Origin: an uncultured Bryobacteraceae bacterium
GTDB lineage: Bacteria; Acidobacteriota; Terriglobia; Bryobacterales; Bryobacteraceae
NCBI GenBank assembly: GCA_938027685.1
Contig: CALJAM010000011.1
Location: forward strand, 1-64,000
Direction: 5' to 3'
DNA length: 64,000 nt
The notes under the pieces were generated by a model. It was not told the origin of the DNA, did no database searches, and saw only the letters and a program-made list of their open reading frames with translations. Shown here piece by piece: positions 1 through 64,000 of the stretch. The number at the start of each line of letters is the position of its first letter. Within the stretch, counting starts at the first letter, position 1. The position numbers were made by a program, and so were the translations under genes.

Positions 1-75
1 TACTCCGGCCCAAAGCGAACCCTGCCGCACCGGAAGCGTCGATGAAAACAAGCCGCCTTGCACCCTGCTCTTTCC

Positions 76-3054
76 TCAGCTCGCCGGAGTGAAGACATAC
101 CTCCGCGCGCCGCTCACAGGCTTGAACTCGAGCCGGCCCGCCCGCAATGTCTTTGTCGCGACGGGCCCCAGCAGCCTCCCCTCCGGATCGTAAGCCAGCA
201 CGGCCCCCGCAGGCGCCTCGAAAGCAATGCGATCGTTGCCGTGAATGTCAATCAGCTCGACCACTCCGCCCGGCCGGTCCCTGCGCGCCACCCCGCCGGC
301 CGCACCCACCCGGCCGTACTCGGTCCAACGGCCCCTGCCATCCAGGTACTCGTACTCGGCTGCCCGGACGTAATCGACGCGCCGGCCGTTCAACTCCGCC
401 GAGAACTCGAGCAGCCCGGCGGACTCGTTCCACGCAACCCAGCCCGCCGGCGGTAGCCGGAAACTCTCGCCTCCCTCGATGCGCACCGTCCAGATTCCCT
501 CCGTCCCCCGGTTCACCCACACGTGGGTCCCGTTTTCGTACTCGATGTGAATCCGGCCCCCGGCGATGGCGCCGGTTGCATGGGCCCGGCTCGGATCGAG
601 CAGTCGGTCGCCCGGGCCCGCGTACTCGATCCGCCGCGGACGCACGAAGGCGTACTGCTGCTGGAGCTGCTGAAGCATGTAGTATGAACGCGCCATCGCT
701 TCCACCCCGAAAGGATCGTCCAACCCCCAGTCAGTCACCAGCCAGCCGAGATTGCCATAGGCGATGCTGGTCGCCAGAAATAGGTCCACGTGGTGGCGCC
801 GGCGCGAGGATTCTTTCCATTTAGGATCGAGCCGGTCTAGGTAATAGTGCGTGTAACCCATTCCGTAGCTGGCCTCCAGAGGGTGGATCTTGTATAGCTT
901 GAACACGGGATCGGGAGGGTGCGTGAGCAGGTTTACGTCCGTGTAAACCCAGCCGTAGCTTCCCGATTCCAGTCCCGCGTACATCCATTGATAAGTGGCC
1001 TCCGACTGGGTAGGTCCGTAAATGCGCTGGTCGTTGAGAAGAAGCTGACCGTAAGCGTAAAAAGTCGCCGCGAAGGTTCCTGCGCCGGGCACGCGCGCGT
1101 CGTAGTCGCAGTAACGCCACGGAGCTACCGCAGTGTGCACGTCGGTGTAGGACATGCGCACGCCGAATTTTTCCTTGATCCTCGGTGCATAGTATTCATC
1201 CATCTCCACGGCCTTGGCCGGCTTGAGCGCGTAGTTGCGCGGCCAGGCACGCCGCCACTCCCCCTCCGGAGTGCGTTGTACGAAGTCCGGGTTCCAGTTG
1301 GTGTTCGTCGGGGAGAAATCCGTGTAATTGGTGTAAACGCCCTGAAGCCAGCCCAGGCTGTGCTGCGCGCGGATATACCAGGCGAGCATGGCGTCGCCGC
1401 CCTTCTGCGGGGCGGCGCGCAGGCGCATCGTAAAGCTGTCGCCTTCGTCACGCCACGTCACCTCATGGCTGTGCTGCATGATTTTCTCCAGCCCGTACGA
1501 GCGTATGCGGCGGCAGCGCTCGTGGTCCGCCCGGAAGCTGCGCGGTTCGGTCACCGTCCAGATCACCTGCTTGCCCTCCTGCTGACGAAGCGACGGCGGA
1601 TTGGCGATGGTGGGCAATGTTTCTTCGTAGCGCGGCGAGACGGTCACGAAGATGCGCTCGTAAAGGTTGTTGCGCAAGCCGTCGGTCTTCGCTATGTAGC
1701 GCAGGCCGCCGTTGATCTCCGCCCAATCGGTCCCCGTCTTCGGTTGTGCCGCGAAGTAGGGTTCCGAGGCGTTGGATCGGTACCAATCGAACCAGACCGA
1801 GACGAAGACGGGGCGCTCGGGCGGGCCGCCCAGCGCTACGCGCGGATTCGCGTTGCCGTAGGTGAGGTACGGGATCGTGATCAGGCGCGGGCTGCTGAGG
1901 CCCGCCACGCGGCCGAAGCTCACTTCCACGGCCTCGCCGCCGTCGCACCAGACGTCGACCACCAGCGACTTCTGCCACAGTCGCAGGTTGTATTCCACAA
2001 CTCGCGCGCCGCAGCGGAACCGCGCCTCCACCGTCTCGCCGCTCGAGTTCGCCCACAGCAGCTCGCACTCCGGCAGTCGTCCTTCCGCCGTATCGGCGAA
2101 CCGGACGCCTCCGCCCTCCATAGGGCGAACGGGTGCGCCGCGGTCGAGCGTCGCCGTGATTTCACCCAAATTGCCGGTGCGCGGTTGGTATTCGTAGACC
2201 AGGCGCGCGTCGCGCCCTTCGTATACGAACTCGAATGCCCCGCGCCGGTGCTGCCGTACCTGATTCCGGTACCGGCTTTCGAAGTTCTCGGGAAGAATGG
2301 TCTCTTCTCGCGTGGGGAACGGGAGTTTGCCCGCCCCCACGTTCAGGCCCGCGATCTGCCCGCGGAAGGGCAGCAGGTTTCTCTGGGGCTGCGGCTTGAA
2401 CTCGAGCGGCGGCAGCTCCTCGGTGAAGAACGCCAGCGAATCGCAATAAAAGTAGCGCGGCTCCGTATGGCGGATCCGCGATATCTCCAGTCCGCTGAAG
2501 GCAGCCGGCCATACGATTTGTTCCAGCGTCTGCCTCGGCACGCGCCGATGAATCAGCCACCACTGCTTCCAGTTGATCCGTGTGAGTTGGATCGGAAACT
2601 CGCGCCCGCGCGCATCGGCCACCAGCACCGACACTTCCGCCGGCGGCGTAGTTTCATCCCGCACCCACTCCCAGCGGTTGCCGTAGCCCCAGAGCTCGAT
2701 TGAATCGAATCGCTCGGGAATGGCGATCGGTTTCGGAGGCCGCGCTACAATGCGGCCGCCTGAAGGCGTGCCCGAGTACCAAAAGCGCGCCACGTACATT
2801 CCCCACATCTGTTGCTCCCGGCTTCGACGCAGCTCCCCGACGGCGCCGTCGTGTAACTCCAGCGTCCAACCGGCCAGATCCTCGAAGTCGACTAGAGTCT
2901 TGGGATGCTCCTGCCGGTCGACCCATGTCATCTCGTAGGGCTGCTGGCCTACCTGTTGCCACGGTTCGATCTCGTTGATGGCGGGAACCGTTTTTTCGGC
3001 CGCCCACGCGGCGGCAAGGGCCATGAGGAATCCGGCAACGGGAGTGATGCCCAT
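76..3054 (-). CDS. Secreted protein, putative glycoside hydrolase-like
   Basis: A 992-residue protein. I start it at the ATG at 3054 because it opens with a clear signal peptide (MGITPVAGFLMALAAAWA, then AEK); the open frame runs further upstream to 3438 but that part overlaps the divergent neighbour and has no signal. The body is rich in Trp and Tyr, with a beta-rich N-terminal half and a second half carrying motifs such as YTDVHTAVAPW and WVYTDVNLLTHPPDP, which look like barrel strands of a glycosidase-type catalytic domain; the C-terminus looks like a beta domain. I cannot assign a family with certainty. It lies next to an oligogalacturonate-lyase-like gene, so a role in plant polysaccharide breakdown outside the cytoplasm is an inference from context. 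Confidence 0.8.
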   Translation of the reverse strand: MGITPVAGFLMALAAAWAAEKTVPAINEIEPWQQVGQQPYEMTWVDRQEHPKTLVDFEDLAGWTLELHDGAVGELRRSREQQMWGMYVARFWYSGTPSGGRIVARPPKPIAIPERFDSIELWGYGNRWEWVRDETTPPAEVSVLVADARGREFPIQLTRINWKQWWLIHRRVPRQTLEQIVWPAAFSGLEISRIRHTEPRYFYCDSLAFFTEELPPLEFKPQPQRNLLPFRGQIAGLNVGAGKLPFPTREETILPENFESRYRNQVRQHRRGAFEFVYEGRDARLVYEYQPRTGNLGEITATLDRGAPVRPMEGGGVRFADTAEGRLPECELLWANSSGETVEARFRCGARVVEYNLRLWQKSLVVDVWCDGGEAVEVSFGRVAGLSSPRLITIPYLTYGNANPRVALGGPPERPVFVSVWFDWYRSNASEPYFAAQPKTGTDWAEINGGLRYIAKTDGLRNNLYERIFVTVSPRYEETLPTIANPPSLRQQEGKQVIWTVTEPRSFRADHERCRRIRSYGLEKIMQHSHEVTWRDEGDSFTMRLRAAPQKGGDAMLAWYIRAQHSLGWLQGVYTNYTDFSPTNTNWNPDFVQRTPEGEWRRAWPRNYALKPAKAVEMDEYYAPRIKEKFGVRMSYTDVHTAVAPWRYCDYDARVPGAGTFAATFYAYGQLLLNDQRIYGPTQSEATYQWMYAGLESGSYGWVYTDVNLLTHPPDPVFKLYKIHPLEASYGMGYTHYYLDRLDPKWKESSRRRHHVDLFLATSIAYGNLGWLVTDWGLDDPFGVEAMARSYYMLQQLQQQYAFVRPRRIEYAGPGDRLLDPSRAHATGAIAGGRIHIEYENGTHVWVNRGTEGIWTVRIEGGESFRLPPAGWVAWNESAGLLEFSAELNGRRVDYVRAAEYEYLDGRGRWTEYGRVGAAGGVARRDRPGGVVELIDIHGNDRIAFEAPAGAVLAYDPEGRLLGPVATKTLRAGRLEFKPVSGARRYVFTPAS

Positions 3055-3126
3055 GGGTTTCTCCGATCCTGGCCATATTAGCCGAGTCAAGAGTTGCCCG
3101 ATAATAAAGGGCAATCGGAAAGGGAC

Positions 3127-4143
3127 ATGCCGCTCGTAAACTGCAAAGCGATTTTGCTGGCGATCCTTTCTGCCGGCCGGTTGCAGGATCAGCCGCAGAT
3201 GATTTGGGAAGGCCAGGTCGACGGCGTGAGCATCCTGCGCATCCGGGGCAACCAGATCGACATCGAGGAAGTGCGCGGCCTGCCGGTCCAGCGGCAACGG
3301 GCGCGGTTTTTCGAACGACTGCCCGAGCGCCGCCAGATCGTGCGCCTGGAGGTGGTCGAGGGTCGCGGTCGCGTCCGCGTCCTCGAACAACCCCGCGCCG
3401 ACAACAATTACACCCTCAGCGTGGAGATCGACGATCACCAGAGCGGCAGCTCCTGGTACTCACTGGCTTTCTACTGGGCCGGCGGACGTGACAGCTGGCT
3501 GGGCCCGCCACTCAGCCAGGAAGGCGCCGGCGAGCGTCTGTGGTGGAGCGGGCGCGTGGACGGCGAGGCAGTGGTTCACTGCCGCCGTGACTTCTGCGAA
3601 GCCGAAACCACTCAGGGCGCTCCCGTCACCCGGGATCGTTTCCGCTTCACGCGTCCCCTGCCGGCCCGGCGTGTCCTGGTGAGTCTGGAAGAAAAGCAAG
3701 GCCGCGGCGAAGTGCGGCTGCTCGAGCAGCCCCGCGAGGAGAACGAGTTCACCGCGCGCGTTCTGATCCGCGACCCGCAGCGTGGCGCAGGCGACTACTC
3801 CTTTGTCCTGGTTTGGGCGCCTCCTGCCCGCGGCGAATCGCCGATCGCGCGGCGTGGCATGATCTGGCGGGGAGCTGTGGACGGCACGGTCCGCGTTACG
3901 CTCCAGGGTTCGCAGGCCTGGGCCGAGGTGATCAGCGGCGCGCCCGTCGAGGACGAGCAGGCCGAGTTCATTCGGCCCCTGCCCGCCCGCAACCTGCCGG
4001 ACGCCACGGTGCGCAAGCTGCGCGGCCGCGGCCGGGTCCAGATCCTTGAGTACCCCTCCGCTCGCAACGGCTACCGGCTTGTCTTCCAGATTGAAGACCC
4101 CAAAGCCGGGTCGGACCGTTACCAAGTCGAAGTGAGCTGGTAG
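3127..4143 (+). CDS. Secreted triple-repeat protein of unknown function
   Basis: A 338-residue protein, started at the ATG at 3127, where a short hydrophobic leader (LVNCKAILLAILSAG) follows and a GGAAAGGGA stretch precedes. After the leader the whole protein is three copies of a module of about 93 residues at 3199-3477, 3541-3816 and 3859-4140. Each copy opens with W-x-G-x-VDG, has a G-x-PV turn, an F-x-R-x-LP-x-R segment, then GRG-x-V-x-x-LE-x-P, and ends on a Trp about 30 residues later. The pattern suggests three tandem beta domains. I do not recognise the family. It is divergent from the large secreted protein on the other strand, with about 70 bases between the two starts. An upstream start at 3094 is possible but would extend the leader without a purpose. 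Confidence 0.8.
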   Translation: MPLVNCKAILLAILSAGRLQDQPQMIWEGQVDGVSILRIRGNQIDIEEVRGLPVQRQRARFFERLPERRQIVRLEVVEGRGRVRVLEQPRADNNYTLSVEIDDHQSGSSWYSLAFYWAGGRDSWLGPPLSQEGAGERLWWSGRVDGEAVVHCRRDFCEAETTQGAPVTRDRFRFTRPLPARRVLVSLEEKQGRGEVRLLEQPREENEFTARVLIRDPQRGAGDYSFVLVWAPPARGESPIARRGMIWRGAVDGTVRVTLQGSQAWAEVISGAPVEDEQAEFIRPLPARNLPDATVRKLRGRGRVQILEYPSARNGYRLVFQIEDPKAGSDRYQVEVSW

Positions 4144-4232
4144 CGCTCAGCCGCCCAGTCCGCGCAGAACCCTAAGCCTCGGCCACGCGCTGCCGAAACG
4201 CGCCCCGGGAGGGCGGCGGCTTCTCTCCAGCC

Positions 4233-5360
4233 TCATAGCGGAACCACGTAAACCTGCGGAACTCCCGTGCGGTCCGAGGTGAAGGCTACGTACTTGCCGC
4301 TCCGGCTGATCGAAGGGTGCACGTGCGCTTGCCGCGCGTGACCGCCGGTGACCGAGGAATCCGGCCAGCACAGGAGCTCGCACCACCCCGTTTCGAGGTC
4401 GATGTAAACGAGAGGATTGTCACCCGGCTTCTGGACGTCGGATACGATGAAACGCCCGTCGGGCGAGATCATCGAATGCCCGAGCATCAGGTTCTCCGAG
4501 GCGAAGTGCGTGCGCCGGTCCGTACCGTCCCTCTTCATCGAGCAGATCGAGGTCGGCACCCAGCCGGGCACTTTCTTCTTGTGGAAATAGAAACGTTCGC
4601 CCGTTGCGTCCCAGTATTCATGAGTAGCGCGCCAACCATAAGGCATGATGAGAAAGGGACGCACGCTGCCGGTTCTAAGGTCGACGATCATCGTGCGCGC
4701 GCGGCGCTCCATCGGCAGGCTCATGTCGTTCTGCTCGTCCGGCGTCCGCACGAAAGTCACCAGATAGGGATCGCTCGGGCAGACGAGCAGGTGTCCGCCC
4801 GTTCCTCCCGGTATGCGCGCGCTTTCCTCGAGCCGCCCGGCGCGGAGGTTCACGCGGCCGATGAAGGTTTCCCCGGCGATCGTGTAGCTGACGGGCGTGT
4901 ACACGCCGTCGCGCGAGAAGGTACGGCCCGCGGCAAAGCCTCCCGCACCCGGCACGGCTTCAGCCAGGTCGATGATGAGTCGTCGCTTGCCGCTCTCCAC
5001 CCCCGTGGCCCACAGCCGGCTTCCGTCGAGATAGACGACCTCTCCGGCGCCCGGCGGGATCGAAAAAGACATGTTGGCCAAATCCCGCGCCTCGGTCAGT
5101 TGCCGACTCAGCCCGGTGGCCAGCTCGACGGCATAAAGCTGCCAGGCGCCGCTCCGGTTCGAACAGTAGACCAAGAAGCGGTCGTCATCGGTAAAAGGCT
5201 GGGCCTCGAAGTAGCAGCTGTGGCTGATCGCATCGCCTTCGGTAATCTGCCAGACCTCGCGTTCCGTGCGGCGGTCGCGCTCTCGTCGGATCGAGGCGCG
5301 GCCTGCACCAGGCCTGAGGCAGAGCAGTGCAGAGACGAATGAGCGCCGCGAAATCTTCAT
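4233..5360 (-). CDS. Oligogalacturonate lyase-like beta-propeller protein (Tat signal)
   Basis: A 375-residue protein started at the ATG at 5360, giving the twin-arginine leader MKISRRSFVSALL. The body is a propeller of WD40/TolB-like blades (DDRFLVYCSNRSGAWQLY; YVAFTSDRTGVPQVYVVPL at the C-terminus). The late segment GHARQAHVHPSIS has the closely spaced Gln and His residues that resemble the metal-site region of PL22 oligogalacturonate lyases, and the length fits that family. Such enzymes cleave unsaturated digalacturonate in pectin breakdown. The location here would be exported, unlike classical cytoplasmic Ogl. The mannonate dehydratase further upstream on the same strand supports a uronate role. 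A non-catalytic TolB-like propeller remains possible. Confidence 0.75.
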   Translation of the reverse strand: MKISRRSFVSALLCLRPGAGRASIRRERDRRTEREVWQITEGDAISHSCYFEAQPFTDDDRFLVYCSNRSGAWQLYAVELATGLSRQLTEARDLANMSFSIPPGAGEVVYLDGSRLWATGVESGKRRLIIDLAEAVPGAGGFAAGRTFSRDGVYTPVSYTIAGETFIGRVNLRAGRLEESARIPGGTGGHLLVCPSDPYLVTFVRTPDEQNDMSLPMERRARTMIVDLRTGSVRPFLIMPYGWRATHEYWDATGERFYFHKKKVPGWVPTSICSMKRDGTDRRTHFASENLMLGHSMISPDGRFIVSDVQKPGDNPLVYIDLETGWCELLCWPDSSVTGGHARQAHVHPSISRSGKYVAFTSDRTGVPQVYVVPL

Positions 5361-5545
5361 CGACGTACCTTCCAATCGCACTCGCCGGCCTGGAGCGCCA
5401 TCCAACTGGGCCCGTCACCCCGCGGACGCTGACCGACTGAGCTCCCGCTCCACCCTCTGGACCGCCCCCGCATTCAAGCACTCTTCGCTCTCCATCTTGC
5501 GCAAACCGGCTTGCTACGCCATCAGGCGCTACCGATCACTCGCGC

Positions 5546-6673
5546 TCAAGCGCGAAAGCGGCAAACCGCCTCTTCCAACGAAGCACCGCGTACCTCGATT
5601 CTGGCCAAATTGCACGTGCCTATTCCCAGCCCCTCGCCCAGACGCATGGTGTTGTCGCAGCGTTCGAAGGGCGCTGTGCCGCGCTCCGCCATGGGATCGA
5701 ATCCCATTAGCGCAGTGGCCACCGCATCTGTGCAAACCGGATTTAGCCCGGCGATGAGAAGACCCGGTGAAATGGGCCGCGTCTGGCGCACCCACGGTCC
5801 TTCACCCCCGGCCATGGATTCGATGCCGTCGATAATGGCCAGATCGATCGGTCGGGCGGCGACCAGATCCGCGACGACGCGCGGAACTCGATAACCTCCC
5901 TCCCGAGGCGAGCGCGGGTCCAGTTCTTGCGGACACGCCCGCGGCGGCTGTCGGTACCCGGTATGCAGCATGGTCCGGCCGCCGCGAGGGAACTGCCCCG
6001 GTTCGTCTTCGGGCGCTCCGTCGCCGTAAATGGTGCAAGGGGTGATGCCGAAGCAGTTCTTCATGGAGAGAGTTACGCCGGCCGTGGCGTGTTCCTTGAG
6101 CTTGGCCAGCGAAACGAATACGTCGCAATCGCGGTACGCAGGGCTGAGGTCGTAGGCAGGATATATCAGCCCGCCCTTGGGTACGGGGAACCGCACGTAG
6201 GCTTTGCGTCGGCCCAGATAGTTCGTGTTCTCGAATTCGACTTCCGGAGCGGCCGTCGCCAGCGCCCGCGGATCCCAGTTTGCCGCCAGCATGTATTCCT
6301 CGAGCGGTTCCGCCGTGGACCAAGGGCTCTCCAACAGCCGGATTCTCTTCGCTCCCGCTCTGCCGAGCAGAGCTACAAAGACTCCCACAACGTCTTGGTG
6401 GACCCATTGAGCCATCCCCAGCGGCCGGTGACCAAGCCGGTAGCTGGGGCTGCCCGTCAGGTTGAGCTTGATCGCCACCACCTTGCCCTTGACCAGGCGG
6501 GAGAGGCCCCCGAGCTGATCGAAAAGCCGCTCCATCGCCGGCCGTAGCTCGGCCCCGTAGCTGCGACAACGCACCACGGAAACGGGCGCGGCGGGAGCAG
6601 GCGGCTGGCCCATGAACTTACCCGCACCCGTCATCACGCCCAGGACTTCCCGGCGAGTGAACTCCATGCTCAT
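5546..6673 (-). CDS. DUF362 domain-containing protein (Tat signal)
   Basis: A 375-residue protein beginning MSMEFTRREVLGVMTGAG, a twin-arginine leader. The body matches the DUF362 pattern: VVAIKLNLTGSP near the start, a central VFVSLAKLKEHATAGVTLSMKN, and a late block with IDLAIIDGIESMAGGEGPW and AGLNPVCTDAVATALMGF. DUF362 proteins are widespread and often described as iron-sulfur or redox-related, but this copy lacks an obvious cluster of ferredoxin cysteines, so I give no activity. It ends in the same minus-strand run as the mannonate dehydratase, with only three bases between its start and the stop of the preceding gene, which points to co-transcription. Confidence 0.85.
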   Translation of the reverse strand: MSMEFTRREVLGVMTGAGKFMGQPPAPAAPVSVVRCRSYGAELRPAMERLFDQLGGLSRLVKGKVVAIKLNLTGSPSYRLGHRPLGMAQWVHQDVVGVFVALLGRAGAKRIRLLESPWSTAEPLEEYMLAANWDPRALATAAPEVEFENTNYLGRRKAYVRFPVPKGGLIYPAYDLSPAYRDCDVFVSLAKLKEHATAGVTLSMKNCFGITPCTIYGDGAPEDEPGQFPRGGRTMLHTGYRQPPRACPQELDPRSPREGGYRVPRVVADLVAARPIDLAIIDGIESMAGGEGPWVRQTRPISPGLLIAGLNPVCTDAVATALMGFDPMAERGTAPFERCDNTMRLGEGLGIGTCNLARIEVRGASLEEAVCRFRA

Positions 6674-6676
6674 GCC

Positions 6677-7963
6677 TCACACCTCCAGCTCGACGGCCGC
6701 GTAGGCTCCGAAGCCGGGCAACGGCAGCTCCACGCCCTGCGGCGCGGGCAGAATCGTTAAGGCACGCGGCTCGCTTGCCGCCGGCTCTCGAAATAGCGCA
6801 CGCCGGACCGGGCGGTTCATGCCCAACGTCACCTCGTGGCCCGCGGGTCGGGCCGCGTAATTGATCAGGTGCACGACCGCCCGCGTCCCGTCCGCCTGCA
6901 TCGCGTAATGCACGTTCAGCGATCCGCCGTTCCAAAGCCTGAGCAGATCGTGGCTTCGGCCCAGCAGCAGGTGCGTGTCGAGGGCCACCAGATAGGGATC
7001 GCTGAACGCCTCGCGCGCGATCGCCAGCCGGCCTTTGCCGACCCTAAGGACCTGGAAGCGCCCGTGCACATCCGGCGGGCCGGGCGATCCCGCCCGCGCT
7101 CGCCATTGGGGCCCGGTGACCAGCAGTCCGCCACGCCGCACGAACCCCAGCAGCCGTTGTTCCAACTCCGGCGGGGGAGCCGCCGGATCAGGATACACGA
7201 TGGCTTTCAGGTCATTCAGATTCACCGCGGCGGCCGCCGCTTTGTCGAGCACGCGGTACGGCAGGTGGCGCCGGCTGAGCAGGTTGAGGATCTCCTCAGC
7301 CATATGCCGGTGTTCGCCCGAAAAGTCCGAGAGCACCCCGACCGCCGCGCACACGGGCCAGTCGCTCCAGTTTCGATGCCGCTGGAAGAAGTTCAGCGCC
7401 GCGGAAATCGCACGCATCACAGGACCCGCCCGATCCGGCCGGCTCTGCAAACCCTCGTCGAGCGCGATCGCCCAGCGCGCTCCGAACACCTCCGCATCAG
7501 CCACTGCCACAGCGTAAGACTCCGCTGCGAGGACCGTCTTCGCCGGTGGATCGAAGAACAGCCAAACCTCACGACCCGGTAGCAGCGTGCGTGCCAGTTG
7601 GGCGAACCAGCCGTTGGAGTCCACCCAGGGTACGCCCGTAGGTCCCGCGGAGGCGCCGCTGCCGGCCGCGACGGCCGGCCAGACGCAATCGCCTGCAGCC
7701 ACAATGGGCCCGCCGCCTTTCCAATCCAGCTCGCCGCGAGCTACGATGCGGAACCGGCCCTGCGGCCCCGATACTTCCCCGGCCGGGCTCATTTCCCAAC
7801 ACGACAAACCCTGTTGCTGCGCCTGCGCACGGACCTCGGCCAGCTCCCGGTCCGGCGGCATCAGCAGAACGTTGACCGGGCTGTCCCTCAGCAGGTCCAG
7901 TAGCGCCGGATCGCGCCAGCTCCGCGGCCAGCGCATGGGGATCCACTCGAGCCCCGCCTTCAC
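6677..7963 (-). CDS. Hypothetical protein, beta-galactosidase trimerisation-like region
   Basis: A 428-residue protein started at the GTG at 7963, which has GGAGGG nine bases upstream and lies just after the stop of the mannonate dehydratase; an internal ATG at 7936 is the alternative. The frame stays open to 8494, but that part is the shadow of the dehydratase. No signal peptide. The middle and C-terminal parts contain KAIVYPDPAAPPPELEQ and RRGGLLVTGPQW, a glutamine-amidotransferase-like fold as in the trimerisation domain of GH42 beta-galactosidases, followed by LNVHYAMQADGTRAVVHLINY, a beta sandwich-like tail. I see no catalytic domain, so the function is open; context suggests sugar metabolism. 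Confidence 0.75.
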   Translation of the reverse strand: MKAGLEWIPMRWPRSWRDPALLDLLRDSPVNVLLMPPDRELAEVRAQAQQQGLSCWEMSPAGEVSGPQGRFRIVARGELDWKGGGPIVAAGDCVWPAVAAGSGASAGPTGVPWVDSNGWFAQLARTLLPGREVWLFFDPPAKTVLAAESYAVAVADAEVFGARWAIALDEGLQSRPDRAGPVMRAISAALNFFQRHRNWSDWPVCAAVGVLSDFSGEHRHMAEEILNLLSRRHLPYRVLDKAAAAAVNLNDLKAIVYPDPAAPPPELEQRLLGFVRRGGLLVTGPQWRARAGSPGPPDVHGRFQVLRVGKGRLAIAREAFSDPYLVALDTHLLLGRSHDLLRLWNGGSLNVHYAMQADGTRAVVHLINYAARPAGHEVTLGMNRPVRRALFREPAASEPRALTILPAPQGVELPLPGFGAYAAVELEV

Positions 7964-7968
7964 CGTCT

Positions 7969-9081
7969 TCAGCCCTCCGAGTAAACCATCTGAATCAGTG
8001 CCTGGATGTATCCGAAGGCGTAGGCGAAGGCTTGGCGCTGACCCTCGTCCCCAGGGATTCTCGGGACGTGATCCGGCATGATCATGCCGTCGTAGCCCAC
8101 CTCTTTGTAAACGCGGATGGCGCGGATCATATCCACGTCCCCGTCGTCGGGGAACGTTTCCTGAAAGTTCAGGAAACCGCCGCGGATGTTTCGGAAGTGC
8201 ACGTTGAAGATCTTCTTGCGCTGCCCGAAGTACCGGATGACGTCGAAGATCTCGCGGCCCGGGTCCGTGAGCATTTCGGCGACCGTTCCCTGGCAGAAGT
8301 TCAAACCGTGGTAGGCACTGGGGACGATCTCGATGAACCGCTTCAAGCCCTCGACGCTCCCCAGCACGCGGTGCACCCCGCGAAACCCTTTCTCGGCAGG
8401 CATGGGCGGATCGTGCGGGTGACAGGCCATGCGGACCTTGTATTCTTCCGCCACGGGGATGACCCGCTTGAGAAAGTACGTGATGCGCTCCCACATCTCA
8501 TCCGCGCTGACCGGCCCCGCTTCGGTGAGCGGAGGCTCCTGCCGCGCCTGCTCGTAGACGAACGTGCTGTAGAGAGCGCCGCCCCGGCCCCGCGTCGGTG
8601 CTGTGCGGACCACCCCTAGGATCGTGAGATTGTACTTGAGGGCCGGGATCCCCGCACGGGCGGCATTGCGGATCATCTGACAGATCGCGTCTATCTCCCG
8701 ATCGCGCTCCGGACTCTTGCCCAGCATGATGTTGGGGTGCTCAGCCCGCGTGATGTAGACCGAGCTCAGCGGCAACGGAACCATCTCCAGCTTGATCCCG
8801 AACGATTCCACGCGCTCGCGCAGTCGTAGCAGCCCTTCCACCGACCAGGCCTCGTCGAGCTTGCGGGAAGGCAATGCGCTGCAAATGTGGTGCACGCCCA
8901 GCGCGGCCAGCGTGCGTAGGATATCGTCCGTCGAGCCGTGCTGCGTGCCCGCTTTCATGCGTGGCGCGGCGGCCGCGCCGCTGGGACGCTGCGGGGGACG
9001 GCCCGCCAGAGCCAAGGCGGCTTCAGCCCGCCTTTCAGCCAGACTCACGGCGGCGGCTAGGAAGCTTCGGCGTCGCATCAA
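7969..9081 (-). CDS. uxuA: D-mannonate dehydratase family protein with Tat signal
   Basis: A 370-residue protein. The C-terminal two thirds match UxuA-type mannonate dehydratases: [37 protein letters not shown] and [13 protein letters not shown] carry the Cys, His and Asp residues that bind the metal in this family. Mannonate dehydratase converts D-mannonate to 2-keto-3-deoxy-gluconate in glucuronate breakdown. The N-terminus [15 protein letters not shown] is a twin-arginine leader, which is unusual for a classical cytoplasmic UxuA, so this may be an exported relative with a different substrate. The start could be the second ATG at 9078. It is the first gene of a run with the next two minus-strand genes. 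Confidence 0.85.
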
Positions 9082-9123
9082 TCTAAGAATAACCGCGACG
9101 CGGCTCCGACAAAACCGCTGAAC

Positions 9124-10569
9124 TCAGTGACGCTGAATGCGTAGCCTGCCTTCACCGGCGTCGATCTCGACCTCGGTCGGGCGACGCTCTGACGGCGCAG
9201 AGAGCGGGACGCCGGTGTCCTTGCGCACCGTGATCGACCCGCGCAACGTCTCCAGATGCATCAGGTGGCCCCCGCTGCCTCCGCTCAAGAGGGCGCCGCG
9301 CTCCCCCTCGCTTGCCTCGCGGAGGCTCGGTCCAAAATGGTTGAAGACGTTCCCGCGCGCGGTGCGCGCGCGCAACTGAAAGACGGCCTGCTCGGGTAGT
9401 GCCAGCTCGATGTCGCCGCTGCGAGTCCGCGCCTCGATCGGACCGAGGGCCGAGGAACTGGGTCGGAGTCGTATGTCCCCCGAATCAACGGAGACCTCCG
9501 CTCCCCGGGCGAATTCGTCCAGCTGAACGTCGCAGGCCCGCGAGCTCGCCAACTGCACCGGTCCCTCCAGACGCGCGGCCGTGAGCTTGCCCAAATCCAT
9601 CTGAATGAGACCGGGCACTTTCTCCACCCGCAGCGTCGTCTGGGCGTTCTGAAAACGCAACGGGCCCCCGATCGAGGCAAACCGAAGATCGCCAGAAAAA
9701 TAACCTTCGACCGTCACCCCGCTCTTGACCGCCTCGACTTCCAGGTCCCGGCCCCGCCGGACCACGATCTCCCCCGGCCCCGTCGCTTCCACTAGGCTCA
9801 CCAGGGTCGCTCGTCCCAAACTAAAACGGACGGGACCGGAAACTTTCCGGGCGCGCACGGAACCGCTCTCGTTCCGCAACGCCAGCCCCGCCACTTCCCG
9901 GACCTCCACGTCGCCGTCGCGGCCGCGCACTTCCACCGCGGCCCCGCGCGGGACGACGATCTCGATGTGGGCAGCGATTCGGAAGTCCGAAGCGATGCGA
10001 TCCAGGTTCGTCCGGATCACAACGGCGTCCGCATCGCGGGTGACCTCCAGGGGCGTGCGCCGATCGATTCCTGCAGCTTCGCTGTCGTCCACGGCCCGCA
10101 CGGTCTTGCGCCCCGAGACGCGGATCTCCTGGGTGTCGGCGCCCGTGATGCGCATGTCGCCTCGGAGATTCTCGACCAGCACACGCGTGGCATGGGGGAC
10201 GCTCGACCGTTGCTCCGCGATCGGATACTCATAGGTGCGCCCGAAGATTTCCAGGCGTTTGCCCGCCACGGCCCCGAGCCGCTCCCACGGCCGGTGACGC
10301 TCTACCGCATGCAGAGCCGACCCGATCAGGCAGATCAGCACCACTGCCGTCCACTCCCCGACCGAGATCCCGTACCTCGGCAGCGGGTAACGCCGGACCC
10401 ACCAGTAGAAGATCTCCACCAGCCGGACTGCTCCCCAGCCGATCAACAGAAAGGGCCAGTAACGGCCCAGCAATTCCAGTACGCCGAGTTGCGGACGCAG
10501 CGTGTTGAGCAGCAGAAGAATGCCGAGACCGATCAGCAGCAGCGGCCCTACTAGGGAACGCGCTTTCAT
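9124..10569 (-). CDS. DUF4097/adhesin-like beta-repeat protein with N-terminal membrane segments
   Basis: A 481-residue protein. Residues 1-100 hold three or so membrane segments (SLVGPLLLIGLGILLLLNTL; LLGRYWPFLLIGWGAVRLVE; WTAVVLICLIGSAL), the DUF5668/LiaI-LiaF type. The rest is a repetitive beta solenoid-like domain of the DUF4097 kind, with recurring V-x-G-x-V and G-D-I/V-E/R turns (GDMRITGADTQEIRVSG; DGDVEVREVAGL; SGDIELALPEQAVFQL). Such proteins often sit at the end of envelope-stress sigma-factor operons. Here it is the last gene of the ECF operon and its start overlaps the preceding stop by four bases (ATGA). It probably responds to or buffers membrane stress, an inference from context. 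Confidence 0.85.
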   Translation of the reverse strand: MKARSLVGPLLLIGLGILLLLNTLRPQLGVLELLGRYWPFLLIGWGAVRLVEIFYWWVRRYPLPRYGISVGEWTAVVLICLIGSALHAVERHRPWERLGAVAGKRLEIFGRTYEYPIAEQRSSVPHATRVLVENLRGDMRITGADTQEIRVSGRKTVRAVDDSEAAGIDRRTPLEVTRDADAVVIRTNLDRIASDFRIAAHIEIVVPRGAAVEVRGRDGDVEVREVAGLALRNESGSVRARKVSGPVRFSLGRATLVSLVEATGPGEIVVRRGRDLEVEAVKSGVTVEGYFSGDLRFASIGGPLRFQNAQTTLRVEKVPGLIQMDLGKLTAARLEGPVQLASSRACDVQLDEFARGAEVSVDSGDIRLRPSSSALGPIEARTRSGDIELALPEQAVFQLRARTARGNVFNHFGPSLREASEGERGALLSGGSGGHLMHLETLRGSITVRKDTGVPLSAPSERRPTEVEIDAGEGRLRIQRH

Positions 10570-10772
10570 GCGGCCCCTCCATAACCCGACCGGCCTGGAC
10601 CGGCGACCAACCGCTCCAGCAGCTTAAGGATGCCGTAGACGACCAGCAGGATGGGAAACGATCGCGAGAACGCCAGCCCCCCGGAATGGTCCCAGGCGAA
10701 AAGAGCCCCGAGGCTCACCAACATGATCGGTCCACGGATGGCGCGCAGCAGGGCTTCTTTATCGGGTTCCAT
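10566..10772 (-). CDS. Small membrane protein, DUF5668-like
   Basis: A 68-residue protein with two hydrophobic stretches (GPIMLVSLGALFAW and SFPILLVVYGILKLLERL). It resembles the short transmembrane pair seen at the N-terminus of the downstream DUF4097 protein and at the C-terminus of the upstream B-box protein, so the operon carries three versions of this module. Its start overlaps the upstream gene by 14 bases and its stop overlaps the downstream start by 4, which is strong evidence that it is a real, translationally coupled gene. No enzymatic role is suggested. Confidence 0.75.
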   Translation of the reverse strand: MEPDKEALLRAIRGPIMLVSLGALFAWDHSGGLAFSRSFPILLVVYGILKLLERLVAGPGRSGYGGAA

Positions 10773-11421
10773 CCTTGCTCTCCCCTAAGCCGGCAGGACG
10801 GTTACCATTGCCTGACCAGCGGCAGTAAAGCATATAGGCGCCCAGCGCGATAAGGAGTACCGGCCAGTAGCGAAGCAGGCGTTCGATGCGGAGCAGCTCG
10901 AGATTGTGCAGAAGAAAGAGCACGCCTAGCGCGATCAGGAGCACGGGTCCCGCCGGAAACCCACCGGCCTGTGTCCTCAAGGGCAGGATGCTCGAGAATT
11001 CATCCACCTCTTGGCCGAGTTGCCTCCGCCGAGCCGTGTGGTAGGCCTCGAAGGGCATGTAGAAATAAAAGCAGGCGATCAACAAGCCCACCAGAGGTTC
11101 GAGCGCGTCGGCGGCGTCCGAGCTCGCCAGACTGATGAGCAGGCCGAAGATCACCACGTGTATGAGTCCTTTCGCGTACTGACCGTTGTAAATGGCGCCC
11201 ACGCCGGGGATAAGCCCGAGCAGGAAAGCCAAGCCCGGTGAGGATCCCGCCGGCAGTGGCCGCGCCGCTGTGGACGAAGCAGGGGACGGCGGGCTTGCCG
11301 GTACGTGCTGTTCGCAATACACTATGCCGCCGGCAACGCGCTGGCACTCGGCACAAAGGGGTTGGCCGCACGTTCGGCAGTAAGCGACAGCAGGGACGTC
11401 GGGGTGCTTGGTGCAATTCAT
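10759..11421 (-). CDS. B-box zinc-finger membrane protein with DUF5668-like tail
   Basis: A 220-residue protein started at the ATG at 11421, which overlaps the anti-sigma stop by four bases. Residues 3-39 form a zinc-binding B-box: C3, H6, C15, C18, C23, C26, C36, H39. A Pro/Ser/Ala-rich linker follows, then FLLGLIPGVGAIYNGQYAKG, typical of TM2-like membrane proteins, several hydrophobic segments, and a C-terminal pair (GPVLLIALGVLFLLHNLELL; RYWPVLLIALGAYMLY) of the DUF5668 kind. It lies between the anti-sigma factor and two related membrane proteins, so it is probably part of the same envelope-sensing set. Function is not known. Confidence 0.85.
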   Translation of the reverse strand: MNCTKHPDVPAVAYCRTCGQPLCAECQRVAGGIVYCEQHVPASPPSPASSTAARPLPAGSSPGLAFLLGLIPGVGAIYNGQYAKGLIHVVIFGLLISLASSDAADALEPLVGLLIACFYFYMPFEAYHTARRRQLGQEVDEFSSILPLRTQAGGFPAGPVLLIALGVLFLLHNLELLRIERLLRYWPVLLIALGAYMLYCRWSGNGNRPAGLGESKDGTR

Positions 11422-12074
11422 GGCTGGGGTTCTCCTCTGCGCATCCTCGGTCGGGCGTCCGGGCGGAAAGAACCTGGCTCGGCAGCTCCGACCGCAGGCG
11501 CGGTCTCTCTCTGCTCCCACGGGGCGGCTCCGGCCGCCGCTCCTTCCTCGCGCAGTTGCTGAGACCACTCGTGAAGCTGAGTCTGGATCTCGTAGACGAT
11601 TCTCAGGCTCAGGTAGAACTTGCGAGCCCGCTCCCAAGTGCGATGCGCCGCGTCGTCCAGAGTCCTCCACAAGCGGATTGGATTCAACTCGGCAGTGCTG
11701 AGCTGTCTCGGCCCGAGACCCGCAAAGCGCGCCAGCATGGAGAACGACAGCACGGTCATGGCCATCCCCATCGCTAAGCGGGGCTGAAGCAGCGGACCAA
11801 GCCAGGCGGTGAGCCATCCGACAGGTCCGGCGCGCATCGGTTTCGGCGCAGCCTGACGGGTTGTGATCTCGAACAGGATGCGGTTGACGAGCTGCGACGG
11901 CGGCTCCAACCGCGATGCAGCGCGCAGCACGCTCAGACCGGCGGATGCGTCTTGGACGATTTCCGCGCAGCTCGGGCAAGAGGCCAGGTGGCGCTCCACC
12001 AGGGTACGCTCCTGCTCGGCGAGAGTGCCCTCGACGTACTCGCAGATCAAACCCTCCAGGTCTGCGCACTTCAT
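11418..12074 (-). CDS. Zinc-binding anti-sigma factor
   Basis: A 218-residue protein. The N-terminus has the zf-HC2 signature of ZAS-type anti-sigma factors: C3, then H29-x3-C33-x2-C36 (ERHLASCPSCAEIV). A long helical region follows, with one hydrophobic segment (MGMAMTVLSFSMLARFAGLG, around residues 100-120) that should anchor it in the membrane. It is encoded directly after the ECF sigma factor, with the start overlapping the sigma stop by four bases, so it should bind and hold that sigma factor. The C-terminal part is charged and carries no further domain that I recognise. Confidence 0.9.
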   Translation of the reverse strand: MKCADLEGLICEYVEGTLAEQERTLVERHLASCPSCAEIVQDASAGLSVLRAASRLEPPSQLVNRILFEITTRQAAPKPMRAGPVGWLTAWLGPLLQPRLAMGMAMTVLSFSMLARFAGLGPRQLSTAELNPIRLWRTLDDAAHRTWERARKFYLSLRIVYEIQTQLHEWSQQLREEGAAAGAAPWEQRETAPAVGAAEPGSFRPDARPRMRRGEPQP

Positions 12075-12739
12075 GCCTGCACCTTCATGCGCCTCAACAC
12101 GCGGGCGAGCTCGGCCCGGCCCCGGCTGATTCTGGATTTCACGGTCCCTTCAGGAATGCGAAGCACCGCCGCGATCTCGCGATACTCCATGTTCTCGAGA
12201 TCCCTGAGAATGACAGCTTCCCGCAGTTCCGGTGAAAGCTTGCGAAGAGCGGACTGAAGCAGCTCGCCGGCCTCCCTTCCTGCCAGAGCGCCGTCGGCTC
12301 TGGAGTCCGGGCCGGGACGCTGCTCCAGGGTCGCGAGCTCGGATTCGAGCGACTCCGTCGCGCGATCCGCTCGACTGCGTCGGTAATGGTCGATGAGGAG
12401 GTTCCGCGCAAGACGGTGGAGCCACACTAGGAAGGTTCCCTCGCCGGCCCGGAACGTTTTCAAGCTTCGAAAGACCCTCAGAAAAACCTCTTGCGTCAGA
12501 TCCTCGGCATCGCTGTCGTTCCCCGTAAAGCGATAGCAGAGCCCGTAAATGCGGCGGACGTGATTCTTGACGAGTTGTTCCCATGCCGCCTGGTCTCCGG
12601 CGAGGCATCTTTCGATGATCGGCAGGTCCGGATCCAAGTGAGTCGCGGTCAAGCGGGCAATGTCCGGTGCGCACGCCAGCGGGTGCACCCACGACGGGGA
12701 CCGACCGGCCCATTGGGCGTGAATAGCGCTGGCGGCCAT
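12071..12739 (-). CDS. ECF RNA polymerase sigma factor (RpoE-like)
   Basis: A 222-residue protein with both domains of group 4 sigma factors: region 2 (YGLCYRFTGNDSDAEDLTQE, FLRVFRSLKTFR, FLVWLHRLARNLLIDHYRR) and region 4 (LSPELREAVILRDLENMEYR, then EIAAVLRIPEGTVKSRISRG). About 30 extra residues precede region 2 in this frame; a later non-ATG start is possible. It heads the operon that continues with the anti-sigma factor and three membrane proteins, so it likely directs an envelope-stress response. Divergent from the flippase-like gene across 242 bases, where its promoter should lie. Confidence 0.93.
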   Translation of the reverse strand: MAASAIHAQWAGRSPSWVHPLACAPDIARLTATHLDPDLPIIERCLAGDQAAWEQLVKNHVRRIYGLCYRFTGNDSDAEDLTQEVFLRVFRSLKTFRAGEGTFLVWLHRLARNLLIDHYRRSRADRATESLESELATLEQRPGPDSRADGALAGREAGELLQSALRKLSPELREAVILRDLENMEYREIAAVLRIPEGTVKSRISRGRAELARVLRRMKVQA

Positions 12740-12981
12740 TTGTCACCCCGGCACGGCGGGCGCCTGGCATCGAATTGCGCCGTCGGCGACCGCCATCTGT
12801 ATAAACGAGCTACTATCATGAGAAGTTCAGCCGAAGCCACAGTGTCGCCCCCTTTACCGTGCAGCCCGGAGCGGCCAAGCAGCCCTGCTCCCTGTGCCCC
12901 ATGGCAGACCCATTCTATCCTGCCGATGCAAAGCAAGGAGACGGGCTTTGTTTGCAATGACCGCACCAGGGAGGGGTCGGC

Positions 12982-14058
12982 TTGATCGCTCGCCCTAGGG
13001 CACCGCGTCGACGCCGCTGGTTGAGGCAAATTGGTCCCCTCCTGGCCGGCTTCGTCGCAGGCGTCGGGGTCCTGCTGGTCGGATTCTTCGTGTATGCGAG
13101 GTGGCGGCAGGGGCAAGTTCGTTGGGCACTTGTGGTGCGCCAAATTGGGGCCCTAGACGCCGGATGGCTGGCCGCAGCTGCGAGCCTTGCCCTCGGATCT
13201 TATGTCGTCCGGGCGCTGCGGTGGAACGTCATGCTGTCTGCCGTAAAGGCGCATGCCCGATTCGGCAGCGTGTTGTCCGCTACCGCTATCGGGTCCACTG
13301 CCGTCCTGTTGCTCGGGCGCGCCGGAGAGCCGATTCGTCCTTATTTGATCGCTCGCAAGGAGGGCGTTTCCGTCAGCTCGCAGGTCGCCGCGTGGCTGGT
13401 GGAAAGGGTGTACGATCTGTTGGCGACTCTGCTGTTTCTGGGTTACGCCCTGGGACAGTGGCGGCAGGCTGGCTCCGGCTGGCTGCAGGAGGCGATGCGC
13501 GCCGCGGGCTTGGCTATGTTGGTCGGAGCCTGTGCTGGGATGGCAGTGTTGGCAGCGATGGCTTTACGACCGGACTGGGTTGTCCGCCGCACCCTGGGAG
13601 CGGCGAAGGAGCTGCCCGCGGGTGCTAAAAGCAGCCTGGAGAAATGGGTGCGCGGGTTCCTCGAAGGATTGACGAGCGTGAGGACCTTGCGTGACCAACT
13701 GCGGCTGGTCGGGTACACGGTCCTCGAATGGGCCGTCATTGCCGGAGGTTGCTGGTGCTTTTTCCGCTCTTCGCACTGGACGGCCGGCTTCGGTCTGCGC
13801 GAGGTCCTCATATTCCTGGGGGTGGTCTCGGCTGGAAGCGTGCTCCAGGCCCCCGGAATCGGTGGGGGCGTCCAACTGGCGGCGACGGTGGTCCTGACGG
13901 AGCTCCATGCTGTGCCCGTCGAGGCGTCGTTGGGCTTGGCAGTTACGCTGTGGGCTATTACTTTTGTAGTTGTGGTGCCCTTTGGATTGCTCTTCAGCTT
14001 GCGCGAAGGTGTCAACTGGATCACAATAAAAGTGGCCTCGGAGCGGGAAAGTTCGTGA
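12982..14058 (+). CDS. Lysylphosphatidylglycerol synthase-like flippase membrane protein
   Basis: A 358-residue integral membrane protein of the LPG_synthase_TM (UPF0104/AglD) kind. It has about eight hydrophobic segments, and the hallmark GRAGEPIRPYLIARKEGVS with the following WLVERVYDLLATLLFL, plus GVVSAGSVLQAPGIGGGVQL near the C-terminus. Members move lipid-linked substrates or form the membrane part of MprF; the substrate here is unknown. The start is TTG at 12982, supported by GGGAGGGG about seven bases before it. The stop overlaps the GTG start of nrdR, so the two are probably translated together. Confidence 0.85.
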   Translation: MIARPRAPRRRRWLRQIGPLLAGFVAGVGVLLVGFFVYARWRQGQVRWALVVRQIGALDAGWLAAAASLALGSYVVRALRWNVMLSAVKAHARFGSVLSATAIGSTAVLLLGRAGEPIRPYLIARKEGVSVSSQVAAWLVERVYDLLATLLFLGYALGQWRQAGSGWLQEAMRAAGLAMLVGACAGMAVLAAMALRPDWVVRRTLGAAKELPAGAKSSLEKWVRGFLEGLTSVRTLRDQLRLVGYTVLEWAVIAGGCWCFFRSSHWTAGFGLREVLIFLGVVSAGSVLQAPGIGGGVQLAATVVLTELHAVPVEASLGLAVTLWAITFVVVVPFGLLFSLREGVNWITIKVASERESS

Positions 14059-14516
14059 TCTGTCCGTATTGCGGCAGCCGCCGCGACAAGGTGATCGACT
14101 CGCGGCAGAGCAAGGAAGGCGATGTGATCCGGCGTAGGCGACGCTGTCTCGCCTGTGACCGGCGGTTCACCACGTATGAGCGCATCGACGAAATTCCCTA
14201 CATGGTGATCAAGAAGGACGGTCGCCGCGAGAAGTTTGACCGCCAGAAGGTGTTGACTGGATTGCTGAAAGCATGCGAAAAAAGACCCGTCAGCATGGCC
14301 AAGTTGGCTGAGATCGTCAACGAGGTCGAAGCCAGGCTCATGGAAAGCCCGGACAGGGAGATATCTACTACTGAAATAGGCGAACTATTGATGGAGCGCT
14401 TGAAGCTCTTGGACAAAATCGCGTATGTGAGATTCGCCTCAGTCTACCGCAACTTCCAGGATGAGGAGGCTTTTTTCAACGAACTTAAGGAGCTGATGCG
14501 CAAGCGGCAGGGCTGA
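14055..14516 (+). CDS. nrdR: Transcriptional repressor NrdR
   Basis: A 153-residue protein starting at the GTG at 14055 (encoding MICPYCGS), which overlaps the upstream stop. The zinc ribbon CPYCGSRRDKVIDSR...CLACDRRFTTYER has the four cysteines and the conserved linker; an ATP-cone domain follows (MVIKKDGRREKFDRQKVLTG) and the C-terminus is conserved. NrdR represses ribonucleotide reductase genes by binding NrdR boxes when ATP-cone occupancy signals enough dNTP. No reductase gene is in the window. Length matches the family. Confidence 0.96.
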   Translation: MICPYCGSRRDKVIDSRQSKEGDVIRRRRRCLACDRRFTTYERIDEIPYMVIKKDGRREKFDRQKVLTGLLKACEKRPVSMAKLAEIVNEVEARLMESPDREISTTEIGELLMERLKLLDKIAYVRFASVYRNFQDEEAFFNELKELMRKRQG

Positions 14517-14595
14517 GCTCCCCGAGCGGTGGCACAGTGTTTTCGCCTGTAACCTGTTTTCACGGTAGACATCTCCTGTATTGGGGCTTAACTTT

Positions 14596-14630
14596 GGTGC
14601 CGTCGTCATGTTATTATGGATGACGGCGCC
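14596..14630. other. Inverted repeat between nrdR and rpoD
   Basis: Arms GGTGCCGTC and GACGGCGCC can pair over nine positions with one G-T pair, around a 17-base A/T-rich loop. No T tract follows, so a classical terminator is unlikely; it may be an operator, a leader structure of rpoD, or chance. It lies in the 234 bases between the two genes. Confidence 0.35.
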
Positions 14631-14750
14631 AGCGCGGTATTACGTCGCTCATAACCATGCCGGTCCGAACCGGCTCTGAGTTCGCCAAGGAAGTCGGCGG
14701 AGTGGAACTCTGTCGCGTCCGATCCTGCCGTTGTGAAAGAGGTGAGATTG

Positions 14751-16265
14751 GTGGACCACTTTGACGACAACTACCTGCACGAGAACGCCGAGGTCTTCGG
14801 TCTCCCCTTTGACGAGGACGCTAGGTTCTTCGAAGGGGAGGAGCTGGAAGACTATCACGCAGTTCAGCAGGATGAGTCGATTTACACGGACGACCCTGTC
14901 CGTGTCTACTTGAGGGAGATGGGGGCCGTCCCCCTGCTCACTCGCGAGGGAGAAGTCGACCTCGCCCGCAAAATGGAGCGCGGCAAGCTCCGCATGCAGA
15001 AGGCCATCAGCAGGTCGCCGTTGGTGCAGCGTGCGATCGCGGACCTTGCTGAGCGTATCAAGAAGGGCATCGAAGACGTCGGCAATTGGGTGGAGCTTGC
15101 CGATGGAGGCGAGGAGCCCGGCGGAAGCGAGAAACGAAAGGCGCAGATCAAGCAGCTGTTTGCGGAGGTGGCCGCAGCCTACAAGAAGCAGAGGCAAGAA
15201 GCCGAGAAGCTCGAGGCCCTCAGCCCAACCAGGAAGCGGACCTATCGGCGCGCGCAGTACCGATACGCCCGCAGTCTCATCAAAACCTCTCGTGCGATCC
15301 GCGCGATTCCTTTCTTGCCCCAGAAGTGGTCCGAGTTCGCCAAGGACATCGAGCGGGCCGTAGACGAACTCGCGCAGTTGGAGGGGCAGTTGAAGCGGCT
15401 TTCGGAAACGCCCGGAGCCGAAGCCAAAGTCAAGGAGATTAAGCGGGAGATCCGCAAGCGCGAGCAGGCGGCTGGAGCTTCGTTACCGCAGCTTCGGCAC
15501 ACCCTGCAGGTCATCCGTCAGGGCGAGGCTGAGGCCGAGCGCGCCAAAAAGGATCTCGTCGAGGCCAACCTGCGCCTCGTGGTCTCGGTGGCCAAGAAAT
15601 ATGTCAACCGTGGCCTGCACTTGTTGGATCTGATCCAAGAGGGCAATATCGGTCTGATGCGTGCCGCGGATAAGTTCGAATATCGACGCGGCTATAAGTT
15701 CTCCACGTACGCCACTTGGTGGATCCGACAGGCGATCACAAGAGCCATCGCCGACCAGTCTCGTACGATCAGAATCCCGGTCCACATGAACGAGAGTATG
15801 AACAAGTTCCTGCGGGCCAATCGTGAGCTCGAGAAGGAACTGGGGCGTGCGCCGACCAACGAGGAGATCGGCCGCCGAATGGACATCTCGGTTGAGAAGG
15901 TTCAGAAGCTCAAGACGATCTCCAGGGATCCGGTGTCGCTGGAAACTCCTGTGGGCAGAGATGGCGAGTCGGCTCTGGGTGACTTGATCGAGGACCGGTG
16001 GGTCGGCTCGCCGATGGAAGCCGTGGTCGAAGCAAACGTCCGTGAGGAGACGGCGAACATCCTGAAGACGCTGTCGCCGAAGGAGGAGAAAGTCATCCGC
16101 TTGCGATTCGGCATCGGTTGCGAGCGTGAGCACACGCTCGAGGAAATCGGCCAGGAGTTCGACGTCACGCGGGAGCGTATCCGACAGATCGAGGCGAAAG
16201 CACTGCGGCAGCTGCGATCGCCGGAACGCGCTCGTCATTTGCGTGCACTGTTGACCGCCCGCTAG
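14751..16265 (+). CDS. rpoD: RNA polymerase primary sigma factor
   Basis: A 504-residue protein with all conserved parts of a group 1 sigma-70: region 1.2 ([20 protein letters not shown]), region 2 ([40 protein letters not shown]), region 3 and region 4.2 ([20 protein letters not shown]). There is no acidic region 1.1 of the E. coli kind, only a short acidic N-terminus. I choose the GTG at 14751 because AAAGAGGTG lies six to eight bases before it; the in-frame GTG at 14733 gives 510 residues. It should recognise the housekeeping promoters. Monocistronic by spacing. Confidence 0.95.
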
Positions 16266-16327
16266 CTCTTGCAGAAGGTCTGCCGGCATTCGGGGCGCGC
16301 CGTTGCTGCAAACAAGCAGAGCACCCA

Positions 16328-16966
16328 GTGTTCCGCAGATCCCACCATGCAGCGGAGCCGCTAGACGAGGACAGTTTCACTGCCGCGCTTCGAGAGGCCT
16401 GCCGAGGCTTCGCTGATCTGGCGCCTGAGCAAACTCGGAAGCTCTTCCGCCACTACGCGTTGCTGGTGCGCTGGAATGCCGTGGCCGGCTTGGTGAGCGC
16501 GCGAGCCCTTCGAGAAATTGTCCACCGCCACTATGCGGAGTCGATTTTTTTAGGCCAACTGCTGCCCGCGGGACGTTCGTCGGTGTTGGATCTCGGCTCT
16601 GGCGGGGGATTTCCGGGGGTGCCCATAGCTGCCTGTCGGCCAGAGCTGGAAGTGTGGTTGTGTGAGCGTACGAGCAAGAAGCGCGCTTTCCTCAAGGAGG
16701 CCACCCGGGGTTGGGCAAACGTCAACGTGATCGCCGATGTCGGTGAGGGCCCTGAGTCTGGTTTCGACTGGTTGGTTTCCCGGGCAGTGAATACGGAAGA
16801 GGTGGTGGCAGTCGCGGCAAGGGCTAGCCGCGGCTTAGCCTTGTTGTCGACCGTGGAGACCTTGAAGCCGTTCCGTCACGACGGCCGGATCGAGTGGATC
16901 AGTATCCACCCCGTGCCGTGGGGTGACCGTAGGGTGGCGGCGCTCGGGCGGGTAGTGACGCCGTAG
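16328..16966 (+). CDS. rsmG: 16S rRNA (guanine-N7) methyltransferase RsmG
   Basis: A 212-residue protein that methylates N7 of G527 in 16S rRNA. The SAM-binding motif is VLDLGSGGGFPGVPIA, followed by the family block EVWLCERTSKKRAFLKEATR and VSRAVNTEE. Length is typical. The start is GTG at 16328; no strong ribosome site is seen. It is followed by parA and parB in the same direction, the common rsmG-parA-parB order; the two parS sites lie just after it. Confidence 0.92.
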   Translation: MFRRSHHAAEPLDEDSFTAALREACRGFADLAPEQTRKLFRHYALLVRWNAVAGLVSARALREIVHRHYAESIFLGQLLPAGRSSVLDLGSGGGFPGVPIAACRPELEVWLCERTSKKRAFLKEATRGWANVNVIADVGEGPESGFDWLVSRAVNTEEVVAVAARASRGLALLSTVETLKPFRHDGRIEWISIHPVPWGDRRVAALGRVVTP

Positions 16967-16976
16967 GCGCGGAATC

Positions 16977-16990
16977 GTTCCACGTGGAAC
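16977..16990. promoter_or_regulatory. parS site 1
   Basis: A perfect 14-base palindrome GTTCCACGTGGAAC. It is a well-known variant of the parS consensus (GTTTCACGTGAAAC) bound by ParB. It lies between rsmG and parA, 41 bases before an identical copy. Confidence 0.9.
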
Positions 16991-17017
16991 CGCGGGGTGC
17001 CAACGACGCGACTGCAT

Positions 17018-17031
17018 GTTCCACGTGGAAC
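17018..17031. promoter_or_regulatory. parS site 2
   Basis: A second perfect copy of GTTCCACGTGGAAC, 41 bases from the first (start to start). Both sit upstream of parA, so they may nucleate the partition complex near the origin and may also let ParB control the parAB promoter. Confidence 0.9.
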
Positions 17032-17121
17032 CTCACGCTTTGGCCATGGGACGAGTTCCGTGCTAACATGAAACTCTCCTGCGCGAGGGAGCAATTGCCT
17101 TCGCGTTGGCCGGGAATCCCA

Positions 17122-17916
17122 GTGGGCAAAGTCATCGCGATCGCAAACCAAAAGGGCGGTGTTGGCAAGACCACGACGGCCATCAACTTGGGCGCCTCGC
17201 TCGCTGCGAATGACCTAAGAGTGCTTTTGATCGACACCGACCCCCAAGGAAACTCCACAACCGGACTTGGCGTGAACAAGCGCGCGGGCCTACCCACGCT
17301 GTACGACGTGTTGCTCGGCGAACGGACGATGGATTCCGTCGTCGTCGAAACAGCGTTCCACGGGTTGGACCTTGTCCCGGCCGACAAGAATTTGGTGGGC
17401 GCCAATATCGAACTCGTGGATGCCGAGCGGCGAGAGTTCCGGCTCGCCGAGCGCCTTGCTCCGGTGAAGGCCAAGTACGACTACATTCTGATCGATTGCC
17501 CGCCGGCCCTTGACCTTTTGACGCTCAACGCTTTGGTCGCCGCCGACTCTGTCCTCATACCGATCCAGTGCGAGTTTTTTGCGCTCGAGGGAATTTCCGA
17601 ACTCATGGACACCATAGACCGCGTTCGGGATGCCTTCGGCAATCCGTTGCGCATTGAGGGCATTCTGCTGACTATGTACGACGACCGCACCAACCTCACG
17701 CGGCAAGTCGCTCAAGATCTACGCGAGTTTTTCGGCGACGAGGTGTTCCGAACCGTGATCCCAAGGAGCGTTCGGTTGGCAGAGGCGCCGAGCTTCGGCC
17801 AGCCGATTCTCATCTACGACATCCGCTCGCGGGGGGCCGAATCTTACATTCGGCTCGCCAAGGAGATCCTGGAGAATGAGCAGGCCAACAGGAAATCCGC
17901 GCAGGGCGCTCGGTAG
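17122..17916 (+). CDS. parA: Chromosome partitioning ATPase ParA (Soj)
   Basis: A 264-residue P-loop ATPase: the deviant Walker A NQKGGVGKTTTAINLGASLA, Walker A' LLIDTDPQGNSTTGLG and Walker B YDYILIDCPPAL are all present, with the expected C-terminal AEAPSFGQPILIYDIRSRGA. ParA drives segregation of the ParB-parS complex. I start at the GTG at 17122, which gives the typical Soj N-terminus (VGKVIAIANQKGG); the frame is open to 16984, across the second parS, and an ATG at 17068 is also available. ParB follows with a 41-base overlap. Confidence 0.94.
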   Translation: MGKVIAIANQKGGVGKTTTAINLGASLAANDLRVLLIDTDPQGNSTTGLGVNKRAGLPTLYDVLLGERTMDSVVVETAFHGLDLVPADKNLVGANIELVDAERREFRLAERLAPVKAKYDYILIDCPPALDLLTLNALVAADSVLIPIQCEFFALEGISELMDTIDRVRDAFGNPLRIEGILLTMYDDRTNLTRQVAQDLREFFGDEVFRTVIPRSVRLAEAPSFGQPILIYDIRSRGAESYIRLAKEILENEQANRKSAQGAR

Positions 17917-18784
17917 GGGCCTTACTTCACTGCTGCCTCCGAGATCCGAGCGAACGGGAGAAGGTCCGCCGGAGCCCACGGGTGCGCAGAGGCAGGCCAG
18001 CGTCCCGATCGACCTCATCGATCCGAACCCTGTGCAGCCGAGAGCCCTGTTCTCTGCCGACAGACTCGAGGAACTCGCTGCCTCGATTCGCACGCACGGC
18101 ATCCTCCAGCCTTTGCTGGTGCGGCGCAAGGGCGAACGCTACGAGCTCGTCGCGGGCGAACGGCGATGGCGGGCTGCGAAGCTGGCGGGTCTGACAACGG
18201 TGCCGGTGATTGTCCAGGACGTCCCGGACGAGCGGATGCTCGAGATCACGCTGGTCGAAAACATTCAGCGCGAGGACCTCAACCCGATCGAGCTGGCGAG
18301 AGCGCTGGAGCGAATGGTCGAGGAGTTGGGACTCACCCACGAAGAAATCGCCGCCCGCACGGGAAAGGATCGGGTGACGATCACCAACACTTTGAGGCTC
18401 CTGCGGCTGCCTCGAGACGTTCAGCAATTGGTGGCCGAACGGCGTCTTTCGCCCGGCCACGCCAAGGCTCTGCTCGCGCTGCCGACCGAAGAGCTGCAGC
18501 GACAAGTGGCGGAGCGCGCCGCCTCGCAGGGACTTTCCGTGCGGCAGGTGGAGAGGTTGGTGCAGCGCATCACCAAAAGCCGCGAACCCGTCTCCGTAGT
18601 GTACGTACCGGAGGACCCCAACGTGGCGGCGGCCCGCAGCGAGCTCGAGCGGATTCTCGGCACGCGCGTGCGAATCGTGTGGCGGGGCGAGGAGCGCGGC
18701 CGCATCGAGATCGATTTCTATTCGGCTGACGACCTGCAGCGAATTTATGCGCTCATTGCCGGGGCCGGGGAGGACGCGCATTAA
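17876..18784 (+). CDS. parB: Chromosome partitioning protein ParB (Spo0J)
   Basis: A 302-residue protein. The N-terminus carries RRALGRGLTSLLPP, the ParA-stimulating peptide; then the CTPase/sulfiredoxin-like domain (LFSADRLEELAASIRTHGIL; ELVAGERRWRAAKLAGL; ENIQREDLNPIE) with the GERRW box, a helix-turn-helix segment (THEEIAARTGKDRVTITNTL), and a C-terminal dimer domain. It binds the two parS sites upstream of parA. Starts inside the end of parA. It is followed by a hairpin terminator candidate. Confidence 0.94.
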   Translation: MSRPTGNPRRALGRGLTSLLPPRSERTGEGPPEPTGAQRQASVPIDLIDPNPVQPRALFSADRLEELAASIRTHGILQPLLVRRKGERYELVAGERRWRAAKLAGLTTVPVIVQDVPDERMLEITLVENIQREDLNPIELARALERMVEELGLTHEEIAARTGKDRVTITNTLRLLRLPRDVQQLVAERRLSPGHAKALLALPTEELQRQVAERAASQGLSVRQVERLVQRITKSREPVSVVYVPEDPNVAAARSELERILGTRVRIVWRGEERGRIEIDFYSADDLQRIYALIAGAGEDAH

Positions 18785-18789
18785 ATCAT

Positions 18790-18808
18790 AACATGGCGAC
18801 CATGTTTT
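18790..18808 (+). terminator. Hairpin terminator candidate after parB
   Basis: AACATGG and CCATGTT form a seven-base-pair stem around a CGA loop, running into a TTTT tract, six bases after the parB stop. Short for a strong terminator, but correctly placed. Confidence 0.5.
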
Positions 18809-18880
18809 AAACAGATTCAGTCTCGAATGTTGAGCTTGGCGGTAGGGTTCGGAGGGCGGCAGCTTACTCGGGGGTCGCGG

Positions 18881-18969
18881 TGGTGCTGGAGGAGGGGGTC
18901 GAACCCTCATGGAGCCGAAGCTCCGCGGGATTTTGAGTCCCGTGCGTCTGCCAGTTCCGCCACTCCAGC
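18881..18969 (-). tRNA. tRNA-Leu (anticodon CAA)
   Basis: An 89-base tRNA with the long variable arm of type II tRNAs. The acceptor stem GCTGGAG pairs with CTCCAGC, the anticodon arm is CGGGA-CTCAAAA-TCCCG giving anticodon CAA, the T arm is GGG-TTCGACC-CCC, and the discriminator A with CCA is encoded. It lies between parB and bshC. Confidence 0.95.
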
Positions 18970-19003
18970 AGCGCCGCTTACTAGTATACAGCGCTCGAAA
19001 AGG

Positions 19004-20590
19004 CTAGATTGCGATGAGCTGGTGTCCTTTGCACTCCGGCGAAACGGCCTCCAGGAGCCGCTCGGCAAGGCCGAGCCCGTGGCGCGCAAGGAAAGCGACG
19101 ATCGAATACAGTCGCTCCTGTAACGTCCCGTTCGGGTAGATCTGCCGCAAGAGCCAATCTGCGTGCCGCTGCGCCACCTGGTCGCGTTGCAGCGCCTCCC
19201 GCGCTATGCCGCGGGCGATTTTTGCGAGCTGGTATTCGATCTTGCTGCGGCTTTTGGCAAACGAGCGGGGCAGGGTGCCCCCTGCTTCAGCCACTGCAGC
19301 GCTCATCCGCTCCAGGGCGGCTCGGATCTCGGCGGAGCAGCGTTCGGTGATCGCAGCTATCTCGGGCGACAAGACGCGCGCAGCGAGCAGCTCCCGGAAG
19401 GCTTCCCTGCCCCCAAAGAAGTCCTCGAGCCTCAGCCGATAACGGGCCCACAGCCGCCTGGCGCGCGGATCGAGCAACGTACAACTGGCCCGCAATCGCC
19501 AGACGGGCTTTTCCACGCCGAAGTAGTCGTAAACGGCCGAAGCCTGGGCGAGGTAGGCCAGCTCGGAGGGGCCGACCACGCATATCGCGGTGGGGAAGAT
19601 CCAGTCCTGGACGATCGGCCGTAGGAGCGCGGCCGGCGACAGATCCTTAGCCCGGGCCACCAGCTCCGAGCGATCGAATCGGGTCGCGCCGGCCTCGAGG
19701 CCGTTCTCGGCCAGTCGGACCGGCAAGCGCTCGCCCTGCTGAAGAAGGAAGAGCAGGGTCGAGCTGTCGTCCACCCGGACCTGCTGGTGATACCCGGCTT
19801 GCGCGAGCTCAACGTTCCGCGCGGCGACTATGCGGGCCAGGTCCCCGACTTTCTCGGCAACCGCTGCCAGCGGCTGGGCAAGCAGTTCCCGAGCGCGGCA
19901 TTCGAGAGGATCGAAGGTCAGCAGCCGGTCGGGGCCGAGCAGTTCCCGTAGCAGTTTGCCGAAGGCGGAGGCGAAACTCCGGCCCGCCATGTAGCACCCG
20001 GAGAGCAAGTCCGCGACCTCTTCCTGGTGGGGCAATCCTTCGGCGGCCCTCCTGAATTGCTCGACCAACCCATCGGGCAGGGTAATGGCGCCGGCGGGCC
20101 GGCGACCGCCGGAGGCGTCGGCGTCGGACTCGGCCTCGATGCGAACGGCAGCCCCATTCAGGTCGAAGACCCAGCAGTGGTTGATCTCCGGGTAGTCGTG
20201 GTCCTCGCTGGCAAGCCAAAATACGGCTGCGGCGGGGATGCCCTGCTGCGTCAGTGCGTCTGCGATGCGCACCGCGGTGAGGGCCTTGTAAAAGGTGAAG
20301 GCGGGCCCGGTGAACAGACCCACCTGCTGGCCGGCCAAGACCGCCACCCCGTCAGAGCGGGCCAAACGCTCCAGCGGCGGACATGGCCCGTTTTGGCCGC
20401 GCAGGGTCTCCACGAGAGCGCGTCGGTACTCCGCGCCGAACCGAAGTCGTTCCAGCCGACGCTGGACGGCTGCCGGATCCGCCGGATCGTAGGAATAGAA
20501 CCGTGCGACTCTGTGGAAGGCCTCGACGAAGTCAGCGGCGAGCCCCGTGTAACCGGGGAGCTTGCTGAACGGTACACAGCCCTCAATCAT
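19004..20590 (-). CDS. bshC: Bacillithiol biosynthesis cysteine-adding enzyme BshC
   Basis: A 528-residue protein matching BshC along its length: VAVLAGQQVGLFTGPAFTFY near residue 90, PAAAVFWLASEDHDYPEINH (the family signature), and the C-terminal coiled coil (EAFRELLAARVLSPEIAAIT to the end). BshC is the proposed last enzyme of bacillithiol synthesis, adding cysteine to glucosaminyl malate. The bshA and bshB genes are not in this window. It stands alone on the minus strand, divergent from the threonine aldolase gene, with 108 bases between the starts. Confidence 0.9.
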   Translation of the reverse strand: MIEGCVPFSKLPGYTGLAADFVEAFHRVARFYSYDPADPAAVQRRLERLRFGAEYRRALVETLRGQNGPCPPLERLARSDGVAVLAGQQVGLFTGPAFTFYKALTAVRIADALTQQGIPAAAVFWLASEDHDYPEINHCWVFDLNGAAVRIEAESDADASGGRRPAGAITLPDGLVEQFRRAAEGLPHQEEVADLLSGCYMAGRSFASAFGKLLRELLGPDRLLTFDPLECRARELLAQPLAAVAEKVGDLARIVAARNVELAQAGYHQQVRVDDSSTLLFLLQQGERLPVRLAENGLEAGATRFDRSELVARAKDLSPAALLRPIVQDWIFPTAICVVGPSELAYLAQASAVYDYFGVEKPVWRLRASCTLLDPRARRLWARYRLRLEDFFGGREAFRELLAARVLSPEIAAITERCSAEIRAALERMSAAVAEAGGTLPRSFAKSRSKIEYQLAKIARGIAREALQRDQVAQRHADWLLRQIYPNGTLQERLYSIVAFLARHGLGLAERLLEAVSPECKGHQLIAI

Positions 20591-20698
20591 TGCTCTGGTA
20601 GTCCAAGCCTAACAGATGCAGCGCATGGGCCCGGGGCGCAGAAACGGGCCGCACTCGTGGATCGGCCAGAATAGAGTACGCTGAATTAGCTTCAACCC

Positions 20699-21760
20699 AT
20701 GCCCGACCGACCGATTGATCTTCGCAGCGATACCGTCACCAAGCCGACCGCGGCGATGCGCCGGGCCATGGCGCAGGCCGAGGTGGGAGACGATGTTTAC
20801 GGCGAGGACCCGACTGTCAACCGGCTGGAGGAGAGGGCCGCCGAGCTGGTGGGCAAGGAGGCGGCCCTGTTCGTACCCAGCGGAACCATGGGTAACACGA
20901 TCGCGATCAAACTTCATACCCGTCACGGCCAGGAAGTGATCTGCGAGGCGCGCTCGCATGTTTTCAACTACGAGTTGGCGATGACGGCGTGGTTCGCGGG
21001 TTGCCTTGCGCGTCCCATCGCGACGGAAGACGGCATTCTCGACTGGCGCGCCATCGAGCCCGCGATACGCCCACCGGGGCCGCATTGGGCTCCTACCGGG
21101 CTCATCGTGCTGGAGAACACGCACAACATGGCTGGGGGTACGGTTTACCCGGTCGCCACCTTTCGCGAAGTTTGCGAACGCGCTCACGCGCTGGGCATCA
21201 AGGTGCATCTGGACGGAGCCCGTCTGTTCAATGCCGCCGTGTACCTGAAGCGTCCGGTCCGCGAACTGGCGGAAAGCGCAGACACGGTCATGTTCTGCCT
21301 TTCCAAAGGACTTGGTGCACCCGCGGGGTCGGTTCTCGTCGGGCCCCGGGAAGCCATCGCGGAGGCGCGCCTGTATCGGAAGCGTCTTGGGGGAGGGATG
21401 CGCCAAGCGGGAGTACTGGCTGCCGCAGGCCTGATCGCCCTCGATGAAATGAGGGACCGCCTGGAAGAGGATCACGAGAATGCCAGAGCCGTAGCAGAAA
21501 TTCTGCGCGAGGTTCCGGGAGTTACGATTCCGCACCGTGTCGAAACGAACATCGTCATCGTGGACGTTTCGGCGACGGGCGTGCCGGCGGAGCATCTAAG
21601 TCAGGAGCTGAGGCGGCGTGGGGTGCTGATCAATCCAGTCGGGCCGTGGCGCTTGCGGGTCGTGACGCATTACGACGTGACGCGGGAGGAGTGCCTTCGC
21701 GCGGCGCAAATGCTGGCGGGGGTCGTGGCCCATCTCCGTCGCACCGAGGGCGGGAGCTAA
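20699..21760 (+). CDS. ltaE: Low-specificity L-threonine aldolase
   Basis: A 353-residue PLP enzyme that cleaves threonine or allo-threonine to glycine and acetaldehyde. The N-terminus [20 protein letters not shown] and [17 protein letters not shown] are family hallmarks; the Schiff-base lysine is in [17 protein letters not shown] near residue 200. Length and layout are normal. The start ATG at 20699 fits the family N-terminus. The stop is five bases from the stop of the convergent TPR gene. Confidence 0.93.
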
Positions 21761-21765
21761 CGCCG

Positions 21766-23808
21766 CTACTTGGGTTGGGCAGGCCTTGACGCTTCTTTGG
21801 CCAAGCGGGTTTTGGCTCCTTCGAGCTTCATTCGGACCTTGGCTACTTCGTCGGGATCGAACTCCGCCTTGGATGCCGTCTCCCACTCCCTGAGGGCGGC
21901 CTGCCACTGAGCAATGGCTTCTTCGATCCTGCCCTGGCGGTAGTAGACGTCGCCGAGATGATCGTTCACGGTAGGGTCGCGCGGCACCAGCTCGAGCGCC
22001 CGCCGGAGAAAGCGCTCCGCTTCATCGAGCCGTCCGAGGCGGTAATAGACCCAGCCCAAGCTATCCAGGAAGGCGCCGTTGTAAGGCTCCAGTTCGACCG
22101 CACGCCGGATGAGGTCCAAGGCCTCATCCAGGTTGACGGCGCGGTCGGCGAACATGTAGCCGAGGTAGTTCAGGGCCGAGGCGTTTTTGGGATTCATTTT
22201 GAGGACCTTCCGAAACTCGGCCTCGGCTTCGTCGAACCGCTTCATGCGCTCGAACATCGCGCCGCGCATGAAGTAAATGATCTCTTTTTCTTCGTCCGAC
22301 TCGGACTGCCGCTCGGCTTCTTCAAGGACCTGCGCCATGGCGGAGAAATCCTTCGTTTTCTCGTAAAGCTGGGCCAGCGCCAGGTAAGTATCGCGGTCCT
22401 TGTTGTTCTCGAGCAGCTTGCGGGCCTCGGCGACGGCCTCCCCGGCACGGCCGAGGTCAGCCAGCAGGGAGGCCCGCAGGAGCCTCAGCATGCGATCGTT
22501 CGGGTAGCGCTGCAAGGCGGCCTCGGATTCCTGCGCCGCACGGTCGAACTGTTTGACGGCGCGATAGGTCTCGATGATGTGGGCTGCCGCACGCGCCCCA
22601 AGATCCGGATCGAGTTCGGCCATTTGTCGGAAGGCGGCAACAGCTTCCTCGGGCTGCTCGCCGGCGCGGTACATGAGTCCGAGTCGTTCGAGCAGGATGA
22701 CGCGGTTGGCCTTTTCCGGGGGTCCGTAGGCTACCCGGGCCGTGCTGTCCAAGATGCGCCTGAGGCGGGCAATGGCCTCGCCGAACCGGCCCTCGGCCTC
22801 CAGCAGATTCACCTCGTTGTATTGGACCTCGAGGCTGTTCGGGTCCAAGGCCTGAGCACGTTGGTGAGCCTCGCGGGCTTTGGCCAGATCCCGCTGTTGA
22901 CGGTAGATCTGCGACAGCCGCAACGGGTACTGGGGATCGCGAGGCTGGGCCTGCGCGAGCTCTTCGTAGAACCTAGCCGCCTCGTCGTACTCTTCCCTGA
23001 GCAGCAGATTCTCCGCGAGGTCCCTCTTGATCTCCAGGTCCTTGGGCGCAAGCTGCAGGGCGCGACGGAGGGTTTCGATGGCGCCTTTGTAGTCGCGTGC
23101 CTGGGTCAGGCTGGAAGCCAAGGCCCGCAAAACGCGGGGATGGGGATTGCGCTCGGCGAGGCGGCGCCACATTTCGACGGCGGTCCTGGTGTCGCCCAGA
23201 TCGGAATAGAGCAAGGCGAGGCCATGGAGCGCGTACTCATTGTCCGGATCGAGCTCGAGGGCCTTCTGGAAAGCTTTTTCGGCATCCACGGAGTTTTGGG
23301 CCATGCGGTACAGGCGTCCTAGAGTGACCCAGGCGTCGACGTCCGAGGGGTCCTTGGCGGTGACCTGCTCGAATTGCTCGGTGGCCCTACGGAGCATGGC
23401 TTCGTCCAAGCGTCCGGTCGCCGGGTCGCCGATCATGCGGGTGTAGATTCGCCCGAGGATCCGGTGCGCTTCCACATTGCCCGGATCCCGTTTGAGCATC
23501 TGTTCGGCCTCGACCACTGCTTCGCGCAACCGTCCGGCCTGTATGTAGAGGTCGGTGAGTTCCTGCGCGAGGAAGGAAGCGCCGGGGTCGGCCTGTATAG
23601 CGGCCTTGTAATGCTCGATGGCCTTGTCGACGTACTCGCTGCGGTTGCCGTACATGCCGGCCAGCTCCGCGTAGAGGTGCCCCATGGCAAAGTGGTAGTA
23701 AGCGGTCGCCCGGTTATCGCTCCCCTGCACTGCCGGGGACGGGCTGGTATGGGCTGCGGCGAGCGCGCCCAATAAAAACAAAGCAACAAACTTTTGCATC
23801 ATGAGCAT
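21766..23808 (-). CDS. Secreted TPR-repeat protein
   Basis: A 680-residue protein with a signal peptide (MLMMQKFVALFLLGALAAAH); the start is one of three close ATGs (23808, 23802, 23799), and I use the first. Almost the whole body is TPR repeats, roughly fifteen, for example LDPDNEYALHGLALLYSDLG and LEPYNGAFLDSLGWVYYRLG. TPR proteins of this size in acidobacteria are usually periplasmic scaffolds; the partner is not known. An 11-base tandem repeat with two TATACT-like hexamers lies upstream. Confidence 0.9.
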   Translation of the reverse strand: MLMMQKFVALFLLGALAAAHTSPSPAVQGSDNRATAYYHFAMGHLYAELAGMYGNRSEYVDKAIEHYKAAIQADPGASFLAQELTDLYIQAGRLREAVVEAEQMLKRDPGNVEAHRILGRIYTRMIGDPATGRLDEAMLRRATEQFEQVTAKDPSDVDAWVTLGRLYRMAQNSVDAEKAFQKALELDPDNEYALHGLALLYSDLGDTRTAVEMWRRLAERNPHPRVLRALASSLTQARDYKGAIETLRRALQLAPKDLEIKRDLAENLLLREEYDEAARFYEELAQAQPRDPQYPLRLSQIYRQQRDLAKAREAHQRAQALDPNSLEVQYNEVNLLEAEGRFGEAIARLRRILDSTARVAYGPPEKANRVILLERLGLMYRAGEQPEEAVAAFRQMAELDPDLGARAAAHIIETYRAVKQFDRAAQESEAALQRYPNDRMLRLLRASLLADLGRAGEAVAEARKLLENNKDRDTYLALAQLYEKTKDFSAMAQVLEEAERQSESDEEKEIIYFMRGAMFERMKRFDEAEAEFRKVLKMNPKNASALNYLGYMFADRAVNLDEALDLIRRAVELEPYNGAFLDSLGWVYYRLGRLDEAERFLRRALELVPRDPTVNDHLGDVYYRQGRIEEAIAQWQAALREWETASKAEFDPDEVAKVRMKLEGAKTRLAKEASRPAQPK

Positions 23809-23873
23809 GTTGACGACCGGCTGCCGCGGAGCGGATCCGACCCTGCCCCCTCCAATCCGCACGTCTCGTCTTC

Positions 23874-23895
23874 AGTATAGCGCGAGTATAGCGCG
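23874..23895 (-). repeat. Tandem 11-base repeat carrying two -10-like hexamers
   Basis: AGTATAGCGCG occurs twice in direct succession. On the minus strand, which is that of the TPR gene, each copy reads TATACT, a -10-like hexamer, about 70-85 bases before the start. Low-level promoter evidence only. Confidence 0.4.
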
Positions 23896-23932
23896 CGGCC
23901 CGGGTCCGGCCGCGGCAGCTCTGCCGGCCCCA

Positions 23933-24288
23933 ATCCGGCCGTTAGGAATTACAGAGTGCGGCCGGGGGCTGGAAGGAAGGGTTGCGGCGGCGGAGGTTCG
24001 ACTCACGTGGTCGGTTCGAGGTTGTTTTAGCTGAAGCGACGGCTGTTCCTAAGGAACGCCGACCTGGTGCCGCCGAGGGGGAGTCGCTCTTATCGCAGGA
24101 CTTCGAGCATCCCGCAGAACCGGCGCCGACGGCTCATGAGGGCATTCCGAGTGCGCAGGGGAGCGGCCACTCGCTGAGCCCTTCGAGCGGCAAACGACAG
24201 CGGGTCGGCGGGCTGAGTAGTCGGGCACGGCCCCCCGACCCTTTCGGACCGGCACAATCCGATCCCCCCGCCGCGTAGCGGCGGATTT
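23933..24288. repeat. Dispersed intergenic repeat, copy A
   Basis: About 355 bases that resemble 34262-34608 in the same order and orientation. Shared blocks include ATCCGGCCGT(T/A)AGGAATT at the left end, AGAGTGCGGCC, ACGCCGACCT, GGCTCATG, TTTCGGA, AAAATCCGA-like and GCGGATT at the right end. The central 150 bases align without gaps while differing at roughly a third of positions. Differences fall on all codon positions in the longest shared frame, so I do not read it as a gene. The right end abuts the isocitrate dehydrogenase remnant at 24287. Confidence 0.75.
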
Positions 24289-24596
24289 GGGGGGCCTGGG
24301 TTTGGACCCGGGGGCCAATCCGGGCGAAGCTTGCGCGGTTTTTGGATCCGTGCACCGCTCGGCTCCGAACATCGCGGGGAAGGGCGTCGCCAATCCAACG
24401 GCCTTGATGCTAGCAGCCGTGCTGATGCTGACCCACCGCGGCGAGCGGGACGCCGCGGACCGTCCTCGGTGCGCCGTGGAGCGGACGTATGCCGGAGGCT
24501 CGGAACCTGACGCCGGACGTCGGGGGCGCCGCCACCAACTGCCCAGTTTACCGACGCGGTAATTCGGAACTTGGAACACGCTCGCTGGGGGGCTAG
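24287..24596 (+). pseudogene. C-terminal remnant of an NAD-isocitrate/isopropylmalate dehydrogenase family gene
   Basis: Only the last quarter of the enzyme remains. In frame from 24287: GGLGLDPGANPGEACAVFG, VHRSAPNIAGKGVANPTALM, LAAVLMLTHRGERDAADR. These match the family blocks GGLG-VPGAN-G, VHGSAP-IAGKG-ANP and the helix after them. A one-base insertion near 24497 moves the reading to another frame, where ARNLTPDVGGAATN continues the expected NLTPDLGG-A-T end; a stop follows at 24594. The usual Glu in VFE and the Gly in VHG are changed. No start, no N-terminal half: the 5' side ends at the repeat. Clearly not functional. The exact enzyme (isocitrate or isopropylmalate dehydrogenase) is less sure than the family. 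Confidence 0.8.
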
Positions 24597-24601
24597 GGAT
24601 T

Positions 24602-24678
24602 TGGTGCGGGCGGCCGGATCCGAACGGGCGACCTTGGGATTATGAGAACCACGCTTAAACCAACTGAGCTACGCCGGC
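24602..24678 (-). pseudogene. Decayed tRNA-Met (anticodon CAT)
   Basis: A 77-base sequence with the full tRNA length, a CAT anticodon (24642-24644, as ATG on the + strand) and an encoded CCA end, but with broken pairs: 3-70 (C-C) in the acceptor stem, 13-22 in the D stem, 30-40 and 31-39 in the anticodon stem, 52-62 in the T stem. The T loop reads TTCGGAT, so the invariant A58 is lost, and A21 is also changed. This many defects argue for a tRNA pseudogene, though it would still be found by a relaxed tRNA scan. It lies right after the dehydrogenase remnant. Confidence 0.65.
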
Positions 24679-24797
24679 CGCGGGGTTTCCCAAAGCGCAA
24701 GTATCGAGCCGCCAGCGCACTTATCAACCGCGCCCTTTAACCGGCGCGCAAATTCGTTCGGGCGATCAGGCGGGCGCTCAGCCCTGCTTGCGAGCGC

Positions 24798-27700
24798 CTA
24801 GAATTCCAACCGGAGGGCCCATTGCATGACCCGGGGTGGGGAAGCCGTACTGCGCACTTTGCCTGCGTCCAAGCTTTCCAGGTTGGTGTTCGGCCGGCCG
24901 AATGCCGGTGTGTTGAACAGGTTGAAGCTCTCCCAACGGAACTGAAGCTTGGACCCTTCTGTCAGCGAAAAATACTTCGAGAGCCCGAAATCGGTGTTGA
25001 CGGCTCCGCCGCTGGTAAGTATGTTCGGTCCGGCGGTGCCCAAGCGGCAGCCGGAGGCATCGCAAGGCCGGACAAAGGCGGAGAGATCAAACCAGCGGTC
25101 GGGGTTGGGCTTAGGCACGGTTCCGCGGGCAATACGGTCGGGCCGCCATTGTTGGACCTTGACCGTGCCGAGGGCCACTTGAGGATTGGGGAGCGTAGGA
25201 TTGTAAACCATGCCGGTACGCATATTGGTCAGGCCGGCTAACTGCCAACCGCCAAGCATCCAGTCCAGGGCTCCTGAACGATTCAACCAGCGCCGACCCC
25301 TGCCGACCGGTAGCTCCCAGATGTAGGCGGCCACGAATTTATGGCGGATGTTGAAGCCGGTGGTGCCGCGGTTGTTATTCCAGCTCCAGGGATCCTGGAA
25401 CCCTACATCGGCGCCGAACTGTTCGCCCACGTTGCTTAGGGCATGCCCCCAGCCGTAGCCCAGGCTGAAGGTAAAACCCTGCGAGTAACGTTTCTCCAGC
25501 TGCACGTCCAGGCCATGGAAACAGGCGTGGCCCATGGGCGAGTGGTACTGGATCTGATTGATGTTGGGGAAAGCACGGCGCTGCACTTCGGTGGCCGGCG
25601 GCCCGATGAACGGTGCATTCCAGTCGTAGTTGTCCCGGATATAACTGGTGCCTGAGCCGACGTAAGCGATTTCCAATACCATACTCTGCGTGAGCTGCCG
25701 CTGTAAAGAAGCATTCCACTGCGCCACTTGGGTGATAGGGAAGTTGTCCGGCCAGTAAAACAGGTTCAAGTTGGGAGGCATCACCGTACCGGGCTCCAAA
25801 AAGTCGGCCGGTACACCGTTGCGAACCAGCAGGGCCGAGAGGGTGGGCGTTGAAGTAAGTTGCTTGCGCACATTGAACGGCCAGTTGGCCATCATTCGCG
25901 CGCCGGTGCCTACCCGATCAATGCCGCCGTAGAATAGCCCGGCCGCGGAGCGCAGGATCCAGCGCTCCAGCATCCGCCAGGAGCAACCCAGTCTTGGCGC
26001 CCAGTTGTTGGTGTCGGTACGGATCAGCGCGCGGTGGTATAGGGAGCCGTCCCGCGCGTAGAGCAGCGTGCCGTAAGCGGGGCCTGGGTCCAAGACGAGC
26101 TTGTTCCGGCGGTTGCGCTTGTCCCACATGGGCGTGGTGAGCTCGTAGCGCAGCCGAGGTTGAGCGTGAACCGCGGCGTGGCTTTCCAGTGGTCCTGAAT
26201 GTAGAACATGTAACTGCGGAAGCGCGCGTCCACATACTGAAGGTTGGTCTGGGTGAAGGTGTTGGCCCAGCCGATTAGAAAGTCGGCGAAGCTCACGTTA
26301 GTGAAACGACCGTTGAAGTTGAAGACACCGGGACCGTCCTGGGCACTGAAATTGTCGGCTCGGGTGAAGCGGAGATCCAGGCCGGCCTTTAGCGTGTGAA
26401 AGGCGCGGATCCAGGTGAAGTTCTCCAGGATTTGCCAGTTCTGGCCGATCTTCTGGGTGGGCGCGTAGCCCGATTCGCCGATTGCACTGTATCCGAAGCG
26501 GCCGCCAAAGGTGAAGCGCGGAAGCCCCGTGATGCGCACGTCTGGGCGGGGAATCCTGATGCCGTACTGGTCCCCGTACCATTGCTCGGAAAAGGGAGTG
26601 GCGATGACGTTCAGTCGCGAGAAGCCCAGGCGGGCCTCGTTGACCATCGAAGGCGAAAGGATGCGCGTATATGAAAGGGCAGCGCTACGAGCCGGATTGT
26701 TGAAACGGTTCCATTCAAAGCCCTGCCCGCCGCGCGCCGGCAGCGGCAGCGAGGGGTAACGCTCGTTCTGGGTGTCAGTGAGGCTGACGCGGGCGAAGAG
26801 CTTGTTGTTGTCGCTAAAGTTGTGGTCCACCCGGGCGTCAATCTGATCGCGCGACTGCTTCCAAGGGGGAGCCGAGACGTAGTTGGCTCGCGTGCCGGAT
26901 CCGAAAAAGTTGGGCAGCGGCCACAAGTCCGCCAGGCGCGCGGTGACCGGGTCCCAGCGCGCTTGCGGGATCACATTGTCGGGGTAAGGGGCATTGGCAA
27001 GCGGGTCGCGCACGGCGCCATGAACCGCCAGGTTGAAGACGCCGCGGCGCTCTTCGGCAGTGGGCACGGTTTCCAGAAACGACTGGGGCTGACGCAGCCG
27101 CAATCCCTCAAAGCTGCCGAAGAAGAAAGTGCGGTTGCGCACGATCGGCCCGCCCAGCGTGGCTCCGAACTGATTCTGCCGGAGCACCGGGGGATCGGCC
27201 CGGCCGTCGCCGTCGCGGTCCACGTAGCTAAAAGCGTCGCGGGCGTCCCAGATGTCGTTGCGCAGGTACTCGTAGAGCGAGCCGCGGAGGCTGTTGCTGC
27301 CGGATTTGATGCTGATGTTCATGACCGCGCCGCCCATGCGCCCGAACTCGGCCGAATAGTTGCTGGTTTCGACCTTGAACTCTTGCACGGCGTCCAGCGA
27401 GGGAATGACCACCTGGGCCTTGCGGTCCTCAAATGCGAAGCCGTAAGAGTTGTTATCCACCCCGTCCACGATGAAGTTGTTCTCATAGGCGGCCTGTCCG
27501 TGGGAGTTGAATCCCCCGGCCTGGTCGCGGGTGACGATGGCAGGCAAGGTGCCGGCAGCCAGCAAAGCCAGGGTCTGGTAGTTGCGACTGTTGAGCGGCA
27601 ACTGGCGGATAGCCTGCGGCTCGACGACGTGCGAGATCGAGGCGCTCTCGGTTTCCAGCAAAGGCACCGCGGCTACGGTGGTGACGGATTCGGTCACTTG

Positions 27701-28048
27701 ACCGAGCTCGAGCACCACGTCCACACGCCGCCGGTCCTGGGCACTGAGCTGTATGCCCCGCGTGACGGCGCGTTTGAAGCCGGCTTTCTCGACGGCAACC
27801 TCGTAGATGCCGATCTTAAGCGGCCCGGCGGTGTAGTTGCCCGTATCCGTGGTAACCGCCACCGTCCGCACCCCGGTGGCGGTTTCGGTGACTGTGACGA
27901 TCGCGCCTGGGACGACGGCCCCGCTCTGGTCCGAGACCAAGCCCGTGATGTAGCCCATGTCCTGCTGGGCCGGCAGGCGGCAAGCCACGAAGCCCAGCAA
28001 CAGGAGCGCGCGCACCCACTCGGAGCGAAGTTTTAGCCGCACGAGCAT
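24798..28048 (-). pseudogene. TonB-dependent receptor with carboxypeptidase-regulatory domain, single frameshift
   Basis: Read as one gene this is a receptor of about 1,080 residues. The N-terminal piece (28048 to about 26155) has a leader (RALLLLGFVACRLPAQ), a carboxypeptidase-regulatory/Cna-B-like domain (MGYITGLVSDQSGAVVPGAI), a plug (VDGVDNNSYGFAFEDRK) and the start of the barrel. At FTLNLG the expected continuation LRYEL-TP-MWDKRNR is broken: one C is missing after the GGC codon near 26154, and the frame is then recovered in the second piece, which reads MWDKRNRRNKLVLDPGPAYG to the barrel's last strand WALRLEF at 24798. The rest is intact, so a sequencing error or a recent mutation are both possible. 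It lies downstream of the sulfatase gene on the same strand, 118 bases after it. Confidence 0.8.
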
Positions 28049-28165
28049 GCTCCCCCCGGGGCCCTCCAACATACCACCGCTTGGGGCTAGCTTCAAGCGG
28101 TCCTTGCCTTGCGGCAATTTGCAAGGCTGCCCGCCTGTTTCCCCAAGCGGGGCGCGAGGTTTGGC

Positions 28166-29560
28166 TCAGGCCTGGCCGAAAAACTGCTGCTTGTGGCGCT
28201 CGGCATACACTTTCAGCCGCGTCGCCACTTCCGGATACTTGTCCAGCACGTTGGTCGTCTCGTAGGGGTCGTTCTCCATGTCGAACAGCGAGAGGTCGAT
28301 CCAGGCCTCACGATACTTGCCGGGTCTGCCGTCCTTGCCCGGGTACTCCAGCGTTCGGTAGGAATGTGGTAGGTGCAACTTCCAGCGGCCGTCACCGCTG
28401 ATTACGCCCTCAAAGGTCTGCCCGGTCGAGAAAGAGTAGTAGGGGTGCGGGTTGGTCGCTCCCGGCTTACCGGTGATCAGATCCCAGAGGTCCTTGCCGT
28501 CAATGGGGTTGTTCGGCAAGGGGGCGCCCGCCAGTCGGGCGAAAGTGGGCAGCAGATCTATGGAACACCACGCTCGTTTGGAAACCGAGCCGGCTTTTAT
28601 GTGTCCGGGATAACGCAGGATGCAGGCGCTGCGGATACCACCGTCGAATCCGGTTCCCTTGGCTTCTCGGAAAGGCGTCTTGCCCGCGTGATTGCCGTAT
28701 GAGATCCAGGGGCCGTTGTCGGAGGTTTTCACCACTAAGGTGTTGTCTTCGAGACCGGCTTCGGCCAGCGCTTTGAGGATCTCGCCCACCGACCAATCTA
28801 TCTCCATCATCACGTCGGCGTAGAGGCCCTTGCCCGACTTGCCTTCGAAGCGGTCGCTACAGAACAGGGGCACATGGGGCATGGAGTGGGGAACGTAAAG
28901 CAGGAACGGGTTATGGCGGTTGCGCCGGATGAAGCTGACCGCATGTTCCGTGTACCAGGTGGTGAGCAGGCGTTGGTGTTCCTTGGTGACACGCTCGATC
29001 TTGACCCGGTCGTTCTCCCAGAATTGCAGTGGGAACTTGGCGTAGGCCTCCGGCCTTTCAGGATGGTGCTCCCACATGTCGTTGGAATACATCAAACCGC
29101 AGGATTCGTCGAAGCCGCGTGCCGGCGGGCGGGTTTCAGGTTGATCGCCCAGATGCCACTTGCCGAAGACCGCCGTGCGGTAGCCGGCCTTCTTAAGCAC
29201 CTCGCCCATGGTGGCGAAGCTTGGGTCCAGGCCCCGCGCGCGCGGCCCCAGCGCCCCGAACACTTTGACCCTTTCCGGGTAACAGCCGGTCATCAGGGCG
29301 GCGCGGGAGGCCGAGCAGACCGCCTGCGGTACATAGAAATTCGTAAAGCGGCAGCCTTGCGCGGCAAGTCTTTCCACATTAGGCGTGGGGTAGTCGGGCG
29401 TGCCGAATGGCCGGAAATCCGCCCATCCCGAATCGTCCAGAAAGATGATGACGAAGTTCGGCGGGCGGCGCGAAGCGGCGCGCACCAGGGCTGGTGCGGC
29501 TGCCAGCCCGGCGCCCGCCAGCTTGAGAAAATCTCGGCGACCAAGGTCAGCGGTTCTCAT
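28166..29560 (-). CDS. Sulfatase (arylsulfatase-type), Tat-exported
   Basis: A 464-residue protein with a twin-arginine leader (LGRRDFLKLAGAGLAAAPAL). The metal site NFVIIFLDDSGWAD follows, then the active-site signature VCSASRAALMTG, of the C-x-A-x-R type, whose Cys should be converted to formylglycine, and the second signature GKWHLGD. The later NDPYETTNVLDKYPEV region is the typical sulfatase C-terminal end. It should remove sulfate esters from polysaccharides or aryl compounds in the periplasm. A receptor gene follows on the same strand, as in polysaccharide-use loci, but no sulfatase-maturating enzyme is in the window. Confidence 0.93.
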   Translation of the reverse strand: MRTADLGRRDFLKLAGAGLAAAPALVRAASRRPPNFVIIFLDDSGWADFRPFGTPDYPTPNVERLAAQGCRFTNFYVPQAVCSASRAALMTGCYPERVKVFGALGPRARGLDPSFATMGEVLKKAGYRTAVFGKWHLGDQPETRPPARGFDESCGLMYSNDMWEHHPERPEAYAKFPLQFWENDRVKIERVTKEHQRLLTTWYTEHAVSFIRRNRHNPFLLYVPHSMPHVPLFCSDRFEGKSGKGLYADVMMEIDWSVGEILKALAEAGLEDNTLVVKTSDNGPWISYGNHAGKTPFREAKGTGFDGGIRSACILRYPGHIKAGSVSKRAWCSIDLLPTFARLAGAPLPNNPIDGKDLWDLITGKPGATNPHPYYSFSTGQTFEGVISGDGRWKLHLPHSYRTLEYPGKDGRPGKYREAWIDLSLFDMENDPYETTNVLDKYPEVATRLKVYAERHKQQFFGQA

Positions 29561-30403
29561 GAGAGCCTGTTCCCCTCAGCGTACCAACTTCGGCCCGAGC
29601 AAGATGCGGCGGGGGCGTTTGTGAGATATTCGGGCGAATCGTGAGCCTGCAAGGCATGGCGCGGTAGCGGCAGGCCTCGTGCTTCCAGCGAGGACAGCAT
29701 TACCTGCGGCGACAAGTCAATTTGCGGGCTTACCGTGGGCGCGCCGCAGCTGCGCGGGCGTGCGGCCGCCTTTGCCGAGTTGGCCAGCGACGGGTCGACC
29801 TACAGCTGAATGACCCCGGTCCAGCAGGCGAGGCCCCACCCCTGTTCGAGGTGCCGGGGGCCGAGACAGGGGAGAGCGTCGCGAGCCTCAAGGACCGCTC
29901 CTTGCGGCTCGGGCGGGGCTCATGCGGGATCTGATGCAACGTCAGGCCAAGCTCCGGCCGCGGGAGAGAAGGGGATGCAAGAGCCGGCACTGCTTCCGTT
30001 TGGCTGGGGTAAGGATCCTCGGCCGAGGCGGGTTGCCATGTCGCCGGGTAGGAGACGTGGATTGTGAGGGCTTCGCCGATCAGCTCGCGGATGGCATGCG
30101 CCGGCGCGAGCTTCGTGAATAACGGGACCGAGAGGCGCGTGCAGCGTGGAGTGCTGCTCCGGCCATCAGGCAGACCGAAGGCCATTGCGCTTTCGGGTCG
30201 GCGGGCAAGCGCGGGAAGTTGGGGCGGTGCTCGACCGTTTGTCAAGGGAGCGCGACACTTGGCTGCCGGTGAGGGTGAGCGACGGCCGCTCTACGTGCTG
30301 AAGCGCTGCTTGCGGGCCGAAGGGGGATCGGGCCGGCGGAGTTCGACCGGGTCGCGCGCCGGTCTTGACCCGTGCGAGACTCTTGTGCAGACTCCGGGGT
30401 CGG
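29561..30403. other. Gene-free stretch between sulfatase and receptor genes
   Basis: About 840 bases. Several open frames exist on both strands, but none has a recognisable domain, a ribosome-binding site or a conserved partner in the window, and the composition is like coding DNA in decay (Arg/Pro/Ser-rich in all frames). I see no repeat of the 24 kb/34 kb family here. Confidence 0.5.
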
Positions 30404-33400
30404 TTAGAACTCGTACCGCATGCCAACCACGATGATGCGATTGCCGCCGGCGCTGGTGATGCGGCCGAAGTTGGGCGAGTTGATGTCCACGTTGGGGTCG
30501 CCGAATTGGGGTTTGTTGGTGGCGTCGATGGCGTCCGCGCGCAGTTGCAAAGTCTTCCGCTCGCCCAGCCGGATTCTCTTGATGAGGTTCACGTCCAGGC
30601 GGAAAGAGCCCGGGCCCTCGAGGAATCTGGGGGCAATGTTGCCCAAGGTTCCGGGAGTGGGATTCACCATCAGGATGCGGCCGGAGGCATCGGCAATGGC
30701 TTTCAGCGTGCTGCGAGCCCGGACACCCTGGACAGTGGTGAGCCAGGCGATGGAGGGGTCGGGGACCTGCTGCAGTTCGTCGAAGTAGACCACGCCGTTG
30801 CCGGTGCGCTTGACGACACCGATGCTCTTGTCGATGGCGGCCACCGCCGTGGGCGGGTTATCGGTGTAGGCGTTCCAGGAGGCGCGTCCGGAGGTCAGGG
30901 CCAGAGGCGAACCGGAGAAGACGTTGAAGATGAAGCCGACCTGCCATAGCTCGAGCAGGCGTGCCACCAGGCCCCGGCTTTGAGAGAGGAAGCGCTTGTT
31001 GGGACCGAAGGGCAACTCGAAGGTGCCGTTGTTGCGAAAGACGTGGGTGACGTGGAAGTCCAACAGCCGCTTGTCCAGGCGGAGGTTCCGAAGGGTGCGA
31101 TAGCTGTCGATCATCTCCTGCCCGGAACCTTCTTCTTCGCCCAAGGCTTTGCTCCAGGTGTAGTTGCCCTGGAAGGTCCAGCCGGCCGAGAAGCGGCGGA
31201 TGACCTCGACTTGCAGGGAATGGTAAGTGGAGTTGGCAAAGTTGCCAGTCAGGCGCGCAGCGTCGAATTGCGGATTGGCCACGATCCAGTTCTCGGGCAG
31301 GCCGGCGCGGCGGAGGAGACCGCCGACTTCACCGGTGAACTGCGTCGACGTATTCAGGTAGGAGGCGAAGCTTCCCACGTTGTGTTGGGCTAAGTAGCTC
31401 TGCGTGGTACTGATGTGGCGCACAGCGTCGGAGCCGGTGACCCGGACGCCATCCACGATGCCCAGTCCTGGGACGCTCAGACCGCGAAAGATCCGGTCCA
31501 ACAAGGGAGCGTGGCCACCGGCCTGTGTGATCTGAAAGGCCTCGAGAATTCCGGTTTCGAAAATGTTGGCCTCGTTGACGTTGGTGCCGCGAATGAGCTT
31601 AGTGCCTTTATTGCCGACGTACCGCACATCCAGCGTCGTGCCGCGGGCAATCTCGCGTTGGAGGGAAAGATTCCAGTTCTGCACGTACGGCGTGCGCAGA
31701 CCGCTGTCGAAGGTGCGCACGATCTGGGTGCGGTCGGTGAGCGGCACCAGGCTGAGCGGCTTGCCGCTTGGTTTCAAGGGCAGAGCGAGGTTGGAGAGCG
31801 TGAGCAGCGAGCCGGAGCGAAAGCTCACGTTCTGGCGCAAGCCCGGCTGGTCGCCGGCCACCACGTCGGTAAGGCGGAGAGCGTTGCGCTCATAGCCGAT
31901 TCCGTAACCCAAACGCAGCACGGTCTTATTCTTGCCGAACCAGGGCAGAGACCAGCTCAGTCCGCCGGCGGGAGCGAAGTTGTTGTTGTCATCGCCGTAA
32001 AGTTGCAGGTGCGGGTTGGGGGAGCCGGGGCCGACTAGTTGCACGCGAGTGAGCGAGCCCGCCGTGCGCCCTGGTTGGAACAGATCGGCGAAACTGCTGC
32101 CGGAGATTCCGAAGATGGCGGCGGATCCGCCGACCAGGGCAGCCGCCTTGCCGTTGGCCTCGTAGGGCACGCCATACCGTTCGTAGCGCAGACCCAAGTG
32201 GAGGGTGAGGTTGGAGGTGACCTTGACGTCGTCTTTGAAAAAGAAACTGAATTCGCGACTCTTCCAGGTGCGTTGTTTGGGTTCGCCCGGCAGGAATTGC
32301 GGGTCGGGGCCGCCGGGCGAGTTGAAAGCCTGATCCACCCGAGCAAGGGTCCCGGTCAACTCGTTGAGGATGGCCTCGGCCCGGGCCAAGTTCTGGCCGA
32401 TACCCGGGATCGTGTTGAGGTTCTGCACGGGCACGCCGCCGGTGCCGAGGATGGCTCGGGGCATGACATTGAAGGAATTGAATCCGTTGGTGCTGACGAA
32501 GCGGACCTCGGCGCCGCCTTTGAACGCGTGCCTTCCTTTGAGCCAGCTCAGGTTGTTACCGAACTGATAGACGGGGGTGATGCGGCCTTGCGGGTCGTTG
32601 TCCTGATTGAGCGGATCCGTAATCTGGTTAAAGACGAGCAGATAGGGCTGGCCGCCCGCTTTGGGCTGCAAATCGGTGCCGGCGCGTTCCCAGGGAGCGT
32701 AAAAGCGCACCTTGGGGCGCAAGGCGCCGGCGCGGAATTCGTTCAAGAGGCTGGGACGGAGAGTGGAGATGAGGTTGAGAGAATACATATGATCACGGCG
32801 CTTGACGCCTCCTCCGGGGGCGGCCGGAAACGGCTGAGGCATGAACCCATTGAAGCCGTCCTCGTCTTCAAACACGTAGCTGAAGGTTGCCCGGTGGGCG
32901 GGGGTGAAATGATGGTCCAGGCGGATGTTGAAGCGATCGGCATCATCCGAGCTGCTGCGGCGCCAGGTGTAGCCGGCGGTGTTGAGACCGTCTCCGTAAC
33001 GGAAGTTGTTCGGTAAGGGGGTCAAATCCAGCATGCGCTGAATGACGCCGGTGGGATCTGGCACCCAACGGTTGGGATCGCGGCCGAAGAGATTGACGGT
33101 TTGAAGGTCGCCGGTGGCCTCCGGCGGACGCACGGGGTTCCCCATCAGATCCACTGTGGGAATGCGTGCATTGGCGTTGCCGTTTTGGACGCCGGGGAAG
33201 AAACGGAACAGGCCGCGCCGCGCGCTGGCCGTGTAGGTGACGTTGGTGACGGAGTTTCGGGTACGGATCCGCTGGCCCTCAAAGAGGACATGGAAGAAGG
33301 TTTGATTCTTGCGGATGGGGCCTCCGATGCGGCCGCCGTACTGGTTGCGGATCAGGAAGTTCCGGGGGGAGATGGGCTCGCCCGTGTCGGGGTCCCGGCC

Positions 33401-34171
33401 GCGCTGGTTGTTGAAGTAAGTATTCGCCGTGAGCACCGTATTGCGGTGGAATTCGAAAAGGCTGCCATGGAACTCGTTGGTGCCGCTGCGCGTGATCATT
33501 TGGATCTGACCGGATCCGCGGCCCAGTTCCGCATCCGCGGGGGAGGTGATGACGCGGAACTCTTCGATCCGGTCCACGCTGGTGAAGATGGGAGATGAGA
33601 CGCCCTGGTTGATCCGGTTGTCCTGAACGTTGACGCCGTCGACGGTGATGTTCAGCGTGCCGATGCGGGCGCCGCTGAAGTTGTCGCCCACCAGGCCGGC
33701 GTGGATGTAGACCAGACCCAGGGCGTTCCGGGCCGTCAAGGGCAAATCGAGAACTTTCTGCCCGGTCACGATGCCGCCGACCGAGGCGGAGGCATAGCCC
33801 AGAGCGGTTTCCAGCTCGGCCTTCACTTCCACCGCGCTGGTCAGTGTGCCCACTTGCAGCGGCAGATCCAGGTTGACCCGGGCGCCGACCTCGAGCCTCA
33901 CGTCGCTATAGGTGAACTTGCTGAAGCCGGTCGCTTCCGCGCTAACGCGGTAAAGCCCCGGGGGCAGCGCGGCAAACAGGTACACACCCGCTTGGTTAGT
34001 CACGGTCCGGTGGACCACTCCTGTCTGCACGTTCTGCGCGGTCACTTGCGCGCCCGGGATAGCTGCGCCTGTGGGATCCGTGACAGACCCTGTTAGCGCC
34101 GCATCGGTACTCTGCGCGCCGGCCGGCCACACGGCGAGGAGCAACAAAGGCGAGAGTAGGAACCTGCGCAT
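30404..34171 (-). CDS. TonB-dependent receptor with N-terminal carboxypeptidase-regulatory domain
   Basis: A 1,255-residue outer-membrane protein. Signal peptide (MRRFLLSPLLLLAVWPAGAQ), a Cna-B/carboxypeptidase-regulatory domain (TGSVTDPTGAAIPGAQVTAQ, up to about residue 110), a plug (LNITVDGVNVQDNRINQG; SGTNEFHGSLFEFHRN) and a long beta barrel ending with IIVVGMRYEF, the terminal aromatic residue expected of the barrel insertion signal. It should import a bulky substrate using TonB energy. The next gene on this strand is the sulfatase, 843 bases away, so they are probably not in one transcript. Confidence 0.92.
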   Translation of the reverse strand: MRRFLLSPLLLLAVWPAGAQSTDAALTGSVTDPTGAAIPGAQVTAQNVQTGVVHRTVTNQAGVYLFAALPPGLYRVSAEATGFSKFTYSDVRLEVGARVNLDLPLQVGTLTSAVEVKAELETALGYASASVGGIVTGQKVLDLPLTARNALGLVYIHAGLVGDNFSGARIGTLNITVDGVNVQDNRINQGVSSPIFTSVDRIEEFRVITSPADAELGRGSGQIQMITRSGTNEFHGSLFEFHRNTVLTANTYFNNQRGRDPDTGEPISPRNFLIRNQYGGRIGGPIRKNQTFFHVLFEGQRIRTRNSVTNVTYTASARRGLFRFFPGVQNGNANARIPTVDLMGNPVRPPEATGDLQTVNLFGRDPNRWVPDPTGVIQRMLDLTPLPNNFRYGDGLNTAGYTWRRSSSDDADRFNIRLDHHFTPAHRATFSYVFEDEDGFNGFMPQPFPAAPGGGVKRRDHMYSLNLISTLRPSLLNEFRAGALRPKVRFYAPWERAGTDLQPKAGGQPYLLVFNQITDPLNQDNDPQGRITPVYQFGNNLSWLKGRHAFKGGAEVRFVSTNGFNSFNVMPRAILGTGGVPVQNLNTIPGIGQNLARAEAILNELTGTLARVDQAFNSPGGPDPQFLPGEPKQRTWKSREFSFFFKDDVKVTSNLTLHLGLRYERYGVPYEANGKAAALVGGSAAIFGISGSSFADLFQPGRTAGSLTRVQLVGPGSPNPHLQLYGDDNNNFAPAGGLSWSLPWFGKNKTVLRLGYGIGYERNALRLTDVVAGDQPGLRQNVSFRSGSLLTLSNLALPLKPSGKPLSLVPLTDRTQIVRTFDSGLRTPYVQNWNLSLQREIARGTTLDVRYVGNKGTKLIRGTNVNEANIFETGILEAFQITQAGGHAPLLDRIFRGLSVPGLGIVDGVRVTGSDAVRHISTTQSYLAQHNVGSFASYLNTSTQFTGEVGGLLRRAGLPENWIVANPQFDAARLTGNFANSTYHSLQVEVIRRFSAGWTFQGNYTWSKALGEEEGSGQEMIDSYRTLRNLRLDKRLLDFHVTHVFRNNGTFELPFGPNKRFLSQSRGLVARLLELWQVGFIFNVFSGSPLALTSGRASWNAYTDNPPTAVAAIDKSIGVVKRTGNGVVYFDELQQVPDPSIAWLTTVQGVRARSTLKAIADASGRILMVNPTPGTLGNIAPRFLEGPGSFRLDVNLIKRIRLGERKTLQLRADAIDATNKPQFGDPNVDINSPNFGRITSAGGNRIIVVGMRYEF

Positions 34172-34261
34172 CTTTGGTTATCCCTCGTACTGGTTTGAGT
34201 GTATGCACTGGGAGCGCGGATGTCAACTGCATTGGCGCCGGGCGAATGTCGAGCCGCCTGG

Positions 34262-34608
34262 ATCCGGCCGTAAGGAATTTGAGAGTGCGGCCCGGGGGCC
34301 GTGAAGGTGGGGCTGCGTTGTGGGGGGCAGGATTGGGTTTGTGGGTTCGAGATGGCTTTGCTGAAAGCCATGGGTGTTGCGAGGGGACGCCGACCTTCAC
34401 CCGCCGAGAGCGAGTTGCCGTTCCGGCACGATTTTGAGCAGCCCGCCGGCGAGGTGCTGAGGGCTCATGGCGGCATTGGGAGTCGGCGGGGGAAGTGGCG
34501 GGTTGGCGAGGACTTCGAACGCCAAGCGACGTCGGATCCGCGGGCTTGGCAGCTCAAGCGTTTCGGAACGACAAAATCCGAACCCCGCGCGGCACCACGG
34601 GCGGATTG
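34262..34608. repeat. Dispersed intergenic repeat, copy B
   Basis: Second copy of the 23933-24288 repeat, in the same orientation and same block order, starting GATCCGGCCGTAAGGAATTT and ending at GCGGATT, 29 bases before miaA. An open frame (34301-34609) crosses it but does not look protein-coding when compared with copy A. A few bases shorter than copy A in the last third. Confidence 0.75.
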
Positions 34609-34636
34609 AGGTCGCCGTTAGACTGTTCTTGGGGCC

Positions 34637-35581
34637 GTGACGGAGCAGAAGCTCAGCCCTATGGTCGCCGTGGTGGGGCCAACCGGCTCGGGCAAGAGCG
34701 AGTTGGGCCTGCGCCTGGCGGAAGAGTTCGACGGAGAGGTGGTCAACTGCGATTCGCTGCAGGTCTACCGGTGGTTCGATATTGGAACCGCCAAGCTGAC
34801 GTGCGCCGAGCGCCGGGGCATTCCGCATCATCTGATCGACGTGGCGAATCCCGACGAGCCGTTCACGGCGGGCGAATACGCGCGCCGCGCCCGCCAGGTG
34901 ATCCGTGAGATTGCAGCAAGGAACCGGCTGCCCCTGGTGGTCGGCGGCACCGGCCTATACTTGCGCGCGCTCGTGGACGGTCTGTTCCCCGGCCCGACTC
35001 GCGACGATGAGCTGCGGGGGCGCCTGATGGAGCGGGAGGCTCGGCGGCCGGGATTCCTGCATCGCATGCTTCGTCGGCTGGATCCCGAAGCGGCCAGGCG
35101 CATTCACGCTACGGATCGCCACAAGCTGGTGCGCGCGCTCGAGGTGTGCCTGCTCACAGGCCGGCCCCTTTCGCGCTGGTTTGCTTCGGGCCGCGAGGCA
35201 CTGACGGGCTTCCGGGTTCTCAAGCTTGCCCTGAATCCGCCTCGCGAGGAGCTGTATCGCCGTCTCGACGAACGCTGCGCCCGCATGTTCGCAGCGGGTC
35301 TAATCGAAGAGGTCCGGCGGATCCTGGCCATGGGGTATCCTCCAACCATCAAGCCGCTGCAGGCGCACGGATACCGTCAGGCGTTGCAGGTGCTGAGAGG
35401 CGAGCTGGAGCTCCGCAAGGCGCTCTACTATGCGCAGCGCAACACGCGACGATATGCAAAGCGGCAGTGGACGTGGTTCCGTCACGAGCCGGGCGTGGTG
35501 TGGTTGAACGGCTTCGGCGACGAGCCTGAGACGCAACGCGCGGCGGCGGATCTGGTGCGTCGGTTCCTCGCCGAGAGCTGA
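34637..35581 (+). CDS. miaA: tRNA dimethylallyltransferase
   Basis: A 314-residue enzyme that adds a dimethylallyl group to A37 of tRNAs reading codons with first-base U. The P-loop VAVVGPTGSGKSELGLRLA, the DSLQVYRWFDIGTAK block, LVVGGTGLYLRALVDGLF and YAKRQWTWFR are family hallmarks. The start is GTG at 34637; an ATG at 34661 would remove eight residues. Length is normal. It follows repeat copy B. Confidence 0.95.
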   Translation: MTEQKLSPMVAVVGPTGSGKSELGLRLAEEFDGEVVNCDSLQVYRWFDIGTAKLTCAERRGIPHHLIDVANPDEPFTAGEYARRARQVIREIAARNRLPLVVGGTGLYLRALVDGLFPGPTRDDELRGRLMEREARRPGFLHRMLRRLDPEAARRIHATDRHKLVRALEVCLLTGRPLSRWFASGREALTGFRVLKLALNPPREELYRRLDERCARMFAAGLIEEVRRILAMGYPPTIKPLQAHGYRQALQVLRGELELRKALYYAQRNTRRYAKRQWTWFRHEPGVVWLNGFGDEPETQRAAADLVRRFLAES

Positions 35582-35713
35582 GGCCTGGAGGGAGTTGTTG
35601 CGGCCGGAGCAAAGGTTGGGAACTTTCCGTGCGGTCTTGCGTCCACAATCTTGGGGAGCCAACCGGCGTCCCCACGAGCAGATTGAGAAAAACCAACCGG
35701 TCGAGGAGCTGAC

Positions 35714-36037
35714 ATGCTGAAGAGACTGATCCTTGCTTTTATCGTGCTGGCGGTTGCCATTGCCAGCGCCAAGACTTACTCGCTCATTCTTTTCCAGCCG
35801 AGCGTGGTGGCGGGTACGGAGCTGAAGCCGGGTGAGTACCGGCTGGAAGTGCAGGACGGCAAGGCTGTGATTCGCAGCGGGAAGGTACGCGTGGAAGCCC
35901 CGGTCAAGGTCGAAACCGTGGACTCCAAGTTTAGTTCGACCTCGGTGCGCTACGCGGGCGGCGAAGGGACGGCGCGCATCCAGGAGATCCGGCTGGGCGG
36001 CACCAATCTCAAGCTCGTGTTCGAGGAGGGCCGCTGA
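35714..36037 (+). CDS. Small secreted protein of unknown function
   Basis: A 107-residue protein with a signal peptide (MLKRLILAFIVLAVAIASA) followed by a beta-rich domain: SLILFQPSVVAGTELKPGEY, RLEVQDGKAVIRSGKVRVEA and the C-terminal EIRLGGTNLKLVFEEG. This type of short extracytoplasmic protein is common in acidobacteria, but no function is known to me. An upstream GAGGAGCTGAC supplies a weak ribosome site. Confidence 0.8.
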   Translation: MLKRLILAFIVLAVAIASAKTYSLILFQPSVVAGTELKPGEYRLEVQDGKAVIRSGKVRVEAPVKVETVDSKFSSTSVRYAGGEGTARIQEIRLGGTNLKLVFEEGR

Positions 36038-36147
36038 ATGATGCAGAGCGGGGCAGGCGCCCGACATCGGGCGCCGCGGGCGGTTTGCGCGCGCGGGCTC
36101 GTCTGAAGCCATTCCTCGGGATCATCTGTTAAACTCGCAGCAGGCCA

Positions 36148-37365
36148 ATGTGCCGAGTTGCTTGCCTTGTGGCCGCGGCTTTGCTGTCAGGCACGCAGTG
36201 TAGCGGCCGGGGAGCGTCCGGGGCGATCGCTCAACCGAGTGACGGGGCGGTTCTTGTCCTGCCATTCAGGAACGAGTCCAGCGAGGGGCTGGAGTGGATC
36301 GGGGAAAGCCTCGCCGAGGCTGTGACGGAATTCGTGGCGGCGCGGGGCCTGCTGGTGGTCGACCGTGATGCGCGGTTGGAGGCGTTGCGGCGTCTGTCGC
36401 TGGCCCCCGCAGGGCGTCTGACGCGGGCCTCGCAACTGAAGCTGGCCGAGCTGCTGGACGCCCGCTACGTGGTCACGGGTCATTTCGAGCGAACTGACCC
36501 TGGGACCCCCGGCTCGGGCGATCTGCTCCGCGTCGAGGCTACCTGCCTGGATACCGAGCGGATGCAGGCGGAGCTATGCGCCGCCGAGCAAGGTGCGCTG
36601 GACAAGCTACCGGAGGTTCAGGCGAGGCTGGCATGGCGAGTGCTCAGACATTTCGCTCCCGCGATGACGCCCCCGCTGGAGCGGTTCGTGAGCGAGCTTG
36701 CGCGGTTGCGTTTGGATGCGCTCGAGAACTACATCCGCGGTCTACTGGCGGAGACGCCGGAGCAAAAGCATCGACACTTCACGCAGTCGGCGCGGCTGGC
36801 GCCCGATTTCTCCGCGCCGCATTTCGAGCTGGGTCGTCTGCACTTTCGCCAGCAGCAGTACCGGGTCGCTGCCACCTGGCTCGAGAAAGTGCGGCCAGGC
36901 TTCAGTAGGTATTGGCAGGCCCAATTCCTGCTGGGCCTGTGTCGTTACTACACGGCCGAGTACGAGGCCGCCGAGGCGGTGCTGGCACGGGTGGCTGAGC
37001 ACATACCGATGAACGAGGTGGTCAACAACCTCGGCGCGGCGCAAGCCAGGCAGAACCGCCCCACAGCCCTGGAGAACTTCATGAAGGCGCTGGAGGGCGA
37101 TCCCGACGACGCGGATTACAACTTCAACGTAGGCTACCTGCTTTGGAAGCGCGGCGAATTCGACAGGGCGGCGGCGTATTTGGGGCGGGTGCTCGAGATC
37201 GATCCCGACGACGCAGAAGCGGGCCAATTGCTGCGGTGGTGCGGGGAGCGGCGAGGACCTCGCCGAGGCGATCGACTGAGCTCGGGGCGGGAGCGACTCA
37301 AGCACAATTTTGAAGAGCGCGCGTGGCGGGAGCTTTCGCTACGTCTTACCGCAAACGGTTCTTGA
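36148..37365 (+). CDS. TPR-repeat protein with TolB/FlgO-like N-terminal domain
   Basis: A 405-residue protein with an exported N-terminus (MCRVACLVAAALLSG). The first half (GAVLVLPFRNESSEGLEWIG; AEAVTEFVAARGLLVVDRDA; LLDARYVVTGHFER) resembles the alpha/beta domain found in TolB N-terminal/FlgO-type and adenylate-cyclase-associated proteins. The second half contains TPR repeats (PHFELGRLHFRQQQYRVAAT; YNFNVGYLLWKRGEFDRAAA). No lipobox cysteine is convincing. Function unknown; probably periplasmic. Confidence 0.85.
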   Translation: MCRVACLVAAALLSGTQCSGRGASGAIAQPSDGAVLVLPFRNESSEGLEWIGESLAEAVTEFVAARGLLVVDRDARLEALRRLSLAPAGRLTRASQLKLAELLDARYVVTGHFERTDPGTPGSGDLLRVEATCLDTERMQAELCAAEQGALDKLPEVQARLAWRVLRHFAPAMTPPLERFVSELARLRLDALENYIRGLLAETPEQKHRHFTQSARLAPDFSAPHFELGRLHFRQQQYRVAATWLEKVRPGFSRYWQAQFLLGLCRYYTAEYEAAEAVLARVAEHIPMNEVVNNLGAAQARQNRPTALENFMKALEGDPDDADYNFNVGYLLWKRGEFDRAAAYLGRVLEIDPDDAEAGQLLRWCGERRGPRRGDRLSSGRERLKHNFEERAWRELSLRLTANGS

Positions 37366-37536
37366 GCGGGGGAGTCCGCCCGTGGCAGGGGCCGGCCCCC
37401 AAGCGGAGCTGATCGCTACGGCTTGCCTTGGTGAACCCTCCAGCCTAGAATCGAAGCAGAGCGAGGCATCGCCCGCAGCTAAGGCGGAGGGTGGGCGGTG
37501 ACCGATAAGTTTGATTGGCGCAGGAGGGTCACAGGG

Positions 37537-37860
37537 ATGGCAAAGGCCGAAAAGCACAAGAAGAACCCGCTGGTCGAGTGGATGGCAGAAGAGGAATCCG
37601 ACCTGGGAGCCCATGCCCGTAGCCCACGGATTGTAGGGGGAGGCAAGACGCAGAAGGTCGGGTCGCGGAAGGCCGCCGTGACCACCCTTGCAAACGAGAA
37701 AGCGGACCCGGCCTTGCTGCTGCGGGAGCCCGGTCCTTTGCCGAGGCTGGAGGAGCGGCACTCGCCTGCCGGGTCTCCGGAGCATCTGCGCAAGCTTCAA
37801 AGGCTACCTCGCCTTCGCGCGCCGGTGACTTACCCATTGGGCGGGCATCGCCCGCGGTGA
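37537..37860 (+). CDS. Possible small protein, unrecognised
   Basis: A 107-residue frame with GGAGGG 9-12 bases before the ATG at 37537. The first 24 residues (MAKAEKHKKNPLVEWMAEEE) look like a real protein start, but the later part is Arg/Pro-rich. An inverted repeat (GCGGGC-ATC-GCCCGC, 37841-37855) spans its end. It may be a short lineage-specific protein or the remains of a longer one. Treat as doubtful. Confidence 0.35.
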   Translation: MAKAEKHKKNPLVEWMAEEESDLGAHARSPRIVGGGKTQKVGSRKAAVTTLANEKADPALLLREPGPLPRLEERHSPAGSPEHLRKLQRLPRLRAPVTYPLGGHRPR

Positions 37861-38028
37861 TGGTTTCGAGGGGCAAGTAGAAAATTTGTACGAGTCCAGG
37901 GGGTGGAGCGGCTGCCGAGCGGTCGGGCGGGAGGAGGCATGCTTGGTGCGGGGAGGAGGCGATCACGTCGGGGATACCGACGTGTGGCGAGAGCAACCTT
38001 CGTATTTTCAGATAGTTACATCCAGCTA
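37861..38028. other. Region upstream of groES
   Basis: About 170 bases with no gene that I recognise; it leads into the CIRCE/promoter region of groES. Confidence 0.4.
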
Positions 38029-38055
38029 TTGACACTCCTCGGATTAGAGTGCTAA
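38029..38055 (+). promoter_or_regulatory. CIRCE operator (HrcA) upstream of groES-groL
   Basis: TTGACACTC, a nine-base spacer, then GAGTGCTAA. The right arm is a perfect match to the CIRCE consensus (TTAGCACTC-N9-GAGTGCTAA) and the left arm differs at two positions, which create a TTGACA -35 hexamer. HrcA should therefore sit on the promoter and repress the operon until heat shock. HrcA itself is not in the window. Confidence 0.9.
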
Positions 38056-38058
38056 TAA
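38029..38058 (+). promoter_or_regulatory. groES promoter overlapping CIRCE
   Basis: TTGACA (38029-38034), 18-base spacing, and TAATAA (38053-38058). It shares bases with both arms of the CIRCE operator, about 80 bases before the groES start. The overlap explains the deviation of the left arm. Confidence 0.7.
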
Positions 38059-38139
38059 TAAGAAACGGGAGCCGGCGCTCAGCCGGCCTGCAGTCCCGGC
38101 ACAGGATTTCACAAGTTCCAAATCTGGAGGATTCAGCCC

Positions 38140-38445
38140 ATGAACATTCGTCCCCTCTACGATCGCATCGTGGTCAAACGCATCGAAGAGAAGGAGCAGG
38201 TGCAGGGCGGGATCATAATTCCGGACACGGCGAAGGAGAAGCCGCAGCAAGGCGAAGTGGTCGCGGTGGGTCGCGGCAAGCGGCTGGAGAACGGCACGCT
38301 GGTGCCCCTCGATGTGAAGGTGGGCGATCGCGTGTTATTCGGCAAGTACTCGGGCAATGAGATCAAGCTCGACGGGGTCGAGTACTTGATCATGCGCGAG
38401 GACGAAGTTTTAGGCGTGATCGAAGGCGAGTCCGCCAAATCGTGA
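38140..38445 (+). CDS. groES: Co-chaperonin GroES
   Basis: A 101-residue chaperonin lid. N-terminus [20 protein letters not shown], the mobile-loop region around [20 protein letters not shown], and [12 protein letters not shown] all fit. GGAGG (38126-38130) lies nine bases before the ATG. First gene of the CIRCE-controlled operon; groL follows after 21 bases. Confidence 0.97.
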
Positions 38446-40089
<1,644 letters not shown>

Positions 40090-40118
40090 GCCGCACATCC
40101 GGGTGACGCGGCTTGCGA

Positions 40119-40158
40119 GCGCCGCCTCCGCGCGAGCGGGGCGGCGCCTTTTGTTTTT
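40119..40158 (+). terminator. Rho-independent terminator after groL
   Basis: GCGCCGCC pairs with GGCGGCGC (eight pairs, two more possible inside), followed by CTTTTGTTTTT. It lies 30 bases after the groL stop. Confidence 0.9.
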
Positions 40159-40218
40159 GTTGGCGAGCGGTTCGGGGGCAGCTGCGATGGGGATCGCGGT
40201 GCGCTAGGCTGTGGCGTG

Positions 40219-40866
40219 ATGGCGGTGCGGTGGACGAGGAAGCTGCTGAAGGCGCTCGAGCCGCCCCGGCCCCTGGTGCACAATCCAGGCGAACCGCGCG
40301 AGATGCCTCTGGGTCGTTGGAACCTCTATGTGGGCGGCGCAGGGGCGCGGACGCCGAGTTACATCAACGTTGACCTGGTCGCTGGGGGCGGGGTGGACGT
40401 GGTCGCCGACGTGGAGCAGCTTCCATTTCCCGCAAATCTGTTTCAGCGGGTGGAGTGCGACGCGGTGCTCGAACACGTGCGGCGCCCGGAGCGCGCCATG
40501 CGGGAGATCGAGCGTGTGTTGGCGCCGGGCGGGTATGCCCGCATCGTAGCTCCCTTTTGCCATCCTTTCCACGAGCACCCCAAAGACTATCACCGGTTCA
40601 CGCCGGACGGGCTGAAGCTGCTGGCGGGCGGACTGGAGGTAGTCGCCGAGGGCTGGCGCACCGGGCCGACCGCCACGCTATTGGTGTTTCTGCTGGAGTG
40701 GGTGAAGCTATGGTTTCCGTGGCGGTTCTGGCGCGTGCTGGCGCACGGGGTGCTGGGGTGGCTGCTGTTTCCCCTACGGTATCTGGATCTTCTGTTGCTT
40801 CGCTCGCCGCGCGCCGGGCGGATCGGAAACCACTATTTCTTGTGGCTGCGGAAGCCACAGCGCTAA
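40219..40866 (+). CDS. Class I SAM-dependent methyltransferase
   Basis: A 215-residue protein of the Methyltransf_11 kind. After a short N-terminal stretch it has YINVDLVAGGGVDVVADVEQ (end of motif I region), LPFPANLFQRVECDAVLEHV and RPERAMREIERVLAPGGYAR, the classic post-I and motif III blocks; a hydrophobic segment (VLGWLLFPLRYLDLLLL) lies near the C-terminus, which suggests membrane association. Substrate unknown. The GTG at 40216 could also be used. It faces the convergent nhaA gene. Confidence 0.85.
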   Translation: MAVRWTRKLLKALEPPRPLVHNPGEPREMPLGRWNLYVGGAGARTPSYINVDLVAGGGVDVVADVEQLPFPANLFQRVECDAVLEHVRRPERAMREIERVLAPGGYARIVAPFCHPFHEHPKDYHRFTPDGLKLLAGGLEVVAEGWRTGPTATLLVFLLEWVKLWFPWRFWRVLAHGVLGWLLFPLRYLDLLLLRSPRAGRIGNHYFLWLRKPQR

Positions 40867-40896
40867 GACGGAGAGATTGGGCTGATTCCACGAGCC

Positions 40897-42207
40897 TCAG
40901 CTTGCGGGTTCCCTCTTGCCTGCGGAGGCTACCGTGAGCACAATGACGCCCACTACCGCCGAGGCTAGGGATGCAGACAGGATGCCGATCTTGGCTTGAG
41001 CGTGCAAGCTAGTGCCTTCCCCGAAGGCCAGGCCCGCGATGAAGAGGGCCATGGTGAAGCCGATGCCGGCCAGCAGTCCCATGCCATAGAGGTGCGGCCA
41101 GCGCACTCCCTCCGGCAGTGTGGCGAGGCGGGTCTTGACCGCCAGCCAGCTCGCCAGCAACACGCCAAGCTGCTTGCCGACGAACAGTCCGAGGAAGACG
41201 CCGCCTGCCAAGGGACTTACCAGGTGAGCGAAGGTGAGCCCGGACAGATTCACCCCGGCGTTGGCGAGCGCGAACAACGGAAGGATGCCGTACGCCACCC
41301 AGGGATGCAATGCGTGTTCGAGTCGGCGGAGCGGCGATTGGCAATGGCGGAGGCGGCAGGTCAGGGCCTGCAGATGTAGTTCGGCGCCGTCCGGGTCGCG
41401 TTCCGCCTCGTCCAGCGAGGCGCGAGCATGGACGAGGAGAGAGGCGTGCGAGAAACGGGAGCGCGCGGGCACGCACAGTCCTAACACGACTCCTGCCAGC
41501 GTGGCGTGCACGCCGCTTTTAAGAACCGCCAGCCAGAGCAAGGCACCCACGATGAGGTAGGGTGCGAGCCTATCGACGCCGCTGCGGTTCAGGAGGACCA
41601 GGAGGGCGGTCAGGGCAACGCCGGCGAGCAAGGCCGCGGCCGAAAGGCTGCCGGTATAGAAAACGGCGATGGCGAGAATGGCGCCGAGGTCGTCGACGAT
41701 CGCGAGCGCGGTCAGCAGCACCAGGAGAGCGGAGGGAGTGCGTCGGCCGAGCGCCCGGAGGCATCCCAGAGCGAAGGCGATGTCGGTGGCCATGGGAATG
41801 GCCCAGCCGCGGCGCAGTTCGGCCTCACCGACCCAAAGCAGGAAAATAGCGGCTGGGAGTGCCATGCCGCCCAGTGCGGCGGCAGTGGGCAAGGCGGCCT
41901 TGCGCGCTGAATTCAGCTCTCCGATGAGGAGTTCACGCTTGATCTCCAGGCCCACCAGGAGGAAGAAGATCGCCATCAGCAGGTCGTTGATCCACAGCAG
42001 CAGCGGTTTGTGAAGCTCGAGGCCGGGGACGCCGACGCGCAGCGGCGTGGACCAAAGGCGAACGTAGCTGTCCTGCCACGGCGAGTTCGCCCACAGAAGT
42101 CCGGCGAGCCCGGCGGCGGCCAGAATCGCTCCACCCAGAGCTTCGGTCTTGACGAATTCCTCGAGCGGGGCCAGCAGCCGTCGCGGCAGAGGGGTCTTTG
42201 CTCGCAT
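40897..42207 (-). CDS. nhaA: Na+/H+ antiporter NhaA
   Basis: A 436-residue membrane protein with about twelve hydrophobic segments. LLWINDLLMAIFFLLVGLEI, AIPMATDIAFALGCLRALG (containing the essential ATDIAF) and LTALAIVDDLGAILAIAVF with the Asp pair of the transport site are NhaA hallmarks. It exchanges sodium for protons and helps with salt and alkaline pH. Its C-terminal third has a long charged loop (RSRFSHASLLVHARAS). Divergent from the propeller-protein gene. Confidence 0.95.
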   Translation of the reverse strand: MRAKTPLPRRLLAPLEEFVKTEALGGAILAAAGLAGLLWANSPWQDSYVRLWSTPLRVGVPGLELHKPLLLWINDLLMAIFFLLVGLEIKRELLIGELNSARKAALPTAAALGGMALPAAIFLLWVGEAELRRGWAIPMATDIAFALGCLRALGRRTPSALLVLLTALAIVDDLGAILAIAVFYTGSLSAAALLAGVALTALLVLLNRSGVDRLAPYLIVGALLWLAVLKSGVHATLAGVVLGLCVPARSRFSHASLLVHARASLDEAERDPDGAELHLQALTCRLRHCQSPLRRLEHALHPWVAYGILPLFALANAGVNLSGLTFAHLVSPLAGGVFLGLFVGKQLGVLLASWLAVKTRLATLPEGVRWPHLYGMGLLAGIGFTMALFIAGLAFGEGTSLHAQAKIGILSASLASAVVGVIVLTVASAGKREPAS

Positions 42208-42265
42208 GAACCATCAATAATGCATGCCTCTCTGTGCCTGCAGGAGTCGCGATACCATAGCGCGC

Positions 42266-44572
42266 ATGAAGCGGCGTGTGGTGCGAACGGTCGTTATTGC
42301 GCTGACGGCGACGGCTTTCTCGGGTGGGGGAGAGGTCTTCCGCCAACAGGTGCGGTGGTGCTACGGCGAGAGCGACGGTCTGCCCTCAGCGGACGTGTAT
42401 GCGGTGGCGTGGGTGACGCCAGGCGTGGTTTACGCCGGTACGGCGAAGGGCCTGGCGCGATACGCGGAGGGGAAATGGCGCCGGGTGGAGCCTTTCAGCG
42501 CGCGGGTAGAGGCTTTGGCTGTGCGGGGAGGCGAGCTTTTGCTAGTCCATCAAGGGCTGCTCTGGCGGTTGAGAGCAGAGCGGCCGGAGAAAATAGCGTC
42601 CCTGCCGCCGGGGGTTGCCGTGCGCGGTCTCGCCGCTGCGGGGACGGTTTGGCTGGGGACGGAGGGCGGGCTGTGGGAGCTGGCGGGAGGGCGCTTTCGG
42701 CGTGTCGCGGCTGTGGACCGCTTGGCGGGTGTGGGAAAGGAGATCCGCCAGGTGGCTGCGTCACACGACGGTCGGCTCGCGGTGGCGGGGGCAGCGGGAC
42801 TCTTTCTGGGTGACGCGAAGGGCGAGTGGCGCGCGCTTCGTCCGTGGGATGGGTCGCGGAGTTGGGCTCCCACGGACGTGCGCGGAGTGGCTTTCGACGG
42901 GCAGGGGCGCCTGTGGTTCGCCTCACCCCAGGGCGTGGGACGGCTAGAGGGTGACCGGTGGTCGCTATATACGGGCAGCGAGGGCCTTCCCTACGACGAT
43001 TTCACGACGGTGGCGGCGGGCGAAGCGGGTGTGGTCTGGTTCGGCACGCGTCGCGGCGCCATCCGTTACGATGGCAGGAATTGGGAGTACCGTCAGGGTT
43101 TGCGCTGGCTGCCCGATGACGAAGTTCGTTCGATAGCGGTCAGTGCCGAGGGCGAGGCATGGATCGCGACGGGGAAAGGCGTAGCCCGCATCGAGCTTCG
43201 CCCGCTGACGTTCGGCGAAAAGGCGGCCTTCTTCGAGCGGGAGATCGACAAGCGGCACCGACGGACTGCCTACGGGTACGTGGATTCGGTCCGGTTGAAA
43301 CGCCCGGGCGACACAAGCGAGTGGGTCCAGCGGGACAGCGACAATGACGGGCTGTGGACCAGCATGTACGGGGCCGGGGAGTGTTTCGCCTGGGCGGCCA
43401 CGCGCGAAGCGGCGGCGCGTCAGCGAGCCCGCGCGGCTTTCGAAGCGCTGCGGTTCCTAAGCACGGTGACGCAGGGAGGAGTTCCGCCCGCGCGGCCGGG
43501 TTTCGTGGCGCGGACCGTCGTGCCGGCCGACGGACCGGACCCGAACCTCGTTTATACGCGCGAGCGCGACGAGCAGATGCGAGCCACGCGGGATCGCCTG
43601 TGGAAAATTTTGCATCCCCGCTGGCCGCGAAGCGGGGACGGCAAGTGGTATTGGAAGGCGGATACGAGCTCGGACGAGCTGGACGGGCACTTTTTCTTTT
43701 ACGCCCTGTATTACGACCTGGTGGCGGACTCACCGGAGGAGAAAGCCGAGGTGCGCGCGGTGGTCACCGGGATCGTCGATCACCTGCTGGCCCATGACTT
43801 TGCGTTGGTGGATTGGGACGGGCAGCCGACGCGGTGGGCGGTTTTTACGCCGGCCAAGCTGAATCAGGATCCCGACTGGTACGTCGAGCGGGGCCTGAAT
43901 TCGCTGAGCATCCTTTCCTACCTTGCAGTAGCGGAGCATATGACGGGAGCGGGAAGGTACCGTGCGGCGGCAGAGCGATTGATCCGGGAGCACCACTATG
44001 CGCAAAACCTGATGGTGCCCAAGATCCAGGCGGGCCCGGGAACCGGCAACCAGTCGGACGACGAGATGGCGCTAATGAACTTCTACAACCTGATCCGGTA
44101 CGAGACGGACCCGGAGTTGCGTTCGCGCTACGCTTTCGCCTTGTATCAATACTGCCTGCTGGAGCTGCCCGAGTTGAACCCGCTGTTCAACTTCATCTGC
44201 GCGGCGAGCCTGGCGGGACAGAAATACCGAACGCCGTTTCGGACGCTGGACCTTGCGCTGCCCGGGCCCTGGCTGGAGGAATCGCTCGACACGCTACGGC
44301 GATTTCCGCTGGACCGCGTGGACTGGGGGCTGGCGAACAGCCACCGCAGAGACGTCGTGCCGGTTGCGTTAGACGTGCCGGGTTCGGAGCGCAGCGGGCG
44401 CGGTTGGCGTCGCAACGGCAAGGTGCTGCCGGTGGACGAGCGGTTCGTGGAGCACTGGAATCACGATCCATGGCGGCTGGACCAAGGCGGGCAGGGGCTG
44501 GTGCTGGCCGACGGGGCAGCGTTTCTGCTGCCGTACTACATGGGTCTGTATCACGGGTTCGTGAGCCGGTGA
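42266..44572 (+). CDS. Secreted two-component-regulator-type propeller protein with C-terminal helical domain
   Basis: A 768-residue protein started at the ATG at 42266 (signal: RTVVIALTATAFSGG). Residues 30-320 are Reg_prop blades (SADVYAVAWVTPGVVYAGTA; LPYDDFTTVAAGEAGVVWFG; GKGVARIELRPL). Such blades normally precede the membrane part of hybrid sensor kinases, but here a long helical, Trp/Tyr-rich domain follows, without kinase motifs: DSDNDGLWTSMYGAGECFAW, FFYALYYDLVADSPEEK, YVERGLNSLSILSYLAVAEH. This second part looks like an (alpha/alpha) toroid as in polysaccharide lyases or glycosidases, but I cannot name a family. It lies in front of the microcompartment cluster. Confidence 0.85.
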   Translation: MKRRVVRTVVIALTATAFSGGGEVFRQQVRWCYGESDGLPSADVYAVAWVTPGVVYAGTAKGLARYAEGKWRRVEPFSARVEALAVRGGELLLVHQGLLWRLRAERPEKIASLPPGVAVRGLAAAGTVWLGTEGGLWELAGGRFRRVAAVDRLAGVGKEIRQVAASHDGRLAVAGAAGLFLGDAKGEWRALRPWDGSRSWAPTDVRGVAFDGQGRLWFASPQGVGRLEGDRWSLYTGSEGLPYDDFTTVAAGEAGVVWFGTRRGAIRYDGRNWEYRQGLRWLPDDEVRSIAVSAEGEAWIATGKGVARIELRPLTFGEKAAFFEREIDKRHRRTAYGYVDSVRLKRPGDTSEWVQRDSDNDGLWTSMYGAGECFAWAATREAAARQRARAAFEALRFLSTVTQGGVPPARPGFVARTVVPADGPDPNLVYTRERDEQMRATRDRLWKILHPRWPRSGDGKWYWKADTSSDELDGHFFFYALYYDLVADSPEEKAEVRAVVTGIVDHLLAHDFALVDWDGQPTRWAVFTPAKLNQDPDWYVERGLNSLSILSYLAVAEHMTGAGRYRAAAERLIREHHYAQNLMVPKIQAGPGTGNQSDDEMALMNFYNLIRYETDPELRSRYAFALYQYCLLELPELNPLFNFICAASLAGQKYRTPFRTLDLALPGPWLEESLDTLRRFPLDRVDWGLANSHRRDVVPVALDVPGSERSGRGWRRNGKVLPVDERFVEHWNHDPWRLDQGGQGLVLADGAAFLLPYYMGLYHGFVSR

Positions 44573-44605
44573 TGCGCGCGGCGCGCCGCAGGAAGGGCCC
44601 TTTGC

Positions 44606-44611
44606 TACAAT
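44606..44611 (+). promoter_or_regulatory. -10-like hexamer before the aldolase gene
   Basis: TACAAT lies 10 bases before the ATG at 44622. If used, the leader would be very short. No matching -35 is convincing. Confidence 0.3.
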
Positions 44612-44621
44612 CGTGGGTTCG

Positions 44622-45404
44622 ATGCCCAAGACCGAGCGGGAGCACCGCCAGGACATCGTGGAAGTAGGCCGTTTGATTTGGCAGAAGGGCTGGGTGGCGG
44701 CCAACGACGGCAACATCACGGTGCGTCTGGATGAAGAGCGCGTGCTGGCGACCCCGACCGGCGTTTCCAAGGGCATGATGCATCCCGACGATCTGATCGT
44801 CTGCGATATGAGCGGCCGCAAGCTGATGGGCCGTTTGGATCAGACCTCGGAGCTGGGGATGCATCTGACGATCTATCGCCTGCGACCGGACGTGCGGGCA
44901 GTGGTTCATGCGCACCCGCCGGTGGCTACAGGCTACGCAGCGGCGGGCAAGCCTCTGAACCTGGCTTTGCTGCCGGAGGTGATCATCGGGCTGGGCTGTG
45001 TTCCGCTGGCCGAGTATGGGCTGCCGGGGACGCCCGAGCTGACCCAGCCGATGTTGCCTTACATTCCCAAGTACGATGCCCTTCTGCTGGCCAATCACGG
45101 GGCGGTCTGCTACGGGCCCGATGTGTGGAAGGCGTACTTCCGGATGGAGACGGTGGAGCACTTCGCGCGGATCTCGCTAGTGGCCGAGCTGCTGGGTGGT
45201 CCGCAAGTGCTGTCCCGCGAGGAAGTGGAAAAGCTTCTGGCGGCCCGTGAGCGCTATGGCATCCGAGCCAGGGTGCATGGGGAGCCGGGCTGTCCGTTGG
45301 TGGCCGAGGAAGTGGGCGTGGAGAAGTTTGTTGTGACGCGCGAGGAGCTGATCGCGCTGGTCAGCGAAGCCTTGCGCGCGAGTGGAAAATTGGGAGTAAC
45401 GTGA
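44622..45404 (+). CDS. Class II aldolase, fuculose/rhamnulose-phosphate aldolase type (microcompartment-associated)
   Basis: A 260-residue protein of the class II aldolase/adducin family. [36 protein letters not shown] with the HxH metal pair, and [18 protein letters not shown] are hallmarks. Known relatives cleave L-fuculose-1-phosphate or L-rhamnulose-1-phosphate to lactaldehyde and DHAP. The C-terminal 22 residues after a linker ([18 protein letters not shown]) form an amphipathic helix, like the encapsulation peptides that direct enzymes into microcompartments. The genes directly after it encode shell proteins, which supports this. Start ATG at 44622; a GTG at 44613 is in frame. Confidence 0.9.
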
Positions 45405-45453
45405 TGGGAAGGGCGCGCGGCGAGGCGGCTCGCCGGCGCGCGGATGGAGCAAC

Positions 45454-45744
45454 ATGGGCGAAGCACTGGGTATGATCGAAACCCGCGGCCTGGTGGCGAT
45501 GATCGAAGCCGCGGATGCGATGGTCAAAGCCGCCAAGGTGACCCTGGTCGGCTGGGAGAAGATCGGTTCGGGCTACGTGACCGCGCTGGTGCGTGGTGAC
45601 GTGGCGGCGGTGCGCGCGGCGACCGATGCGGGCGCGGCAGCCGCGCGTCGGGTGGGCGAGCTGATCGCGGTGCACGTGATCCCGCGACCGCACCCGAGCC
45701 TGGAAGACGTCCTGCCCATCGGCAAGAGCAATCCCAGCAAGTAG
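45454..45744 (+). CDS. Bacterial microcompartment hexameric shell protein (BMC-H)
   Basis: A 96-residue single-domain BMC protein. The pattern [20 protein letters not shown], then [20 protein letters not shown] and [20 protein letters not shown] is a full BMC-H domain, with the usual GS-Y pore loop region ([10 protein letters not shown]). It forms the flat hexamer tiles of the shell. GGAG precedes the ATG. It sits 49 bases after the aldolase gene. Confidence 0.95.
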
Positions 45745-45772
45745 GGCGTCTGCCGAAGGCAGCGAGCGCGTC

Positions 45773-46048
45773 ATGATTCTGGCTCGCGTGGTGGGCACGG
45801 TGGTGGCCACGCGGAAGGACCCGCGTCTGGAGGGCAAGAAGCTGCTGGTGCTCAAGCCCATCAGTCCCGATGGCAAGGAAGAGGCGGGCTACGTGGTGGC
45901 CGTGGACACCGTGGGAGCGGGTTTTCGGGAGACCGTGATCGCGGTTTCGGGCAGTTCGGCGCGCATGGCCGAAGGCTGTCGCGACAGGCCTGTGGACACC
46001 GCCATCGTGGGCATCGTGGACACGGTGAGCCTGGACCGGCGGGAGTGA
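45773..46048 (+). CDS. Microcompartment pentameric vertex protein (BMC-P), copy 1
   Basis: A 91-residue EutN/CcmL-type protein. MILARVVGTVVATRKDPRLE, KLLVLKPISPDGKEEAGYVV, AVDTVGAGFRETVIAVSGSS and DTAIVGIVDTV give the complete pentamer fold. Pentamers close the vertices of the icosahedral shell. The stop overlaps a possible GTG start of the next gene. Confidence 0.93.
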   Translation: MILARVVGTVVATRKDPRLEGKKLLVLKPISPDGKEEAGYVVAVDTVGAGFRETVIAVSGSSARMAEGCRDRPVDTAIVGIVDTVSLDRRE

Positions 46049-46053
46049 GCGCG

Positions 46054-46353
46054 ATGTATTTGGGGCGGGTTGTGGGCCGCGTTTGGGCGACGGTGAAGAA
46101 TGCCAATCTGACCGGTCAGCGCCTCCTCATCGTGCAGCCGGTGACGCCGGAGCTCAAGGACAAGGGGAGGCCCATCATATGCACGGACTGGACGGGAGCA
46201 GGGGCAGGGGAGCTGATCTACTGGACGCGGGCGCGGGAGGCCAGCTTCGCTTTCCTGCCCGATGAGGTTGTCACCGACGCCACGATCGTGGGCATTGTGG
46301 ATGCCATCCGGGTGAAGCGCGAGGCCCATCGTGGCGACGGCGGGAGCGGGTGA
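46054..46353 (+). CDS. Microcompartment pentameric vertex protein (BMC-P), copy 2
   Basis: A 99-residue EutN/CcmL-type protein, MYLGRVVGRVWATVKNANLT at the start and DATIVGIVDAIRVKRE near the end. Residues 45-75 differ from the other copies (GAGAGELIYWTRAREASFAF), so it is a distinct paralogue. I start at the ATG at 46054; a GTG at 46045 overlaps the previous stop. Charged C-terminal tail. Confidence 0.92.
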   Translation: MYLGRVVGRVWATVKNANLTGQRLLIVQPVTPELKDKGRPIICTDWTGAGAGELIYWTRAREASFAFLPDEVVTDATIVGIVDAIRVKREAHRGDGGSG

Positions 46354-46628
46354 TGCTGATCGCCCGGGTCATCGGTGAGCTGGTAGCGACACGCAAGCAT
46401 CCCTCGCACGAGGGACTGAAGCTCCTTTTAGTTCAGCCACTTGATTTGGACGGGTCGGAGAGGGGCGACGCTGTGGTCGCAGTCGACGCCGTGCAGGCGG
46501 GGATCGGCGATCGGGTGCTTTTAACCACGGAGGGCTACAGCGCCTTCAGCAGCGTGGGTCGCTTGATGACGCCCATCGAGGCTGCGGTCATCGGCATCGT
46601 GGACGAGGTCGACCTCAGCAGCGCCTGA
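46353..46628 (+). CDS. Microcompartment pentameric vertex protein (BMC-P), copy 3
   Basis: A 91-residue EutN/CcmL-type protein: MLIARVIGELVATRKHPSHE, LKLLLVQPLDLDGSERGDAV, AVDAVQAGIGDRVLLTTEGY and EAAVIGIVDEVDL. The ATG at 46353 overlaps the previous stop (TGATG). Three pentamer paralogues with one hexamer is a set seen in planctomycete-type fucose/rhamnose compartments. Confidence 0.93.
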   Translation: MLIARVIGELVATRKHPSHEGLKLLLVQPLDLDGSERGDAVVAVDAVQAGIGDRVLLTTEGYSAFSSVGRLMTPIEAAVIGIVDEVDLSSA

Positions 46629-46733
46629 GAGCGTTCTTCCCAAGCGGGTCCTCCTGCTAGCCGTTTCCTCTGATAGGATCGGAAGGTTTCCCGGAGCGTG
46701 GGAAGCAAATTCGAGTGCGTGAGAGGTGGACCC

Positions 46734-47771
46734 GTGAAGCGTCGTAGTTTTCTGGCCAGTGCCGTGGGCGCGGCCGTGGCGAGGGCAGCGGAGCCCAGGT
46801 TGCGGTGCCGCACCGGGGGCGACTTCAAGATTCTAGCGGTTTCGGACCTGCATTACCGGCCCGAGCCCGATACCCACGGCATCAGGCTAACGGAGCGATT
46901 GATCGAGCTGGAGAAGCCCGACCTGGTGATCGTGGACGGCGATTGTGTTTCGGGCAACGATTGCCCATCGCCGGAGGCGGTGCGGGCCGCGGTAGGCAAT
47001 GTGGCCGCGGCCATGGAAAAGCACAAGGTGCACTGGGCGATCGTCTTCGGCAACCACGACCAGGAGCATTTTCCGAAGACGCGGCTGGACAAGCATGCGG
47101 TGCTGGAGATCTACGCGTCGCACGCCCACAACCTGAACGGGGCTTATGAGCGGGGGTTGACCGGGGCCGGCAACAAGCATTTACTCGTATGGAACTCATC
47201 GGGGACGCGGCCGGTTTACTGCATCTGGCTGCTCGATTCCAACGAGTACTTTACCGAGGGCAAGAACACGTATTACGACTGGATCCACACGGATCAGATC
47301 CTGTGGTACTACCGCAGCTCGATCGAGCTGGAGAAACGTTATGGCGGCAAGGTGCCGGGGCTGATGTTTTTCCACATCCCGCTGCGGGAGTTCAACGAGA
47401 TGGCGAACCAGGCCAAGATCATCGGGGCGCGGCACGAGCCGGAGGCGCCCTCGCCGGTCAACAGCGGCCTGTTCGCTGCGGTGCTCGAGCGCGGGGACGT
47501 GCGCGGGATCTACTGCGGCCATGACCACACGAACAACTATGTGGGTCGGTGGAAGGGCGTGGAGCTGGGCTACGTGGGCTCGGCGGGCCACCGGGCTTAC
47601 CCGCGCGTTGCTCCCGACGATCCCTCCAACGGGAAGGTGCGCGGCGGACGCGTATTTTTGATCAGCGAGGGTCCGCCCGCCCGTCACAAGACCTGGATGC
47701 GGTTCAAGGACGGCAGCGTGAACTGGGAGTTCGAGTATCAGTCTTACAGCGACTATCAGCTGGGCAAGTAA
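46734..47771 (+). CDS. Metallophosphoesterase (Tat-exported)
   Basis: A 345-residue protein with a twin-arginine leader (KRRSFLASAVGAAVARAA) started at the GTG at 46734, which has GAGAGGTGG upstream. The calcineurin-like motifs are in order: ILAVSDLHY (D-x-H), LVIVDGDCVSG (GD), IVFGNHDQE (GNHD), LMFFHIPL (H) and YCGHDHTNNY (GHDH). A phosphoester hydrolase of two-metal type, probably periplasmic. Substrate unknown. It follows the shell genes after 105 bases. Confidence 0.93.
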   Translation: MKRRSFLASAVGAAVARAAEPRLRCRTGGDFKILAVSDLHYRPEPDTHGIRLTERLIELEKPDLVIVDGDCVSGNDCPSPEAVRAAVGNVAAAMEKHKVHWAIVFGNHDQEHFPKTRLDKHAVLEIYASHAHNLNGAYERGLTGAGNKHLLVWNSSGTRPVYCIWLLDSNEYFTEGKNTYYDWIHTDQILWYYRSSIELEKRYGGKVPGLMFFHIPLREFNEMANQAKIIGARHEPEAPSPVNSGLFAAVLERGDVRGIYCGHDHTNNYVGRWKGVELGYVGSAGHRAYPRVAPDDPSNGKVRGGRVFLISEGPPARHKTWMRFKDGSVNWEFEYQSYSDYQLGK

Positions 47772-47792
47772 GTGCGCGGGGCGCGCGCCGGT

Positions 47793-48455
47793 TCATCGTT
47801 TCTTGAGCGTGATGCTAAGTCCGCCGCCCTGCATGTAGAAGACGGTCTCCAGGTCGGGATCGGACGTGACGCGGCGCACGTAGTCAGCGGCCATATCCAC
47901 GTTGTGCGCGAGGATGAGTCCGCCGGGTCGCACGAGGGGCAGTAATTTTTCCAAGTAAGTTACGTATCCGTCCTTGTCGGCATCGAGGAAGACTACGTCG
48001 ACGGGTCCCTTGACGCGGCTGAGCGTCTGACGGGCGTCGCCTTCGACCAGAGTGACCAGCCTGTCGACGCCGGCTTGTTTGAAATGCTCGCGCGCCATAG
48101 CGGCGCGGCGCGCGTCGATCTCGAAGGTAGTCAGCCTGCCGCCGGTTTTCTGCAGGGCGAGGCAGAACCAGAGACCGGAGTAGCCGGTGGAAGTGCCGAC
48201 TTCTACGACGTGCTGCGCGTTGACGGCTTCCGTCAGCAAGCGCAAGGCGCGACCGTCGGCGACCGGGACGCTTGCGAAGAGGCGTCCCTCGCGCTCGGCC
48301 TGCTCGATGACGTCGAGGATCCGTTTTTCCGCGTCGTCCTTGGGCAAAGGTCGGGCTTCGGTCTCCGGTGTCCGGCGGAACGGGCCGCGCCGCTGTGCGC
48401 TCACCAGCACGGCAGCGGCCAACGACAAAGCAACGATCCAGCGAAAGGTTCTCAT
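47793..48455 (-). CDS. O-methyltransferase-type protein with a signal peptide
   Basis: A 220-residue protein. The methyltransferase core is clear: HVVEVGTSTGYSGLWFCLAL (motif I), GRLTTFEIDARRAAMAREHF, GPVDVVFLDADKDGYVTYLE and LVRPGGLILAHNVD, as in the catechol/caffeoyl-CoA O-methyltransferase family. The N-terminus MRTFRWIVALSLAAAVLVSA is a typical signal peptide, which is odd because SAM is in the cytoplasm. It follows the VWA protein gene on the same strand by 43 bases. Confidence 0.85.
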   Translation of the reverse strand: MRTFRWIVALSLAAAVLVSAQRRGPFRRTPETEARPLPKDDAEKRILDVIEQAEREGRLFASVPVADGRALRLLTEAVNAQHVVEVGTSTGYSGLWFCLALQKTGGRLTTFEIDARRAAMAREHFKQAGVDRLVTLVEGDARQTLSRVKGPVDVVFLDADKDGYVTYLEKLLPLVRPGGLILAHNVDMAADYVRRVTSDPDLETVFYMQGGGLSITLKKR

Positions 48456-48498
48456 CGTCGTTCCCTCTGTTTCTGGAATAGAAGACGTAACAGGGCAG

Positions 48499-50574
48499 TC
48501 AAGGTAGCACGACCATAGGAGCGCGGGCCCAGCCGAAGCGCTTGCCTATCTGATCGACCAGGGTGACCTGGCAGATATAACGGCCGGGCGGGAGCTCTTT
48601 CAGGGGGAGCTCGAAACGGACGGGCAGTACACCCGGCCGCGCGGCGGTCGTTTCCGCCAAACGCACGGGCTGCGACTGGAAAACCTTCTTTTGTCCGCGC
48701 AGGAAGGCGACTTCGCCGACGACGCTGAGCCGGCGGTCTTGCGGGTCCGCGGCGGGGTCGTATGCTTCGACGTACACGTAGAGGTTCTGATCGCGCCGAA
48801 AGACGCGGGTGACACTGGGCGCCAGCTTCAGGTTGTCGGCGACCAGGGGACTGGAAGCCAGCAGTTTGCGGTTGCGGGTGGCCGCGCCGACTGCCGCCTT
48901 CAGCGGTTCGCGTTGGCCGGCGAGCACGAGGGAACTCAAGCGCAATCGATCCTTGACGGAGGCCAGATCAGGCACCTCGAAGGTCGTTTCAAACGTGCCG
49001 ATCTTTCCCAGTTGATTTTCGCGTGCAAGGAACTTGAGCCGGTAACGGCCGGGGGGCAGAGTGAAGCCGGTGTCGTACTGGAAATTGCGGCGTTCCAAAT
49101 GTGCTGCGTCTTCGGCGCGCAGACGGACGCGGATGCCGTCGCGCACGGTGGCGACGACGCGGCCGCGGCTGTCGCGGACCTGGCCGATGAAGTCGAGTTC
49201 GGTGGCTTCGGTCGAGCCTCGGCGGGCCAGCGTGATCTCGTTGCCGGGAATCTTCACTGAGACCGGGACGAAGTAACGATCGGCTGCGAGACGGAAGTAG
49301 TTCACCTCGAGCGCCAGTGGCAGGTCGGTAATGGGATCGCCGAGCGCGAGGGCCTCCTCGAGCTGCTGCTCCTTGTCGGACTCGGTGAAGCGGGAGAAGT
49401 CCTTGGGAGCGAAGTAGCCGCTGCGATAATCGAGCTTGGCTTGCAGGGGGCGATTCAGACGAACCTGGATGCGACGGAAGCGGCCGTCCTGCGCTTGGTT
49501 GGCGGGGTAGTAACCGAGGATGTAATAGCTGCGGATGTCCTGTTGAGCCTGGCGAATGCCGAGCGTCAGATCGTTGGCGTCCAGGAAGGCGCGGCCGCCG
49601 GTGTCTTCGGCGAGGGCGACCAGCGTGTCCTGCCGTGCAAAGAAGCGCTGCATCTGGCTTCGCTGAGTGCGGCCGGAGAAGATGCCGGTACCCGAAGGGG
49701 AGGCCTGGGAAGCATCACCGCCGGCGACGGTGGCTACCAGGCCCCGCGCGTCCACGGGGTAGAAAGAAAGGTTGGCGCGCACGGCGGCGTTGATGGTGGC
49801 GCGGAGTTGCGACTCGTTGTCGACGCCGGTGCGGCTGACGCCGCCGGAGAAATAGATGAGCGCCTTCTTCTCGGGCAAGGCCGACAGCATGCGCGCCGCT
49901 CTTTCGAGCGCTCCCAGTTTGCGATCGGTGTTGAAGATGTTGAATTCGCTTTCGTCCGGGCTGTAGGCGGCGGATTCGTCCGCGGCGGCTTCCTCATCGG
50001 TTTCTGATTCGGCAGCCAGCTCGCTGGCCTCACCGGTGCGAAAGCTTTGGATGACGCGGGCCAGGGCGTCGCGGTCATCGGTGAAATCCTGCTCCAACTT
50101 GAGTTGGGCGCCAAAACTCATGATGGCGACCAGATCCTCCGGCTGCATCTGCTCGCGGATGAACTTCAGCGCAGCCTGGTGAGCGCGGGCCTGATCGGCC
50201 GGGGACATGGAAGAGTGATCGAAGAAGAGGACCAGCAATCGGCGGTCGCGGTACCGGATGGTTCCGGGCGAGGCGATGCGGATGGGGCCCGCCGCGCCGG
50301 CGGAGGGCTCCGCTTGCGGGCGTGCCGCGAGCGAGGGCGTCGTCGGGGACGGATCCAGTCGTTGGTATTCGAAGATCGCGATGGTTTGGGGCTTGCCGTC
50401 CTCAAGGATCGTGAAGTCGTCTTTGGAGAGCCCGGCGATGTCGCGGCCCGCACGATCGCGCACGAAGACGTTGACAATGACGAGGTTAGTAGTGGCGCGG
50501 AAGACGGGTGCGGTTTGCTGGGCGATGGCGGCGGCGAGTGCGAGGAGCGGGAGGGTTCGGATGAGGCCAAGCAT
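48499..50574 (-). CDS. Secreted VWA-domain protein of acidobacterial type
   Basis: A 691-residue protein with a signal peptide (MLGLIRTLPLLALAAAIA). A Cna-like/VWFA-related opening (NLVIVNVFVRDRAGRDIAGL; KDDFTILEDGKPQTIAIFEY) leads into a VWA domain. The MIDAS reads DHSSM instead of the usual D-x-S-x-S, so it may not bind metal in the usual way. The C-terminal half holds beta domains of sandwich type. It ends in a short operon: receptor, this protein, then the exported methyltransferase. Probable function in surface interactions is inferred. Confidence 0.88.
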   Translation of the reverse strand: MLGLIRTLPLLALAAAIAQQTAPVFRATTNLVIVNVFVRDRAGRDIAGLSKDDFTILEDGKPQTIAIFEYQRLDPSPTTPSLAARPQAEPSAGAAGPIRIASPGTIRYRDRRLLVLFFDHSSMSPADQARAHQAALKFIREQMQPEDLVAIMSFGAQLKLEQDFTDDRDALARVIQSFRTGEASELAAESETDEEAAADESAAYSPDESEFNIFNTDRKLGALERAARMLSALPEKKALIYFSGGVSRTGVDNESQLRATINAAVRANLSFYPVDARGLVATVAGGDASQASPSGTGIFSGRTQRSQMQRFFARQDTLVALAEDTGGRAFLDANDLTLGIRQAQQDIRSYYILGYYPANQAQDGRFRRIQVRLNRPLQAKLDYRSGYFAPKDFSRFTESDKEQQLEEALALGDPITDLPLALEVNYFRLAADRYFVPVSVKIPGNEITLARRGSTEATELDFIGQVRDSRGRVVATVRDGIRVRLRAEDAAHLERRNFQYDTGFTLPPGRYRLKFLARENQLGKIGTFETTFEVPDLASVKDRLRLSSLVLAGQREPLKAAVGAATRNRKLLASSPLVADNLKLAPSVTRVFRRDQNLYVYVEAYDPAADPQDRRLSVVGEVAFLRGQKKVFQSQPVRLAETTAARPGVLPVRFELPLKELPPGRYICQVTLVDQIGKRFGWARAPMVVLP

Positions 50575-50579
50575 GGTCG

Positions 50580-53500
50580 TCAGAACCTCAGGCGGAGTTG
50601 TGCGCTGACGCGGCGCATGGGGGCCGTGGCGGTGGGGAGTCCATAATCGGCGGCGTTGACTACCGTGCCAAGGCGGGTGAAGCTGACGTGGTTGGTGACG
50701 TTGTGACTGTCGACGCGGAATTCGAGCGTGCGGCGTTCGCCGAGCGGTATCAGGCGAGCCAGGGAGAGGTCGAGGGACCAGAGGGTGGGCCCGTCGATCG
50801 TGTTGCGACCGGCGTTGCCGAAACGGCCGGGTTGGGGGATGGTGAAGGCGGCGAGGTTGAAGAAACCAGTCTGGCTACGGATGGGCAGGCCGGTGGCGTC
50901 GGCGCGGCCGCTGCCCACGGCCCCTGTGCCGCCGGTGTCAGCAAGGTTACCCAGCACGCGGGCGGTGAGCGGCGTGCCGGAGCCGGCCGTGAGGCCGCCA
51001 CTAAGGCTCCAGTTGCCGAGCAATCGGCCGGCCCACGGCGATGAGGCCAGTATTCGTCCTCGGTCGCGGACGGGCGAGTTCAGGACGTAGAAGAGGCTGA
51101 GGCTATGGCGCTGGTCGAAGCTGGAGCGACCGCGTTCGGCGCGGAGGTCCCTGTCGTTCTGCGCGACCACGGCCGCGCCACCGCCCAGGGTAGATGCGTT
51201 GTCGATGGACTTCGAGTAGACGTAGAGCAGGTTGGCCGAGACGCCGCGAGCCAGCCGGCGCATGAGCCGAACCTGTCCGCCGTGGTAAACCGAGTTGCCT
51301 TCCGAGCTGTCCCAGACGAAGCCCACGGCGTTGCCGATGCGTCGTCGATCTTCGGCCGTCAGAGGGGAGCCGGGTGCAGCGCGGTTGGGCATGCGCTGGA
51401 TGTCGAGCCGAGTCCCCTTGGTTCCGAGGTAGCCGAGCTCGAGGAAGAGCGTGCGACTGAGGGAGTGCTGCAGTGAAAAGCTCCAGGTCTGGGCGTAGCC
51501 GGTGCGGTAGCTGCGGTCGACGGCGTAGGTGTTGGTGACGGTTTTGGTGGGCGAGGCGGCGAAGCCGTTGCGCAGCGTGAGGACTCGCGCCGGGGAGGTA
51601 TTGAGGGCGGCGGTGTTGGCGAAGGGGGGTTGCGAGGCCAGCCTCTGGGGGAATTGACCGTAGATGGCGCCATTATAGAAGATGCCGTAGCTTGCGCGCA
51701 CGAGCAGGCTTCGGCGCGCGGAGGGCCGCCAGGCCAGGCCGAGGCGGGGTGCGAGATTGTTCGGATCGGCATCGACCAACCCGCGCGGGAAGGGCCCGCT
51801 GTAAGGGCCGGATTGTCCGGGCGTGACGACGGCCACGCCGGTGAAATCGGGCGCGACGTCGAGATTGGCGATGCGATTGAACTTCTCGTAGAAGGGCTGG
51901 AAGAATTCGTACCGCAGGCCGAGATTCAGGCTGAGGTTGGAGTTGACGCGCCAGTCCTCCATGAGGAAGGCGCTGAAGTGCGAGGCGCGGAAGTAGGTGT
52001 TCGAGGCGCCGAAGCGGATCGAGCTCGATTGCGGCAGTCCGAGCAGAAAGTCCGCGAAATCGAGCCCCGTTCGGGGCGCGGGGAGGCCCGCCTCGTCTAA
52101 AGCGCTGGTGGCGAGTCCAGTGAAGGTGAACGTGCCGCGCGCGTTCTGGTCGGTGCGCACGTTGATCTGGACGCGGCGGAACTCACCGCCCAGGGTAAGG
52201 TTGTGCCGTCCGCGCACCAGGAGCAGCGAGGGCGACAGGGTCGCCTGTTGGTTGCGCCGCAAAAGGGCGCCGGCGTCGCTGAGATCGCCGAAGTTGGTGA
52301 AGTTCAGATTCGGCGGCCCGTAGTTGACGGGATCGCGCGAGACTCCGAGGATGCCGAGCTCTCCGGCGACGTCCCGCTTATACGCGAAGTGGGGCAGGGT
52401 TTCGTTGCGGTTGCGCGAAACCGTGGCGCGCAGAGTCCAGATCGTGGTGCGCGAGAAGTTATGCGTCCATCCGCCGGAGAGGTTGAGTCCGCGGCCGTTG
52501 GTGGCGTCGCGGAATCGGTAGAGTTGACTGAGGGCGCCGCGGCGCCATTGCGAGCTAACGTTGAGGTCGAGACGGTCCCGCCGGGTCAACGGCCGCATGA
52601 CCCGCAGGGCGAGCTGATCGCTGTCGTTGCCGTCGGAGGTGACGTATTGGTAGTTTTGCACGGAGCCGGGCTGGTTGGGCAACGGGAAGAACTCCAGCAG
52701 GCCCAGCGCGATGGGATCCATGCGCGAGGCGGGTATGCGGTTGGCCGGGAACGGCAGTCTGCCGGCGGGATCGAAAATTACCGTGCTGAGCGGCCCCAGC
52801 GGCTCGGAGAAGTCGCCGGCGCGCTGCTGGGGTGTAGGCAGCGTCGATGTGGCGTGGTAAGGGCTGCGCGCCCGGGCGCCGGAATAGTTCACGAAAAAGA
52901 AGGTGCGGTCGCTGCGAGGCAATTTGGGCAGAGCGAGCGGGCCGCCCAAGTTGATTCCGAAGCGGCTCTGGGCGTAGGAGGGCTTCTCTATTTTCTGACC
53001 GGTAAGGGAATAGGGCCTGGCGTCGAGAGCCGAGTTATTGAGGCTGAAAAAGAGTCCGCCGCGGATGCCTTCCCTGCCGCGTGCGATGCGGTTGCCAAAG
53101 GGCCCGTCAGTCGTCCACGTTGCGGGGCCAGGGCCGGCCATGCGCCGCTGATCGGCCGGGCCGACGGTCCTGCGGGCGCCGGGTGCGCCGGGACGCATTC
53201 CGGGGCCACCGATCATGCCGGGACCGCCGCCCATGCGGGGGCCCGGACCCAGGCCGGGACCGCGTCCCGGGTTCGCGCCAGGTGGTCCGCCGGGACCGGG
53301 GCCAGGCGGAGGCGGCCCCGCCTGGGGGCCGATTTCAGGCTCAACAGAGCCGGGCGCCGCCCCGAAGGCGCGTGCGGCGGCTTCCGTGCTCACGGCCATC
53401 TCGCGCATCTGTTCAAAGCCCATGCGCATCTGTTCGAGAAGGCCCTGGCGGAGCGCCCGTTGCAGGTTGGCGCTCAGGGAGCCGCTCAGCAGAAAGGCTT

Positions 53501-53966
53501 CGTTAGCGCTGGTTTCAGCTGTAAATCCGGTGGGCAGAGGGTGGGCCTGAATCTCTTCCTCGAGCCTGCTCTCGGCGGACTCGGAGGTTTGATTCAGCGC
53601 CAGGCGCTGAAAGGCTTTGGCCGGCGGGGATAGGCGTGGGCGGGCTGCCGGAGGCTCAATCTCAAGAGACCACTCCAGCACGGCGGTCGCGGGCAGCTCG
53701 AGGGTGCGGCGCGCTGTGCGAAAGCCCGTTAGCGCGATTTCGATTTCCCAGGTCCCCGGCGACAGGTCCTGCAGGAGATAGCGTCCCTGCTCATCGGTTA
53801 CGGTGACGACCTTCCGGTCGCCTTGGGTGGCGGTGACCGTGGCGCCGGGGACGGGGAGGCCGCCGGAACGTACGACACCCTGGTGGCGCATCTCGGCAGT
53901 TTGGGCTGCGAGGACGAGCGTGGCCACAAGTGACCCGATTGCACCTAGCGACGGACCGGTAGTCAT
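50580..53966 (-). CDS. TonB-dependent receptor with Pro/Gly-rich insert
   Basis: A 1,128-residue outer-membrane protein. Start ATG at 53966 (signal: GAIGSLVATLVLAA). After a carboxypeptidase-regulatory domain (MRHQGVVRSGGLPVPGATVT), there is a region with about 80 residues of Pro/Gly-rich sequence (GPGPGGPPGANPGRGPGLGP; GGPGMIGGPGMRPGAPG) before the plug and barrel. The barrel ends VSAQLRLRF with terminal Phe. The insert is unlike the other two receptors in the window. Heads the operon with the VWA gene, five bases apart. Confidence 0.9.
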   Translation of the reverse strand: MTTGPSLGAIGSLVATLVLAAQTAEMRHQGVVRSGGLPVPGATVTATQGDRKVVTVTDEQGRYLLQDLSPGTWEIEIALTGFRTARRTLELPATAVLEWSLEIEPPAARPRLSPPAKAFQRLALNQTSESAESRLEEEIQAHPLPTGFTAETSANEAFLLSGSLSANLQRALRQGLLEQMRMGFEQMREMAVSTEAAARAFGAAPGSVEPEIGPQAGPPPPGPGPGGPPGANPGRGPGLGPGPRMGGGPGMIGGPGMRPGAPGARRTVGPADQRRMAGPGPATWTTDGPFGNRIARGREGIRGGLFFSLNNSALDARPYSLTGQKIEKPSYAQSRFGINLGGPLALPKLPRSDRTFFFVNYSGARARSPYHATSTLPTPQQRAGDFSEPLGPLSTVIFDPAGRLPFPANRIPASRMDPIALGLLEFFPLPNQPGSVQNYQYVTSDGNDSDQLALRVMRPLTRRDRLDLNVSSQWRRGALSQLYRFRDATNGRGLNLSGGWTHNFSRTTIWTLRATVSRNRNETLPHFAYKRDVAGELGILGVSRDPVNYGPPNLNFTNFGDLSDAGALLRRNQQATLSPSLLLVRGRHNLTLGGEFRRVQINVRTDQNARGTFTFTGLATSALDEAGLPAPRTGLDFADFLLGLPQSSSIRFGASNTYFRASHFSAFLMEDWRVNSNLSLNLGLRYEFFQPFYEKFNRIANLDVAPDFTGVAVVTPGQSGPYSGPFPRGLVDADPNNLAPRLGLAWRPSARRSLLVRASYGIFYNGAIYGQFPQRLASQPPFANTAALNTSPARVLTLRNGFAASPTKTVTNTYAVDRSYRTGYAQTWSFSLQHSLSRTLFLELGYLGTKGTRLDIQRMPNRAAPGSPLTAEDRRRIGNAVGFVWDSSEGNSVYHGGQVRLMRRLARGVSANLLYVYSKSIDNASTLGGGAAVVAQNDRDLRAERGRSSFDQRHSLSLFYVLNSPVRDRGRILASSPWAGRLLGNWSLSGGLTAGSGTPLTARVLGNLADTGGTGAVGSGRADATGLPIRSQTGFFNLAAFTIPQPGRFGNAGRNTIDGPTLWSLDLSLARLIPLGERRTLEFRVDSHNVTNHVSFTRLGTVVNAADYGLPTATAPMRRVSAQLRLRF

Positions 53967-54167
53967 GAGCGTAGAACCTTTGGGCTGCAAGCCCTCCATT
54001 TGAAACGAACGCCGCCCGGGCAGACAAGTTACCGGCGGCCATCACCTTTTACTTCCTTTTTACCTGCGGCGGCCGACTTTTACCCTCTTTACGGGTGCCT
54101 TGATGAGCTATACTGAGCAGGCACGATCTTCAGGGAGTTCACGAAGAGGTTCCGGGAGGGCTCCACC

Positions 54168-55028
54168 ATGCAGAGATTTCTTCGCATCGGCGGGTTCGTT
54201 TTCGTAGCGGCCCTCGTTTCTGCCCAGCAACAGCCCGCGCCGCTGTCGATCGTCGGCCTGCGCGAGGGCATTTACTGGATTCGCGGGGGCAGCGGCGCCA
54301 ACGCGGGGTTGATCGTGGGAGGGGACGAGGCCATCCTGATCGACGCCAAAATGACGGCCGAGAGCGCGCAGGCCATGCTGGAAGAGGTACGCAAGGTGAC
54401 GGCGAGCCCGGTGCGGCGCGTGATCCTGACGCACAGCGACGGCGATCACGTGAATGGTCTACCGGGTTTGCCAAAGGACGTTACCGTGATTGCGCACGCG
54501 AACGCACGGCGCGATTTGGAGGAGGCGTCCAAGGACGCCAAGTTGGCTGGGCTTGCGGGGTGGCTGCCCCGCGAGTCGGTCGCCGACAGGTGTTCGCTGA
54601 ACGCCGGCGGCCTCCGTATCGAGCTGATGCACCTGGGGCCGGCGCACACGGATGGCGATCTGGTAGTGTTCGTGCCCAGCCAGCGCGTTGCTTTCGTCGG
54701 CGATCTGGTCTTCATCGGGCGCGATCCTTTGATCCACCGACACAAGAACGGGCGGTTCTCCGGGCTGCTAGCAACGTTACGGAAGTTACTCGACCTTGAT
54801 GCGGACACTTATGTGTCCGGTCATGCCGAGCCGGTAGGCAAAGAGGATTTACGGAAGCTGCTCGCCACGCTGGAAGCAACCGAAGGCAAGGTGCGCGGTC
54901 TGCTTGCGGAGGGTAAAAGCCTGGAGGAGATCAAAGCCGCGCTGGGAGTTCAGGAACCGGCTGCCGGTCAGCGGCGACGGCCGAGCTTGGTCGAGGTAAT
55001 TTATCTCGAGCTCAGGGAGAAAAAATAG
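54168..55028 (+). CDS. Secreted metallo-beta-lactamase-fold hydrolase
   Basis: A 286-residue protein with a signal peptide (RFLRIGGFVFVAALVSA). The MBL fold is clear: LIVGGDEAILIDAK, LTHSDGDHVNG (the H-x-H-x-D-H motif, here HSDGDH with Asp in place of the second His), LGPAHTDGDLVVFVP, VAFVGDLVF and DTYVSGHAEPVG. It should be a two-metal hydrolase; substrate unknown. The stop codon lies inside the T tract of the opposite-strand terminator. Confidence 0.88.
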   Translation: MQRFLRIGGFVFVAALVSAQQQPAPLSIVGLREGIYWIRGGSGANAGLIVGGDEAILIDAKMTAESAQAMLEEVRKVTASPVRRVILTHSDGDHVNGLPGLPKDVTVIAHANARRDLEEASKDAKLAGLAGWLPRESVADRCSLNAGGLRIELMHLGPAHTDGDLVVFVPSQRVAFVGDLVFIGRDPLIHRHKNGRFSGLLATLRKLLDLDADTYVSGHAEPVGKEDLRKLLATLEATEGKVRGLLAEGKSLEEIKAALGVQEPAAGQRRRPSLVEVIYLELREKK

Positions 55029-55062
55029 CGGCGCCCGGGGACGACGAGGTCCCCGGCGCCGC
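55020..55062 (-). terminator. Terminator between convergent genes
   Basis: A 14-base-pair stem (28-42 with 49-62 of the 55,000 block) with one bulged base and a six-base loop. On the minus strand it is followed by TATTTTTT, so it should terminate the DUF gene at 55093. On the plus strand the hairpin lies after the hydrolase stop but lacks a T tract. The T run shares bases with the plus-strand gene's last codons. Confidence 0.8.
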
Positions 55063-55092
55063 CCAGAGGCGTGTGGGGGCGATATCAACCGC

Positions 55093-55485
55093 TCAGGAGG
55101 GCATTCTCTTGGCGACGAACTCGCGCGTCTGCGGGCCGGGCCCCTCGGCGCCCTCGCGCTGGCGGGTAAATCGGATCTGATCTCCCTCGACCTTGCCTTT
55201 GTAGAGGAACTTCATCTGGTTGCCGCCGAACTCGATGACCTGGGTGAAGGAGATCTCGTCACCCTGGATCTTGCCGTCGGAGATCGGGGACTCGCCGCGG
55301 GGCGTCGAGATGGACCCCGTCAGCTTCTCGCCCTCGACCTTGAAGGTGAAGGTCATCTGCATGGATTGACCTTGCCTGCCAGGCACCTCGGCGACCCATT
55401 TTCCAGTGACATCGGCCGCCCAAGCGCTGAGCGCACCCAGGCCGGCCAGGAGCAAGCACACGATGAAGAATCGCTTTGCCGTCAT
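55093..55485 (-). CDS. Small secreted beta-barrel-like protein
   Basis: A 130-residue protein with a signal peptide (AKRFFIVCLLLAGLGALSAW). The body DVTGKWVAEVPGRQGQSMQM, FKVEGEKLTGSISTPRGESP and MKFLYKGKVEGDQIRFTRQR is typical of the short acidobacterial proteins with a repeated G-x-L/I-x-G-x-I pattern. No function known. It ends at a strong hairpin. Confidence 0.85.
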   Translation of the reverse strand: MTAKRFFIVCLLLAGLGALSAWAADVTGKWVAEVPGRQGQSMQMTFTFKVEGEKLTGSISTPRGESPISDGKIQGDEISFTQVIEFGGNQMKFLYKGKVEGDQIRFTRQREGAEGPGPQTREFVAKRMPS

Positions 55486-55584
55486 ATCCGGAAAGACTAT
55501 GGCCGAGGCCGCCGGGGTTACGCTCCTGCAGCCGGGGCCGGGTGGATTCGCATCGGAGGGGTGCAGGCGACCGCTCCGGTCGCC

Positions 55585-57846
<2,262 letters not shown>

Positions 57847-57866
<20 letters not shown>

Positions 57867-58503
57867 GAGCGGTTGCGGGCGCCGGCGTGATTTCCCGGAT
57901 GCGGATGTTGCGGAACATGACGATGCTCTGGCGGTCATGGAGCTGCAAGCCGATGGGTCCGAACTTGGGTCGGCCAGGCAGGCCGGGGTGCTCGGCAACG
58001 AGCTTGCCGTTCAGCTTGACGCGGATGCGATCGAAGCGAGACTCGATTTCGAGAGTGTTCCAGTCGTTCCGCATGTCGGGATCGCGGGCGGGGGCCAGGT
58101 GATAGATGCTGCCGGTGGGGAAGCGATCGGGGTAGCCGTTGACGATCTGGATCTCGTAGCCGATGTGCGATGGAGTCCGCTCGGGATCCCACTCGGTTCC
58201 CACAGCCCAGCGCGCCCGGGAGGTGTCGCGGATGGAGATGCCGGAATTGCCACCCAAGCGCGTCCAGAACTCCAGATAGAGGTCGAACTCGCCGAATTCC
58301 TTTTTGGTGTAGAGCCAGGATTGGTGGAGGCAGGGCTTGCGCGGGTCGCACTGGCCGAGCAGGGTGCCGTCGCTCATCACGGTCCAGACGCCTTCGCCGA
58401 TGACCTCCCAGCCGTCTAGGCTTTTGCCGTCGAAGAGCGGGATCCAGTCGGCTGCGAGGGCCAGCGAAGGGAGGAGCATGCAGAGGAATACGGCCGCACT
58501 CAC
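57847..58503 (-). CDS. DUF1080 (3-keto-disaccharide hydrolase-type) protein
   Basis: A 218-residue secreted protein. DWIPLFDGKSLDGWEVIGEG, FDLYLEFWTRLGGNSGISIR and FGPIGLQLHDRQSIVMFRNI are the DUF1080 blocks of a jelly-roll fold related to GH16. I start at the GTG at 58503 for a 17-residue leader (SAAVFLCMLLPSLALA); an ATG at 58479 is the alternative. The frame is open to 59862 but that is a shadow of the next gene. DUF1080 proteins are associated with keto-sugar disaccharide hydrolysis. It overlaps the esterase end by 20 bases. Confidence 0.88.
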
Positions 58504-58599
58504 GCTGAGGGATTCTAGCAGACGCCGCGGGGCTTCTCGGGGTAACCTGTCGGGTGTGGGCGCGCGCCTACCCAATTTGAAATAGACTGAGGTTGAATC

Positions 58600-59940
58600 A
58601 TGCCTGCGCTGCCGCAGCCAAAACCTGTGCCGCCTGAGCCTGCGCCGTTGCGGCCCGTTCCGGCGCCTGTGCGGCGTCCGGCCCGCTGGAGATTCGTTCT
58701 GCCTGTTGTTTCGCTGCTGGTGCTGCTGGGGGTGCTGGCGTGGCTGGCGCTGCGGCCGCAGTTCGGCGCCGGCCCGCCGCCGGCCGCAGTCAAGACGGTT
58801 CAAGTGTACCAGGGCACGTTCAAGCGGACTCTCCGGGTCACGGGACAGACTTCGGCGCGTAACTTCGCAAACATTACCGTGCCCTTGGTGCGCGCTCCCG
58901 ATTCCGGACGGAGCATGACCCTGGTGAAGTTGGCGAAGCCGGGCACGCAGGTGAAAGCGGGCGACGTGGTGGCCGAGATCGATGCGCGGAACCTGATCGA
59001 TCATATTGACGACGTCAAGGACCAGGTGGCGCAGGCGTTGAACGATATCAAGAAGCGCATGGCCGAGCAGGCCGTGGACTGGGAGAGGCTGCAGCAGACC
59101 TTGCGTGTGGCCAAGGCCAACTGGGACAAGGCCCTGCTCGATTTGAAGGCCGCCGAGGTCAAGACCGAGCTGGAGCGGGAGCTTTACCGCATCCGAGCGG
59201 AGGAAGCCGAGGCCAACTACAAGCAGCTTCAAGCGGACATACCGCTCACCAAGCAGCGGCATGAGGCCGATCTGCGCATTCTGGAAATCGCGCACAAGCG
59301 GCAACAAGTGCACCTGGAAAACCACCAGCAGGATCTGACGCGCTTTACCATCCGCACGCCGATGGACGGGTTGGTGGTCATGCAACAGATTTTCCGCTAC
59401 GGGGAGCAGGGGCAGGTTCAGGAAGGCGACCAGGTATCTCCAGGCCAGCAGATTCTGAAGGTGGTGGATCTGAGCAGCATGCAGGTCGAGGGCGCGATCA
59501 ACCAGGCAGAGAATGCCGAGGTGCGCGTGGGGCAGCGAGCCCGTGTGGGCCTGGACGCTTTTCCGGGTCTGGAGTTCCCGGGCACGGTCTACGCGGTGGG
59601 GGCGTTGGCGGTTCGGCCTGGTCGGGGTGAAAGCTATTATGTGCGCACCGTGCCGATCAGGATCGCGATTCATGGGAGCGACCCGCGGCTGCTGCCGGAT
59701 CTTTCGGCATGGGCGGAAGTGGAGATCGAGCGCGAGGAAAACGCTCTGATGGTTCCGTTGCACGCCGTTCATTCGGAGAACGGGCAGCATTTCGTTTACG
59801 TGCGTCGCGGCGAGCGTTTCGAGAAGCGTCCCGTGCAACTGGGGCCGCGCAACCAGACGCACGCGGTCATCCGCGAAGGTTTGCGAGCGGGCGAAGAAGT
59901 GGCGCTGGAGCGTCCTCCCGAAAAGCCGGGGAAGCCCTGA
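58600..59940 (+). CDS. HlyD-family/efflux periplasmic adaptor protein
   Basis: A 446-residue membrane fusion protein. Pro-rich cytoplasmic start, one membrane segment (VLPVVSLLVLLGVLAWLAL), a lipoyl-like hairpin (LAKPGTQVKAGDVVAEIDAR), a long coiled coil (residues 135-245) and the second half of the lipoyl domain (FTIRTPMDGLVVMQQIFRYG), then beta barrel and membrane-proximal domains. It should link an inner-membrane ABC or RND transporter to an outer-membrane channel. The transporter is not next to it. Confidence 0.9.
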   Translation: MPALPQPKPVPPEPAPLRPVPAPVRRPARWRFVLPVVSLLVLLGVLAWLALRPQFGAGPPPAAVKTVQVYQGTFKRTLRVTGQTSARNFANITVPLVRAPDSGRSMTLVKLAKPGTQVKAGDVVAEIDARNLIDHIDDVKDQVAQALNDIKKRMAEQAVDWERLQQTLRVAKANWDKALLDLKAAEVKTELERELYRIRAEEAEANYKQLQADIPLTKQRHEADLRILEIAHKRQQVHLENHQQDLTRFTIRTPMDGLVVMQQIFRYGEQGQVQEGDQVSPGQQILKVVDLSSMQVEGAINQAENAEVRVGQRARVGLDAFPGLEFPGTVYAVGALAVRPGRGESYYVRTVPIRIAIHGSDPRLLPDLSAWAEVEIEREENALMVPLHAVHSENGQHFVYVRRGERFEKRPVQLGPRNQTHAVIREGLRAGEEVALERPPEKPGKP

Positions 59941-59949
59941 GATTTCTCG

Positions 59950-60699
59950 TCAGTCTTTCTTTTCGCCGATCACGATCAGCGACTGGCCCAGCGGAAAACG
60001 CAGACCGGTGCGGAGGAGAGCGGCCTCGGCGTGCAGGAGGCGGGTGAGGAGCGCGTTCAACCACCGGGGGAGGGGAGCGAGGCCGCTGGCCGGGGGTTTC
60101 CGTAGCAGCGGCTCCCAGATGCGAAACTTAGCGAGCGCGACGGGCATGAGGAGGGTGTTGGCGTAGGTCGAACGAATCGGGCGCACTCCGCAGTCCTCGA
60201 TTGCCTTGAGCAGACGACCTGCCGTGAAGCGCTGGCGCTCCCCGGTGAAGAGGGAATGGCGGCTGCGCAGAATTTTCAAGGCTGCGGTGCGGAGCACGAG
60301 CAGGCCGCGCGGTCTGAGCACGCGTGCGAGTTCGGCCAGCGGGCGGCGCTCCTCACCTTCGGGGAAGTGAACGAGAACGTCGAGCGAGAAGACCGCATCG
60401 AAGCAGGCCGCGGGGAAGGGCAAGCGTCGGATGTCGGCCTGAACGAGCCGGTCAATTCCCAGCGTGCGGCCGTATCGGAGACCTTCCCAGGCGAGGTCAA
60501 GGGGAAAGACCCGCCAGCCGTAGCGCTGCGCGAGTACGCCGGCGAAGTGACCGGTTCCGCAGCCGGCCTCGAGGACACGCTCGATGGTCCGGGTCCGAGC
60601 CAGGGGATCCAGCAGCCCGAAGAGGATCCGGCGCATGCCGCGGAACCACCAGAAATCCTGCTCCGCGCGGGCGAGGAAGTCGAACTCGGCGGGGTTCAT
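59950..60699 (-). CDS. SAM-dependent methyltransferase
   Basis: A 249-residue protein started at the ATG at 60699, four bases overlapping the upstream SDR gene stop. The core motifs are EQDFWWFRGMRRILFGLL, then VLEAGCGTGHFAGVLAQRYG, LPFPAACFDAVFSLDVLVHF and ELARVLRPRGLLVLRTAA. A Methyltransf_11-type enzyme, probably acting on a sugar or lipid-linked intermediate since its neighbours are sugar enzymes; inference. Confidence 0.88.
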   Translation of the reverse strand: MNPAEFDFLARAEQDFWWFRGMRRILFGLLDPLARTRTIERVLEAGCGTGHFAGVLAQRYGWRVFPLDLAWEGLRYGRTLGIDRLVQADIRRLPFPAACFDAVFSLDVLVHFPEGEERRPLAELARVLRPRGLLVLRTAALKILRSRHSLFTGERQRFTAGRLLKAIEDCGVRPIRSTYANTLLMPVALAKFRIWEPLLRKPPASGLAPLPRWLNALLTRLLHAEAALLRTGLRFPLGQSLIVIGEKKD

Positions 60700-61751
60700 G
60701 AGGCCGGCACCAGCGCCAGGCGGCGCTTGCGGCCTTGATGCTCCGGCATGCCGCAGAAGGTGGGCCTGCGGGTATCGAGGTACCGATCCCAATGCTCCCG
60801 GTACCAGGCGAGCGAGCGCCGGATTCCGTCCTGGAAGGAGACGCGCGCGCGCCAGCCGAAGTGGTGTTGGAATCGCGAGCTGTCCGCGCGATAGCTGCCG
60901 ATGTCGATCGATTTGCGCTCGGGCGGGAACGGCTTAGTAACCACCCGGACGCCGGCGAGCTGTGCGACGACTTGGGCGATCTGACGCAGCGGCATAGCCT
61001 CCGGCCCGCCGATGTTGTAGGTGCGGCGTCGCAGGGAAGCCGCAGCGCCGGCGAGCAGAAAGGCCTCGACGACGTCGTCTACGTAGACGGGATCCCGGAT
61101 CAGTTCCCCGTCCTCGTAGACCTCCAGCTCCTGGCCTAGGAGGGCGCGGCGCAAGAAGGTGCTGAGCACGCCTTGGCAAGGGACGGACAGCGCCATGCGG
61201 GGGCCGTAAACGTTGGTGAGGCGCAGCACCACGGCATCGAGTGCGCCCAGGCGCGAAAGCATCAGGTGGTACTGACTGGCGGCGAACTTGTGGACCCCGT
61301 TGTAGTCGACCGGCTCCACGGGGTGTTGTTCGTCCACGGGGAGATATTGGGGCACGCCGTAGACCTGGCGAGTGCCGGCATAAACCACGCGCACGCCGGG
61401 TCGTTCCCTACGCAGGACCTCGAGGAAGCGGAGTTGGGCGGCCGCGTTGATTTCGAGATCGCGCTCGGGGGCCATCATGCTGTGGATATGGCTGACCTCG
61501 CCAGCGAGGTTGAAGACCACCTGGCATTCACGCAGAACATCTGCGTACTGTTGCGCCTCGCCGACGTCTAGCGGCAGGAGACGCACGCGGTCGGCCACGG
61601 GCTCGAGATTGTGGGGATTGGCACCGCAACCGGGGCGCGAGGAGTCGATTACGGTGACGTTTGCACCCAGCTCGACCAGACGGATGGCGAGGTTGCTGCC
61701 GATAAAGCCGAGTCCGCCCGTTACGAGGACGCGTTTATTGCGGTAATCCAA
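60696..61751 (-). CDS. NAD-dependent epimerase/dehydratase (extended SDR)
   Basis: A 351-residue protein with the N-terminal nucleotide motif VLVTGGLGFIGSNLAIRLVE, and sugar-nucleotide blocks YAGTRQVYGVPQY, VVLRLTNVYGPRMALS, DGELIRDPVYVDDVVEAF and YNIGG. It should act on an NDP-sugar (4-epimerase, 4,6-dehydratase or decarboxylase; not resolved). The catalytic Tyr-x3-Lys position reads N-G-V-H-K (in DYNGVHKFAAS), so the usual Tyr is an Asn; a few SDR groups show this. Part of the envelope sugar block. Confidence 0.88.
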   Translation of the reverse strand: MDYRNKRVLVTGGLGFIGSNLAIRLVELGANVTVIDSSRPGCGANPHNLEPVADRVRLLPLDVGEAQQYADVLRECQVVFNLAGEVSHIHSMMAPERDLEINAAAQLRFLEVLRRERPGVRVVYAGTRQVYGVPQYLPVDEQHPVEPVDYNGVHKFAASQYHLMLSRLGALDAVVLRLTNVYGPRMALSVPCQGVLSTFLRRALLGQELEVYEDGELIRDPVYVDDVVEAFLLAGAAASLRRRTYNIGGPEAMPLRQIAQVVAQLAGVRVVTKPFPPERKSIDIGSYRADSSRFQHHFGWRARVSFQDGIRRSLAWYREHWDRYLDTRRPTFCGMPEHQGRKRRLALVPAS

Positions 61752-61826
61752 AGGGTCACCCTCACCCTTGCAGCTAGGCCTGTCCTTTTATAGAACAAGA
61801 TCGGGCGGACCTGCAACCGACCCGGG

Positions 61827-62843
61827 TCAGCCGACGACGAGGCGCTCAACGGCGAGGTAGAGCTGCCAGGCGGTGGCGAAGCGCAACTGGCAGGCGCGGC
61901 GCCGGCACTCCTGCGCGAGCAGATGGAAGAGGCGGTCGAGCTCGCCGCCGAAGAACGCTTTCCGATGTCTTTCCTGCGCCCCGTGGGTGAAGAGCTTCAG
62001 GAAGAGTTCGTTGCCGAGGCGAGGCGCGAGGTCGAGCCAGGTGCGAACGCGGCGTTCGGTGACGGGCTGGTGTGCGCCGATCTCGCCGTTTTCCAGGTGC
62101 GGCAGCAGCCCTTTTTCCCAGCGGAGGCCGAGGGGGCCGGGAATGATGAGCAGGTCGCCCCGCGGACCGGCGCCGGGTTGGGCCGGGATGCCGGTGTCGT
62201 AGGACTTCGGGCGCAAGGGGTCATCGACGGCCCAGTAAATGCGGTTCACCATCCGGGCCTGCGAGAGCGAAGGGGCCGAGGGCATGGTGAAATCGGCGTA
62301 GCAGCCGAGTTCGCGGAGGAGCGTGATTTCGTTGTTCAACCCGCAGTGGCGCCCGCCGGGCAGGGAATTGTCCAGCGCCCAATTGCCGTGGACGAAGCCG
62401 AAGCGGATGCGTCCATCGCGTCGGCGCAGCAGGCCGTGAGCGCCCGCGAGCGTATGGAGAAAGCGTTGCATACGGTCGAGGAAGCTCCGCTCACCATCGC
62501 GATCGTGGTGGATGTGGACCTCAACGTCGGCGATGCCCGCACGCACCAGTTCCGCCAGCAGGTCGAGCAGCTCCGGACGGTATTCTTCCTCGGGGTAAAA
62601 GAAGGTCCAGCGCGGAGGCCGGCCTGCGCTATCGCGGTGGCGGGCAGCGACCTGCGGCCAATGCTCGCGCCAACAGCGCACGCGTTCGAGGGCCAAGGCG
62701 GGTTCGCGATTCCGCCAGAAAGGTTCGAAGTGGTCGGCTATGGTCACCCAGACGCGGGTGGGTGGAGACCGCCGTGCCCCGGCAAGACGGCTACGCAAGT
62801 AACCGGGCAACCAGAGTTGCGCGTTGCGAGGCAGCCGAAGCAT
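61827..62843 (-). CDS. Polysaccharide deacetylase-like protein, unassigned
   Basis: A 338-residue protein, started at the ATG at 62843 (LRLPRNAQLWLPGYLRSRLA). It reads TRVWVTIADHFEPFWRN, WTFFYPEEEYRPELLDLLAE, ADVEVHIHHDRDGERSF, and RFGFVHGNWALDNSLPGGR; the H-x-H-H and HGNW motifs resemble carbohydrate esterase/NodB-like proteins of exopolysaccharide loci. I cannot assign an activity. No signal peptide. Neighbours are sugar-nucleotide and heptose genes. The longer open frame from 62936 overlaps transaldolase and is unlikely. Confidence 0.75.
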   Translation of the reverse strand: MLRLPRNAQLWLPGYLRSRLAGARRSPPTRVWVTIADHFEPFWRNREPALALERVRCWREHWPQVAARHRDSAGRPPRWTFFYPEEEYRPELLDLLAELVRAGIADVEVHIHHDRDGERSFLDRMQRFLHTLAGAHGLLRRRDGRIRFGFVHGNWALDNSLPGGRHCGLNNEITLLRELGCYADFTMPSAPSLSQARMVNRIYWAVDDPLRPKSYDTGIPAQPGAGPRGDLLIIPGPLGLRWEKGLLPHLENGEIGAHQPVTERRVRTWLDLAPRLGNELFLKLFTHGAQERHRKAFFGGELDRLFHLLAQECRRRACQLRFATAWQLYLAVERLVVG

Positions 62844-62868
62844 GGCCGGCGAGAGCCCGCCAGGAGGG

Positions 62869-63588
62869 TCAGATTCGGAAGCCGGATCGTTGCGCGTCGT
62901 GGTAGAAGGTCCGGACGGTTTCGAGCGAGTATTCACTTAGATCTTTGTTCCATAAGTCCAGTTTGGCGAGTATGTCGGGGGTCACGGTGATAATGTCGCA
63001 ACCTGCTCGATCAGCCTGGACGATGTTGTAGAGTTCGCGCACGCTGGCCCACAGCAGCTCGGCGCCGGGGACGCTGTGCACGAGTTCAGCGGCCGCGGCC
63101 ATCAGGGGGACGGGATCGCGGCCGGTGTCGGCGATGCGTCCGGCAAAGACGGAGACGACTGCCGGGGCGCCGTTGGCGAGCGCCGAAATCACCTGGCGCA
63201 CCTGGCCCAGTGTGAGGATGGCCGTCACGTTGACGCGGATACCGTCCTGCGCGAGCCGCCGGATGAGGTTGCAGGAGGACTCTCCGCGCGTGTTTGTGAC
63301 AGGGATCTTGACGTAAACGTTGGTCCCCCATGAGGCAATCTTGCGGGCCTGCCGTTCCATCTCATCGAATTCGTCTGCGAAGACTTCGAGCGAGATGGGT
63401 CGGTCGGTTATGGCGGCGAGGATCTCACGGGCGAAACCCTCGTAGTCGGTCACTCCGGCCTTGCGCATGAGGCTGGGATTGGTGGTGAAGCCGCGGATGC
63501 GGGGGTCGCGGGCCAACTCGAGCATTTTGGCGCGGTCGGCGCCGTCCGCGAAGAGCTTCACTTTCAGGTCAGCCAGCGTTCTCAGCAA
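62869..63588 (-). CDS. tal: Transaldolase (small, fructose-6-phosphate aldolase-type)
   Basis: A 239-residue enzyme with the Schiff-base lysine in NVYVKIPVTNTRGE, GFTTNPSLMRKAG, and NVTAILTLGQVRQVIS. The size matches the short transaldolase/FSA group. It uses a TTG start at 63588 with AGGAGG five bases before it; an ATG just upstream is out of frame. It should interconvert sedoheptulose-7-phosphate and fructose-6-phosphate. It starts two bases after the stop of the GmhB-like gene. Confidence 0.9.
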   Translation of the reverse strand: MLRTLADLKVKLFADGADRAKMLELARDPRIRGFTTNPSLMRKAGVTDYEGFAREILAAITDRPISLEVFADEFDEMERQARKIASWGTNVYVKIPVTNTRGESSCNLIRRLAQDGIRVNVTAILTLGQVRQVISALANGAPAVVSVFAGRIADTGRDPVPLMAAAAELVHSVPGAELLWASVRELYNIVQADRAGCDIITVTPDILAKLDLWNKDLSEYSLETVRTFYHDAQRSGFRI

Positions 63589-64000
63589 TCATTCCTCCTG
63601 TGGATGTTGGCTCAGGATCCAGGCGACGGCTTCTTGCAGGGACTGGACGCGGGCGTGCGGGGGTACGGCGGGCGGTCTCTCGCGGTAACCCCGGTCGACC
63701 CATACCGTCCTGCACCCGGCGGCGTGTCCGGCTTCCACGTCCCGCCAGCGATCGCCGACCATGAAGCTTCGCGCCAGATCCAGTCCGAGGTCGCGCGCGG
63801 CCGACAGCAGGAGCCCGGGCTTAGGTTTGCGGCACTCGCAGGCGTCCAGGTCATCGTGCTCGCAGACATAGACGGCGTCGAGCGGGAGCTCCGCGAGCAG
63901 CCGCTGGTGCATGCGGCGCAGATCGGCGGGACGGATGAGGCCCCGAGCGACGTCAGGCTGGTTGGTGACGACGACGAGGCGGAACCCACGCCGGCGAAGA
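63589..64000 (-). CDS. gmhB: D-glycero-D-manno-heptose-1,7-bisphosphate phosphatase-like HAD protein, partial
   Basis: The gene is cut by the window edge; only the C-terminal 137 residues are visible. Reading in from the edge: FRLVVVTNQPDVARGLI, a HAD motif II, then DAVYVCEHDDLDACECRKPK with the zinc-binding Cys/His set of GmhB/HisB-type phosphatases, and SFMVGDRWRDVEAGHAAGCR. It dephosphorylates heptose bisphosphate in lipopolysaccharide or S-layer heptose synthesis. Together with the transaldolase it suggests sedoheptulose use. Confidence 0.85.
   Translation of the reverse strand, partial: LRRRGFRLVVVTNQPDVARGLIRPADLRRMHQRLLAELPLDAVYVCEHDDLDACECRKPKPGLLLSAARDLGLDLARSFMVGDRWRDVEAGHAAGCRTVWVDRGYRERPPAVPPHARVQSLQEAVAWILSQHPQEE

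Follow-up and report, generated by a model that had tools for sequence, protein, structure and literature searches.

What does a small, apparently exported protein do when nearly all of it consists of three copies of one unfamiliar module? The question is raised by a gene near the start of the window, by which we mean the whole stretch of 64,000 nucleotides analysed here, from an uncultured member of the Bryobacteraceae. Acidobacteriota rank with the most abundant bacteria of soils, and many of the proteins that they secrete lack annotation. The gene and its immediate surroundings are laid out as follows.

76..3054, minus strand: divergent large secreted protein, about 992 aa from the ATG at 3054, of an unnamed family.
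3055..3126, no strand: short intergenic region from which the triple-module gene and its large neighbour diverge, from the sequence.
3127-4140, plus strand: triple-module gene, 338 aa, a hydrophobic N-terminus followed by three modules of 91-92 residues.
3127..3198, plus strand: N-terminal hydrophobic segment (putative signal peptide) and short lead-in, from hydropathy.
3205..3477, plus strand: module 1, residues 27-117, from the HMM envelope, the AlphaFold2 model and a tree clade of its own.
3478..3543, plus strand: linker of 22 residues between modules 1 and 2.
3544..3816, plus strand: module 2, residues 140-230, from the HMM envelope and a tree clade of its own.
3580..3597, plus strand: Cys pair of module 2, C152 and C157, a candidate disulphide, from the conserved Cys and the strands of the module 1 model.
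3817..3864, plus strand: linker of 16 residues between modules 2 and 3.
3865..4140, plus strand: module 3, residues 247-338, from the HMM envelope, the C-terminal letters and a tree clade of its own.

ATG 3127 is the most likely start codon; TTG 3094 is open as well. The sequence-only reading had placed the repeat at 3199-4140, and the repeat itself stands, but that span begins at residue 25 and not at the start of the gene. Upstream of module 1 the hydropathy of the window protein peaks at 2.26 (best 12-residue stretch), and comparable hydrophobic N-terminal segments, with values of 1.92-2.79, are present in all 17 of the other multi-module loci. Our reference for codon comparison was the orthologue from Bryobacteraceae bacterium SKYB110 (locus L038), from which the window gene differs at 44, 22 and 139 sites in codon positions 1, 2 and 3, giving a dN of 0.107 and a dS of 1.04 (NG86), the latter near saturation. 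Judged by its codons, the frame is a conserved protein-coding gene under purifying selection, and the codon-position test indicates that the long antisense ORFs of the region are frame shadows.

The three modules are clearly related to each other, as had been proposed. Pairwise BLASTP over 92-94 columns gives identities of 45.7% (modules 1 and 2), 38.3% (1 and 3) and 35.9% (2 and 3), and the alignment scores of the pairs lie 24-37 standard deviations over those of shuffled sequences (1000 shuffles each). The core motif read earlier from the letters falls entirely within the columns invariant in all three modules, namely W-x-G-x-V-D-G, G-x-P-V, L-P-x-R, G-R-G-x-V-x-x-L-E-x-P and a closing W; further invariant columns hold N, I-x-D, G and Y. 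The closing Trp of module 3 is the final residue of the protein.

The module has no name in the libraries that we searched. The whole window protein matched no Pfam-A family, no NCBIfam family and no PDB sequence at E up to 1, and its modules, scanned singly against Pfam-A, gave one stray row below the cut-off (FitA-like RHH, E 0.11). A wider set of 56 modules, scanned singly against Pfam, NCBIfam and PHROGs, brought up scattered families only, at E 0.018-0.1, and the profile built from the set reached a best E of 0.076 against PDB sequences. None of the stray library rows, whether from the window protein or from the 56 modules, fits more than one or two members, and none is stronger than E 0.018. 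The earlier claim of an unnamed family thus agrees with searches of Pfam-A, NCBIfam, PHROGs and PDB sequences that returned nothing beyond chance-level rows, and module-by-module scanning of both sets matched no known domain. Plasmids held no module match at E up to 1, viral contigs no relative of the module, and phages two weak rows only (best E 0.06). The part of the literature that our search reached offered no published description of the module, which is a weak negative. The module is a domain family absent from the libraries searched, yet of a familiar general kind, that of secreted, repeated beta modules.

Within the phylum, to whose genomes the profile searches extended, the module family is common and no local oddity. 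A profile of the three window modules found it in 48 of 61 sampled genomes of the bacterial family, and the 56-module profile in at least 40 of 151 genomes of the class and at least 38 of 297 of the phylum, both being lower bounds (at most 34 and 17 candidates, respectively, were scored per genome). A scan of genome contigs by conserved peptides yielded one locus. At a strict threshold of E 1e-20, 25 of 237 family genomes match; 13 of these 25 have three rows in one frame, and G027 gains its third row from the 61-genome search. With one genome (G619) counted as a partial triple on account of two modules on a 3.9-kb contig, the tally for the family is 14 complete triple proteins, one partial and two two-module relatives (G002, G028). 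Among 133 distinct modules the most constant positions are D6 (93%), P40 (94%), the GRG turn (92, 95 and 91%), P63 (99%) and N67 (95%), followed in the C-terminal part by D77 (94%), G81 (95%), Y85 (93%) and W91 (98%). The family core, W-x-G-x-V-D-G ... L-P ... G-R-G ... P-x3-N ... D ... G ... Y ... W, is present in all three window modules.

For module 1, AlphaFold2 predicts from six sequences a domain of six strands and a short helical turn, at a pLDDT of 95.3 and a pTM of 0.84. The expectation of a single beta domain is thereby supported for module 1; that the three modules would superpose as one fold follows from their homology only, and the full-length model (pLDDT 52.7, two-sequence alignment) is unusable for their arrangement. 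Foldseek returned no match at E <=0.001 in the PDB or in the viral library. With a structural aligner, the top PDB match for module 1 is the Helix aspersa agglutinin HAA (Z 5.6, 2.5 Å, 69 residues), and next come TkSP, a tailspike, a plant-virus capsid, a GOLD domain, PliG and the ColG collagen-binding domain at Z 4.5-4.7, all in a range (Z under 8) that can reflect a common strand arrangement alone. These matches are weak, and the predicted fold is a beta-sandwich such as many secreted binding proteins have, with no family standing out.

The presence of PliG, a periplasmic lysozyme inhibitor, among these weak neighbours (Z 4.5) raises the question of whether the module inhibits a secreted enzyme, in the manner of PliG or of a protease inhibitor, and one module protein indeed carries an I36 inhibitor/crystallin match. 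We regard this as very improbable: PliG ties in rank with many unrelated beta-sandwiches, and the multi-module loci compared share no conserved linked target enzyme.

How the module is deployed was surveyed in 84 distinct module-bearing ORFs, taken from the best matches of each search and not from a random draw, after removal of 11 loci as repeats or off-target; the ORFs were read stop to stop inside the loci, so that N-termini and some long proteins are cut. Fifty-four carry one copy, 15 two, 10 three and 5 four. The last module coincides exactly with the end of the protein in 34 of the 84 and lies at most 6 residues from it in 58; one protein continues for 15 residues, and 25 for at least 91. 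Such a preference for the C-terminus would suit a sorting or secretion domain whose last strand, which alternates hydrophobic residues and ends in Trp, acts as a signal for export or outer-membrane assembly. This we hold to be unlikely, since the same closing Trp occurs in internal copies, the 25 proteins with long extensions place other sequence after the last module, and there are proteins made of nothing besides a signal and a module. With the window protein searched at E up to 1, no model of the PEP-CTERM (PF07589) type gave a row.

A partner domain scored above the Pfam cut-off in 6 of 30 module proteins scanned, and 24 had no recognisable partner at that level. The partners found are mostly related to the envelope or to glycans: BON (L040, L093), PG_binding_1 (L061, L084), a ricin-type lectin (L088), and beta/gamma-crystallin with peptidase inhibitor I36 (L067). 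A GH67 C-terminus in L026 falls just below the cut-off (26.5 against 27). At the other extreme, some minimal proteins, about 121-123 aa long, have nothing but a hydrophobic start and a single module (L089, L091, L092).

Two further protein types came to light in the survey. One of them, about 600-780 aa long, is marked by the signature ETWFQPK...FDYDGDW...HENDNEG (L005, L017, L020-L025, L027, L075, L094) and carries one or two C-terminal modules; the four proteins that were scanned (L017, L022, L075, L094) had no Pfam match, and the type represents another unnamed secreted family associated with the module. In a group of secreted proteins of about 280 aa (L030, L032-L034, L036, L037) the module instead lies near the N-terminus, after a RRMTRNDVPLGKGQCDIRL-like lead, and a further unnamed domain, of about 140 residues, occupies the C-terminus.

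Divergence between the three positions of the triple protein is ancient; they have remained distinct and are not interchangeable. In a tree of 59 modules over 91 columns, positions 1, 2 and 3 of nine triple proteins each fall on one side of a branch, with supports of 99/97, 99/97 and 98/87. A triple from another family of the phylum (L069) has modules 1 and 2 that group with positions 1 and 2, its third being unplaced. By the same tree, the two-module protein of L014 combines positions 1 and 2 and that of L016 positions 1 and 3, and both look like losses from a triple. The positions also differ in their cysteines: Cys occupies positions 13 and 18 of module 2 in 13 of the 14 complete family triples, and modules 1 and 3 of all 14 are free of Cys. 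The L069 triple (L160) is without the pair. Projected onto the predicted model of module 1, the two positions bracket the turn that links strand 1 to strand 2, which makes a hairpin disulphide C152-C157 in module 2 likely.

This fixed order bears on the possibility that the module is structural, packing against other copies of itself or against proteins of the envelope and serving as spacer, stalk or scaffold, with no glycan ligand and with a reach set by its copy number. Copy numbers from one to four, the bare signal-plus-one-module proteins, the lack of a known binding or catalytic domain in most partners, and strongly conserved turns (GRG, P, N, D, G) that could be purely structural would all fit such a role. 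A plain spacer, however, has no need of fixed and distinct positions, and the single-module proteins have nothing to space. We consider a structural role possible though doubtful.

The genomic neighbourhood offers mixed guidance. Divergent to the triple gene lies the large protein at 76-3054, which the sequence-only reading took to be glycosidase-like; that assignment is unproven, as the protein has no match in Pfam or NCBIfam and no PDB sequence below E 0.19. It is a candidate for an unnamed enzyme family. A homologue is found near 2 of the 17 other multi-module loci, L153 (judged by its length, 45740, to be one contig with L038) and L095 (in which the triple gene is displaced), and L038/L153 and L095 are all from the genus of the window; its absence from such short contigs as L155 (3.9 kb) and L096 (5.4 kb) tells little. 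The proposed divergent pair is therefore real within the genus and, among the 17 loci, confined to it. Because the pairing is limited to one genus and the neighbour lacks a family match, any argument from it is weak.

A different divergent neighbour recurs more widely. In 7 of the 17 other multi-module loci (L099, L100, L102, L156-L159), from three genera (g39, g3, g34), it is a GT2 glycosyltransferase of about 540 aa, identified by Pfam in L099, L100 and L102 and by similarity in all 7. The window's own genome encodes an orthologue on another contig (L161:6940-8517; G000:C14), and the protein is about 71% identical across genera. With the enzyme this well conserved and also found elsewhere in the genome, its adjacency to the triple gene may reflect nothing more than inherited gene order. 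Directly downstream, 5 of the 17 loci (L099, L103, L156, L157, L159) have a small protein of about 140-156 aa. In the window, the triple gene is adjoined at 4233-5366 by an oligogalacturonate-lyase-like/PD40 beta-propeller protein (Pfam PF14583, PF07676).

The displaced copy in L095, from a congener (G010), has a history of its own. A fragment of the 5' end of the triple gene is left beside the large-neighbour site, and between this leftover and the intact triple gene lies an interval of about 5 kb encoding AIPR (abortive-infection-type) and C5 DNA methylase, bounded by 253-base direct repeats that are 88.5% alike (L095:2678-2930 and 7981-8233). The interval resembles a defence island inserted into the triple gene or next to it, with a working 5' end either retained or brought in by the island.

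Taken together, our analysis leads us to propose, tentatively and with a probability of about 0.42, that the module is an extracytoplasmic unit that binds glycans or the envelope. A carbohydrate-binding or adhesion unit, as the sequence-only reading had suggested, is thus possible. The triple protein would be exported through its N-terminal hydrophobic segment and would reside in the periplasm, at the cell surface or outside the cell. Each module may stand alone as a beta-sandwich and bind a polymer of the envelope or of the extracellular space, with a glycan the likeliest ligand; three modules that differ from each other could provide avidity or allow one chain to bridge different sites. In other proteins a single module at the C-terminus would anchor an enzyme or envelope domain to a surface of this type.

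An extracytoplasmic location is suggested by the hydrophobic N-terminus that each of the 18 multi-module proteins examined has, and by the position-specific Cys pair, which fits an oxidising compartment. Also in favour of the proposal are the repeat, the purifying selection and the high-confidence beta fold predicted for module 1, together with the occurrence of the best, if weak, structural neighbours among secreted binding domains (HAA, the TkSP C-domain, ColG and PliG, and a viral H-type lectin model). To these are added the BON, PG_binding_1, ricin-type lectin and crystallin/I36 partners, the near-cut-off GH67 C-terminus, and the GT2 neighbour in 7 of 17 other loci and 3 genera. Against the proposal we count the weakness of the fold matches, the chance-level profile score to H-type lectins described below, the 24 of 30 proteins without a partner, and a GT2 adjacency that may be inherited.

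Carried further, the proposal would make this phylum-wide, unnamed family of extracytoplasmic beta-sandwiches a common surface-polymer recognition kit of the Acidobacteriota, and the triple an asymmetric unit older than the Bryobacteraceae, a single-chain pseudo-trimer that reads the cell's own exopolysaccharide or envelope; in this full form we think it improbable. With the module present in 48 of 61 sampled family genomes, a named model would annotate many hypothetical proteins at once. The module is also a clean, small target for structure determination and for a glycan array, and the fixed, divergent triple is well suited to a stringent test of whether beta modules, three to a chain, work as a unit.

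Among known systems, the closest in structure are the H-type lectins (PF09458; Helix agglutinins, 4q56/2ccv), which bind GalNAc and form a trimer from three chains. Like them, the module is about 100 residues long and predicted to be all-beta, probably a sandwich, with Z 5.6 to 4q56 over the full module length, and a viral H-type lectin model superposes on the module 1 model at TM 0.53/0.50. If the module were a true, divergent relative, three modules in one chain would correspond to the trimer. We judge such kinship quite unlikely. No H_lectin row appeared for the window protein and its three modules at E up to 1, nor for the 56 modules at E up to 0.1; other beta-sandwiches, PPC-like ones included, score within about 1 Z unit of the lectin match; the module occurs in one to four copies per chain, proteins with one, two or four being common; and the full-length model (pLDDT 52.7) is too poor to show a trimer. 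A first profile run gave a co-linear alignment at P 0.074, the register of which was lost on the trimmed alignment. The profile-profile score is at chance, with 28 of 150 block shuffles as high and the reversed alignment at 10.4 against 11.9, for an H-lectin alignment that had just 12 rows, of which one or two were poorly aligned.

The PPC or collagen-binding jelly-rolls (PF04151) resemble what is proposed for the module in being secreted, often C-terminal beta-sandwiches of similar size, and the structures 3afg (TkSP C-domain), 1nqj, 2o8o and 3jqw match module 1 at Z 3.9-4.7. No PF04151 row was found for the window protein, its modules or the 56 modules, and sequence kinship is negligible (hhalign P 0.23, with an automatically cut PPC set that has at least one wrong-frame row). 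The best match among viral models is A0A7D3QNP9 (BFVD), at a Foldseek E of 2.2e-3 and a TM of 0.74 of the module; that protein, however, is unnamed, 1150 aa long and 14% identical to the module. In the way it would work, the module can be compared with carbohydrate-binding modules: like these, it is probably secreted, and it is modular, repeated and appended at the ends of proteins.
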